The translations under genes were made by a program, and so were the position numbers. Below are positions 1 through 45,432 of a stretch of 45,432 nt of DNA, piece after piece. The notes under the pieces are model-generated. The model searched no databases. It was not told the DNA's origin and saw nothing but the letters and a program-made list of their open reading frames with translations. Origin of the DNA: Leptospiraceae bacterium (GTDB taxonomy: Bacteria; Spirochaetota; Leptospiria; Leptospirales; Leptospiraceae); the NCBI GenBank assembly GCA_022402465.1, contig JAKRSH010000010.1, positions 1 to 45,432 on the forward strand, read 5' to 3'. Position 1 is the stretch's first letter; each line of letters begins with the position of its first letter.

Positions 1-253
1 AGGAGGATGCAAAAGGAATGAATCCAGAGATCGCAAGACCCGCTGCATGTCCGACTAAGTTTTGTTCAGCGACTCCCATGTTAAAGAATCTTTCTGGATA
101 CTTCTTCTTGAAGTCGGCTGTCTTGGTGGAACCAGAAAGGTCTGCGTCCAAAACAACAACATTGGAACGTTCTGCACCTAATTCAACCAGTGCCTCTCCA
201 TAACCATCTCTAGTTGCTTTCTTATCTGCGGTTGATTGACTAGGTGCGCCCAT
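1..253 (-). CDS. Transketolase C-terminal subunit, 5' part (runs off the window)
   Basis: This partial gene reads leftwards from an ATG at 253 and leaves the window at base 1. The visible 84 codons begin [20 protein letters not shown] and contain [14 protein letters not shown] followed by [19 protein letters not shown]. That is the start of the pyrimidine-binding domain of the split transketolase C-terminal subunit (also similar to the DXS middle domain); the NMGVAEQN segment carries the Glu that activates thiamine diphosphate in this family. The enzyme moves two-carbon units in the non-oxidative pentose phosphate pathway. A good AAGGA ribosome-binding site lies ahead of the ATG, and metK ends only 18 bp upstream, so the two genes are probably co-transcribed. 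The N-terminal subunit is not in the visible part. Confidence 0.88.
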
Positions 254-271
254 GTGTATTGATTTCCTTAT

Positions 272-1435
272 TTAACCTTTTTTCAATGCTTCTGCTTTGT
301 CTGTCTTTTCCCAAGTAAAGGTCTTGCCTTCTCTTCCGAAGTGACCATAGCTTGCTGTATCTTGGTAGGTTCGGTCTTTTCCGAGAAGATCTAGACCTTC
401 CACTATGCCTTTAGGTGTTAGCTTGAAGTTCCCGCGAATTCTTTTTTGGATTTCTTCCTCAGGGATAGTATTTGTTCCAAAAGTATCTACTAATACAGAA
501 ACAGGTTCCGCAACACCTATTGCATAGGCCAATTGCACTTCACATTTGCTTGCAAGCCCAGAAGCTACAACATTCTTCGCAATATAACGACCTATGTATG
601 CTGCCGATCTGTCAACCTTGGATGGATCCTTTCCAGAGAAAGCTCCACCACCATGGCGTCCCATACCACCGTATGTATCTACAATGATTTTTCTTCCAGT
701 GAGTCCAGCATCCCCATGAGGTCCACCAATTTCAAACTTCCCTGTTGGGTTGATAAAGTATTTGGGAGAACCTAGAAGGCTTGCAGGGATTACTTTCTTT
801 ATGCATTCTTCTATGATGGCTTCTTCAATTTGTTTGTGGCTTACAGAAGGGGCATGTTGGCTTGAAATCACAACAGCATCAACCTTAAAAGGTTTACCAT
901 CTACATATTGGATGGTAACCTGAGATTTTGCATCTGGTCTCAGCCAATTTAATTTACCTGAGTGTCTAAGCTCTGCTAAATGCTCAAGCAATTTGTGCGA
1001 ATAATAAATTGGAGCTGGCATAAGAGCCTCCGTATCAGAGTTCGCAAAACCAAACATCAAGCCTTGGTCACCTGCTCCTTGTTCGGTGTGGAGTCCTTCT
1101 CCTTCGTTTACACCTTGAGCGATATCAGGAGATTGTCTGTGGATGTGTGAAGAGACAACTGCATAGTCTGCATCAAAATACAATTGAATATCATTGTATC
1201 CTATCTTGCGAATAACATCTCTTGCGATTTCAGAGGTGTCTACTTTCCCTTTACTGGTAATTTCACCTGCGATTACAACCAAGTTGGTAGTAACAAGAGT
1301 CTCACATGCAACACGAGATTTAGGATCTTGCTTGAGGTATGCGTCTAAGATTGCGTCAGATATTTGATCACAGATTTTGTCTGGGTGTCCTTCGGAAACG
1401 GACTCGGAAGTGAAGATATAGTTATTAAGTGACAT
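272..1435 (-). CDS. metK: S-adenosylmethionine synthetase
   Basis: This gene makes S-adenosylmethionine from methionine and ATP in the cytosol. At 387 residues it has the normal family length and is intact. Signature segments are [16 protein letters not shown] near the N-terminus, [12 protein letters not shown] (the ATP-binding hexapeptide region) near residue 120, and [19 protein letters not shown] near residue 260, which contains the P-loop-like GGGAFSGKD motif. It starts at the ATG at 1435 and is followed after 18 bp by the transketolase subunit gene; the acyltransferase-like gene lies 85 bp upstream on the same strand. I looked for a SAM riboswitch in the 85-bp upstream gap and saw none. 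The product would also supply the methyl donor for the type I methyltransferase encoded further right, but that is a general cellular link and not evidence of co-regulation. Confidence 0.97.
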
Positions 1436-1520
1436 GGAATTTCCTACTTTTTTCTTATATATTGGATATTTTTTCTAAGAGAGACATAGCGTCAAGGACA
1501 TTGAAATCCAGAAATCGAGC

Positions 1521-2186
1521 TCAGCTTTGAACTTCTTTCTCTAGCTCTTGCCACATAGAATTCATTTTCTCTTGCAAATTGTCCACTTCACTTTGTACAT
1601 CTTCCTTGCTCATTTTCTTAGCAATGAAGATAGGTTCTGAGTAAACAATCGTTTGGCGAGCTGCAAATTTCGGGAATCTATGTTTATCCCAGGCCTTGGA
1701 AAATTCATAATAGCGATCAAAACTAGTTAAGATAATCACTATAGGAAGTCCCGATAAACTCGCAACTTCGATGACTCCAGGCTTCACACCATAGAGAGGA
1801 CCCTTGGGCCCATCTACTGTAATAAGAGGAACTACCCCAGATTTTGCTGCTCTTAGAAGACCGAGTGCACCAGCCGCACCCCCTTTGGAAGAAGAGCCAC
1901 GTATAGTTTGAAAACCAAACCTTGCAACTGTCATACTAATAAATTCTCCATCCTTAGAGTGAGAGGCAAGAGGGCTTACATGGTTCTTGTATTTATTCAA
2001 TAAAAACTTTCCAAAGTGTGTTACAAGAGATGCCATATTCGAATGCCAAATAGCAAAAATATATCCACCGCCTTTCTGAATGTATTCCATGGTAGCGGTA
2101 GGGATGCTCACTTTCTTGGTTCGTATGAAAAGAAACCAAAATCGAAGAATTAAGCTCATGAGTAGGGAGAGAATCTGATTGCGCAA
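1521..2186 (-). CDS. DUF374 lysophospholipid-acyltransferase-like protein
   Basis: The 221-residue product belongs to the DUF374 family, related to glycerolipid and lipid A acyltransferases. Visible family features are a hydrophobic N-terminal segment (about residues 3-20), IFAIWHSNM (the HxxxM/HxxxxD-like catalytic region), a Ser/Lys-rich SKDGEFIS segment, the RGSSSKGGAAGALGLLRA stretch, and ITVDGPKGP, which is the characteristic DGPxGP motif. It probably transfers an acyl chain onto a lipid acceptor at the inner membrane; the acceptor cannot be told from sequence. The start is TTG at 2186, chosen because AAAGG lies about 9 bases upstream. The alternative ATG at 2159 has no ribosome-binding site and would cut into the hydrophobic segment. 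The gene stands alone at the left border of the long intergenic region. Confidence 0.85.
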   Translation of the reverse strand: MRNQILSLLMSLILRFWFLFIRTKKVSIPTATMEYIQKGGGYIFAIWHSNMASLVTHFGKFLLNKYKNHVSPLASHSKDGEFISMTVARFGFQTIRGSSSKGGAAGALGLLRAAKSGVVPLITVDGPKGPLYGVKPGVIEVASLSGLPIVIILTSFDRYYEFSKAWDKHRFPKFAARQTIVYSEPIFIAKKMSKEDVQSEVDNLQEKMNSMWQELEKEVQS

Positions 2187-2298
2187 GAATGGTAACCTTT
2201 AAGCCTTCTGTGTAAAAATGAATCCTAAGCCTAAACTCTATTCCTTTCTTTCTCTTGTAAACCGAAAAAATCCCAACTCAAGCAAGGTTTAAGGGCGA

Positions 2299-2454
2299 TC
2301 CCCAGCCCCCCAGCAGCATTTTTAACGCTCGCCTATAGTTCGCTAAATGGTGCTGGGTGTTGGGGCGGGCTTCTCCGGGGTGCGCTAACGCTTCCGTCCA
2401 GCACCATTTAGCTCGTTGACGGGGATTCCGCTTGCGAGCGCTAAATGGTGCTGG
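2299..2454. repeat. GC-rich REP-like palindromic element with four arms
   Basis: The 15-base word GCTAAATGGTGCTGG occurs at 2342-2356 and 2440-2454, and its exact reverse complement at 2398-2412. A degenerate fourth arm (CCAGCAGCATTTTTAAC) starts near 2310. The arms alternate in orientation, so each neighbouring inverted/direct pair can fold into a stem-loop. The block is clearly richer in G and C than its AT-rich surroundings. This resembles REP or BIME-type elements or a small non-autonomous mobile repeat; I cannot assign it to a named family. Confidence 0.7.
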
Positions 2455-2698
2455 ACCAAGCCCTGCGAATCCCTATCGCGGAAATTATCTTTGCGATTAT
2501 GAACCACGGGTTTAAACCAGAGGCATTGTGCTGATATGTCGTTGATTCTGTAAGGTGGTTCCAGATACCAAATAGTTAGTCCTAGAGGTGTATCTTTTCT
2601 GAGTCGCTATCTCGCATCAGGCTAAAGACGGAAGTTTAGATGGGAGGAGGAGTTTAATTAATATATTATAGTATAACAATAGTTATATATTATAACTG

Positions 2699-2723
2699 AA
2701 TTTGGCACGAGTCGTGCCAAATT
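2699..2723. promoter_or_regulatory. Perfect 25-bp palindrome (operator or terminator candidate)
   Basis: Two exact 12-base arms (AATTTGGCACGA and its complement) surround a single G. The palindrome sits in a very AT-rich tract and is followed by GATCGAAAAATTTT. A one-base centre is too tight for a normal RNA hairpin loop but suits a dimeric repressor site. No regulator gene is adjacent, so the role is open. Confidence 0.5.
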
Positions 2724-2900
2724 GATCGAAAAATTTTGGGACAATATGGTTAAGAAAAGATCTGAAACTTCGTTTATTCTATTAACAGATTTTGTTGTCT
2801 TGTGTATGTATTCGATCTTGATTTGTGTAGTATGCAGAATTCTTAAATCCAAAATCTACTTGATTGCGTAGGTAGAGTTTGAAGTGTATTAGAGAAGATT

Positions 2901-2937
2901 CAACCCTAGCCACCCCCTTAAGGAGGTGGCAGGGTTG
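2901..2937. repeat. Long imperfect hairpin
   Basis: An arm starting CAACCCTAGCCACC pairs with AGGTGGCAGGGTTG. The stem is about 17-18 bp with one bulged A and one mismatch, and its centre is CTTAAG. There is no downstream T run of the usual kind on either strand, so it is more likely a palindromic repeat or processing structure than a simple terminator. Confidence 0.5.
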
Positions 2938-3141
2938 GAAAACAAATATCAAGTATCTAACACCAATTCTCTCCAATCTAACTGAAAAGTAGTCGAGTCT
3001 CAAAAAAGTTTACAAGATGTTCGAAATTTGTCTGGCACAGCCTTAATATAGAGGAATGAATTGCCTCATGCTAGTTTTCCGAAAATATGGGTTCTTATCC
3101 AATAAGCAGGGAAAATCCTAGATCAAAATGGAGAGATAAGA

Positions 3142-4515
3142 ATGGCAATAGCCAAAGAAAAGAAATCAACTGAAGAACCAATTGAGAAACAGCTCTGGAA
3201 ATCTGCCGACAAATTGCGTAAGAACATTGATGCAGCAGAATATAAGCATATTGTTCTTGGACTTATCTTTCTAAAATACATCTCAGACGCCTTTGAAGAA
3301 CTTTATAATAAATTGAGTTCCGCAAAAGTTGACTATGCGGGAGCGGATCCAGAAGATAAGGATGAATACAAGGCTGAAAATGTTTTCTTCGTTCCTGCTG
3401 TTGCACGTTGGTCTTTTCTCTTATCCAAAGCCAAACAACCTGAAATTGGGAAGATCGTCGATGATGCTATGGATTCCATTGAGAAAGAGAACCCTTCCTT
3501 AAAGGATGTTTTACCTAAAGTTTTTGCCAGGGGCAATCTAGATCCGACGACCTTAGGCGGACTCATAGATCTGATTGCAAATATTGCCTTAGGAAGTGCT
3601 AAGGCAAGAAGTGCGGATGTTCTTGGACATGTCTTCGAATATTTCTTGGGTGAATTTGCGCTAGCGGAAGGTAAGAAGGGAGGACAGTTTTATACTCCAA
3701 GAAGCGTGGTAGAGCTACTAGTAGATATGCTAGAACCATATAAGGGACGAGTTCTTGATCCATGTTGTGGATCAGGTGGAATGTTTGTTCAATCGGAAAA
3801 ATTTGTCACCGAACACCAAGGTAAACTGAATGATATCTCCATCTATGGACAAGAATCCAACCAAACAACTTGGCGACTTGCGAAGATGAATCTTGCTATA
3901 CGTGGGATTGATAGTTCCCAAGTGAAATGGAACAACGAGGGATCTTTTCTAAATGATGCTCATAAAGATCTAAAAGCTGATTTTGTAATCGCCAACCCTC
4001 CGTTTAATGATAGCGACTGGTCGGGAGATCTACTTCGAAGTGATGGACGTTGGCAATATGGAAGCCCACCTAACGGAAATGCGAATTATGCTTGGATACA
4101 GCATTTCCTCTACCATCTAAGCCCAAGTGGGCATGCTGGTTTTGTTCTAGCAAAAGGATCTCTCACATCCAAGACATCCGGCGAAGGAGATATCCGTAAG
4201 TCACTCATTGAGGCTGATCTTCTGGATTGTATTGTAAATCTGCCTGGTAAACTTTTTCTCAATACCCAAATTCCTGCTTGTCTATGGTTTCTAAATCGCA
4301 ATAAGCCAGCACACCGTAAGAAAGAAATCCTCTTTATCGATGCACGTAATTTAGGACACCTCATCAATCGTCGAACCTTAGAATTTACCGCAGAAGATAT
4401 AAAGCAAATCACTGATACATATCGAATTTGGAAGACGCCCAATAAGAAAAAATACGAAGATAGCAAAGGCTTTTGTTATTCGGCGAGTATCGATCGAGTA
4501 CGAGAGCTAGACTAA
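3142..4515 (+). CDS. hsdM: Type I restriction-modification DNA methyltransferase subunit, ended early by an in-frame TAA
   Basis: HsdM is the adenine-N6 methyltransferase subunit of a type I system; it works with HsdS as the methylase and with HsdR as the restriction complex. The N-terminal helical HsdM domain (about residues 15-130) is followed by the methyltransferase domain with [12 protein letters not shown] (SAM-binding motif I, near residue 206) and NPPF (catalytic motif IV, near residue 285). The frame ends RVRELD then TAA at 4513-4515, but translation past it in the same frame gives VLTPGRYVGLPDDEDDFDF and runs to a TAG at 4678-4680. Family members read DYVLTPGRYVG at this place, so the stop sits where a Tyr codon (TAC/TAT) is expected. 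The product would be 457 rather than 512 residues, without the C-terminal helices that normally contact HsdS. ATG at 3142 follows a GGAGA ribosome-binding site. Confidence 0.93.
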
Positions 4516-4680
4516 GTGCTCACACCAGGACGTTATGTCGGGCTTCCCGATGATGAGGATGATTTTGACTTCAAAGAAAGATTCACAAGTCTAAAGGCAG
4601 AATTTGAGGCACAGCTAAAAGAAGAGGCAGAGCTAAACCAAAAGATATTGGAGAATCTTGCCAAGGTGAAAATCGGATAG
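4516..4680 (+). pseudogene. hsdM: Detached 3' end of hsdM
   Basis: These 54 sense codons continue the hsdM frame directly after the TAA and encode the conserved LTPGRYVG box and a C-terminal helix rich in Glu and Lys that normally completes HsdM. The first codon is GTG, so re-initiation right after the stop is conceivable and could make the tail as a separate peptide. Without re-initiation or stop readthrough it is not translated. A single-base sequencing or assembly error would also produce this picture. Confidence 0.8.
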
Positions 4681-4696
4681 GAAAGGATTATTCCTT

Positions 4697-5578
4697 ATGT
4701 ACTACAGAAGAAAAATTTTACTAGCAGTTCTTGAAACTTTTGGAAGAACAATAGGTCGAACCGATCTCCAGAAGTTGCTATTTCTTGCATCCATGAAGCA
4801 ATCTAAACCTTGCTATGAATTTCTTCCTTACAAGTTCGGAGCCTATTCACCCCAACTCCAACAGGATTTAAATACATTAGTAAAATACAATATTCTTTCT
4901 GAATCTGAAAGTGGATGGCAATTAAAATCTACTGAGTCCTATTTTCAATTATTACACTTCATGGATAGAGAGGTTGTTACCAGTTTATATTCTGATTTTG
5001 CATGTCGGTTGGGAGATGAGCTAATTCGTTATACTTATAAGAATTTCCCTTTCTATGCAATACATAGTGAAATCAAAAGTAAATTCCTATCAAAGATTGA
5101 ATTGGAGAAATTAAATCAATATAAGGTAACAACGAATGAACCAATTCTTGCCACCATTGGATATGAAGGAAGAACTGTCGAAAAGTATGTTCAAATTCTG
5201 ATCCAAAATGGAATCCAAATCCTTTGCGATATTCGTAAGAATCCTTTGAGTATGAAATACGGATTTTCTAAGAAACAACTCCAAGGAATATTGAAGATGG
5301 TTAACATCGAATATCTGCACTTACCTGGACTAGGTATAGAATCGCAGAATAGACAAAATCTCAATACAATCGAAGACTATCAGAAGTTATTTAAACAATA
5401 TGAGAAGACAGTATTAGTTGAAAATACAACCGATCTGGAAGTTTTAACAAAATTGTACAAAGAAGGAAAAAGATTTGCTTTAACTTGCTTTGAGGCGGAT
5501 ATTAACAGTTGTCATAGAAGTAGAACTGCGAAAAAGTTGTCCCAACTATTAGGCAATGTCGAAGTAGTTCATTTGTAA
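4697..5578 (+). CDS. Two-domain protein: N-terminal helical domain plus DUF488
   Basis: The 293-residue product has two parts. Residues 1 to about 140 form a helical, probably winged-helix-like domain with GRTDLQKLLFLA and FLPYKFGAYSPQLQQDL, a segment also seen ahead of other DUF488 domains. Residues about 150-293 are a DUF488 domain, starting ATIGYEGRTVEKYVQIL, then DIRKNPLSMKYGFSKKQL, and ending with the LTCFEADINSCHRSR signature that holds the conserved Cys-Phe-Glu and Cys-His-Arg residues. The molecular function of DUF488 is not established, and I do not assign one. The gene starts 16 bp after the full-length hsdM frame, so it reads as part of the restriction operon, which suggests an accessory role in DNA defence or modification. 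An AAGGATT element precedes the ATG. Confidence 0.8.
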   Translation: MYYRRKILLAVLETFGRTIGRTDLQKLLFLASMKQSKPCYEFLPYKFGAYSPQLQQDLNTLVKYNILSESESGWQLKSTESYFQLLHFMDREVVTSLYSDFACRLGDELIRYTYKNFPFYAIHSEIKSKFLSKIELEKLNQYKVTTNEPILATIGYEGRTVEKYVQILIQNGIQILCDIRKNPLSMKYGFSKKQLQGILKMVNIEYLHLPGLGIESQNRQNLNTIEDYQKLFKQYEKTVLVENTTDLEVLTKLYKEGKRFALTCFEADINSCHRSRTAKKLSQLLGNVEVVHL

Positions 5579-5645
5579 AAATTATGAAAATACTAATATT
5601 AGTAAAAACTTATCCAGCTATTTCTTATTATACGGAGGTAATAAA

Positions 5646-6566
5646 TTGAGCAATAAATACAATTTTATTTATGAAAATTGTGATTTCGGAAATTTTTCAA
5701 TTCCGCCTCTCGATGAAATTAAATTTTCGAAATCAAAATCAAGAATTTTTATAAAATTGCCATTGATTTTGAATTTAACAAACTTTAAAAATCTAAAAGA
5801 ATATATATCTATTTTGAAGAATATAAACGGATTTATGACATGTAATACGACTCAAAATCATAACCTTAATTACCCATTAAGTAAGCTCGAAAATTACGAA
5901 TTTTACCATTCTGGTATGCGCGAGGATTTGTGGATTTTTCTAAACAGTGAATTGAATATAAATGATCTTCTCGAATGGGAGAGGCTACGTAATGGTAACG
6001 ACATGGTTGCAAATCTTGAATTAACTTTTTCGAACTATTATGTAGTTTCTGAAAATGGTAACTTGTCAAATAATCAGTCACTAGAATTTAATAATTGTAT
6101 TAAGATTCCTTATCCCATAGCTCAAAAAGTATGGATGGATTTTATCAATAGATTAAACCTATTCGAATACCATCTTTTTGAGTTGAACAATCCAATCCAA
6201 GATTCCGAAGAAATGAAACGTATTTCATCTATCGTGCGCGAGTCGATTCACTTCTTTAACTTAGGCGGGCCTATGAATTGGAAAAATTCTGTGCAAAAAA
6301 TCCGAGAGGCAATGAATCATATTGGTGACTTGAAGAAAAAATCGATGAATATAGAAACCCATGAAAAAAAGAGAGAAGATAGATGGTCAGACTTTTTTCT
6401 AGCATTGCGAGCACTTCCCAATTTAGCAGTTCATAGTGAAGTTGATAATGGTGAATGGTCTAGGGAAGAAGCTCAAGCAATCCTAACCTCTTTTCTGGGA
6501 TTTTGGAATATAAAGGACAGTATTTTAAAAGAACGAAATGCGGGACAAACTAAAGATGCGCAATAA
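5646..6566 (+). CDS. Uncharacterised 306-residue protein in the restriction island
   Basis: I do not recognise this gene. It starts with TTG at 5646, which is well supported by GGAGGT six bases upstream. The product is soluble, rich in Asn, Leu and Lys, with no signal peptide or membrane segment. The first 200 residues look mixed alpha/beta; the C-terminal 100 residues look helical, with LRALPNLAVHSEVDNGEW. The NLAVH piece faintly recalls the N-x3-H end of HEPN-type RNase motifs, but the preceding Arg spacing does not fit, so I do not call a HEPN domain. The gene lies 67 bp after the DUF488 gene, and its last codons overlap the start of the hsdS remnant. Its position between DUF488 and hsdS fragments suggests island cargo. 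Confidence 0.7.
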   Translation: MSNKYNFIYENCDFGNFSIPPLDEIKFSKSKSRIFIKLPLILNLTNFKNLKEYISILKNINGFMTCNTTQNHNLNYPLSKLENYEFYHSGMREDLWIFLNSELNINDLLEWERLRNGNDMVANLELTFSNYYVVSENGNLSNNQSLEFNNCIKIPYPIAQKVWMDFINRLNLFEYHLFELNNPIQDSEEMKRISSIVRESIHFFNLGGPMNWKNSVQKIREAMNHIGDLKKKSMNIETHEKKREDRWSDFFLALRALPNLAVHSEVDNGEWSREEAQAILTSFLGFWNIKDSILKERNAGQTKDAQ

Positions 6567-6672
6567 TGAAAATTCGTTGAGTGAATGGAAGGAATGCAAA
6601 TTGGAAAACTGCTTGAATTGTGATAAATTTGTAAAAAAGAATTATTTTCGAGGGTCAGTTAATGGAAAATGA
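6556..6672 (+). pseudogene. hsdS: 5' fragment of an hsdS specificity gene
   Basis: A 38-codon frame from ATG at 6556 contains SEWKECKLENCLNC. The intact hsdS at 10567 begins MKEWKECKILEIV, so this is the N-terminus of a second specificity subunit, whose first residues precede the first target-recognition domain. The coding match is at protein level, while the matching codons differ mainly at third positions, so it derives from a different hsdS allele rather than a fresh copy. The frame then runs into the start of the dinD fragment and stops at 6670-6672. Everything else of this hsdS is missing. Confidence 0.75.
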
Positions 6673-7048
6673 TCTAATCCACTCACTAACAATCAGTTTT
6701 GAAGGACATGCACAGAATACTGATAATAATATGGAATACTGGCTTACACGAGATTTGCGATATTTGTTAGGTTATACAAAATGGGATAACTTCCTGAATG
6801 TAATTTCAAAAGCAAGAACCGCATGTGAAATATCAGGACATGAAATACAAGACCATTTTGCCGCTGTCGGGAAAATGGTAGACTTGGGTTCTGGAAGTAA
6901 ACGTGAAATTCCAGATATCAGACTTCTTGCCGATTTCGCACCTACAGTCATTTTAAAGGTTAAGTGTTTTACAACGAAAATTGCAATTCACAATTATTTT
7001 AGAGGAATATTTTCACAGGAGACAGAACATTGTATACAGCTTTTGTAG
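6662..7048 (+). pseudogene. dinD: Truncated dinD (DNA-damage-inducible protein D) fragment
   Basis: Residues about 20-90 of the 128-residue frame match the N-terminus of the DinD family: an EYWLTRDLRYLLGYTKWDNF segment, then KARTACEISGHEIQDHF and GSKREIPDIRLL. E. coli DinD, about 270 residues long, has the same order (W-x-AR-x-LG-x-LLGY, then AKEAC-x-NSGH-x-I-x-DHF, then GS-x-AKR). After RLLADF the similarity stops, and the last 35 residues (ending HCIQLL) do not fit the family, so the gene is cut at about one third and joined to unrelated sequence. DinD is known in E. coli as a LexA-regulated protein that affects RecA filaments, and family members often sit next to type I restriction genes. 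The fragment is unlikely to be active. Confidence 0.75.
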
Positions 7049-7111
7049 ATATAAGTAGCTTTAGAGAAATTAATATCAATTATTGGTCTCTAGATTTCAA
7101 TGTAGTTGTTC

Positions 7112-7882
7112 ATGAGCAATAAAAGGTCATATTCAAATAAAACACTGGGTTTGTTATGGGGTAATTCAGGAAATATTTGTGCTTTTCCAGGCTGTAATCA
7201 AATTTTGACTAATCAAAAAACACCAAAGGACAACTCAATCGTAGTTGCGGAGATTGCTCATATTGTAGCAGTAGGTGAAAAATATCCAATCACGCCCAGA
7301 CCAGATGGAAATTTTCCAAGAGAAGATTTAAATAAATATGAAAATTTAATTTTACTCTGTCCAACCCACCACACAATTGTGGACAAACAATCAAATACCT
7401 ATTCAGTTGACGATTTAAGAAAATGGAAAAGTTTTAGGGAAGATGAACATTTACGGGGAATTTATGAAGGCTATCAAAATCTTGGCTTTGTAGAACTTGA
7501 ACAGATTCTTAAAGCTATACCACTAGCAGAGCAAGGCGCTTCAGATCCTGACTTTAATTTACTTGGAATTAGGGAAAAAATAAAAAAGAACCAACTTTCA
7601 CATCAGGCCGAAAAACTGCTAAAATTCGGATACCAGAGCCTTAATCAAGTCGAATCCTATATAGAGGGTCTTGCTTCTGTTGACACGAGCTACCCTGAGA
7701 GATTAAAATCTGGATTTATGAATCTTTACAAGGAAATTGTGAATACAAGGCTCCAAGGGGACGCGCTTTTGCTGGCATTGAAAGAAAGAATTATTTCAAA
7801 TAGAACAGACACTTTGTTGCATGCCGCAGCCCTTTCAGTGATATTATATTATTTTGAAAAGTGTGAGATTTTTGAAAAATGA
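7112..7882 (+). CDS. HNH nuclease effector of an ABC-three-component (ABC-3C) system
   Basis: The N-terminal 110 residues form an HNH endonuclease domain: CAFPGC (first zinc or structural Cys pair), EIAHIVAVG (the catalytic-region His in an E-I-A-H setting), an Arg/Asp-rich loop, and NLILLCPTHHTIVD with the second Cys and the paired His residues. The C-terminal half (about residues 140-256) is helical without a known catalytic motif and fits the C-terminal domain shared by ABC-3C effectors. The stop overlaps the next start (ATGA at 7879-7882), and the next two genes are the middle component and the DUF2326 ATPase, so the three are one translational unit. The expected role is DNA cleavage once the ATPase senses invasion; this is inferred from the family. 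ATG at 7112 is preferred over an upstream TTG at 7106. Confidence 0.85.
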   Translation: MSNKRSYSNKTLGLLWGNSGNICAFPGCNQILTNQKTPKDNSIVVAEIAHIVAVGEKYPITPRPDGNFPREDLNKYENLILLCPTHHTIVDKQSNTYSVDDLRKWKSFREDEHLRGIYEGYQNLGFVELEQILKAIPLAEQGASDPDFNLLGIREKIKKNQLSHQAEKLLKFGYQSLNQVESYIEGLASVDTSYPERLKSGFMNLYKEIVNTRLQGDALLLALKERIISNRTDTLLHAAALSVILYYFEKCEIFEK

Positions 7883-8103
7883 TATTACCTACTAAACATA
7901 TTAAACTTGAGAACAGTATTTTTTATGTTGGAGGTTTAATTCTCATTGAGAATATAGATGGTGAAACTGTATCCTCATTATGGGGAAAAATATCTCAAAA
8001 AGGGAAACTAAATTCATTTGAAAAGTTCGTTTTGGGTCTTGATTTTCTATTTTTGATCGGTGTAATTGATTTTCAACAAGGACTACTAAAGAGAATTAAA
8101 TGA
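7879..8103 (+). CDS. ABC-3C system middle component (MC6-like)
   Basis: This 74-residue protein opens MILPTKHIKLENSIFYVGG and contains TVSSLWGKI and FEKFVLGLDFLFLIGVID. This is the pattern of the small middle components, MC6 type, that sit between the effector and the DUF2326 ATPase in ABC-three-component systems. It is a small helical adaptor with no catalytic residues. ATGA overlaps on both sides (7879-7882 and 8100-8103) indicate strict translational coupling with the nuclease and the ATPase. I judge the family by the sequence pattern and the gene order together. Confidence 0.85.
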   Translation: MILPTKHIKLENSIFYVGGLILIENIDGETVSSLWGKISQKGKLNSFEKFVLGLDFLFLIGVIDFQQGLLKRIK

Positions 8104-9827
8104 TTTATTCGGTCAAAGCAAACAAAAAAGGATTCAAGTTAGTTAATTTCAAGAAAGGAATAAATCTCATTCTATCCGAGAGAACCTCAGAATCCTCGCA
8201 AAAAGATTCTCGAAACGGTTCGGGCAAGTCTCTTCTGATTGAAATAATAGATTTTTGTCTTGGAGCAAATTTCAACAAAAAAAGCAAACTTTCTCATGAT
8301 ACTTTAAAGGACTGGATTTTCACAATTGAAGTAGGATTGCTAGATATGAAAATCGCGGTTACTAGATCCATCAAAGACCATAACCATATTGATTGGCAAA
8401 TTTTGGGAAAGGATAAAAGAGATAATTTACCATTAGAAAATCCATCCACAATTGATTCATGGCGATTATTTTTAGGCGAGGTTTTCTTTTTCATAAAAAG
8501 TTCAGAATCTAATCTTTCGTACCGAACCTTAATGAGTTTTTTAATTAGAAAAGGTTTAGATGCATACACTGAACCATTTTCTACATTTAAACAATCAAAT
8601 GAATTAGTTAAGCAAATAACAAATGCTTATTTTTTAGGTCTGCCTTACGAATATGCTTTTGAATGGCAAAAAATTGAAGATGAAAAGAAAACTTTAGATA
8701 TTCTAAAAAATAACAATAATACAGGTGCATTCAAACGATTCATTGGGAATCGCGGGGAATTGGAAGCAGAAATTAGAGATAAAGAAAGATCAATCGAATC
8801 TACAGAAAAGCAGCTTAAGTCATTTCGCGTTCATGAGCAGTATGAAGATATTGAAAATAAAGCTAACACTTTAACATCACAAATCCACGGAAAAAGTAAC
8901 AACAATATTATACATAAAAAGCAGATTGAACAATTAAATTCTATTATTAATGAAGAAATGCAGGCCGAAAAACTAGACTCTTTAGAAATTTACAAAAGAG
9001 CTAAAATTGAAGTCCCTGAAATGGTAAAAAAGAGGCTTGATGATTTAAAGCTATTTCACACTCAACTTCTCACCAATAGAAAATCATATTTACAAGAAGA
9101 AATAAATAAGCTAAATCTAGAAATCAAATCTAATACAGCACAAATAAGTAGTCTTACAGAAGATCGTGCTAAATTGCTTAACATATTACAAACTCATGGG
9201 GCTCTTAGGGAATTTACAAAATTGAATGAAGATCATACCAGAAACGTATCTGCACTTGAAGAATTAAAAATAAAATTACAAAATCTTAGTAGGTTTGAAG
9301 AAGGTTTAAGCGATATTAAAATTCAAAAAGAATCATTGCACAAAAAAGTCATGCTAGATTTAGCAGAAAGAGAAAAGTCGAGAAAACATGTTATGGATAT
9401 CTTTGATGAATACTCCAAATTTTTATACGAAGCATCAGGACACTTAATCATTAATGCTAAAGACAAAGGAGGTATGGGGTATAACTACAAAATTGAAATA
9501 AAAAGATCTGGAAGCGAAGGAATTGAAAAGATGAAGATTTTTTGTTATGATCTCTTGATAGCTAGGCTTCTAGCAGAACACAAAAAGGGTCCTATGTTTT
9601 TAATCCATGATAGCACGCTATTTGAGGGGGTTGACGAAAGACAAAAAGGTCGTGCTTTACAACTTGCAGAACGCGAAGCCAAGAAATATGGTTTTCAGTA
9701 TATAACTTTTTTTAATACTGATAGCTTGCCATCCCCAAAAGAGTTAGGTCAACTGGATATACACGGTATAACTCGTTTAACGCTTACAGACAAAGAAGAT
9801 GGATGTTTACTAGGCTTAAGATACTAA
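8100..9827 (+). CDS. DUF2326 SMC/Rad50-like ABC ATPase of the ABC-3C system
   Basis: The 575-residue protein has an ABC ATPase head split by a long coiled coil. The Walker A motif NGSGKSLLIEIIDFCLG lies near residue 40. Residues about 185-430 are rich in Glu, Lys, Leu and Gln in a coiled-coil pattern. The C-terminal head half contains MFLIHDSTLFEGVDERQKG near residue 500, which holds the Walker B strand and D-loop-like region. This is the DUF2326 arrangement. In ABC-3C systems such ATPases are thought to detect foreign DNA or stalled replication and license the linked effector, here the HNH nuclease. No transmembrane segment is seen, so it is not a transporter. It starts within the ATGA overlap with the middle component. 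Its base composition is AT-rich like the rest of the cargo. Confidence 0.88.
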   Translation: MIYSVKANKKGFKLVNFKKGINLILSERTSESSQKDSRNGSGKSLLIEIIDFCLGANFNKKSKLSHDTLKDWIFTIEVGLLDMKIAVTRSIKDHNHIDWQILGKDKRDNLPLENPSTIDSWRLFLGEVFFFIKSSESNLSYRTLMSFLIRKGLDAYTEPFSTFKQSNELVKQITNAYFLGLPYEYAFEWQKIEDEKKTLDILKNNNNTGAFKRFIGNRGELEAEIRDKERSIESTEKQLKSFRVHEQYEDIENKANTLTSQIHGKSNNNIIHKKQIEQLNSIINEEMQAEKLDSLEIYKRAKIEVPEMVKKRLDDLKLFHTQLLTNRKSYLQEEINKLNLEIKSNTAQISSLTEDRAKLLNILQTHGALREFTKLNEDHTRNVSALEELKIKLQNLSRFEEGLSDIKIQKESLHKKVMLDLAEREKSRKHVMDIFDEYSKFLYEASGHLIINAKDKGGMGYNYKIEIKRSGSEGIEKMKIFCYDLLIARLLAEHKKGPMFLIHDSTLFEGVDERQKGRALQLAEREAKKYGFQYITFFNTDSLPSPKELGQLDIHGITRLTLTDKEDGCLLGLRY

Positions 9828-9851
9828 TATTCATTACGGTAAGGAAACGAA

Positions 9852-10028
9852 ATGAAAGCCTGTGCGGACGTATATAAGAAGTATTTTGAGGACTTCGCAA
9901 GAACAAAAGACTACTATTTTATTCTAGGAACTACATTGAAGCATCATTATCTAGCGCGGAATCCTTTTGTAATCATTGGAGACTTTCGTCCTAAGAAAAT
10001 TACTCAGCCAGGGCTGTTCGGGAATTAA
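9852..10028 (+). CDS. Small ORF, 58 residues, possible C-terminal fragment
   Basis: An ATG at 9852 preceded by AAGGAA opens a 58-codon frame with YFILGTTLKHHYLARNPFVI and a short Pro/Lys tail. The residue pattern looks like real protein, especially the aromatic-rich LGTT/HH/NPF stretch, but I cannot name a family. Its shortness and the abrupt start suggest that it may be the 3' end of a larger gene that was lost. It sits 24 bp after the ABC-3C operon and ends 2 bp before the next start. Confidence 0.45.
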   Translation: MKACADVYKKYFEDFARTKDYYFILGTTLKHHYLARNPFVIIGDFRPKKITQPGLFGN

Positions 10029-10030
10029 CT

Positions 10031-10570
10031 ATGGACTGCTTGCATTTTTTCTCTACTGTTCTTCCGAACTGGTTAACTGCTATTGGCACAATAGGTGCTG
10101 TTATAACTTCTCTTTGGTTTTCTTACCAGTCGAATAAGATTAAAGTTAAAGGGTCTGCTCAATATATGAAAAAATGGATTCTGCCCTTTGGACTTCATCG
10201 AAGTGAAATAGCATTATTGAAAATCGTAAACAAAGGTAAAGTCCCTATTATAATTCAATCTGTTCATGTAGAATTCAAACCAAAAAATGGGAGAACTTCG
10301 ATGTTAATTCCCGATCCTAATTTCGGATTAATAAGTGCGCCCCTTCCAGCAAGACTTGAATTTAGTGATGAATTTACACTTCAATTAGAGAAAAATGCAT
10401 TGGAGAAAATTCTAGAAGAAAACCCTAACTCCAAATCTATTGCATTTTATGCAATGACCAAACTAGACGAACGAATTGAGCTAAAAAATGATCCTCAATT
10501 AGATGATTTCATCCATAATTGGAAGTTAAAACTAACAGAGACACAAGCGAAATCTGAGGAGTCCGTATGA
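10031..10570 (+). CDS. Small protein with one N-terminal membrane helix
   Basis: I do not recognise this 179-residue protein. A single membrane segment (about residues 10-30, WLTAIGTIGAVITSLWFSYQ) is followed by a beta-rich, probably cytoplasmic domain with KIVNKGKVPIIIQSVHVEF, a pattern seen in small immunoglobulin-like or adaptor domains. It begins 2 bp after the 58-codon ORF and overlaps hsdS by 4 bp (ATGA at 10567-10570), so it is translated together with the specificity subunit. A membrane protein fused into a restriction operon is unusual and may be cargo picked up with this hsdS allele. Confidence 0.65.
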   Translation: MDCLHFFSTVLPNWLTAIGTIGAVITSLWFSYQSNKIKVKGSAQYMKKWILPFGLHRSEIALLKIVNKGKVPIIIQSVHVEFKPKNGRTSMLIPDPNFGLISAPLPARLEFSDEFTLQLEKNALEKILEENPNSKSIAFYAMTKLDERIELKNDPQLDDFIHNWKLKLTETQAKSEESV

Positions 10571-11742
10571 AAGAATGGAAAGAATGTAAAATTTTGGAAA
10601 TTGTAATTTCAGCAAATACAGGTTTAGATGCAATTAAAAGAGCACCTATTGTAATTCAAAATACTGGGATAAAATGTTTGAGAATTCAAGATGTCTCTCA
10701 GCGTAAAAAATATGATGATTGGGGATTCACGACAGTCGAGAATAGAAATTTTGAAAAATTTCGATTAAAAAAGAGCGATATTATTTTAGCGAGAACTGGT
10801 GGATCCATTGGTGTAAACCTATTTATTGATTATGATTTAAATTCAGTTTTTAACAATGGCCTCATTCGGATACGTGCAAATGAAAAACTTTGTGATTCAA
10901 AATATCTCTACTACAACTTTAGAACTTCAAATTATAATAGTTTTATAGAGTCAATATCGGGTGGCACTTCCACTCAACCAAATATGCAAATAAATTCTTT
11001 GCTAAGTTTTCCCATCCTACTTCCTCCTCTCGCCGAACAAAAAGCCATCGCAGGCGTTTTGTCGGCCTTAGATGATAAGATTGATCTTCTGCATCGCCAG
11101 AACAAAACTTTGGAATCTATGGCGGAAGCATTGTTTCGGCAGTGGTTTGTGGAAGAAGCAGATGAGAGTTGGGAGGAGGGAAAATTGGGGGATGTCATTG
11201 AATTTAACCCATTGCGATCTCTTCCCAAAGGATCAATTGCTCCTTATCTTGAAATGTCGAATGTTAGCTCATCATCATTTCATCCAGAAAATTGGTATAA
11301 TCGCGAATTTTCTTCCGGAATGAAATTTAGAAATGGGGATACTCTTTTAGCAAGAATTACTCCATGCCTGGAAAATGGTAAATCATGTTACGTTACATTT
11401 CTTGAATCGGGGCAAATCGGATGGGGTTCAACAGAGTATATAGTTATGCGCGCGAAAAATGGAATTCATCCATTAATGACTTACGCTTTGGCAATTAATA
11501 AAGATTTTCGGGATTATGCAGAGGGTTGCCTTGAAGGCTCTAGTGGACGGCAGAGAGTTAATCTTGACCATTTGAAGGAATTTACTATTTTATTACCTAA
11601 AAGTCTCTCAGTCTTTAATGAAAATATGGAAACGTTAGAAAAAAAACTCCATAATAATTTTTTACAAATCCGCTCCCTTGAAAAGCTGCGTGATACTTTA
11701 CTGCCGAAGTTGATGGGTGGGGAAGTGAGAGTGGGGGTTTGA
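10567..11742 (+). CDS. hsdS: Type I restriction-modification specificity subunit
   Basis: HsdS reads the DNA target for the type I complex. The 391 residues show the usual layout: target-recognition domain 1 (about 1-150), central conserved helix (LLPPLAEQKAIAGVLSALDD to FRQWFVE, about 155-200), target-recognition domain 2 (starting WEEGKLGDVIEFNP, about 205-350) and the distal conserved helix (RSLEKLRDTLLPKLMGGE, about 370-391). The conserved helices are visibly richer in G and C than the two recognition domains, a mosaic typical of domain exchange. It appears intact. The 5' end is coupled to the membrane-protein gene, and the 3' end abuts a GTG start at 11743. Partial copies of the two ends of hsdS genes occur at 6556-6672 and 13184-13285. 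Confidence 0.95.
   Translation: MKEWKECKILEIVISANTGLDAIKRAPIVIQNTGIKCLRIQDVSQRKKYDDWGFTTVENRNFEKFRLKKSDIILARTGGSIGVNLFIDYDLNSVFNNGLIRIRANEKLCDSKYLYYNFRTSNYNSFIESISGGTSTQPNMQINSLLSFPILLPPLAEQKAIAGVLSALDDKIDLLHRQNKTLESMAEALFRQWFVEEADESWEEGKLGDVIEFNPLRSLPKGSIAPYLEMSNVSSSSFHPENWYNREFSSGMKFRNGDTLLARITPCLENGKSCYVTFLESGQIGWGSTEYIVMRAKNGIHPLMTYALAINKDFRDYAEGCLEGSSGRQRVNLDHLKEFTILLPKSLSVFNENMETLEKKLHNNFLQIRSLEKLRDTLLPKLMGGEVRVGV
11665..11742 (+). repeat. hsdS 3'-end direct repeat, copy 1
   Basis: These last 78 bases of intact hsdS match 13208-13285 without gaps. By eye about 68 of 78 bases agree, and 8 of the 10 differences are silent. Together the copies flank the HTH-doc gene pair. Confidence 0.85.
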
Positions 11743-12750
11743 GTGAAAGAACTTACAGAATCAGATGTAATCAGGCAGAATGTATTAAATAACAATTATG
11801 CACTGGAAAAAATCGAATCTGACCTTCGTCTGGGAGGAATCCACTGGGAAGAAGAGCAAATATTCACTAAGACCCAAGTTGCTGAAATTTTGAAAATAGA
11901 TGAAAGGACAATAGATAGATATATTGAGAAGCATGCCTCAGAATTATCCAGGAACGGTTATAAGATACTAAAAGGGGAACCTCTCCGAAAACTCAAAAAG
12001 CTTTTTGGTGACGACATGAATGTCGTTACCAAAACCACGATTTTAGGCGTATTTTCGTTTAAAACAGTCTTAAACCTAGCGATGCTTGTGACAGAAAGCG
12101 AAATGGCAAAAGTAATCCGAAGTCGAATCCTAGACATTGTTTTAGATGTTGTTGCAGAAAAGACGGGTGGTCACACGAAATTTATCAATCAAAGAGATGA
12201 AGATTTTTTACCTTCAGCATTAAAAGAAAATAGTTACCGTAAAGAATTTACTGATGCATTGAATAATTACCTTGAAATGGGAGTTCAGAAATATGCAATT
12301 TATACAAATCGAATTTATCAAATTGTATTTTTAGAAAATGCATCAGAATACAAAAAAATTCTTAAATTGGCAAGTCGAGATAAGGTTCGAGAAACATTCT
12401 ATGCGGAAGTCTTAAATGCTATTGCAAGTTTTGAGCATGGACTATCAGTTGAAATGGAAAACGCTTTCAATAAAAAAGGGAGTCGCCTTTATCCAAAAGA
12501 GTTAGATGAATTAATTGAAATAGCTTCAAAGAATCCATACCTTCATCCCTTTATAGAAGATGCTCGTATCAAAATGGCTAGTAGGGATTTGGGTTTTAGA
12601 GATGCACTCCATCAGAAACTTGAAAAATATTTACGTTCCGTCCCTGAAGAAGATTTCGACCGGTTCTTAGGTGAGGCGAGTAAATCATTAGAAGAAAGAT
12701 TATCGGAACCTGAAACATTAGATGTTTTTAAAAGATTAAAAAATCGATAA
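11743..12750 (+). CDS. HTH DNA-binding protein paired with a Doc toxin (probable antitoxin)
   Basis: The 335-residue protein starts with GTG directly after the hsdS stop. An N-terminal helix-turn-helix (FTKTQVAEILKIDERTIDRY, about residues 44-63) is followed by a segment FSFKTVLNLAMLVTESEMAKVIR and a long helical C-terminal region. Proteins of this layout are often annotated as DNA-binding partners of death-on-curing genes, and here the doc gene begins 2 bp downstream. The expected role is antitoxin and autorepressor. It is much longer than the 73-residue phage P1 Phd antitoxin, and the region that would neutralise the toxin cannot be identified from sequence alone. The pair is bracketed by hsdS 3'-end copies, which implies that it was inserted as a unit. 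Confidence 0.72.
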   Translation: MKELTESDVIRQNVLNNNYALEKIESDLRLGGIHWEEEQIFTKTQVAEILKIDERTIDRYIEKHASELSRNGYKILKGEPLRKLKKLFGDDMNVVTKTTILGVFSFKTVLNLAMLVTESEMAKVIRSRILDIVLDVVAEKTGGHTKFINQRDEDFLPSALKENSYRKEFTDALNNYLEMGVQKYAIYTNRIYQIVFLENASEYKKILKLASRDKVRETFYAEVLNAIASFEHGLSVEMENAFNKKGSRLYPKELDELIEIASKNPYLHPFIEDARIKMASRDLGFRDALHQKLEKYLRSVPEEDFDRFLGEASKSLEERLSEPETLDVFKRLKNR

Positions 12751-12752
12751 AA

Positions 12753-13187
12753 ATGGAAACTCAGATATTCTACTTCGATATACATCATGCTATTGAGGTT
12801 CATGATTGGATCATTTCTAATACAGGAGGACTTAATGGAAACAGAGAAATAGGGTTGCTGGAAAGTGCACTTTTTCACATTCGAAATGATGACTATTATT
12901 CGACATTTCTAGAAAAATTGAGACATTTAATTATCGCCATAAATAAATTTCATCCATTCAATGACGGAAATAAAAGATCTAGTTTAGCGTTAGGTGCTTA
13001 TTTTTTAGAAATCAACGGTTATGGTTATTGTATTGAGAGGTTTATTTTGGAAATGGAAAATATCGTAGTATGGCTAGCCGAAAATAAAATTTCAGAAAAA
13101 TTACTGTTGGAAATTTTAAATTCAATTATAGAAGAAGAAGAGTTTTCCGAAGGATTGAAAATAGAAATTATTCAGAGTGTAACATGA
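12753..13187 (+). CDS. doc: Doc/Fic-family toxin (death on curing)
   Basis: This is a 144-residue Fic-fold protein of the Doc type. It starts FDIHHAIEVHDW, has GGLNGNREIGLLESAL (the typical Doc N-terminal loop) and the active-site motif HPFNDGNKRSSL near residue 67, with the catalytic His, the anion-hole Asn-Asp-Gly and the Lys-Arg ending. Phage P1 Doc phosphorylates elongation factor Tu and stops translation; this protein may use the same or another target. It follows the HTH protein by 2 bp, as expected for an antitoxin-toxin operon. Its stop overlaps the start of the hsdS 3' remnant (ATGA at 13184-13187). Confidence 0.9.
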   Translation: METQIFYFDIHHAIEVHDWIISNTGGLNGNREIGLLESALFHIRNDDYYSTFLEKLRHLIIAINKFHPFNDGNKRSSLALGAYFLEINGYGYCIERFILEMENIVVWLAENKISEKLLLEILNSIIEEEEFSEGLKIEIIQSVT

Positions 13188-13285
13188 CTTCGAATTTTAA
13201 CACAATTCAAATCCGCTCTCTCGAAAAGCTACGAGATACTTTGTTGCCGAAGTTGATGAGTGGGGAAGTGAAGGTGGGGGTATGA
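13184..13285 (+). pseudogene. hsdS: 3' fragment of an hsdS specificity gene
   Basis: A 33-codon frame ends with IQIRSLEKLRDTLLPKLMSG and EVKVGV, the distal conserved helix of HsdS. It matches the end of the intact hsdS (LLPKLMGGEVRVGV) with two amino-acid changes, while most base differences are silent. It therefore comes from another hsdS allele that was under selection as a protein, not from a fresh duplication. The fragment is fused by ATGA overlaps to doc upstream and to the 1114-residue gene downstream, so it may still be translated as a short coupling peptide. Confidence 0.88.
13208..13285 (+). repeat. hsdS 3'-end direct repeat, copy 2
   Basis: This is the second copy of the 78-base hsdS terminal segment, in the same orientation as 11665-11742. 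It could support recombination that removes the HTH-doc pair. Confidence 0.85.
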
Positions 13286-16200
13286 GTAAATTCACTTCGC
13301 GACAATCAAGAATTATTAAGAAGCTACAAATAATTGGAAGCGGTTCAGTGGCATTTTTTAAGGATTCAATCTTATTATTAAATCTAGAAGGCTTTGATAC
13401 TAAACATCATTTAATTTCTCATTCAATGAGGGAAATTGAAAGTTCTATTCGAGAAATTTTAACCTTTATTTATCCTGAGAAATCTAACAATCCTGATTGC
13501 GTAGCATTGGGTGAGGATCAACATTTAATAAGTATTAATAAATGTTTAAATATTTTGCGTATCTTAGATAAAGATGAAACAGCAATTTTTTGGAAGAAGT
13601 TAGGAAAAAAGAAAGGGAATTATAATTTAGCCAAAAATGCTCATCGAGATAACCTTGATTATAGAAGATTTTCAAACGACTTTTTAAGTTATTGGAATGA
13701 TTTTGAGCAATTTTTAGAATTAGTTTTAGATAAGCTTAATTTGATTTATTTTAAATTCATTTCAGAGTTAGATCACTTATTATCCATTGAAAATCCTGGA
13801 AATGGTGAAATGTATGCAGTAAAAAAGAAATTACCGAAATTAGGTCAATTTTTTCACTATTTCATGGTAAATTGTAAATCTATCAATTGGTTTGAAACAC
13901 TCCTCAATTCTGGTCACCTATCAGTATCTAAAGATTATATCCAAGCAAATTCGGATGCATACTCTTTCTATTGGCCACCTATCCAATATTTGAATTCACT
14001 TGTCCAAAAAGAAAAATATGATTTAGTATGGAAGGTAATTTCTGCTATCCCGGATACAGATTCCTCTGGTTTTTATTCACAAATCACAAGTTTAGTAAAT
14101 AAATTACCAATAGAATTCCGTATTCAATGGATGCAGAGGCTGATCCTATGGGTGCAACTGAATACAGATCAAGAAATCCCAAATTCGGAACCATTCCGAG
14201 TCTTAATGAGAGATTTGTTGGATTCCAAGCCCTCTTTGGTTTTGGATTTTATGAGATTCTTTTTCCGACTGAATCAAGATACGAACAAAGATTATTCGGA
14301 ATTTGCTCATCCTTTGCCTAATTCTCGGTTGTCTAAGTATGAATATTTCGAATCTCTACAGGCTCTAATTTCTTCCTTTCTTAAACAAGATAATCCTCTA
14401 CGGTTAGAATTCTTTTCATTTATATCTGACTTGATGAACCAAGCCTTGACGATTGAATATCCAAGAACTTCAAATGGAGAAGACCGTTCTTATATTACTA
14501 GATCTTCCATCATGGAAGACATGCAGAATTACAACCATCATTTATCTGACAAATTTGTATCAATCCTGCGAGATGTGGGTAATGAGATCTGCGAGTTAAA
14601 TTCCAAAGATTTTTTTGAAATCCAAAACATTCTTAAATCCTACAATTGGATTCTCTTCCAAAGGATATCTCTGCATTTTGCTAGAGTTTATGGATTTGAA
14701 TTGGATTGGGAGAATACAAAAAATCTTCTTCTGTTTGAAGATGGAAAGTATATCCGAGATATTTCTTTTCGTAATGAATACTTCTACCTACTTAAGAATG
14801 TTTATCCAAAGTTAATCGATAATGAAAAAGAAAATTTCTTAAATGAACTAGATAGAATTGCAAGAGAAGAGGAATTAAGATTTCAATCGCATAATAGTGT
14901 AGATTCTAATTCTCAATCATCTGAGGATTTCCAGTTAGACTTTCCTAAAGATTCTGTTTACAATGAGATTCTCTGGTCATTTCTTTCATCAATCAAAGAT
15001 TATTTAGAAGGGCAGTGGCGAATTAAGTTCGAAAATATTAAAGAAATTTATAATAAAGATGATCGTCCTCCCCAATATGCAGCCTACCATTGGAGTTTTG
15101 TCGGACCGCTAAGTCCAGTTGATAGAACCGAAATTGCGAATATGAGAATTGAAGATCTAATTGATTATCTTGAGAGATATGAGCCAGAAGATTCAATTCG
15201 AGGTGGGCACAGTCGAGAGGGCTTGAACCGTCAAATCGAACAGGATGTAGAGAAGAATCATCTTAGATATTTGGAAAGCTATAAGTTATTCATGGAATCC
15301 AAGATTCATATCAAATTCCATAAAGGAATCTTATATGGAATCCGCAATGCAATTTCTAATAAGAATTTGTCAGACTTCAATCTTGTTGTTGATTACTTAA
15401 TTGAATTACATGCAAGATTTGAACAAACTCCAGAAGGTCTATACTTTCCCAATGAAGTTCTTACCGATTCGATCTTGGGAATTTATCAAACTCTTTATGA
15501 ACAATTTGATAACTTCGAAAAGTCAGAACGAAATATAGAATTGATAAGAAATATATTTCCATATTTGGAAGATTCATCGCCTAAGGCTGATTTTGATACT
15601 AAAAATGATCCAATCCATAATAGTATTAACTCTATACGTGGAAAGACTTTACACGCATTCTTCAAATGCATTCTTTGGTTGACTGTCGAAAATGACCAAT
15701 GGAACAATGTTAGATTTTCAGAACCGATTCTCGAAACTATTTTGGAGAAAGTTAAAACTCATTTTACCTCGTCGGACTATAAGAATTTTCGTACAGATCG
15801 GTCAGTATTAGGTCAATACCTAAGATTTATCTTTCAAATTAAGGAAGCTTGGTTGAAAAATAATATTCAATGGTTACTACCTGAAGATAATAAAACAATT
15901 GGAAATATAACTTTTTATACCTATATACAAAGAGGTGGCTTCTCAGAAACCATATATCCTTTTATCAAATCGTGGTATATAGATCTGATAAATGAATTAC
16001 CTAATTTAGATTTAAATAATGATGAAGGAAATGATATTAAGCCATTTTCTATCGCTGAACATATGATGATGATTTATGGATATGGCTTAGAATCCTTAGA
16101 GCCTGGAGGGGTTCTTGACTTATTCTTCCTTAAAGCACCTGATTTCTTAAAAGGAAATGCGATTAGGTTTTTGGGGACAAAAATTCCAAAAGAAGATTCT

Positions 16201-16626
16201 TTCATTCAGTTAGCGAAATCTCTCTGGCAATGGAGAGTGGATTCAGGCTCAATTTGCAGCAATGAGTTAGATGAGTTCTTAGGATGGTGGCAAGGTGATT
16301 TATTTGAAAGCGAATGGATTTTTCCGTTCCTTTCTTTATACAAGCAGAACAGCGATATTTCAGTTTCTGAATTACAAATTTACAAATTGATTGAAATACT
16401 CGATGAGAACTTTTATAAAAATCCGAGATTGGTTATCCAAATTTTGGATTCCTACACCCAAACCAATCGATACTATTTTAGCCCAAAGAAAGACGGTAAT
16501 TTATGGTCGATTCTGAAAAAAGGATTGGGATTGGAAGATATAGAACTCAAAACTTTAACGGAGGATATTATACATAGATTGGGTTCGTTCGGGTATTTAG
16601 ATTACAGAGAATTGCTTGGAATTTAA
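13282..16626 (+). CDS. Large uncharacterised helical protein, 1114 residues
   Basis: I cannot give this protein a named function. The N-terminal 60 residues contain KLQIIGSGSVAFFKDSILLL and HHLISHSMREIESSIREIL. This helical opening, and the following WPPIQYLNSLV and IPDTDSSGFY stretches near residues 235-265, recall a widespread family of very large unannotated proteins, a likeness recalled from memory only. The rest is predominantly helical with many Trp, Phe and Leu positions and no Walker A motif, nuclease motif or membrane segment, so an alpha-solenoid scaffold is plausible. The RE-x3-S-x-RE helix could be HEPN-like, but this is weak. It begins inside the hsdS remnant (ATGA at 13282-13285) and lies between hsdS and hsdR, so it is probably co-expressed with them as defence cargo. 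Confidence 0.8.
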   Translation: MSKFTSRQSRIIKKLQIIGSGSVAFFKDSILLLNLEGFDTKHHLISHSMREIESSIREILTFIYPEKSNNPDCVALGEDQHLISINKCLNILRILDKDETAIFWKKLGKKKGNYNLAKNAHRDNLDYRRFSNDFLSYWNDFEQFLELVLDKLNLIYFKFISELDHLLSIENPGNGEMYAVKKKLPKLGQFFHYFMVNCKSINWFETLLNSGHLSVSKDYIQANSDAYSFYWPPIQYLNSLVQKEKYDLVWKVISAIPDTDSSGFYSQITSLVNKLPIEFRIQWMQRLILWVQLNTDQEIPNSEPFRVLMRDLLDSKPSLVLDFMRFFFRLNQDTNKDYSEFAHPLPNSRLSKYEYFESLQALISSFLKQDNPLRLEFFSFISDLMNQALTIEYPRTSNGEDRSYITRSSIMEDMQNYNHHLSDKFVSILRDVGNEICELNSKDFFEIQNILKSYNWILFQRISLHFARVYGFELDWENTKNLLLFEDGKYIRDISFRNEYFYLLKNVYPKLIDNEKENFLNELDRIAREEELRFQSHNSVDSNSQSSEDFQLDFPKDSVYNEILWSFLSSIKDYLEGQWRIKFENIKEIYNKDDRPPQYAAYHWSFVGPLSPVDRTEIANMRIEDLIDYLERYEPEDSIRGGHSREGLNRQIEQDVEKNHLRYLESYKLFMESKIHIKFHKGILYGIRNAISNKNLSDFNLVVDYLIELHARFEQTPEGLYFPNEVLTDSILGIYQTLYEQFDNFEKSERNIELIRNIFPYLEDSSPKADFDTKNDPIHNSINSIRGKTLHAFFKCILWLTVENDQWNNVRFSEPILETILEKVKTHFTSSDYKNFRTDRSVLGQYLRFIFQIKEAWLKNNIQWLLPEDNKTIGNITFYTYIQRGGFSETIYPFIKSWYIDLINELPNLDLNNDEGNDIKPFSIAEHMMMIYGYGLESLEPGGVLDLFFLKAPDFLKGNAIRFLGTKIPKEDSFIQLAKSLWQWRVDSGSICSNELDEFLGWWQGDLFESEWIFPFLSLYKQNSDISVSELQIYKLIEILDENFYKNPRLVIQILDSYTQTNRYYFSPKKDGNLWSILKKGLGLEDIELKTLTEDIIHRLGSFGYLDYRELLGI

Positions 16627-16736
16627 ATCTATCCCATTTTTCCGTAATATAAAAACAGATGACGACAAAAGGAATAGTGTAAACATTTGGTTTATGTTAG
16701 CTTTTTACAAACCCTAGCTAATCGTACTAAGTAAAT

Positions 16737-16811
16737 ATGCACAAGCTTTCACCTCATGATTCAATCGTCTATCTTGAATTAAGTAGAATCCTTATGGACA
16801 CAGATAGATGA
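16737..16811 (+). CDS. Short leader ORF overlapping the hsdR start
   Basis: A 24-codon frame starts ATG at 16737 (MHKLSPHDSIVYLELSRI) and its TGA overlaps the hsdR ATG as ATGA at 16808-16811. No clear Shine-Dalgarno sequence precedes it. It could be a leader peptide that couples hsdR translation or the tail of a lost gene. The overlap arrangement, repeated across this island, is the main reason to record it. Confidence 0.3.
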   Translation: MHKLSPHDSIVYLELSRILMDTDR

Positions 16812-19800
16812 ATTCCTCCAAAATCTCTGAATCCCAGATTGAAGAATATGCGATTCAGTTACTTGAGAAGCAGGGTTACCGATACATCTATGCTCCATCC
16901 ATAGCCCCAGATTCAGAATCACCAGAGCGAGAGAGATTTGAGGATGTAATTCTACTTGAAAGGTTGCGTTCCGCTGTCGCCAAACTGAATCCAGACATTC
17001 CTATACAGGCCCAGGAAGACGCTGTCAAGCAGGTCTTGAGAATTGCCTCTCCAGATCTTCTAGTGAACAATGAAACATTTCATCGCATGTTGACTGAGGG
17101 AGTTGCAGTAAGTTACAAGCAGGATGGTAGTATGAGGGGCAATCGAGTCTGGCTTGTTGACTTTTCTAATCCAGATAACAATGATTTTATTGCAGCCAAT
17201 CAATTTACGATCGTTGAGAACAACCAGAATAAACGTCCCGACATCATTCTATTCATAAACGGATTGCCTCTTGTGGTTATTGAACTGAAGAATGCAACGG
17301 ATGAAAATGCCACCATTCATTCCGCATTCAATCAAATCCAAACTTATAAGCAAGCAATCCCTACTTTATTTACCTACAATGGATTTATCATTCTCTCGGA
17401 TGGGCATGAAGCTAAGGCAGGGTCTGTTTCATCGTCAATGAGTCGTTATATGTTCTGGAAGAGTTCTGATGGTAAGACAGAAGCACCAAAGCTGATTGGA
17501 CAGCTGGAGACAATGATCCAAGGAATGCTCAATAAGGAAACTCTTCTAGATCTTCTTAGACATTTTGTTGTTTTTGAAAAATCCAAAAAGGAAGATAGCG
17601 TAACTGGAATCAATACCATACAGACAGTTAAGAAGATAGCGGCATACCACCAGTACTATGCAGTCAATGCCGCAGTGGAATCTACCAAAAGAGCGTCTGG
17701 TTTTACTCAAGCTAAGGATTTACCAGTTGAAGTAAATCAACCAGAAGTTTATGGATTGAAAAATATCCAGAAATCAAAGTTCGGTGATAAGAAAGGTGGT
17801 GTAGTATGGCATACCCAAGGATCGGGCAAATCTCTTTCCATGGTTTTTTATACTGGCAAAATTGTACTAGCTCTAGAAAACCCAACTGTGCTCGTTATTA
17901 CGGATCGCAATGATTTAGATGATCAATTGTTCGATACATTTTCATCTTGTACACAATTACTGAGACAAGAGCCCAAACAAGTTGAAGATAGAAACCAATT
18001 GAAAGAACTTTTGAAAGTAGCCTCAGGCGGAGTTATCTTTACAACAATTCATAAGTTCCAACCCCAAGAAGGCAATGTCTACGAAACACTTTCAGATAGA
18101 AAGAATATCATCGTTATAGCCGACGAAGCCCATAGGACTCAATATGGATTTAAAGCAAAAACCATCGATGACAAGGATGAATCAGGAAATGTCATCGGTA
18201 AGAAAATTGTATATGGTTTTGCCAAATACATGAGGGATGCCTTGCCCAATGCAACCTATCTTGGTTTTACAGGAACCCCAATTGAGAATACCGATGTAAA
18301 CACCCCAGCCGTATTTGGAAATTATGTGGATGTTTATGATATTGCTCAGGCTGTTGAAGATGGTGCCACAGTTAGAATCTATTATGAAAGTCGTCTAGCT
18401 AAGATTAACCTTTCCAAAGAAGGAAAGATACTTGTTGAGGAATTAGATGAAGATTTAGATCAAGAAAATCTCTCCAACACTCAGAAAGCCAAAGCCAAGT
18501 GGACTCAACTCGAAGCATTGATAGGGAGTGCCGATCGAATCAAGAGAGTTGCACTTGATATAGTCAATCATTTTGGTAGTAGACAAGAAGTGATGGAAGG
18601 CAAAGCGATGATCGTTGCTATGTCAAGAAGAATCGCCGCAGACTTATACAAAGCAATCATTGATTTGAGACCAGAATGGCATGACAAAGATTTAATGAAA
18701 GGAGCAATTAAAGTAGTAATGACAGCTTCATCTTCAGATGGGCCAGAAATATCCAACCATCATACTACCAAAGATGAAAGACGGAAACTTGCTGATAGGA
18801 TGAGAGACCCTAAGGATGAACTTAAATTGGTTATAGTTCGAGATATGTGGCTCACAGGATTTGATGCACCATCCTTACACACTCTCTACATAGATAAACC
18901 CATGAAGGGACACAATCTGATGCAAGCTATAGCTCGTGTTAATAGAGTTTATAATGAGAAGAAAGGAGGATTGATTGTTGACTATCTAGGTATAGCTTCA
19001 GATCTAAAGAAAGCACTTTCTTTTTATGCAGATTCTGGAGGTAAAGGTGACCCTGCCGAAACCCAAGAGAAAGCTGCTCAAATCATGTTAGAGAAATTAG
19101 AAGTGGTCTCTCAAATGTTTCATGGATTCCCTTATGAGAATTTTTTCTCTTCAGATACAGGTAATAAGCTCAATATCATCCTCGCAGCTGAAGATCACAT
19201 ACTCGGATTAGATAATGGTAAGAAACGATACATTGATGCAGTTACAGCACTTTCTCAAGCATTTGCAGTTGCTATTCCACATGAACAGGCTCTCGATGCC
19301 AAGGATGAAGTCTCTTTTTTCCAAGCTGTTAAATCTAGATTAGTTAAATTTGATAGTAGCGATAAAGTAATGTCAGACCAAGAACTGGAGACTTCCATCC
19401 GCCAAGTTATAGACAAAGCGCTTGTTACAGAACAAGTGATTGATGTTTTTGATGCAGCTGGAATTAAAAAGCCTGACATCTCTGTGCTTTCTGAAGAATT
19501 TCTATTAGAAGTTAAGAACATGGAGCATAAGAACATAGCTCTAGAAGTTCTAAAGAAATTGCTCAATGATGAGATCAAGGGTCGAATGAAGAAGAATCTT
19601 ATCCAAAGTAAGAGTCTGATGGAGATGCTTGAACATTCAATTAAGAAATACCATACTAAGATCATAACAGCAGCAGAAGTTATTGAAGAACTTATCAACT
19701 TATCAAAAGAGATTCATTCCATGGATAAAGAGCCTGAAGAAATGGGGCTTTCGGATTATGAGTATGCTTTCTATACAGCAATCGCCAATAACAATAGTGC

Positions 19801-20038
19801 AAGAGAAGTGATGGAGAAAGAAAAACTCCGTGAACTTGCCGTTGTTCTTTATAAAAGTGTCAAAGAGAATGCATCTATTGACTGGACTATCAAAGAGAGT
19901 GTCAAAGCCAAATTAAAAGTCATTGTAAAAAGAATCCTTCGCCAATTTGGCTATCCACCTGACATGCAGATGCTTGCAACAGAGACTGTTCTTAAGCAAG
20001 CTGAGCTTATAGCTGAAGAACTTCTAGCAAAATCATAG
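16808..20038 (+). CDS. hsdR: Type I restriction enzyme motor/nuclease subunit
   Basis: HsdR translocates DNA with ATP hydrolysis and cuts it. The 1076-residue protein appears intact. Visible parts are the N-terminal nuclease domain with RPDIILFINGLPLVVIELKN (the PD-ExK core, about residues 143-162), the Walker A motif HTQGSGKSLSM near residue 335, the DEAH box ADEAHRTQYG near residue 438, the TGTPIE motif near 487, and helicase motifs DMWLTGFDAPSLHTLYIDKP and ARVNRVY in the second RecA-like lobe. The C-terminal 300 residues form the helical domain that docks to the methylase. The gene is 181 bp after the 1114-residue gene and may have its own promoter there. It ends 5 bp from the convergent HU-like gene. 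With hsdM interrupted, restriction without protective methylation would be harmful, so the state of HsdM matters for this gene. Confidence 0.96.
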   Translation: MNSSKISESQIEEYAIQLLEKQGYRYIYAPSIAPDSESPERERFEDVILLERLRSAVAKLNPDIPIQAQEDAVKQVLRIASPDLLVNNETFHRMLTEGVAVSYKQDGSMRGNRVWLVDFSNPDNNDFIAANQFTIVENNQNKRPDIILFINGLPLVVIELKNATDENATIHSAFNQIQTYKQAIPTLFTYNGFIILSDGHEAKAGSVSSSMSRYMFWKSSDGKTEAPKLIGQLETMIQGMLNKETLLDLLRHFVVFEKSKKEDSVTGINTIQTVKKIAAYHQYYAVNAAVESTKRASGFTQAKDLPVEVNQPEVYGLKNIQKSKFGDKKGGVVWHTQGSGKSLSMVFYTGKIVLALENPTVLVITDRNDLDDQLFDTFSSCTQLLRQEPKQVEDRNQLKELLKVASGGVIFTTIHKFQPQEGNVYETLSDRKNIIVIADEAHRTQYGFKAKTIDDKDESGNVIGKKIVYGFAKYMRDALPNATYLGFTGTPIENTDVNTPAVFGNYVDVYDIAQAVEDGATVRIYYESRLAKINLSKEGKILVEELDEDLDQENLSNTQKAKAKWTQLEALIGSADRIKRVALDIVNHFGSRQEVMEGKAMIVAMSRRIAADLYKAIIDLRPEWHDKDLMKGAIKVVMTASSSDGPEISNHHTTKDERRKLADRMRDPKDELKLVIVRDMWLTGFDAPSLHTLYIDKPMKGHNLMQAIARVNRVYNEKKGGLIVDYLGIASDLKKALSFYADSGGKGDPAETQEKAAQIMLEKLEVVSQMFHGFPYENFFSSDTGNKLNIILAAEDHILGLDNGKKRYIDAVTALSQAFAVAIPHEQALDAKDEVSFFQAVKSRLVKFDSSDKVMSDQELETSIRQVIDKALVTEQVIDVFDAAGIKKPDISVLSEEFLLEVKNMEHKNIALEVLKKLLNDEIKGRMKKNLIQSKSLMEMLEHSIKKYHTKIITAAEVIEELINLSKEIHSMDKEPEEMGLSDYEYAFYTAIANNNSAREVMEKEKLRELAVVLYKSVKENASIDWTIKESVKAKLKVIVKRILRQFGYPPDMQMLATETVLKQAELIAEELLAKS

Positions 20039-20043
20039 AACAT

Positions 20044-20733
20044 TTACCTAATCTCAAGTATAGGTTCTGATTTATAAGTGCGTATCGCCTTACCGACTTT
20101 GCTTGTAACTTCGATGGCATACCTTCCAGGGGGGATATTCATCAATTGAAAGTGAATCTTTTTACTTTCAGAGACTGTAATGAGATTATTCGATATAGGA
20201 AATTTATTATTTCCTTTGGTGAGAATAATTCCTGTAGATGGATTACTCATATCAATTTTCAAATGTTTACCTTGCAATTGCACAAGTTCCATATTATGAA
20301 AGCTTGATCTTGTGGGGTGAGATAGATTCAATACACTCTCTATATAGGGCTTTCTTGATGAGAATGTAGTCTTTCGGAGTTTAGTTTCAGCTTGAAGAAT
20401 CTTCAACAATGGCTTGGATACTGAATATTTGATTCGGATCTTGCGGTTCTTGCTCAGGACTTTTTCTTTGTTGTTTGTGAACTTGCCTGACAAAGTTGGA
20501 GTGAACTTTCCCCAAGGAGTGCGAATCGCATTTCCTTTCTTCAATTCAGAAAGAAAAATATCTTTCATCAATTCAAAGACTCCCGCGATATCTGCCTTGG
20601 TAAAGCTAGATCCATATGACATGAGATTAATGAAGTCTTCTTCGGTAATGATAGATTCTGGCTTGGATCGTATGAAATACTGGGATACTTTCTCCTTTGC
20701 AAAATGTTTCTCTAAACTGAAATGGAGCGGCAC
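20044..20733 (-). CDS. HU/IHF-like DNA-binding protein with C-terminal DUF4469
   Basis: The 229-residue protein has an N-terminal HU-like DNA-binding domain (about residues 1-130): ITEEDFINLMSYGSSFTKAD, VFELMKDIFLSELKKGNAI, and TPWGKFTPTLSGKF, which is the usual HU beta-arm region. The C-terminal part (about 145-229), with LVQLQGKHLKIDMSNPSTGI and MNIPPGRYAIEV, matches the beta-sandwich DUF4469. The pairing is known from Bacteroidota and Leptospira, with no defined role beyond DNA binding. The start is GTG at 20733, strongly supported by GGAGGT five bases upstream. It is convergent with hsdR across a 5-bp gap, so both transcripts must terminate inside each other's coding sequence or read through. 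Confidence 0.85.
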   Translation of the reverse strand: MPLHFSLEKHFAKEKVSQYFIRSKPESIITEEDFINLMSYGSSFTKADIAGVFELMKDIFLSELKKGNAIRTPWGKFTPTLSGKFTNNKEKVLSKNRKIRIKYSVSKPLLKILQAETKLRKTTFSSRKPYIESVLNLSHPTRSSFHNMELVQLQGKHLKIDMSNPSTGIILTKGNNKFPISNNLITVSESKKIHFQLMNIPPGRYAIEVTSKVGKAIRTYKSEPILEIR

Positions 20734-21018
20734 AGGTTACCTCCGTCTGTATTTGTTAACCATTTTTCAATAATTTCAAATATTAGCAAGTATTATGCTG
20801 CTATAAAAAACTTACTAAAAATTAACGCATTATCATTATTTTTTAATCAAACATTTTTTATATTTTAAACTAATAATTTTATGTTCAGACGCAGGTAATA
20901 TGATGTTTTTACAAAAGTAATTTATAGTATCTACATACACGTTCATATACAAATACGTATGTGTTATTATAAATAGAATATGAATCAATTTTGTCGAAAG
21001 GAATTTCTAATTTTTAAA
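20734..21018. other. AT-rich intergenic stretch
   Basis: This 285-bp stretch is very rich in A and T and has no convincing gene. It should contain the promoter of the HU/DUF4469 gene, which reads leftwards, but many TATAAT-like words in this composition make a specific call unsafe. Confidence 0.5.
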
Positions 21019-21381
21019 ATGCACCCTCTAATTTGTATAGTTCCATTGTATTGCTTTTTTTTAGTTTCAGTTTGATAATTTGCAGTCAGCAAATTGAATC
21101 CTATTCAGAACCATCTCAAAATGTGCTACAATCCGCCTTGGCGAGAAGTGTAACTTTAGATTATCCTACCTCTGATACCGCTAAAGGCACAGTGTTTTTC
21201 TTGAATAAGGAAGGCTATAATCTCACAGCGCACTATGTTATTTTCGGGCGGCTTGATCGAAGTGGGTTAGCTGCCAATGATTCCATTTTCATGTATGCCG
21301 TTTCATGGGGACTTAGCCCTTGCTTGGTCTTCAGCACAATCTGGCACTCCTTTTGCCGAAGAACTTTTAGCTAAATCATAA
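21019..21381 (+). pseudogene. Decayed lipoprotein-like gene with two frame breaks
   Basis: An ATG at 21019 opens MHPLICIVPLYCFF, but the frame closes soon. After a run of eight T (21055-21062) the neighbouring frame continues as FSFSLIICSQQIESYSEPSQ, which looks like a lipoprotein signal peptide with lipobox LIIC. That frame carries on to about 21290. From there a third frame gives the more protein-like FHGDLALAWSSAQSGTPFAE and ends at a TAA at 21379-21381. The pieces together read as one lipoprotein gene damaged by at least two frameshifts. The T8 tract could also be a slippage switch. No family is recognised. Confidence 0.5.
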
Positions 21382-21466
21382 AAATTAAAAAATCGAGTAA
21401 GGGCTTAAGCATTCTTAAAGTTTAAGGAAATTATTTGAGATGATAGAAAATGCATTCATCTAATAA

Positions 21467-21598
21467 AAATCAGCTAAAGAAACTGAAGTTAAAGTTAATA
21501 CTGCTAAATCTTTTGTTGGTTATGCTGGACAGAGAAATTGGGATGAGGATGTTTTAGTAGAGATTGAAAAAGCTCTAAGTACTTTACCTAAAAAGTAA
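21467..21598 (+). pseudogene. 3' remnant of an unidentified gene
   Basis: A 43-codon open tail without a start codon reads KSAKETEVKVNTAKSFVGYA and ends VLVEIEKALSTLPKK before TAA. The amino-acid character is that of a real protein, but the upstream part is missing, closed by a TAA at 21464. It lies next to the decayed lipoprotein gene and may be part of the same lost locus. Confidence 0.4.
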
Positions 21599-21640
21599 GT
21601 TAAAAGTGAAATATTTGGTGTCGGGACTTCTCTCGGCATC

Positions 21641-21886
21641 TTACAATATTTTAAATATCAGGGAATATAGGCAGATAAGTCTATAGTTACGTACTCGATT
21701 TCCTGAAGCATAAACACCTGAGCCTGTCGCATAATTGCCAGCCCAAGTTGAATCTATACTTTGTTTGCTGAGCTGGAATGGAATATTCTGGTAGAGAAGA
21801 TAGGCTCCCCAGAACTCTCCCAAGTGAAAATCTTTAGATTTTGCATCCATAAAGAAGCGCGTTTCATTGGTCTCCTCGTCAGTCAT
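21641..21886 (-). CDS. Small hypothetical protein downstream of the oxidoreductase gene
   Basis: An 81-residue frame starts MTDEETNETRFFMDAKSKDF and overlaps the stop of the upstream oxidoreductase gene by four bases (ATG on TGA at 21883-21886). That coupling is the main support. The C-terminal part (RNYRLICLYSLIFKIL) looks like out-of-frame sequence, so this may be the start of a longer gene cut by the decay seen at 21000-21600. There is no recognised domain. Confidence 0.4.
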   Translation of the reverse strand: MTDEETNETRFFMDAKSKDFHLGEFWGAYLLYQNIPFQLSKQSIDSTWAGNYATGSGVYASGNRVRNYRLICLYSLIFKIL

Positions 21887-22638
21887 TCTTTCCCTAAGGC
21901 CGCTATTGCATCCGATTCAATGATTTCTAATTTGGATTTGTTCTTTGCCTTGCTCGGAGAAACCCTATTTGGAAATGTTACTTTTTGATTTTTGTTTGTT
22001 TCTTTGTCCTGCTTTAACTTCCGTAATATTGCCTTGGCGACCAAGCCTGCTTCTATGGGTCGATATTTTTCCAAACCAAAAAGTCCAAAGGGCATAAGCA
22101 TGGAAACCCATTTCCCAATTTCTTCGCCAGGTCGGAGTTCTTTTCGTTCGCCCATCAGTAGGGAGGGTTGGAAGATAGAAAGATGGTCTATTTCCAGTTT
22201 CGCTAATTCTTCTTCTAACTTGCCTTTGACTTTATTGTAGAAGATGGCTGATTTGCTATCTGCACCCATAGCTGTTACTAGGGAAAAATAAGGAACCCTA
22301 TATTTTTTGGCAGCTTGGGCAAAAGCCAGAGGGTACTTGTAGTCGACTTTTTCAAACTGCTCCTTGCTTCCTGCTTTCTTGATTGTGGTTCCTAAGGTGC
22401 ATAGGACAGAGTCCACATTCTTCCAGTTGAGTTTCTCAATTGCTTGGTGATTTTCAAAATCGAAAAGTTTGATTTCCACATTTGGATTCTTTTTTTGATT
22501 CGAAGCAGATAAATCTGAATCATCTTGAGGAAGGCTTCTAAGAAGACAGATCAATTTGTCCTCAGGAAAGATTGAAGAAAACAAAGAGATGATATGGCTT
22601 CCGATAAGCCCTGAGCCGCCGATGAGAATGGTATTCAT
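21883..22638 (-). CDS. NAD(P)-binding Rossmann-fold protein (atypical SDR)
   Basis: The 251-residue protein begins MNTILIGGSGLIGSHIISLF, the glycine-rich dinucleotide-binding loop of extended or atypical short-chain dehydrogenases. It continues with a VLCTLGTTIKKAGSKEQFEK segment, PYFSLVTAMGAD and FYNKVKGKLEEEL (a Y-x3-K-like motif near residues 132-136). This is the pattern of HTATIP2/NAD(P)H-binding family proteins, whose substrates vary. It is divergent from the desaturase gene with 103 bp between them, so the two could share control and act in lipid metabolism; that link is only positional. The ATG at 22638 has AAAGA upstream. Confidence 0.82.
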   Translation of the reverse strand: MNTILIGGSGLIGSHIISLFSSIFPEDKLICLLRSLPQDDSDLSASNQKKNPNVEIKLFDFENHQAIEKLNWKNVDSVLCTLGTTIKKAGSKEQFEKVDYKYPLAFAQAAKKYRVPYFSLVTAMGADSKSAIFYNKVKGKLEEELAKLEIDHLSIFQPSLLMGERKELRPGEEIGKWVSMLMPFGLFGLEKYRPIEAGLVAKAILRKLKQDKETNKNQKVTFPNRVSPSKAKNKSKLEIIESDAIAALGKE

Positions 22639-22688
22639 TCTTTCTTTGTAAGAAAGATTTCTTTTTTTGCAACCTTTCTACTTCTTTT

Positions 22689-22730
22689 TACTCAAAATGA
22701 GTATAAGTGAAGAAGCCGAACGCTGTTCGG
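22689..22730. promoter_or_regulatory. Two inverted repeats in the divergent promoter region (operator candidates)
   Basis: A perfect 6-bp inverted repeat CCGAAC-GCT-GTTCGG lies at 22716-22730, 11 bases ahead of the desaturase ATG. A second, TACTC-AAAAT-GAGTA, lies at 22689-22703. The first resembles TetR-family sites that control unsaturated fatty acid genes such as DesT sites. The position over the start of transcription fits repression of the desaturase. No regulator gene is adjacent. Confidence 0.55.
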
Positions 22731-22741
22731 TATGAGGTAAC

Positions 22742-23902
22742 ATGAATCAACAAATTGTTTCTAATTCTATTCCAAGCCCTGAAAAAGATTTCCAAGAAGG
22801 AATCGATTGGGTCACCAGTTTATTTCTTTTTCTTACTCCTATGTTTGGACTAGCTGGTTTATTTTACTACCTTTCTCAAGGTGGAATTCCATTTCTTTCT
22901 TGGATGAGTTTTGCCTTTTTTGTTTTTGCGACGGGAACTGGAATCACAGTTGGCTACCATAGATTGTTTTCTCACAAGAGCTATGAAGCATCCTTTCCTG
23001 TGAAGTTGTGGTTGCTCTTTTTTGGTGCGGCTACCTTCCAAGCCTCCGCCATAGAATGGTGCGAAGACCATAGAGTTCACCACAAATTTGTAGATACGGA
23101 CAAGGACCCTTATTCTATCAAGAAGGGCTTCTGGTATGCTCACATGGCTTGGCTCTTGCAAAAGCGAAAGTATACACAACACAATGTCCAAGATCTGGTC
23201 GCAGATCCTTGGATCAAGTTCCAACATGACTACTACCTACCAATCGCTATATTTGCAGGATTTATTTTTCCTGGGCTCTTGCACATGATATGGGGTTCTT
23301 TCTGGGAAGGAGTCTTAATTTCGGGAGCCTTAAGGATTGCTGTAGTGCACCAATCCACTTTCTTTATCAACTCACTCTGTCATACATTCGGAGAACAGCC
23401 ATTTGGTGAAGAACAAACGGCACGCAATTCCTGGTGGATAGCAATTCTTACCTTTGGTGAAGGCTACCATAATTTTCATCATGAATTCCAAGCGGATTAT
23501 AGAAATGGGATTCGGTGGTATGACTATGATCCATCCAAATGGATCATCCGCTTCTTATCATTCATTGGCCTAACAAGAAATTTACGAAAAGTTTCTGAAG
23601 AGAAGATTCTCCAGAAGTCCCTTTTCTTAAAGGAAAAATACACCATACTCAATTACCAAAAATCCAATATGGTTCTTGCCAAGGAATGGTTGGAAGCTCT
23701 TCCCAAACTCAGGTCTCAGGTTATGGAGGCAAAAGCAAAATTTTTATCTCTCCAGGATGAATACAATCAACACAAATCCAATCTTAAAAAAGATGATAAG
23801 TTAACCTGGAAAAAAAGAATCGAACAATCCAAGGAAGGCTTTCAACTATCCTTGCAATCTTGGTCGGAAAACCTTCAATCACCAAGGACTTTAGTTGTTT
23901 AG
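22742..23902 (+). CDS. Membrane fatty-acid (acyl-CoA type) desaturase
   Basis: The enzyme should introduce a double bond into a fatty acyl chain using a di-iron centre and oxygen. All three histidine boxes are present: HRLFSH near residue 73, EDHRVHHKF near 110 and YHNFHHEF near 243, in the order and spacing of the stearoyl-CoA (delta-9) desaturase family. Four hydrophobic spans flank them (about 25-45, 50-70, 165-185, 190-215). Residues 300-386 form a charged helical extension that is longer than in many bacterial homologues. ATG at 22742 follows GAGGT. Upstream palindromes suggest repression by a lipid-responsive regulator. Electron donor genes are not adjacent. Confidence 0.93.
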   Translation: MNQQIVSNSIPSPEKDFQEGIDWVTSLFLFLTPMFGLAGLFYYLSQGGIPFLSWMSFAFFVFATGTGITVGYHRLFSHKSYEASFPVKLWLLFFGAATFQASAIEWCEDHRVHHKFVDTDKDPYSIKKGFWYAHMAWLLQKRKYTQHNVQDLVADPWIKFQHDYYLPIAIFAGFIFPGLLHMIWGSFWEGVLISGALRIAVVHQSTFFINSLCHTFGEQPFGEEQTARNSWWIAILTFGEGYHNFHHEFQADYRNGIRWYDYDPSKWIIRFLSFIGLTRNLRKVSEEKILQKSLFLKEKYTILNYQKSNMVLAKEWLEALPKLRSQVMEAKAKFLSLQDEYNQHKSNLKKDDKLTWKKRIEQSKEGFQLSLQSWSENLQSPRTLVV

Positions 23903-23917
23903 GAAGATAGATTTTAC

Positions 23918-23941
23918 CCTACAATCATTCGCGATTGTAGG
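23918..23941. terminator. Bidirectional hairpin between convergent genes
   Basis: A 9-bp perfect stem (CCTACAATC paired with GATTGTAGG) with a 6-base loop lies between the desaturase stop and the end of the TPR lipoprotein gene, overlapping the latter's last codons. T-rich sequence flanks both sides. It would serve as a terminator for both transcripts. Confidence 0.7.
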
Positions 23942-25337
23942 TTCTAAAATTAAGAAAAATTTGCTTTTTTGACTCAACGGTTACTTCAATAGACTCGCTT
24001 CCATCAGGAAGCTTTCCACCTGGAATAGAAATCTTATAGGTTCCCGGTTTCAAATGAAGGCGTTTTATTTGGTAGTTAGATGGTAGAAGTCTCCAACTCC
24101 TAAGATCTGGGGCTATGGTTTGAGACGCTGCATAACCAGCTAAAGCCCCCGCACCTAAGCGAACCAAACCACCTACCAAAGCAGCACCCCCATCATCATT
24201 TCCCTTTCCCTTTTCTAAGGATCTTGCCAGTGCCTCACTTGCAACAGCTGCTGCTACCATTTTAACAGCAATCGAAGCTACGTTTTTGGCAACTATTGTG
24301 TTATAATTCTCGTTAAAGTTTTGCATGGCTGTATCGGAATAGTCATTATAAATTGAAGTCTGTCCTATATTCTTGCCATTGAGGTAAACAGGTTTTACCT
24401 TGGCGGATTCCTCATCTCTTTTTGTATAAATAGGTATTGGATTTTCTGCAATTGATAAGGCAGCAACAACCCCTCCCATAGATACACCTCCACCTTTTGC
24501 ACGGATGGCTCCTTCTAAGGCTCCTCGCATAGCTAGTGTAAACTTTTCATCATTGAGAATCTTGCCTCTAGATTCTTTCGTGGCAGCCTTTCCTGCTTGG
24601 TTGATGATGATTACCTCGCCCATTTCTTGCGAGTAGGGAACAGGTGACATGCTTGGGTTGTAAGCATTGACATAGGATTTTCCTTCCGCTAATTTCGCCA
24701 TATCTCCTGCATCATTTTCTTTGACTGCAAGAACATAACGATCCCCTTTTACTTGGACAAGTTCAGGTGCTATTTCTTGGATATTTTTATACTGAACACG
24801 AGCATCATTGTATCTTCCCAAACTTTCGGAAAGTATAGCATCCAAATACCTGGCACATAGGTTCTGTTTGTATTTTCCTTGAACGAATTTCATTTCTCTA
24901 AGCTCTATATCTAGCCTTCGAAAGTAAATCTTCGCATCTTCATATTTATTAAGAAAAATATAATTGAGTGCTATATAAAATTTGATAAGAACTCTTTCGA
25001 AATCCTCTCCTGTAAAATTACTTTCATTATCACTGAGTAAAAAAGAAAGACCTTGTCTTGTGACACTGACTTTGATATTATCTGCCAGTTGTTCGGCTTC
25101 TTTGAATGCCTTAATCGATGAATCATAATCTCCCTTGGTATGGAAGATCATTCCCGCTTCCATAAGGTAGAGTAGTCTGTCTTTGTTATCCGCTTCGGTT
25201 GCAAGAGTGCGAATCTGTGGAATAGCAGCATCATAATTGCCTGCATAGTATGCCTTCTCCGTATCTTTAATGATGGAGGCATAATTGGTAGCACAATGAA
25301 GAACTAGTACTAAGGATAGGTAATAAAGGATTTTCAA
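23925..25337 (-). CDS. TPR-containing lipoprotein (COG3014-like), partner of the LpoB-like protein
   Basis: The 470-residue protein starts MKILYYLSLVLVLHCATNYA, a lipoprotein signal with Cys near residue 15. Residues about 20-210 contain TPR-like helices (AYYAGNYDAAIPQIRTLA, KGDYDSSIKAFKEAEQLADN, YEDAKIYFRRLDIELREM). The C-terminal half has the COG3014 features: a Gly/Ala-rich membrane-associating stretch (GGAALVGGLVRLGAGALAGY) and a final beta domain RLHLKPGTYKISIPGGKLPDG. Such proteins are usually found beside LpoB homologues, as here (16 bp downstream), and probably act at the periplasmic face of the envelope. The start is TTG at 25337, chosen because it keeps the signal peptide; no clear ribosome-binding site is seen, so translational coupling to the upstream gene is likely. 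Confidence 0.82.
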   Translation of the reverse strand: MKILYYLSLVLVLHCATNYASIIKDTEKAYYAGNYDAAIPQIRTLATEADNKDRLLYLMEAGMIFHTKGDYDSSIKAFKEAEQLADNIKVSVTRQGLSFLLSDNESNFTGEDFERVLIKFYIALNYIFLNKYEDAKIYFRRLDIELREMKFVQGKYKQNLCARYLDAILSESLGRYNDARVQYKNIQEIAPELVQVKGDRYVLAVKENDAGDMAKLAEGKSYVNAYNPSMSPVPYSQEMGEVIIINQAGKAATKESRGKILNDEKFTLAMRGALEGAIRAKGGGVSMGGVVAALSIAENPIPIYTKRDEESAKVKPVYLNGKNIGQTSIYNDYSDTAMQNFNENYNTIVAKNVASIAVKMVAAAVASEALARSLEKGKGNDDGGAALVGGLVRLGAGALAGYAASQTIAPDLRSWRLLPSNYQIKRLHLKPGTYKISIPGGKLPDGSESIEVTVESKKQIFLNFRTYNRE

Positions 25338-25353
25338 GTAAATTTAGAATTGG

Positions 25354-25935
25354 TTACCAACCAACCCCTCTATTTCCAACTACAGCCTTCTTGCGGTAGG
25401 CGACTCTTTCATTCCATATCGCTATATTGGTTTCAACTTCCACCAATTCAATGTTAACGGTTTGTTCTACAATTCTATCACCTTTAACGGTGAAAACATT
25501 TTCATCTATATCACATCGAACAAAGAAATTGGGTGATTTCATCTTGCCTAAGGAAAGTCGGTTGGAGGTCATACCAGTTAAGCTAAAAGTCATTTCGTTG
25601 ATGGACTTTTCACGAGTATTAGTTCTAACAGTATAAATTTTATTCTTAATGAGTTGGGAAACGAAGGTATTATCAAAGAATTCTGTAGCAATCTGTTCGG
25701 TAGTATTGTTTCTTGTTGGAAAATGAGCTAAGAAGATTCCTTCCTCTCTTGGGTTTTCTTTGAAATAAGCTCCGATTTCATCACCAAATCTAAGTGCTGC
25801 CTTTCCTAATTCTTGGCTCGTAAGTCCACCAGAATCTGAAACTAAATCCGTAGTTAAATCAAGCCTTTCCGCTCCACTTGCGCATGAAATCACCCAAAGA
25901 AGGGATAGAAAACTCAAAATCTTGCTGAAATTCAT
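25354..25935 (-). CDS. lpoB: LpoB-like penicillin-binding-protein activator lipoprotein
   Basis: The 193-residue protein begins with the lipoprotein signal MNFSKILSFLSLLWVISCAS (Cys near residue 18). It continues with the LpoB/PF13036 fold: SQELGKAALRFGDEIGAYFK, FPTRNNTTEQIATEFFDNTF, IYTVRTNTREKS, FVRCDIDENVF and ETNIAIWNERVAYRKK. In E. coli, LpoB is an outer-membrane lipoprotein that stimulates PBP1B; in spirochaetes the target synthase is not known. ATG at 25935 follows AGAGG. It is the first gene of a two-gene unit with the COG3014-like lipoprotein and is divergent from nadA. Confidence 0.8.
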   Translation of the reverse strand: MNFSKILSFLSLLWVISCASGAERLDLTTDLVSDSGGLTSQELGKAALRFGDEIGAYFKENPREEGIFLAHFPTRNNTTEQIATEFFDNTFVSQLIKNKIYTVRTNTREKSINEMTFSLTGMTSNRLSLGKMKSPNFFVRCDIDENVFTVKGDRIVEQTVNIELVEVETNIAIWNERVAYRKKAVVGNRGVGW

Positions 25936-26104
25936 ATATACCTCTGAAAATAAAACCTACCCTGGAAATTTACTGAGAATTAGCGATTCTGTCAACTCAG
26001 AAAAAAAAATTTACAATCCATGCTTCGTCTAAATTCTAAGATAAACCAAAATAGGGAACTTTTATATAGACATCACCTTTCTTGCAAAATGTTCAAGCAA
26101 ATAT

Positions 26105-26131
26105 GGAACTCATTTTATTTAAAATAGTTCC
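26105..26131. promoter_or_regulatory. Inverted repeat immediately before the nadA ribosome-binding site
   Basis: The arms GGAACT and AGTTCC enclose an inner ATTTTATTTAAAAT that is itself nearly self-complementary, with one bulged C. The repeat ends one base before the AAGGAA ribosome-binding site and 13 bases before ATG. It could be an operator for an NAD-responsive repressor or a stem that limits translation. Nothing else in the window carries a second copy that I can see. Confidence 0.5.
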
Positions 26132-26143
26132 AAGGAAAAACAA

Positions 26144-27130
26144 ATGACAGCATATTCAATAGACCAGACCATCCAAAAACTCGAACAAATTTATATCCCA
26201 TCCGAGATCAAAAGCATGCTCCCTCTGATCGAAGAGATCAACCAAATTAAGAAGGATAAAAATGCTGTTATTTTGGGCCATAACTATATGACCCCTGATG
26301 TTTTCTATGGAGTATCTGATATCGTTGGTGACTCCCTGTATCTCTCTAAGGCAGCTGCTGAAACCACAGCAGATATTGTACTTTTCAATGGAGTTCACTT
26401 CATGGCAGAGACAGCAAAGATTCTTTCTCCTGACAAAAAAGTATTGATAGCTGATCTAAAAGCTGGCTGTTCATTAGCCGAGTCCATCACAAGGGAAGAT
26501 GTCCAAAGACTGAAAAATCAATATAAGGGAGTGCCAGTTGTTACTTATGTAAACTGTTCGGCTGAGGTCAAGGCTGAGACAGATATTTGTTGTACCTCAG
26601 CCAATGCCTTACAAATTGTGGAGTCTTTAGATTCGGATACCGTCATCTTTCTTCCAGATGAATACCTAGCAGATAATGTTAGAAAGCATACAAAGAAAAA
26701 AATTATTTCCCATCCAGGAAGATGTATGGTTCACGAAATGTATACACCTCTAGATATTGAGATCACTCGTCAAAGAATGGGAGGAGATGTCACAGTGATT
26801 TCTCATCCAGAATGCTCTAGGGAAGTTGTGGATCGTTCCGATTTTTCTGGCTCAACATCTCAAATGATAGAATTCGTTCGAAAAGCACCTTCTAAGAATA
26901 TACTTCTCATTACAGAATGTTCTATGGGTGATAATCTTAGAATAGAATTCCCCGAGAAACATTTTGTCTCAACCTGCCAGACCTGTCCCCATATGAAGAA
27001 GATAACCTTAGAGAAAATCAAAGCAAGCTTGCTTGAAGAAAAATTCGAAATTCTATTAGACAAAGAAATCATTTCTCTTGCTCAAAAATCAGTTCAAAGA
27101 ATGCTTGAGATCTCTTATAAAAAGAAATAG
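26144..27130 (+). CDS. nadA: Quinolinate synthase
   Basis: NadA condenses iminoaspartate with dihydroxyacetone phosphate to quinolinate in NAD synthesis, using a [4Fe-4S] cluster. The 328 residues have the three repeated subdomains and the expected cysteines: [14 protein letters not shown] near residue 131, [15 protein letters not shown] near 227, and [11 protein letters not shown] near 288. Other family signatures are [30 protein letters not shown] and [12 protein letters not shown] at 26144 follows AAGGA. The ispF gene starts 27 bp downstream, so they are likely one operon; the other genes of the NAD pathway are not here. Confidence 0.96.
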
Positions 27131-27157
27131 ATTCTATTAGAGAGAACCGAGGTATAT

Positions 27158-27640
27158 ATGTTTCGAATTGGAAATGGAATTGATTTTCATAAATTGGTGA
27201 TGGAGAGGATACGTCCTTTGATTCTTGGTGGAGTGGAGATCGATACTGAGCTCGCTCTCTTAGGTCATAGCGATGCTGACATTGTTCTTCATAGTATTTC
27301 TGATTCTATTTTGGGAGCCTTGGCACTTGGTGATATAGGAGATCATTTCCCAGATACAGACATGAGCCTAAAAGATATGGATTCAAAGATTATTGTTCGT
27401 AAGGCGGTAGAGCTTATGCAAGAAAGAAAATTCCATATCTGCAATCTGGATATAACCATAGTTGCGGAAAAACCTAAAATCGCACCCTATAGGGACCGAA
27501 TTCGAAGTTCAATAGCAGAAATTATGAATATTACAGTGCCCCAGGTCTCTGTCAAAGCAACTACTATGGAGGGAATGGGTTCTCTTGGCCGGGCTGAGGG
27601 TATGATGGTTTTTTCTTCGATTCTGCTTGAGAAAAAGTAA
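27158..27640 (+). CDS. ispF: 2-C-methyl-D-erythritol 2,4-cyclodiphosphate synthase
   Basis: IspF makes the cyclic diphosphate intermediate of the MEP isoprenoid pathway. The 160-residue length is normal. Metal-binding and active-site features are GNGIDFHKL (Asp-x-His), [33 protein letters not shown] and [14 protein letters not shown], and [19 protein letters not shown] near the C-terminus matches the usual KATT-x-E-x-LGF-x-GR box. ATG at 27158 follows a GAGG ribosome-binding site. IspD, its usual neighbour or fusion partner, is not present. Confidence 0.96.
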
Positions 27641-27701
27641 GTCTGATTCAATTAGCTTAGAAATGAAATGCAAATTTCAGCTGCAATCTAAGAAAAGTCT
27701 A

Positions 27702-29516
27702 TTAATCTTTCAGCAAGTTATATTGTTCTACACAAGCAGATAGACTTTCTTGCTTGGATGGGAATTCTTCTTTTTGTACAAATTGTAACTTTTGCTCAGC
27801 TTCTGAGAGTGCTCTCAATTTAGATATAGTCTCCATTTCTGAACATGAGCTAGAGATTCGAATCAGCTGGTTCCAATTGTTTAAATCTCTAAGCTTAGAA
27901 TTAACAGCTAATTTATATTTATTCTCGTAGGCATATGCCTCTAAAATCAATTGGGAATCAGCGCGGTTGATATGATTCTTAGGAAGATCATTGAGTAAGA
28001 CAGTCCCATCCAGCAAGTATCTTGGCTGAATTTCCTGAATCCATCTAGGAATGGCAGAGACATCGTATTTCTTTTCCACATAACAAGTATTTGGGATTTT
28101 TTCTTGGAAGAAATGAGGCAAATAAAAAAAGCTGCCCCCAAGTAGCAAGATTAGGATGAAGAATTGTAAGATGAGACGACTACCTGTATGATATCTATTA
28201 TAATAAATCTTCAATGAACCTTTTCTAAGGCATAAAGTAGTATACAAAGTGAATTCCTGAATGAAAAACAAACAAGATAAAATCAATACTGGATACACAT
28301 GGTAGATATGTCTTGCTTGTTGGTTGGAAGTGATTAACCTTTGTCCTATGATAACTAAAACTGCTAAGCTTAAATAGAGGAAGAATTTGGATTGCCTCAG
28401 GCGTTTCTTATTTTTAAATCCAAGCAGAATAGAATACAGGATAGCAAGTAAGATAACAGAAAAATGAAGGGGAAGATCTTCATACAAAGAAGGAAGAAAT
28501 AAGAAAAAATTATTTTCGCCTTGTTCAAGCTTGATTGTTGGAAATAAAGAAGCAAATCTATCAGGATGTATCAGTATCCAAGCTAAGCTTGGAAGGAAGA
28601 TCCAGAGCCAAAGTTTTCTTAGCTTTTCATTATAAAGATTCTTGGAAGATTCTCTGGATTCTAAGATGAAGAAATGATTGGTATCTACCACGAATACAAC
28701 TAAGAAAATTTGAAAGAGATGAATGGTATTTTTATTTGGTATTGCTATCCATCCTAAATATCCAAGAGCTAATATACTCAAGAGAATAAGAAGGAAGGGA
28801 AGTAGAATTCTTCTGTTAGCTTCCCAGAAGAACCATAGAAAGTATTTCTTAAGAAATACTTTTGTCTCTGTAAAATTTTGCAGTAAGAAAAATAATAAAA
28901 TGGCAATGAGAGACTGTAAGGCATAAGGATATTTTGTAAAAAGCAATAGCAGGCTCGCTATACTAAGATTCCACAAATTCTGTGAATTCCAAGTGGAACT
29001 TTTCTGAAGTTGATAGAAGGATTCTACGCATAATAAAAAGAAGACGGCACCTTGGATCTCTAGCATTCCCGTATTGGCATAGATTAAAAGGGGTTCAGTA
29101 TGAAAAAGCATCCAATCGAAACCAAAGCTTGCAAGAATAATCGTAAACCAAGATCTCATACTTTTATAAATGATCCAATGAGAGAGAAGAATAAAGGCAA
29201 AGAATGTAAGCAAGGTTAGATAAGAACTTATCTTGGACTCAGCTCCCCAGATAAGTATCCCTATTGCTTCTAGGAAACTTCTAAGCCCAGGCCAGGTGGG
29301 AGAATCCAGAAGAAGCCAAATCGGCTTCCAGAGATTTCCCTCTCGGATGCTCGCAGCCATCTGAAGGGAGATAGAAAACCTTGCGCTGGGATCCCAGCCA
29401 AGTAGCCAGTTCTCTGTGCAGTTCTGAAGCTGTGATTGTATGTATTGAATCAGAAGATAAAAACTTGGAAGCAAGCAAAGGTAAAATGCTAGCCTAGATT
29501 TCGAAATCTTGTTCAT
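27702..29516 (-). CDS. Polytopic membrane glycosyltransferase-like protein (GT39/ArnT-like architecture)
   Basis: The protein of about 604 residues has about ten or more hydrophobic spans and a soluble C-terminal portion of about 150 residues. After the first span comes LLGWDPSARFSISLQMAASI, the Asp-containing first periplasmic loop typical of GT-C glycosyltransferases such as the PMT/ArnT group. It probably transfers a sugar from a lipid carrier onto an envelope component. The later loop RLITSNQQARHIYHVYPVL resembles the R-x2-RH-x4-P segment of this superfamily. I prefer the ATG at 29516 (MNKISKSRLAFYLCLL); a TTG at 29540 would add eight residues. Neither has a good ribosome-binding site. 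The SRPBCC-like gene lies upstream on the same strand. Confidence 0.72.
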   Translation of the reverse strand: MNKISKSRLAFYLCLLPSFYLLIQYIQSQLQNCTENWLLGWDPSARFSISLQMAASIREGNLWKPIWLLLDSPTWPGLRSFLEAIGILIWGAESKISSYLTLLTFFAFILLSHWIIYKSMRSWFTIILASFGFDWMLFHTEPLLIYANTGMLEIQGAVFFLLCVESFYQLQKSSTWNSQNLWNLSIASLLLLFTKYPYALQSLIAILLFFLLQNFTETKVFLKKYFLWFFWEANRRILLPFLLILLSILALGYLGWIAIPNKNTIHLFQIFLVVFVVDTNHFFILESRESSKNLYNEKLRKLWLWIFLPSLAWILIHPDRFASLFPTIKLEQGENNFFLFLPSLYEDLPLHFSVILLAILYSILLGFKNKKRLRQSKFFLYLSLAVLVIIGQRLITSNQQARHIYHVYPVLILSCLFFIQEFTLYTTLCLRKGSLKIYYNRYHTGSRLILQFFILILLLGGSFFYLPHFFQEKIPNTCYVEKKYDVSAIPRWIQEIQPRYLLDGTVLLNDLPKNHINRADSQLILEAYAYENKYKLAVNSKLRDLNNWNQLIRISSSCSEMETISKLRALSEAEQKLQFVQKEEFPSKQESLSACVEQYNLLKD

Positions 29517-29567
29517 TGTTTTAAAATAGAGAGCAATCAAGGTTAGGGTGGACTAAGGTTTAAAGAC

Positions 29568-30026
29568 TTACTTCCACTGAGTTAGCAGAGCTTCCCTTTC
29601 AGATGCAAGATTTCTGTCATTTTCTTGTTTATAAAAGAATCGATTCATAAGCTTCCCAAGTAAGCCAGGCTGAGGTGTCCAAGAATGCAGTACTTTCAAA
29701 TGAGTGCCTCCTTCTTTATTGTCTTCCAAGGTATAAAAATAAGAATCCTTGGAAAATCTACTTGAACTTTTAATCTCAAATGCAAATTTGAAAGGGATTA
29801 CTGATTCTATGACTTCAATTTGCACTTTTTCATTTTCTTTAAGAATTTCTTTATTCAGTCCAGGATTTATGATGCTTCTTGGGAAATAAGAAGAGGTCAG
29901 ATAATTGTAAACTTGAATTGGATCTTTTGGGAGATTGTATTCTATGCTAGATTTGGATTCCATAGGAATCACAAGGTAGATGAAGAAAGATAGTATGAAT
30001 GCAAAGACAATTTTTAAATATTCCAT
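29568..30026 (-). CDS. SRPBCC-like protein with an N-terminal membrane anchor
   Basis: The 152-residue protein opens with a hydrophobic segment (MEYLKIVFAFILSFFIYLVI) and continues with IEYNLPKDPIQVYNYLTSSY, FKFAFEIKSSSRFSKDSYFY and GGTHLKVLHSWTPQPG. That beta-rich pattern with helix-grip spacing fits the polyketide-cyclase/START-like SRPBCC superfamily, which binds lipids or other hydrophobic ligands. The exact ligand is unknown. ATG at 30026 follows AGGTGG. The start lies only 34 bp from the divergent phosphatase gene, so the two promoters must overlap coding sequence. Confidence 0.6.
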   Translation of the reverse strand: MEYLKIVFAFILSFFIYLVIPMESKSSIEYNLPKDPIQVYNYLTSSYFPRSIINPGLNKEILKENEKVQIEVIESVIPFKFAFEIKSSSRFSKDSYFYTLEDNKEGGTHLKVLHSWTPQPGLLGKLMNRFFYKQENDRNLASEREALLTQWK

Positions 30027-30060
30027 AATGCCACCTACTAGGGACTCTTCTTACTAACTT

Positions 30061-32121
30061 ATGTCAATAGAAAATTCAAATCTTCCTACCTGGTTCAATC
30101 GCCCAGAAATTTCTGCAAAGAGAGTTTCTGGTATCATGCAATATTTTATCAGTGAAAGAAAAATTGACTCGATTAATCCTTTTTCGGACTTTTTGGACGA
30201 TGATTCTTTTGCAAAAATTTTAAATGATAAAAATCTTTGGATTCCACAAGAATTAGAAGACAAGATCTTCAACTACCTAGCTAGTCTTGAAGACATTTCT
30301 CCAGCAATCTACCAATTAGGTAAGGAAACTTTTTTATCTCAGTCTTATGAACTTCTGCCGACTAACGAATCTTCTTTGCAGATTCAAGAAATTATAGCTA
30401 GATTTCCAGTTCTTCTGTCCAAACTAACCAGAACAGTTTACTTGGATATTATTGACTTAAGTGAATCAAGGGCAATCTTTCAATTCTATTTTAGAGAACC
30501 CTATAAAGAAAGATGGTATGATGTAATTTTCTTTAAGGGTATGCTTGATGGGCTAGCTCTTCTATTCGAACTCGAAGATGCAAGCACGCATTTGAGAGAG
30601 ACAAGGCTTATGGGGATTCATACTTCTCATAAGGACTTGGGAGAGAAGATCCAATTTGGTTCAGAGAGAAATATCTATGAGATGCAATGGACTCCAACAA
30701 GAACGAAACTATCTCGAACCTTCTTAAGCCAAGATGAACTTTCTAAAGCTCAGAAGTCATTTGTAATTTCGAGAGAAACCGAATCAGATTCTCAGGATCT
30801 ATCTGTTATCAATGTAGCAAGCGTTATATCTAAATCTAGAGAGCTCGCACTTGAGAATAGAGACTTAGAAGCAGCTGTTGAAATTTTGAAAAGATTTAAA
30901 ACTGAGCTTGAATTAAAACAAAAATCTATAGCCAAGGATCTTAAATTAGCCAAGAACATTCAGAAAGGAATCATTCCTCAGACCATTCCAGATTGGAAGG
31001 GAATTCAATTTTGGAATCACTTCAGCCCTATGCAAGAAGTGAGTGGTGATTATTATGATTACTTCCCCATTGATGAAGATAAAATCGGAGTCGCAATATG
31101 TGATGTTTCTGGACACGGTGTACCCGCAGCATTTATAACCGCACTCTCTAAAATGCTCTTCAATAAATACCGAAGTCCGTCTCCAAGTTCTATCTTTAAG
31201 AATATCAATCGGGACCTTCTCGAACTTTTGATGCAACAAGGCTATACTACTTGTATCTATGCCGTTATTGATAAGAATTATAAGATTACTTATTCCATAG
31301 CAGGACATCCCCGTCCTATATTATTAAGTGGTAAGACTTCCAAGGCTAGTCTGTTACATGGAGAAGGAACTTTCTTGGGTATGTTTCCTGAGGCAAGTGA
31401 TCATTACGAAGACAATCAAGTCGTCTTAGAGCCAGGAGACAAGGTATTTCTTTATACAGATGGTTTGACAGAAGCTGAGAATGATGAGGCAACACCATTT
31501 GGGGATGAGAGACTTCTTGAGATAATTGAAGAAACAGTGGGTATGGATATTCAAAAGTCCATTGAATATATTTCACGTAAGCACCATGAATTTTGTATGG
31601 GCACAGACCAAATGGATGACATTACGATTCTGGGTTTTTCCTTGAGTTCCGAATATCCTAAGTTTGAGAATCTCCTTAAATCATCTAAGATAGAATACAA
31701 AAGGAAACATTTCAACCTAGCTTCCAACTTGTTGAAAGAAGCGCATTCTATACTTCCAAGAGACTTAAACACCATTCTACTGCTTTGCAAATCACTTGCC
31801 AGAGAAAAGAAGTACAAAGAAGCGATTCACTTTCTAGAAGAGTACAGTTCGTACAAGCTTCATAATTTTGAAACCCATAATATACTTGGATATTGTTATT
31901 TTATGATTCAAGAATATGATAAGGCAGAAATAGAACTTAAGAAATCATTGTATATGAATGATGCTCATCCTTCTATTCATTATAATTTAGCCAGGACTTA
32001 CTTTAAGAAGGATGATCCAAGTAAACTTGCTCTTGCTATTGAAAGGCTACGTAAGTCTTTTCCAAAATTTCCAAGACTCAAGGAATTGCATTCTTTGCTT
32101 GAGTCCATTGAAGAAAAATGA
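30061..32121 (+). CDS. SpoIIE/RsbU-type PP2C phosphatase with C-terminal TPRs
   Basis: The 686-residue cytoplasmic protein has an N-terminal region of about 250 residues without a named domain, a coiled-coil linker (LENRDLEAAVEILKRFKTEL, about 260-300), a SpoIIE-type PP2C domain (about 300-520) and TPR helices (about 530-686). The phosphatase motifs are LAKNIQKGIIPQ, SGDYYDYFPI (near residue 328), DVSGHGVPAAF, AGHPRP, GDKVFLYTDGLTEA and QMDDITILG, with the metal-binding Asp residues intact. Such proteins dephosphorylate anti-sigma antagonists or other phosphoproteins; the target here is unknown. It leads a tight operon (ATGA overlap with the next gene at 32118-32121), which points to envelope or transport signalling. 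No good ribosome-binding site precedes ATG at 30061. Confidence 0.9.
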   Translation: MSIENSNLPTWFNRPEISAKRVSGIMQYFISERKIDSINPFSDFLDDDSFAKILNDKNLWIPQELEDKIFNYLASLEDISPAIYQLGKETFLSQSYELLPTNESSLQIQEIIARFPVLLSKLTRTVYLDIIDLSESRAIFQFYFREPYKERWYDVIFFKGMLDGLALLFELEDASTHLRETRLMGIHTSHKDLGEKIQFGSERNIYEMQWTPTRTKLSRTFLSQDELSKAQKSFVISRETESDSQDLSVINVASVISKSRELALENRDLEAAVEILKRFKTELELKQKSIAKDLKLAKNIQKGIIPQTIPDWKGIQFWNHFSPMQEVSGDYYDYFPIDEDKIGVAICDVSGHGVPAAFITALSKMLFNKYRSPSPSSIFKNINRDLLELLMQQGYTTCIYAVIDKNYKITYSIAGHPRPILLSGKTSKASLLHGEGTFLGMFPEASDHYEDNQVVLEPGDKVFLYTDGLTEAENDEATPFGDERLLEIIEETVGMDIQKSIEYISRKHHEFCMGTDQMDDITILGFSLSSEYPKFENLLKSSKIEYKRKHFNLASNLLKEAHSILPRDLNTILLLCKSLAREKKYKEAIHFLEEYSSYKLHNFETHNILGYCYFMIQEYDKAEIELKKSLYMNDAHPSIHYNLARTYFKKDDPSKLALAIERLRKSFPKFPRLKELHSLLESIEEK

Positions 32122-33191
32122 ATATAAATTACTTTGGAAAACATAGACTCATTCTTGTTATATTATTTTTACTTAATTCCCTTGTAGGCTCTTCCGCCCT
32201 GCATTCAATAGAATTGCCCAAGGACCAAAGTTTTCATTCCGAATATGATCTTGAATGGGTCTATATTGTTGGGCATTACAAACTTGAGAATGAGCAAGAA
32301 GTTGGCATGGAATTAAGTTTTTTTCGAGCAAGAAATACCAATCAGAAATCAAAAACGTCTATAGAAGTTTTTCCAGTCCATTTTGCCATTTCAGATTTTA
32401 CCAACAAAAAGCACTATACTTCGCAGGCTTTAGGGCGAAGAATAGGTGGACTTGCATTTTATGACCAGAATACCATACGTGTTGAAAATTTTCAGATAAA
32501 AATGAACCAAGACGGAAGCTATGATATTTCAGCAAAACCTAAGAACAATTCCAAGATAGCTCTTGAGATAAAGATACTCACACATTTGGGAAATAAATTG
32601 CTTCATGGAGATAGGGGCATTTCTAGAAAATCTTACCAAGATCCCAAATTTGTATCAAACTACTACAGTATTACCAGAATTCCAACCTTTGGTAAAATTA
32701 CATTGAATGGTAAGTCTTTGCAGATCTCAGAGAAGCAAGTTTCCTGGTTGGATCATGAGTGGAGTAGGGCTGGTCTTTCCGACCAAGATAATTCTTGGGA
32801 TTGGGTAGGATTTAGCTTGGAAGATGGAAGTGATTGGATGGCTTTTCGATTTCGAAAAGATAAAGTAAGTGCTTCGGAAGTTTTTGCAAGTAAGTATGAG
32901 TCTCTTAAAATAAAAACCTTTGATCCCAAATCTGATGTGATTTTTCAACCACAAGGAAATAAAATATGGAAGAGTCCTGTTACCAAGAAAGTCTATCCTA
33001 TGGCTTGGAATCTGAGATCAAAGTCAGAGAATTTAGATTTGGTTATAGAACCAATTTTTTACGAACAGGAGTTTGATGCTAGAAAATCAACAGGCCTAGC
33101 TTACTGGGAAGGTGGAGTTCGAGTCAAGGGATTGCGAAACGGTAAGCAAGTGAATGGAAAAGGTTACTTGGAATTGAAAGGATATAAATAA
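32118..33191 (+). CDS. CrtC/AttH lipocalin-like secreted protein
   Basis: The 357-residue protein has a signal or anchor segment (residues about 8-28, LILVILFLLNSLVGSSALHS) and then the two-lobe beta-barrel of the AttH/CrtC (hydroxyneurosporene-synthase-like) family: YDLEWVYIVGHYKLENEQEV at the start, SWLDHEWSRAGLSDQDNSWD in the middle and LAYWEGGVRVKG near the end. Members occur as periplasmic proteins near envelope transporter genes and often bind hydrophobic ligands. It overlaps the phosphatase gene and is followed after 3 bp by the yejB-like gene, so it belongs to the transporter operon. No catalytic role can be stated from sequence. Confidence 0.82.
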   Translation: MNINYFGKHRLILVILFLLNSLVGSSALHSIELPKDQSFHSEYDLEWVYIVGHYKLENEQEVGMELSFFRARNTNQKSKTSIEVFPVHFAISDFTNKKHYTSQALGRRIGGLAFYDQNTIRVENFQIKMNQDGSYDISAKPKNNSKIALEIKILTHLGNKLLHGDRGISRKSYQDPKFVSNYYSITRIPTFGKITLNGKSLQISEKQVSWLDHEWSRAGLSDQDNSWDWVGFSLEDGSDWMAFRFRKDKVSASEVFASKYESLKIKTFDPKSDVIFQPQGNKIWKSPVTKKVYPMAWNLRSKSENLDLVIEPIFYEQEFDARKSTGLAYWEGGVRVKGLRNGKQVNGKGYLELKGYK

Positions 33192-33194
33192 AAC

Positions 33195-34205
33195 ATGCTT
33201 CAATATTTTATAAAGAGATTGCTTTTGATATTTCCAACTCTACTAGGTATTACTTTTATTGTATTCTTAATTTCTAATCTTGCACCTGGGGGGCCCTTGG
33301 ATAGAGAGATTGCAAAGATTAAGGGAGTTGCAAATATTTCTGGTGCAAGTACCAAACAAATTTCCCAAGAAGAAGTGGAGCTCTTAAAGAAAAGATTGCA
33401 CTTAGATAAACCCATCTACATTGCCTATGCCTATTGGTTATCCGATGTGATAGTTTTTAATTTGGGTGAATCAAGATTGCACTCCAAAGAGGTTACCGAT
33501 CTTATTCTAGAAAAGATGCCTGTATCATTGATCTTTGGACTTTCTGGTTTTTTTCTTTCGTATTTGATCTGCATACCCTTAGGAATCTTTAAGGCTTTGA
33601 GGCATGGACAGGTATTTGATTTATGGACAAGTTTTTTAATATTTTTTGCATATTCTATTCCAGTTTTCGCCTTAGCCATGTTACTTCTTTATGTTTTCGC
33701 ATCTGGAGAAGTTTTTTCTTTCTTTCCCCTTGGTCATGAGATTTCAGATTACTATGAAGAACTAAGTTTCTGGGGAAAGGTGAATGACCGTATCAGTCAC
33801 ATGTTTCTGCCTGTTATTTGTTATGTTTCAGGTTCCTTTGCAGTCTTGACACTTCTCATGAAGAATTCTCTTCTGGAGCAAATTTCCAAAGAATATGTTA
33901 GGACAGCTCTCGCAAAAGGTTTAAGTTTCAAGGATGCTATTTTAAATCATGCCTTTCGAAATTCTCTCATTCCCATAGCTACTGGTTTTGGAAGTAATCT
34001 CTCTTTGATTTTTGCTGGTTCCTTATTTATTGAATTGGTTTTTAATATTGATGGTATGGGCAATTTAAGTTTTGAGGCTGTTCGAGAGCGGGATACAGAT
34101 CTAATGATGGGTTTATTGCTTGTTCAATCTTTGATTGGCTTATTAGGAAAAATACTTTCTGATGTCTGTTATGTGCTTATAGATCCAAGGATAGACTTTG
34201 ATTGA
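33195..34205 (+). CDS. yejB: YejB/OppB-type ABC transporter permease
   Basis: This 336-residue inner-membrane permease has about six spans. The N-terminus [20 protein letters not shown] leads to [18 protein letters not shown], a YejB-like signature. The EAA-type loop is [20 protein letters not shown] followed by [13 protein letters not shown], which contacts the ATPases. YejABEF-type systems import peptides, including microcin C in E. coli. It starts 3 bp after the CrtC-like gene and overlaps the partner permease gene by 8 bp. Confidence 0.9.
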
Positions 34206-35247
34206 TATGTTAAATCCGAATACTAAGAAAAGAATTCGAAAGTTTACGAATAATAAGAGAGCCTATTATTCTTTTTTGTTTTTGATAGGATCTTATTTTT
34301 TATCTTTATTTTCTCCAGTTCTAATGAATAATAAGCCTCTTCTTGTGAAATACAATGGTGAATTTTATTATCCTATACTATTTTATTATTCCGAAAAGGA
34401 TTTGGGTGGTGCTAATTTAACCCAGCCAAATTACAAAAAGTTATTGAATCGTGAAGACTTTGTTAGTGGAGAATCTTATATGATTTTTCCCTTGCTGAAA
34501 TACGGAGTGAATGAAGACAATTTGGAAAGTCTGGAAGAAGGAGTAAATCCGCCTAGTCCACCTAGCAAGAATCATATCTTGGGAACGGATGATAGAGGGA
34601 GAGATGTATTTACTCGCATCGTCTATGGATATAGAATTGCTATGACTTTTAGTCTATTGCTTGTCTTTGTAGAAATGTTTCTTGCTGTATTTATTGGTGC
34701 TGTGCAAGGGTATTTTGGTGGATTGCTGGATATTAGTGTTCAAAGACTAATTGAGATACTCTCCAGTATTCCCTTTCTTTATGTTATCTTGATTATGGGT
34801 TCTTTCTTGGGTAAGGGCTTTATGGTTTTACTCTTGACCTATGGAGCCCTAAGTTGGATAGGACTGAGTTATTATATGCGCGGTGAGTTTCTGAAATTAA
34901 GAAATTTTCAATTTGTTGATGCCGCAAGGGCCTTAGGAGTTTCTAATACTAGAATCATATTTCGTCATCTGCTTCCAAATGCAATCACACCTCTTGTTAC
35001 CTTTTTGCCCTTTACTTTGATCTCCTCTATCTCCATATTGTCAGCCTTAGACTTCTTGGGTTACGGTATCCCAGCTCCCAATCCTTCTTGGGGTGAGCTA
35101 ATAGGACAGGGTAGAGAACGCCTAACAGCATGGTGGTTGATAGCATTTCCTTCCATAGCCTTGTTTATGACCATTCTCTTATCCGCTTTTGTGGGGGAAG
35201 GGCTTCGCGATGCCTTCGATTCTAAGGAGTTAGTTGAATATGAATGA
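34198..35247 (+). CDS. yejE: YejE/OppC-type ABC transporter permease
   Basis: The 349-residue protein is the second permease. After the first span it carries a long periplasmic insert with [20 protein letters not shown] and [12 protein letters not shown], and then [20 protein letters not shown], which is the characteristic order in YejE. The EAA-type loop is [20 protein letters not shown], then [13 protein letters not shown]. Four to five further spans follow. The start is TTG at 34198 (MIDMLNPN); an ATG at 34207 just after the yejB stop is an alternative. Its stop overlaps the next ATPase gene. Confidence 0.9.
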
Positions 35248-36238
35248 CCCAAGGAATGAAAACGAAGTATTACTTAAGGTTGAAAATTTTAGTTTAGATC
35301 TTGTAACTGAAAATGGCAATCTTCCTGTTATCCAAGATATTTCTTTCCAAATCCATCAAGGTGAATTTCTTGCATTGGTTGGTGAGAGTGGTTGTGGCAA
35401 ATCTGTATGCTCTCTTGCATTGACGAAATTGCTGCCAAGCAACCTTGCGAAATACAAATCGGGATCTATCCTTTTCCAGAAAGAAGATATCATTCAAATG
35501 AATGCAAGCGATATCCAAAACCTGAGAGGAAATAAAATCTCTTATGTGTTTCAAGAACCTTTTTCTTCCTTAAATCCCCTTAAGAAAATCAAAGATCAAA
35601 TCATAGAGTCTTTTCTCATTCACAAAATGGGAACCAAAGAAGAAGCTATTCATAGAGCAGAAATCCTTCTTGAGAAAGTAGGGATCACAGATATCAGCCA
35701 AAGATTAAATTCCTATCCCAATCATATGAGTGGGGGTATGCTTCAGAGAATTTCAATAGCTATGGCTCTTATAACAGATCCTATACTGCTCATTGCTGAT
35801 GAACCAACTTCAGCCATAGATGTTACCATACAAGCTCAATTGATACAATTGCTTATGGAGATGAAGAAACAATTTTCCCTTTCCGTTCTATTTATTTCTC
35901 ATGATATAGCCTTAGTGAGTCATATGGCGGATCGTATCGCTGTTATGTATGCAGGGCAAATTGTTGAAATAGGTAAAATCAATGAAGTCATTGATTCACC
36001 TAAGCATCCTTATACGCAAGCTCTCTTGAATTCTTATCCCTCTGGTGATAATTATAATAAGGAACTAGAAGTGATACCTGGTATAGTTCCATCCCCTCTT
36101 GAGTATCCTAGGGGCTGCCATTTTGCAGAAAGATGTAAACATAAAATGGATGTTTGTATTTCAAGAAAACCCAATCAAACACATATAACAGAATCTCACT
36201 CTGCCTTATGCCATTTGTTGGAAGCAGGTTTGCAATGA
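35240..36238 (+). CDS. Peptide ABC transporter ATPase, OppD-like
   Basis: The 332-residue ATPase (from ATG at 35240, with AAGGAG about ten bases upstream; a TTG at 35234 is possible) has Walker [10 protein letters not shown]-loop [11 protein letters not shown], signature MSGGMLQR (MSGG in place of LSGG), Walker [13 protein letters not shown] and the H-loop ISHD. The C-terminal oligopeptide-transporter extension [15 protein letters not shown] carries the conserved cysteines that ligate an iron-sulfur cluster in Opp/Dpp ATPases. In E. coli YejF both ATPase halves are one protein; here they are separate genes joined by an ATGA overlap (36235-36238). Confidence 0.93.
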
Positions 36239-37191
36239 TTTCAGTTAAGAACCTTTTTGTATCGTATTATTCAAGTTCTATCTTTGGTTGGAGGTCTAAG
36301 GAAATTAAGGCGGTGGAAGATCTTAGCTTTATCATCCAAAGGAGTGAGACGGTAGGTTTAGTGGGGGAGAGTGGTTGTGGCAAATCAACTCTTGGTAAGG
36401 CTATGCTTGGTCTCTTGCCCATTGCTTCAGGTGAATTGAATTTCGAAGGCCAAGCCTTAGAGAATCTAAAGAAATCAGATTGGCTTCCTCTTCGTAAAGA
36501 TATCCAAGTTATTTTTCAGGATCCTTATTCTTCACTCAATCCAAGGATGACAATTTTTGAAATCATATCAGAGGGCGTTGAAATTCATTTTCCTAGTTTA
36601 AAGAAAATTGATATTATTCAGAGAGTCAAAGAAATATTAGCGAAAGTAAATCTCTCACATGATATCTTAGATAGATACCCGCATGAATTTTCGGGGGGAC
36701 AGAGACAAAGAATTGCAATCGCTCGTGCCTTAATTTTAAATCCCAAATTAATTATTTGCGATGAGGCAGTTTCTGCTTTGGATGTTTCCACCCAAGCTCA
36801 GGTGATGAATCTTCTCAAATCTTTGAAAAAAGATTTCAATCTTTCATATTTATTTATATCTCATGATTTGAATATTGTGAAATATATTTCTGATAAAATT
36901 GCAGTCATGTATTTGGGAAAGATAGTAGAGTTCGGAACAAGGGAACAAATTAGTACTCGCCCGAGTCATCCTTATACCAAAGCCCTATTCGCATCTTCCT
37001 ATGATTTAAGAAATAGAACAAAAGAACGTCCAAGCTTAAAAGGTGAAATTCCATCTGTTCTAGATAAGCCTGAAGGATGTTATTTCCATACAAGATGTCC
37101 GATAGCTAAAGAAATTTGTAGAACAAAAACACCAGATAAAATACAATTAAAAGAAGATCACTTTACCTATTGTCATTTCCCTGAGAATTAA
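36235..37191 (+). CDS. Peptide ABC transporter ATPase, OppF-like
   Basis: The 318-residue partner ATPase starts at the ATG at 36235, overlapping the previous stop, in preference to a longer in-frame opening from 36154 that would read through the other gene. Motifs are [13 protein letters not shown] (Walker A), VIFQDPYSSLNPRM (Q-loop), FSGGQRQRIAIARAL (signature), LIICDEAVSALDVS (Walker B) and ISHDLN. The C-terminal GCYFHTRCPIAKEIC again has the cysteine set of oligopeptide ATPases. Together with the preceding ATPase it powers the YejB/YejE channel. The AsmA-like gene begins 5 bp later. Confidence 0.93.
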   Translation: MISVKNLFVSYYSSSIFGWRSKEIKAVEDLSFIIQRSETVGLVGESGCGKSTLGKAMLGLLPIASGELNFEGQALENLKKSDWLPLRKDIQVIFQDPYSSLNPRMTIFEIISEGVEIHFPSLKKIDIIQRVKEILAKVNLSHDILDRYPHEFSGGQRQRIAIARALILNPKLIICDEAVSALDVSTQAQVMNLLKSLKKDFNLSYLFISHDLNIVKYISDKIAVMYLGKIVEFGTREQISTRPSHPYTKALFASSYDLRNRTKERPSLKGEIPSVLDKPEGCYFHTRCPIAKEICRTKTPDKIQLKEDHFTYCHFPEN

Positions 37192-37196
37192 GTTTT

Positions 37197-39383
37197 ATGC
37201 GAGTGCACCATTCTATCTTCAAATATACAAAAAAAATATTCTTGGGGATAGCTTACTTATTCTTATTTTTAATAAGCTCAATATTAATTTTAGCATATTC
37301 TATTCCTTATATGATGGATTTGGAAGCTTATAAGAAATTAATTTTTCAAGAAATCCAAGAACGAACAGAACTGAAAATTGAATTCTCTGATTCTGACATT
37401 GAAATTTTTCCTCTTCCAGGTATCACCTTTGAGTATGTAAATCTTTCTAAAGATAACGAAGTGATTGCTAGTATGAATCAAGTATTCATTCAAGTCTCTA
37501 TCATTCCTTTGCTTTCAGGAACGGTGGATATAACAGGAGTTTATTTAAATTCAGGCTCGATTTCAATTGTAAGAAATAAAGATGGTAGCTTCCCCATATT
37601 TACTCAAATTGAAATTCTTGAAAATGTGAACTCCCTAGATCCTTTGCATTTAAATGATCAAATTCAAAATGAAAATCAAAATAAAACTGAATCCAAAGAT
37701 GAAAAAGTCAAAAAGCGTCAAAGCAAAGATGAGAAAGAAAACCAATCAATAAATTCCACTAAACAAGAGTTCGTTCTAAGTTCTTTTCTTGCAGATTTAC
37801 CTGATTATTTCGAATTAGAGAATATTCATATAAAGTATAATAATGGTGTAAATGGTAAACTTTATAATTTTTATATATGGAAATCTAAGCTTGATATCCA
37901 TGCTTCTTCTAGGAGTTTTCATTTAGATTTATTTGGAAAGATGAATGAAGAAAAATTGGAAATTTATTCCGACTTTTCTTTTGAAGATGAGCAGATAACC
38001 TATGAAAGTTTTAGAATCAAATCCTCTATCTTTTTAACGCAATTTTCCGCCTCCATAGCAGAAGATATATTGGTGATTTTCCCAAGAGCAAATTTTAAGT
38101 TTTCTTCATTGACTGGTAAGATTCATCTAACGAAAGATGATGAAGATTTGGTAAAGTTGCATTTGTTTGATGCAAGAATCTTAAATCTTTCCTATAAGCA
38201 AGAGAAAAGTTTTGGAAATTTTATAGGCGGTTTGTGGATCTACTATTCTTATAAAGAAAATAAATTAAGCCTGGATGATATACAAGTAGAATGGATAGGT
38301 AAGAGCAAGGTATACGGAAATGGAATTCTTACTTTTGGTAAACTTCCTATCATTTACTTTTCTATTAATTCTAATTTTTTTGATTATGAATCCATCAGCC
38401 AAGTCGTTAACTTATGGTTAGATGCTGATTTAGATAAGTCAAAAGCTTTCAAAGGGATCCCTGATACTGGTTATAAGACTAAGGTAAATATAACTTTGGA
38501 TTGGAATCTTGAAAATATTTCCTACTACCAATACAAGATACATTCCATACGAGGTAAGACAATTTATAAAAATGGAACTTTGCTACTTTCTGGAATCAGA
38601 ACAAAATACTATGATGGGGAAATACTCTCTGATGGACAATTGAATTATGATAATGGACTCTTTAAACTCAATAGCAATCATACAATTAAAAATATCAATA
38701 CTGAAAAATTGCTGAACCATTATTCAGATAAAAAATACTTAAGTGGAGATTTCTCTGGAAACTTTGTTCTCTCATCTAGATTTACGGATTTAAATTCTTT
38801 TGAATCTAATATTTATATTAATGGAGATTATCTTCTTCAAGATGGACAACTTATGGGTTATTTGAATTTTTTTAGACCTATTGCAAGTATAGGCAAATTT
38901 ATCAATTTCAATGGACCAACAAGAAATAGCATGGAGTATTCAACGATAAGAGGAAACCTGCTTTATGAGAAAAAAGTTACCAACCTAACAAATATTAAAA
39001 TGAAAGGAATAGGCTTGGATGCAGAGGCTAATGGTAAATTATCTGCTGATAAAATTAATATGCGAGTTACTGTATCTCTTCCTGGTCCAGCAGGTAAGGC
39101 TATCAAACTTCCAATTCTTTACCAAGGAATCTTTGGAAAAAATGTTCCTTTTGTGGATCCTGTTTGGCTAGGATCTGTTTATGTAGGAACTATTCTTCTA
39201 GCTGGTCCAGCCGGAGCAGCTGTGGGAGGAATAGCTGGCTCAGCTGCCTCAGAGTATGTTAATTCAGCAATTAGCAATATTCAAAAAGGATTCAAGTCGA
39301 CTACAAAATTTTTATTTGGCTCAGCTAGCGAAGAAAAATCAGAAGACTTAGAAAATAAAAATGAACCTATGCTCCCTAAGTAG
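37197..39383 (+). CDS. AsmA-like envelope protein
   Basis: The 728-residue protein has one N-terminal membrane span (about residues 14-38) and then the AsmA/DUF748-type start: YKKLIFQEIQERTELKIEF followed by EIFPLPGITFEYVNLS. A low-complexity Lys/Glu/Asn segment (about 155-190) separates it from a long beta-rich repeat region. The C-terminal part has FRPIASIGKFINFNGPTRNS and YSTIRGNLLYEKKVTNLTNI, matching the AsmA C-terminal region, and a final Gly/Ala-rich GPAGAAVGGIAGSAASEY segment. AsmA-clan proteins are thought to be bridge-like lipid-transfer or outer-membrane assembly factors spanning the periplasm. It is the last gene of the phosphatase-transporter operon. Confidence 0.82.
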   Translation: MRVHHSIFKYTKKIFLGIAYLFLFLISSILILAYSIPYMMDLEAYKKLIFQEIQERTELKIEFSDSDIEIFPLPGITFEYVNLSKDNEVIASMNQVFIQVSIIPLLSGTVDITGVYLNSGSISIVRNKDGSFPIFTQIEILENVNSLDPLHLNDQIQNENQNKTESKDEKVKKRQSKDEKENQSINSTKQEFVLSSFLADLPDYFELENIHIKYNNGVNGKLYNFYIWKSKLDIHASSRSFHLDLFGKMNEEKLEIYSDFSFEDEQITYESFRIKSSIFLTQFSASIAEDILVIFPRANFKFSSLTGKIHLTKDDEDLVKLHLFDARILNLSYKQEKSFGNFIGGLWIYYSYKENKLSLDDIQVEWIGKSKVYGNGILTFGKLPIIYFSINSNFFDYESISQVVNLWLDADLDKSKAFKGIPDTGYKTKVNITLDWNLENISYYQYKIHSIRGKTIYKNGTLLLSGIRTKYYDGEILSDGQLNYDNGLFKLNSNHTIKNINTEKLLNHYSDKKYLSGDFSGNFVLSSRFTDLNSFESNIYINGDYLLQDGQLMGYLNFFRPIASIGKFINFNGPTRNSMEYSTIRGNLLYEKKVTNLTNIKMKGIGLDAEANGKLSADKINMRVTVSLPGPAGKAIKLPILYQGIFGKNVPFVDPVWLGSVYVGTILLAGPAGAAVGGIAGSAASEYVNSAISNIQKGFKSTTKFLFGSASEEKSEDLENKNEPMLPK

Positions 39384-39400
39384 AAAACTTTCCTAGGTAA

Positions 39401-40282
39401 TTACTTTCTCTCAATCGCATCTGTTCTTGTAGGTACTATGAGTTCAGATACCAATTCATCATATGGTTCCCTGACCTTGACATTAGGATTGAATTTGTCT
39501 GCGAGAACTTCTCCATCAGCAACGAATTGATAGTAGTAAGTTCCAGGTAATAATTTCTTTTCCATTTCAAAGATACCATTGGGTAGCTTAGTCATGTAAT
39601 CAGCTTCTAGATTCCAATTGTTAAAGTTTCCAGTAACACTGACTGAATCATTTTCAGGAAGGTAGATTTGAAATTTTACAGTTCTTAAATGTTGTTCTTC
39701 TAATTCAGAATCTTCTAATATGATAGTCGTGATAAATTTGTCTTTGTCTGTTTTATCAAGGTGGTAGATTGAGAAATATGATCCGGAAGCATCTGCTTCT
39801 AGTTCTTGGTTTTCTATATCATACTCATATAGACCATCAACTTTGAATTTATATTGGTACTTAGTCAGACGATTGAAATTCTCATCAATAGAAGTGGGTG
39901 GAACCAAGCGGTAGAATACTCCGTATTGATTTTTACGCATAGGCTCACACTTCCAGTTCAAGAAATTCCCACAGAGCTCTACTTTCTTATTTTTTAAACC
40001 CGTATAACTAAAGAGGATTCCTTTATTCAATATATTTCCAGATTCAGCGTACTTATAAATATCTAGAAGTCGTATGTATCTGGGTGAGACAGCTCTTTTT
40101 AGGGAGTCGATTTGCCATTGGTAGTACATTTTGCTATCATCTACATCCTCAATTTCTCCAGACTCCATTTCGAGTGAGGAATAAGAACCTATCCAGTCCA
40201 TGGCTTCCTCTGAAAAAATGCTTCCGATGAAAAACAATAGAAATAGTATAAGGAAAACAGTGAATTTGGATTTCGAGATCAT
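39401..40282 (-). CDS. Secreted protein with two glycogen-binding-like (CBM48/E-set) modules
   Basis: From the ATG at 40282 the 293-residue product has a classical signal peptide (FTVFLILFLLFFIGSIFSEE). Two immunoglobulin-like modules follow: one with KKVELCGNFLNWKCEPMRKN near residue 90 and a second with DSVSVTGNFNNWNLEADYMT near 215, ending GTYYYQFVADGEVLADKFNP. The GNF-x-NW pattern and the YYYQFVVDG-like end are hallmarks of AMPK/isoamylase N-terminal carbohydrate-binding folds. In bacteria such modules also serve as protein-interaction domains. A TTG at 40321 would add 13 residues ahead of the signal. The gene is divergent from the FlcA-like gene, which suggests, but does not prove, a shared envelope or flagellar role. 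Confidence 0.72.
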   Translation of the reverse strand: MISKSKFTVFLILFLLFFIGSIFSEEAMDWIGSYSSLEMESGEIEDVDDSKMYYQWQIDSLKRAVSPRYIRLLDIYKYAESGNILNKGILFSYTGLKNKKVELCGNFLNWKCEPMRKNQYGVFYRLVPPTSIDENFNRLTKYQYKFKVDGLYEYDIENQELEADASGSYFSIYHLDKTDKDKFITTIILEDSELEEQHLRTVKFQIYLPENDSVSVTGNFNNWNLEADYMTKLPNGIFEMEKKLLPGTYYYQFVADGEVLADKFNPNVKVREPYDELVSELIVPTRTDAIERK

Positions 40283-40397
40283 TCTATAGATATTTTCGAG
40301 TCTTTTCAGATTTTTGATCAAAAAAAAATCTATTTAGACATAATCAATTTTATCTCTTGGTTTTTCTCTAAGAATCCGATATTTTCACTATACCAAT

Positions 40398-43300
40398 ATG
40401 TCAGAATCATTGGATAAACTATCAGCAGATGAGCTAACACTGATTCAAAGTCTCTTTGAGCCTTTGAATAAAAACCCTTTGAATTCAGAAGATTTGAATC
40501 CAATGGCGAAGGTGTACCGTCAGAAGATGGGCTACACTGAGCCTGTCGTATTTACTGATGATGATGCCAGGGAAGACGATTCCCAAGATTCTGATTTTCC
40601 TGCTGAGGGCGAAGTTGCCTCTGATTTGTGGTCAGATGAAGAGGAAGCCGATTCCGACTTTGGCTCAGACTCTGATTCCACTCCAGCACCTCCTAGTTTC
40701 AAAAGTTTTGACGACGATGATATTGACTTAGATGAACTGCTCTCGGAACCAAGTTCCGATCAAAAACCGAAAGAAACGAGTTCAGAGGAAGACTCTGATC
40801 CTTTTGGAGATGACATCTTTACTGATTTGGGTGCAGTGCCTACCTCACCTAATGAGGATTCAGCGGCTGATGATTTCCCAAGTCTTTCAGGCGAAGAAAA
40901 AGAAGAAGAGTCAGATAGCGAAGATCCATTTGCTAATTTTGATTCCGATCCGCTAAGCTCAGATAAGAGCGATTCTACGGAGAGGGAAGAAGACCCATTT
41001 GCCAATTTTGATTCCGATCCATTAAATACAGATGAGGCGGAAGCTCCTGAAAAAGAGGAAGATCCCTTTGGTAGTTTTTCTGATTCTTCAAATAGTCCTG
41101 ACTTAAATGAGGAAGATCCTTTTGCTGATTTGGGTGAGTCAAGTGCTGCCTCTACAGACTCAGATCCATTTGCGGATTTTTCTCCCGATTCAAGTTCTTC
41201 TAGTTCCGAGGACTTTGGCGCTGAAGATCCCTTTGGTGATTTTGGTTCAGATACAAGTCCATCTGCTGACTTAGAGGAAGATCCTTTTGGTGATTTTGGA
41301 GAAGCACAAGCGAGCAGTAAAATAGAAGAGGACGATCCCTTTGGTGGAATGGATTCTCTCTCCGACTCAAGCCCTGATGTTTCATCTATGGATGATAGTG
41401 ATCCTTTTGGGGATATGAGTGTAGATTTAAATTCTGCGGGCAGTGATGACTCTTTTTCTAACTTAGAGTCCAGCATGGATTCTATAGATGATATGGAGCC
41501 ACCGGATCTAGATGATATAGGTTCTTCTAATCTTAGTTCGGAAGGAGTTCTTGAGGACGAATTGTCCTCATTGATGGACCAAGATGATGGTTCTCTAGAA
41601 GAAGACTTGACCGATGAAGATCTAGCTATCATCCAAAGAGAAATTATTAAATATCCCCCCAAGTTAAGAAGACTCGTCATTGAATCCATTGTTAACAAGG
41701 GTATACCGACCAAAAACCAGAAAGAATTATTAGAATTAATCAAGCACCAACAGAAGCCAGAAGAAATAGCAGAGTATCTTTCGGGAGTCTATGGGGAAGA
41801 AGTGAGTCTGTATGATAGGTCCAAACCCTATTCTGATGACGGCGTTCCCATTATTTCAACAAGACCTATCTATACCAAAGAAGGTGCCTTACAACAGAGA
41901 AAATTAATTCGAAATACAATTTTTGCATCAGCTGCTGCACTTCTATTCGTTGTTAGTTTTGTGAGTTTGTATAAATTTGTAATTATCCCTGGTCGTGCAA
42001 GTAGCTACTACGAAGAGGGACTCTCAGCTCTTCGTCTCTATAATTCAGAAAAAGACCAAACAGAGAAGAAAAGACATTTACGAGAAGCCAAAGAATTCTT
42101 TATCAAAGGTGAAGAAATTCATCCGAATGATTTGAAATATCTCAATGCTTATGGAATGGAATATGCTAAGGCTGGACGTTATGAAGAATCCTTTGAAATG
42201 CTTTTTGGTAAAGTAGAGCCAGCCTTTCCTGATTGGTCTAAGCGAAAAGATGTTCCTTATATTTCTATTTCAGAAGATTCATCTTGGTCAGACCAAGGAA
42301 TTGAAATTGCAGGTATCATACAAGATCCAGATCGCAAGGTTTATTTAACATCTCAGGATCGCCAAAAACGACGCATCCTCAAAGCAGGAGCCTATATTGT
42401 TGCTAGAGTAAAAGAAGACATTCATCATATTCCTACATACTTAAATCTTGGCTGGTTTCATTCCTTCCATGCCAGAGACTTTGTAGAAGGGGAAAAGTCT
42501 AAAATTTATAAAAATGATACTCTTGCGATTGAATACTATAAAAGAATTTTTACAGATGCTAACACACCTGATAATATTGAAGCAAGGGCTGGTATTGCCA
42601 AAATTTATTATAACAATAAAGAGTTCCCTAAAGCAGCAGCGGAATACAATAAGATAGTTGAGATTTATCCTAAGGATCCCATTGGTCATGGTGGAATCTT
42701 AAGCTCGTATATTGAAATATGGAAAAGAGATAAAAATCCACAATTTGTATTAAACCACCACAGAATCGTTAAAAATCAGTTAGGTGTTGAAGACGATTTG
42801 AGTCTATTCATACTAAGTAAGCTAGCTTCATTCTATATAGATCTTGATCCAGAAGAAACCAGAGTTCGTTACAACGTTACTCCAGAAGACCAAGTAACTG
42901 AAATGGATATTGACGATAATGCAGAGGAATTGCTTAACATCATTTTTAGTAAAGACGAAGAACAAAATGGAACTACTGTTTATGGAAATAAATATGCTGA
43001 AGGCTACTACCAAAGAGGAAGATTTTACTTAAAGAAAAGTGAAGCGCTACGTGCTATGAAGCAGTTTGAACTTGCAGCTTCTTATGATAATAGTCACTAT
43101 CCTGCTGTTCTTAGAATGGCAGAATATTATATGGGAGTTTTAGATTTTCCCGAAGCAGAAAATCTTTTGCAGAACTCAGAGAAAAGGCATTTAGAATTCA
43201 AGGAACAATATGGTCGGAGAGATGAGGACGAAACCTTACAAGAGGGTGATCCAGCCAAGATCTATTTCAATAGAGGAAAAATCATCTACCTTCAATCTTC

Positions 43301-43982
43301 TGGTATCCTTCAATCTGATTTGATAAGAGAATTTCCTGGACGAAAGATTTACCCCAATCGTTCCTTAGTTAAACTTCCTGAAAAAGAAATCGAAAGAAGG
43401 AGAGGACTTCTCACAGCCCAAGCCTATTTCGAAAAGGCACAAGCAGAACCAAACGCACTCATTGATGAAAAAGCAAAGCGTGAAATGATCTATTTCCAAG
43501 GATGGATATCCTACATGTTAGGTGATTTCGAAAGTTCTATCAATACTTGGTCCAATCTTGGAGAAGAAGATCTTTACTTCAATACTAGTCTTATTCTCGG
43601 TTTTGGAAATTCGGCTTATTATACCAATCAATTGAACTCGGCACTTTCCAATTATTTGAAAGTTATGGAAGATTTTGAAGCCAAAGAATCTATGATCAAG
43701 CGACTTGTGGAAGATGACCAAGACCACCAAGAAATCTACCAGACTCTAGTTGCCGTCTACAATAACATAGGTGCAGTCTATGAGAAAAAGCAAGACTATG
43801 TCCAAGCTCTTGGTTACTACTGGAAGGCAATAGAAGCAGCTAGAAAGATCCAACTTGTAAGTGAAATGGCTAATTCCAATAAGGATCTGCTCATGAAGAA
43901 GCAAAGACTGGGCACGGAACCCTTGTTAGAGGACTGGCTCAGCCCCACTTTAGATCCCATCAACAAACTTATAAAACCTTAA
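40398..43982 (+). CDS. Large TPR membrane protein with acidic repeat region (FlcA-like)
   Basis: The 1194-residue protein has four parts. Residues 1-60 contain LSADELTLIQSLFEPLNKNP. Residues about 60-395 are extremely acidic and Ser-rich, with at least ten copies of a DPFG/DPFA-x-DF unit between about 134 and 340. Residues about 400-465 repeat the theme TDEDLAIIQREIIKYPPKLR. A single membrane span lies at about 507-530 (TIFASAAALLFVVSFVSLYK), and the rest (about 540-1194) is TPR repeats that would lie in the periplasm. Spirochaetal periplasmic flagellar collar protein FlcA (Borrelia BB0326) has the same acidic-cytoplasmic, single-span, periplasmic-TPR layout, and I consider this a probable counterpart. 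The similarity is judged from architecture, not from an alignment. Confidence 0.75.
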   Translation: MSESLDKLSADELTLIQSLFEPLNKNPLNSEDLNPMAKVYRQKMGYTEPVVFTDDDAREDDSQDSDFPAEGEVASDLWSDEEEADSDFGSDSDSTPAPPSFKSFDDDDIDLDELLSEPSSDQKPKETSSEEDSDPFGDDIFTDLGAVPTSPNEDSAADDFPSLSGEEKEEESDSEDPFANFDSDPLSSDKSDSTEREEDPFANFDSDPLNTDEAEAPEKEEDPFGSFSDSSNSPDLNEEDPFADLGESSAASTDSDPFADFSPDSSSSSSEDFGAEDPFGDFGSDTSPSADLEEDPFGDFGEAQASSKIEEDDPFGGMDSLSDSSPDVSSMDDSDPFGDMSVDLNSAGSDDSFSNLESSMDSIDDMEPPDLDDIGSSNLSSEGVLEDELSSLMDQDDGSLEEDLTDEDLAIIQREIIKYPPKLRRLVIESIVNKGIPTKNQKELLELIKHQQKPEEIAEYLSGVYGEEVSLYDRSKPYSDDGVPIISTRPIYTKEGALQQRKLIRNTIFASAAALLFVVSFVSLYKFVIIPGRASSYYEEGLSALRLYNSEKDQTEKKRHLREAKEFFIKGEEIHPNDLKYLNAYGMEYAKAGRYEESFEMLFGKVEPAFPDWSKRKDVPYISISEDSSWSDQGIEIAGIIQDPDRKVYLTSQDRQKRRILKAGAYIVARVKEDIHHIPTYLNLGWFHSFHARDFVEGEKSKIYKNDTLAIEYYKRIFTDANTPDNIEARAGIAKIYYNNKEFPKAAAEYNKIVEIYPKDPIGHGGILSSYIEIWKRDKNPQFVLNHHRIVKNQLGVEDDLSLFILSKLASFYIDLDPEETRVRYNVTPEDQVTEMDIDDNAEELLNIIFSKDEEQNGTTVYGNKYAEGYYQRGRFYLKKSEALRAMKQFELAASYDNSHYPAVLRMAEYYMGVLDFPEAENLLQNSEKRHLEFKEQYGRRDEDETLQEGDPAKIYFNRGKIIYLQSSGILQSDLIREFPGRKIYPNRSLVKLPEKEIERRRGLLTAQAYFEKAQAEPNALIDEKAKREMIYFQGWISYMLGDFESSINTWSNLGEEDLYFNTSLILGFGNSAYYTNQLNSALSNYLKVMEDFEAKESMIKRLVEDDQDHQEIYQTLVAVYNNIGAVYEKKQDYVQALGYYWKAIEAARKIQLVSEMANSNKDLLMKKQRLGTEPLLEDWLSPTLDPINKLIKP

Positions 43983-44004
43983 AAATTTACTTTCTCTTGG
44001 ACTA

Positions 44005-44025
44005 TCCCTTCATTTAGCTAAGGGA
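44005..44025 (+). terminator. Weak hairpin after the FlcA-like gene
   Basis: TCCCTT and AAGGGA form a 6-bp stem around a 9-base loop, followed by AATTTAAATTT. It is placed 22 bp after the stop codon, where a terminator would be expected, but the stem is short. Confidence 0.45.
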
Positions 44026-44186
44026 AATTTAAATTTAAACCTTAGCTGAGAATCCTTGCAAAAAGAGTAGGTTACTATAGTTCACAAACTTTTTGAGTGA
44101 CAAATAATACCAACTAGCATAAAATAGGAAAGATCACCTAGCGAAAGGGATGGAAGACGGGTCAATAAATTGGAGGAAGATAGAAA

Positions 44187-44582
44187 GTGATACAATCTAA
44201 ACCAAACAACAATTTATTGACCGTAGCATACAGCGTTAGGAGAGCTAAGGATAGAAACAAGGGAGATTTCTGGAAACATAAATATACAAGTAGGGGAATT
44301 ACTTCTTCATGGAGTAGTTTTAATCAATATCAAAAGAAAATTAGCGATGAATTTAGGAAATCAAAATTTAGGAGAACCACTGAAGTAGATGTAACTGTTA
44401 AACTTAATTTTGATGATGGTGAGATTGACTTTTCTATAGAAGTAGATCCAAAACTTAAAATACAACTAATGCATAGTAAGAAATCTTCAATTTCTATATC
44501 CTATGAAGCAGAAGAAAAAAGAAAATATGATCTTGATCGAACAAAAGACAAGGGAAAAGGTAAAACTTCACTATGTTACTAA
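44187..44582 (+). CDS. Hypothetical protein, 131 residues
   Basis: I do not recognise this gene. It starts with GTG at 44187, supported by GGAGGA nine bases upstream. The protein is basic and soluble, with RRAKDRNKGDFWKHKYTSRG near the N-terminus and a beta-type stretch VDVTVKLNFDDGEIDFSIEV in the middle, and ends in a Lys-rich tail. There is no signal peptide. Its end overlaps the lipoprotein gene by 10 bp, so the two are translated together and may act as a pair. Confidence 0.6.
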   Translation: MIQSKPNNNLLTVAYSVRRAKDRNKGDFWKHKYTSRGITSSWSSFNQYQKKISDEFRKSKFRRTTEVDVTVKLNFDDGEIDFSIEVDPKLKIQLMHSKKSSISISYEAEEKRKYDLDRTKDKGKGKTSLCY

Positions 44583-45190
44583 AAATTTCATTGTCCTATT
44601 TCTTAATATTTACATTATCATGCTTGACTATAAATCTTTCTGAAAGATTTATTTTTGATAATGATAAATATACCTTGATGCAATACGATTTTTTATATGA
44701 TGAATTTACCAAAATCGAGACAGATATTTATTTTTTTTATAATGAAAAAATAGATAATTTATTATATGATGAGAATGTTTTAATTAGTGAAGTAGAGTTT
44801 AAAAAATATGAAGATTGTAAGTCTCATCTTAATAGATTTTCTTTAGAATTGATTAAAATAGATTTAATGATGAAAGAAAATGAGCAGATTATAAAAATTG
44901 AATCTAATAATCCAAATTGCTATTTTTTCTTTAACTATGATTTAGTTAGATTTGAAAAATATTCAGGCAATCCTAGAGTTTCATTATTTCCAGCTAAACC
45001 TCCAAATGCTTATCTAGAATATACAGAGCCTATTGCAAGTAATGTGAAATACGATGAAATAAAAAATTATCGATTGATAATGTATTTAGATAGAAAAATG
45101 AGTAATAATATTTTTATATCAATCAAATCAAATAAAGAGAAAACTTATAAATATTTATTAAAAAAAGAACAGTTATTCAATTTTGATTAA
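44573..45190 (+). CDS. Hypothetical lipoprotein, 205 residues
   Basis: The product starts with a lipoprotein signal MLLKISLSYFLIFTLSCLTI, with Cys at residue 17 in a TLSC lipobox. The mature part is rich in Tyr, Phe, Asp and Lys, without a domain I recognise; a segment PRVSLFPAKPPNAYLEY is the only proline-rich part. The spirochaetal lipobox is relaxed, so export as a lipoprotein is likely. It overlaps the preceding gene, and its AT content is higher than that of the FlcA-like gene. An IS3-family end lies about 45 bp downstream. Confidence 0.65.
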   Translation: MLLKISLSYFLIFTLSCLTINLSERFIFDNDKYTLMQYDFLYDEFTKIETDIYFFYNEKIDNLLYDENVLISEVEFKKYEDCKSHLNRFSLELIKIDLMMKENEQIIKIESNNPNCYFFFNYDLVRFEKYSGNPRVSLFPAKPPNAYLEYTEPIASNVKYDEIKNYRLIMYLDRKMSNNIFISIKSNKEKTYKYLLKKEQLFNFD

Positions 45191-45309
45191 ATAATAAATT
45201 TAAAAAATCCTTTGAGGCACCTAAAAGCTAACATTGCGAACTGCCCTGATCCCATAAAAGTTGACACCAAAAAATCTTTAAAAGGAGAAGAGGTGGACAA
45301 TGAGGAAAA

Positions 45310-45390
45310 GAAGTAATTAAACTTCGGGAGCAGAATTTAATTTTAAAAAGGTTCGCAGCCATGCTTTCGCAAGAAAGCGATCTCGATTAG
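45310..45390 (+). pseudogene. 3' end of IS3-family orfA (internal deletion)
   Basis: In a frame different from the ATG at 45300, the sequence reads EVIKLREQNLILKRFAAMLS and ends QESDLD before TAG. This is the leucine-zipper end of an IS3 orfA (compare the usual LKKENEILKKAAAFFAKE). Only about 26 of the usual 90-100 codons are present, so most of orfA has been deleted and the start is out of frame. Confidence 0.6.
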
Positions 45391-45395
45391 ATTTC

Positions 45396-45432
45396 ATGAA
45401 GAAGTATAATAAAGATTTTTCTATAATGAGCA
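45396..45432 (+). CDS. IS3-family orfB transposase, first codons
   Basis: The visible start is MKKYNKDFSIMS, in the frame following the orfA stop. IS3 orfB proteins begin with a comparable F-x3-Y-x3-F-x-I-x2-M segment just before the MC-x2-L-x-VS-x-SGYY motif, which would lie beyond the window edge. The catalytic DDE domain cannot be seen, so activity cannot be judged. Confidence 0.45.
   Translation, partial: MKKYNKDFSIMS

Follow-up and report, generated by a model that had tools for sequence, protein, structure and literature searches.

A 1114-residue protein encoded within a type I restriction operon of a Leptospiraceae bacterium carries a C-terminal sensor half homologous to that of Dsr1 (defense-associated sirtuin 1), an N-terminal head with its own conserved motifs in place of the SIR2 domain, and relatives that repeatedly lie next to restriction genes. 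We propose, with slightly better than even confidence and without any experiment, that it is a second-line immune protein, probably acting by abortive infection, whose HEPN-fold head cuts RNA. The HEPN fold of the head is supported but not demonstrated; that the protein acts as an RNase, is triggered by phage and is functionally coupled to the restriction enzyme is inferred.

The locus

The window (the whole 45,432-nucleotide stretch that was analysed, contig JAKRSH010000010.1) contains a restriction island with the gene order hsdM, PDC-M19A-like gene, PDC-M68 pair, hsdS, PDC-M59A/B, 1114-residue ORF and hsdR:

3142-4515 (+): hsdM, named from its own sequence (N6-methylase motifs) without a profile search
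4697: PDC-M19A-like gene, between hsdM and the PDC-M68 pair
7106-9827: HNH/ABC-ATPase pair matching PDC-M68
10567-11742 (+): hsdS, type I specificity subunit (Pfam Methylase_S, E-value: 7.1e-24; PADLOC Specificity_I)
11665-11747 (+): complete hsdS 3' end, one arm of a direct repeat
11743-12750 (+): PDC-M59A gene, HTH-type, RhuM-like (PADLOC PDC-M59A, E-value: 1.8e-99)
12753-13187 (+): PDC-M59B gene, Fic/Doc toxin-like (Pfam Fic, E-value: 1.3e-12; PADLOC PDC-M59B, E-value: 3.4e-30)
13184-13285 (+): hsdS C-terminal remnant ORF of 33 codons, MTSNFNTIQIRSLEKLRDTLLPKLMSGEVKVGV, whose stop overlaps the start of the 1114-residue ORF
13208-13290 (+): the other arm, an 83-bp copy of the hsdS 3' end with 86.7% identity to 11665-11747
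13282-16626 (+): 1114-residue protein with a putative variant HEPN-like head and a Dsr1-type alpha-solenoid sensor (ORF, PADLOC Dsr1, structure model)
16808-20038 (+): hsdR, type I restriction subunit (PADLOC REase_I; NCBIfam hsdR)

The frame from 13282 to 16626 is open throughout its 1114 codons and ends 182 bp upstream of hsdR, which begins at 16808. As a sequence-only reading of this DNA had described, its start codon shares the tetranucleotide ATGA with the stop of the 33-codon hsdS-tail ORF; this remnant can now be identified as an arm of the 83-bp repeat. hsdM stops at an in-frame TAG (4513-4515), and its usual C-terminus (VLTPGRYVG...) is readable in the same frame at 4516-4680. Because hsdM ends early in this way, the operon of the window may be impaired or non-restricting. 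No Rfam family was found in the window.

The Dsr1-type sensor half

13837-16623 (+): Dsr1-type HEAT-like alpha-solenoid, residues 186-1114 (profiles, structure model, sensor tree)

Approximately 900 C-terminal residues of the protein form a HEAT-like alpha-solenoid, whose homologue is the sensor half of Dsr1. Residues 409-897 match the PADLOC Dsr1 profile (PDLC04166) with an E-value of 2.4e-24; the NCBIfam Dsr1 match is weak (E-value: 3.6e-10) and at 38.2 bits does not reach the equivalog cut-off of 1400 bits. Among relatives, the PADLOC profile is matched by proteins of L003 (E-value: 4.1e-43, profile positions 318-1111) and L004 (E-value: 1.3e-34), and Dsr1 matches were likewise obtained for haloarchaeal STAND fusions (E-values: 1.7e-18 to 5.5e-40), the TIR-headed protein of L062 (E-value: 7.4e-115) and the partial protein of L063 (E-value: 4.9e-259). 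Neither a SIR2 nor an ATPase match was found for the 1114-residue protein in Pfam, PADLOC or NCBIfam; the same Pfam search readily detects SIR2_2 in genes of L004, L062 and L064.

When the whole protein was modelled with AlphaFold2 (16 aligned sequences), it was predicted to be all-helical (pLDDT 78.7, pTM 0.57), in agreement with the earlier expectation of a mainly helical protein. The Foldseek matches of the full model were generic HEAT/karyopherin solenoids that are uninformative about function, a search of a viral structure library returned nothing significant, and Pfam and PDB sequence searches with the protein, a head profile and a sensor profile gave no real match. From the Dsr1 profile matches, the absence of SIR2 and the HEAT-like model, we conclude that the sensor half is of Dsr1 type and the head is not. 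The sequence-only reading had missed both this link and the exchange of heads described below. Its proposal that the REIESSIREIL and WPP.QYL/IPDTDS stretches mark a wide, unannotated family holds in that these are conserved columns, but the family is not wholly unannotated given the PADLOC match.

Relatives and exchange of the head

Relatives of the protein were found in Spirochaetota, Patescibacteria and Streptomyces, and the sensor alone was also found on haloarchaeal plasmids. No relative was identified in other genomes of the window's family or in phages. Scans of genome and viral contigs with single-protein patterns returned nothing, and the alignment-based scan was successful in genome contigs only.

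The head of the window protein is shared by L013, L014, L035, L036 and six Streptomyces copies. A second HEPN-like helical head, with SLREILYP and AHH motifs, is fused to the sensor in L037 and encoded by a separate gene of 180-190 aa just upstream of the sensor in L038, L039 and L040. Comparison of the two HEPN-like head types with hhalign gave a probability of 18% and an E-value of 0.0013, so that a link between them is only suggestive. Other loci differ further. In L004, a separate SIR2 gene is coupled to the sensor. In L062 (8536-13150) and L064 (1542-3331), a IIG restriction-methyltransferase is directly followed by a SIR2 gene and then by a Dsr1-type sensor with a TIR head; SIR2 and TIR together are an unusual double NAD-type effector set. 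The L049 protein (7508-11005) has a LexA-type DNA-binding (HTH) N-terminus, then an unassigned helical head and a Dsr1-type sensor, and the haloarchaeal plasmid proteins of L005-L010 (1360-1510 aa) have a STAND/AAA NTPase fused before the sensor.

A tree of 23 sensor regions groups the SIR2-coupled sensor of L004 with that of L013, which carries a HEPN-like head (36% identity over 927 aa, support 100/99); this group lies next to the window protein, whose exact place is less certain because its branch is long. The sensors with the second head and those with STAND domains each form one clade. As judged from these sequences, the sensor is retained while the head varies (window-type, second HEPN-like, SIR2, SIR2 with TIR, and STAND).

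Linkage to restriction genes

Restriction genes of type I, II, IIG or III adjoin 11 of the 12 loci with readable flanks when the Streptomyces and haloarchaeal copies are left aside:

type I: window, L013, L035, L063
type II: L038
type IIG: L004, L037, L040, L062, L064
type III: L014, with a recombinase gene in between

The only unlinked locus among the 12 is L049; L036, L039 and L050 have flanks that could not be assessed and were not counted. The count is small and is not set against a formal background rate, and similarity played a part in which loci were sampled. Even so limited, the count bears out the repeated defence linkage anticipated by the sequence-only reading, and a position inside restriction operons suggests that the protein backs up restriction. 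In three of the type I loci (the window, L013 and L035), the gene follows hsdS: the L013 relative starts 12 bp after it, which is a comparable placement to that in the window, and the L035 relative overlaps it by 29 bp. In L063, the sensor gene overlaps the start of hsdR, and the contig breaks off without covering the head. For the six Streptomyces copies there is no clear restriction linkage (a helicase of uncertain type is encoded near the L031 copy), and the sensor therefore does not need a restriction enzyme. The haloarchaeal copies are likewise without restriction linkage. As a separate observation, an insertion-sequence transposase gene interrupts hsdM in L035 (12229-14543), and the Dsr1-type gene of the same operon is intact.

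In the window, the two 83-bp copies of the hsdS 3' end form a direct repeat that exactly flanks the PDC-M59A/B cassette. In the simplest reading, inferred from this arrangement, the 1114-residue gene once stood directly behind hsdS, and recombination at the end of hsdS brought in the cassette. This end of hsdS has the look of a site at which accessory genes dock. The gap between hsdS and hsdR may, according to published work, be a hotspot at which defence genes recombine (PMC12255303), and TgvAB is an unrelated defence system embedded in a type I operon (PMC11411939).

The restriction linkage can be understood in more than one way. Guarding of the restriction enzyme, simple passage and independent sensing are alternative relations to restriction, and our estimates for the competing readings are not exclusive of the main explanation. 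If the hsdS 3' end is a recombination hotspot for unrelated defence genes, then the protein may be a passenger that acts alone and has nothing to do with restriction. This remains a real possibility, if not the probable one, as the unrelated PDC-M59A/B cassette was inserted at the same point and both published cases above fit it. It is opposed by the relatives at IIG, II and III enzymes, where there is no hsdS tail to recombine with, and by gene starts that overlap hsdS or lie within 12 bp of it (L013, L035 and the window remnant).

A closer tie would exist if the sensor monitored the restriction complex (HsdS/HsdM or the neighbouring enzyme family) and fired when a phage anti-restriction protein disabled it. 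Such a guard would account for the contact with hsdS in the window, L013 and L035 and the overlap with hsdR in L063, as well as for the repeated pairing with IIG, II and III enzymes, and it has a precedent in PrrC with EcoprrI (PMC3710099). We nevertheless consider it unlikely for three reasons. First, the partner enzymes are mutually unrelated and so offer no single conserved contact surface. Second, the linkage is missing from the Streptomyces and haloarchaeal copies. Third, hsdM of the window is truncated yet the gene is intact, and an unrestrained toxin would be costly.

The head domain

13282-13836 (+): head, residues 1-185 (aligned with nine other heads; structure model; PDB folds)
13420-13434 (+): codons of H47-x-x-R50-E51 in helix 41-63 (invariant in 10 of 10 heads)
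13642-13647 (+): codons of H121-R122 (invariant in 10 of 10 heads)

Ten heads align with low overall identity and nine invariant residues (H47, R50, E51, W104, H121, R122, L149, Y156 and L166). An automatic choice of the best-conserved patterns across the full protein picked out exactly the HxxRE and HR motifs of the head, a result that fits the conserved, effector-like N-terminal domain foreseen earlier. The accompanying statement that the protein has no known catalytic motif should be qualified rather than withdrawn, as H47, R50, E51, H121 and R122 may form a catalytic constellation, for now only a candidate.

Modelled alone, the head is predicted to be all-helical (pLDDT 83.6, pTM 0.79). 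The highest-probability Foldseek matches in the PDB are HEPN toxins (8xdj_C, probability 0.93; 8xeh_B, TMt 0.61), with E-values of approximately 0.5 that are not significant, and none of the Pfam HEPN families matches the head. In the published HEPN layout, an Ex3[KR] motif lies in helix 2, followed by an insert of variable length and a catalytic histidine before the last helix (PMC3710099). The window head agrees with this layout in helix order and in the place of its Ex3R motif (E53-S-S-I-R57 in helix 41-63; Ex3[KR] is present in 8 of the 10 heads), its insert (of variable length, after helix 41-63, and Cys-rich in L014 and L036) and its invariant histidine, which precedes the last long helix. 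The canonical Rx4-6H motif is not conserved across the 10 heads; H121 is invariant and is followed by R122. HEPN families that keep the histidine and lose the arginine have been described, and catalysis can be absent from HEPN domains that lack the motif (PMC3710099). We consider it likely, though not shown, that the head is a true HEPN fold of a variant kind; whether it is an RNase is close to an even question, the activity being inferred.

Because the canonical motif is absent, the head may be non-catalytic. It could then be an adaptor or oligomerisation domain of HEPN-like fold, through which the restriction enzyme, or some other effector, is recruited or restrained, and the separate SIR2 gene that precedes the TIR-headed sensors indicates that heads may work with partners; we think this distinctly improbable, however, as five residues (H47, R50, E51, H121 and R122) invariant across three phyla at approximately 25-30% identity are typical of an active site, and known enzymes (SIR2 and TIR) occupy the head position in relatives.

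Proposed mode of action

DSR2 releases its SIR2 domain when its C-terminal domain binds the tail tube protein of a phage (PMC10973363). In the second-line, RNA-cutting reading that we prefer, the Dsr1-type solenoid would similarly keep the N-terminal head inactive until the solenoid binds some part of the phage, which the analogy with DSR2 suggests is a structural protein, and releases the head. The freed head, a putative divergent HEPN fold, would most likely cut cellular RNA, and growth of the infected cell would stop once restriction has failed against the phage.

A broader proposal, which we regard as speculative and rather doubtful, is that Dsr1-type solenoids are the sensor of a wide class of restriction-embedded second-line systems with freely exchanged heads (variant HEPN, SIR2, and SIR2 with TIR), and that the sensor remains bound to whichever restriction enzyme is its neighbour because it detects the failure of restriction (a surviving phage or an anti-restriction protein) rather than one fixed phage protein. 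A housekeeping role was rejected, as no recurring housekeeping context was found. The earlier suggestion of a defence or sensor protein is supported, since the conserved N-terminal domain, the solenoid and the repeated defence linkage that it named as support were all found; no confident match to a non-defence family appeared either.

Comparison with known systems

The protein shares with Dsr1 a homologous alpha-helical sensor over approximately 500-800 residues and a single-gene effector-sensor layout. It differs in lacking the SIR2 NADase, in place of which it has another head of approximately 185 residues, and in the repeated restriction linkage of its family, which is not reported in the Dsr1 papers found. 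With DSR2 it shares an N-terminal effector and a large helical C-terminal sensor (PMC10973363), but it has no PADLOC Dsr2 or PDB sequence match, and DSR2 is absent among the structure matches listed. The effector-sensor logic is also that of the Avs/STAND anti-phage proteins; in haloarchaeal relatives the sensor follows a STAND/AAA NTPase, whereas the window protein lacks any NTPase domain.

PrrC and other HEPN proteins are linked to restriction systems (PMC3710099). Like these, the window protein has a HEPN-like domain encoded within an hsd operon, and RhuM-like and Fic/Doc genes occur in the same type of locus (PMC3710099). Unlike PrrC, it has no ABC ATPase, its head lacks Rx4-6H and its sensor is a Dsr1-type solenoid. 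TgvAB (PMC11411939), DarTG2 in RRDM (PMC12255303) and PDC-M59 occupy the same position between hsdS and hsdR of a type I operon; they are unrelated proteins, and the window family is also found at IIG, II and III enzymes. Because there are precedents both for defence genes embedded in hsd operons (PMC11411939, PMC12255303) and for HEPN proteins with a link to restriction (PMC3710099), we regard the protein as a variant rather than a new category. No Dsr1-type sensor with a HEPN-like head and no restriction linkage of Dsr1 was found in the literature searched, which left subscription papers and preprints mostly uncovered.

With these results, an unnamed ORF becomes a testable immune protein. 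The Dsr1 sensor emerges as a reusable module, with its solenoid joined to SIR2 NADase, TIR, STAND and probable HEPN heads, and the relatives offer material for asking what Dsr1-type sensors recognise. That the family recurs beside four kinds of restriction enzyme suggests that restriction is generally paired with a backup system, an arrangement for which PrrC has so far been the main example.

Other genes of the island

The genes at 7106-9827 form an ABC-3C-like set, in which an HNH protein with CTD10 and an ABC ATPase with DUF2326/CTD10 correspond to PDC-M68A/B. An ORF of approximately 73 codons between these two (7880-8101) could be a middle component. Upstream, the sequence at 6662-7048 resembles, by eye, a truncated DinD-like protein. 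Downstream of the set, a short remnant ORF at 9851-10028, which ends in GDFRPKKITQPGLFGN, is probably the tail of a lost gene.
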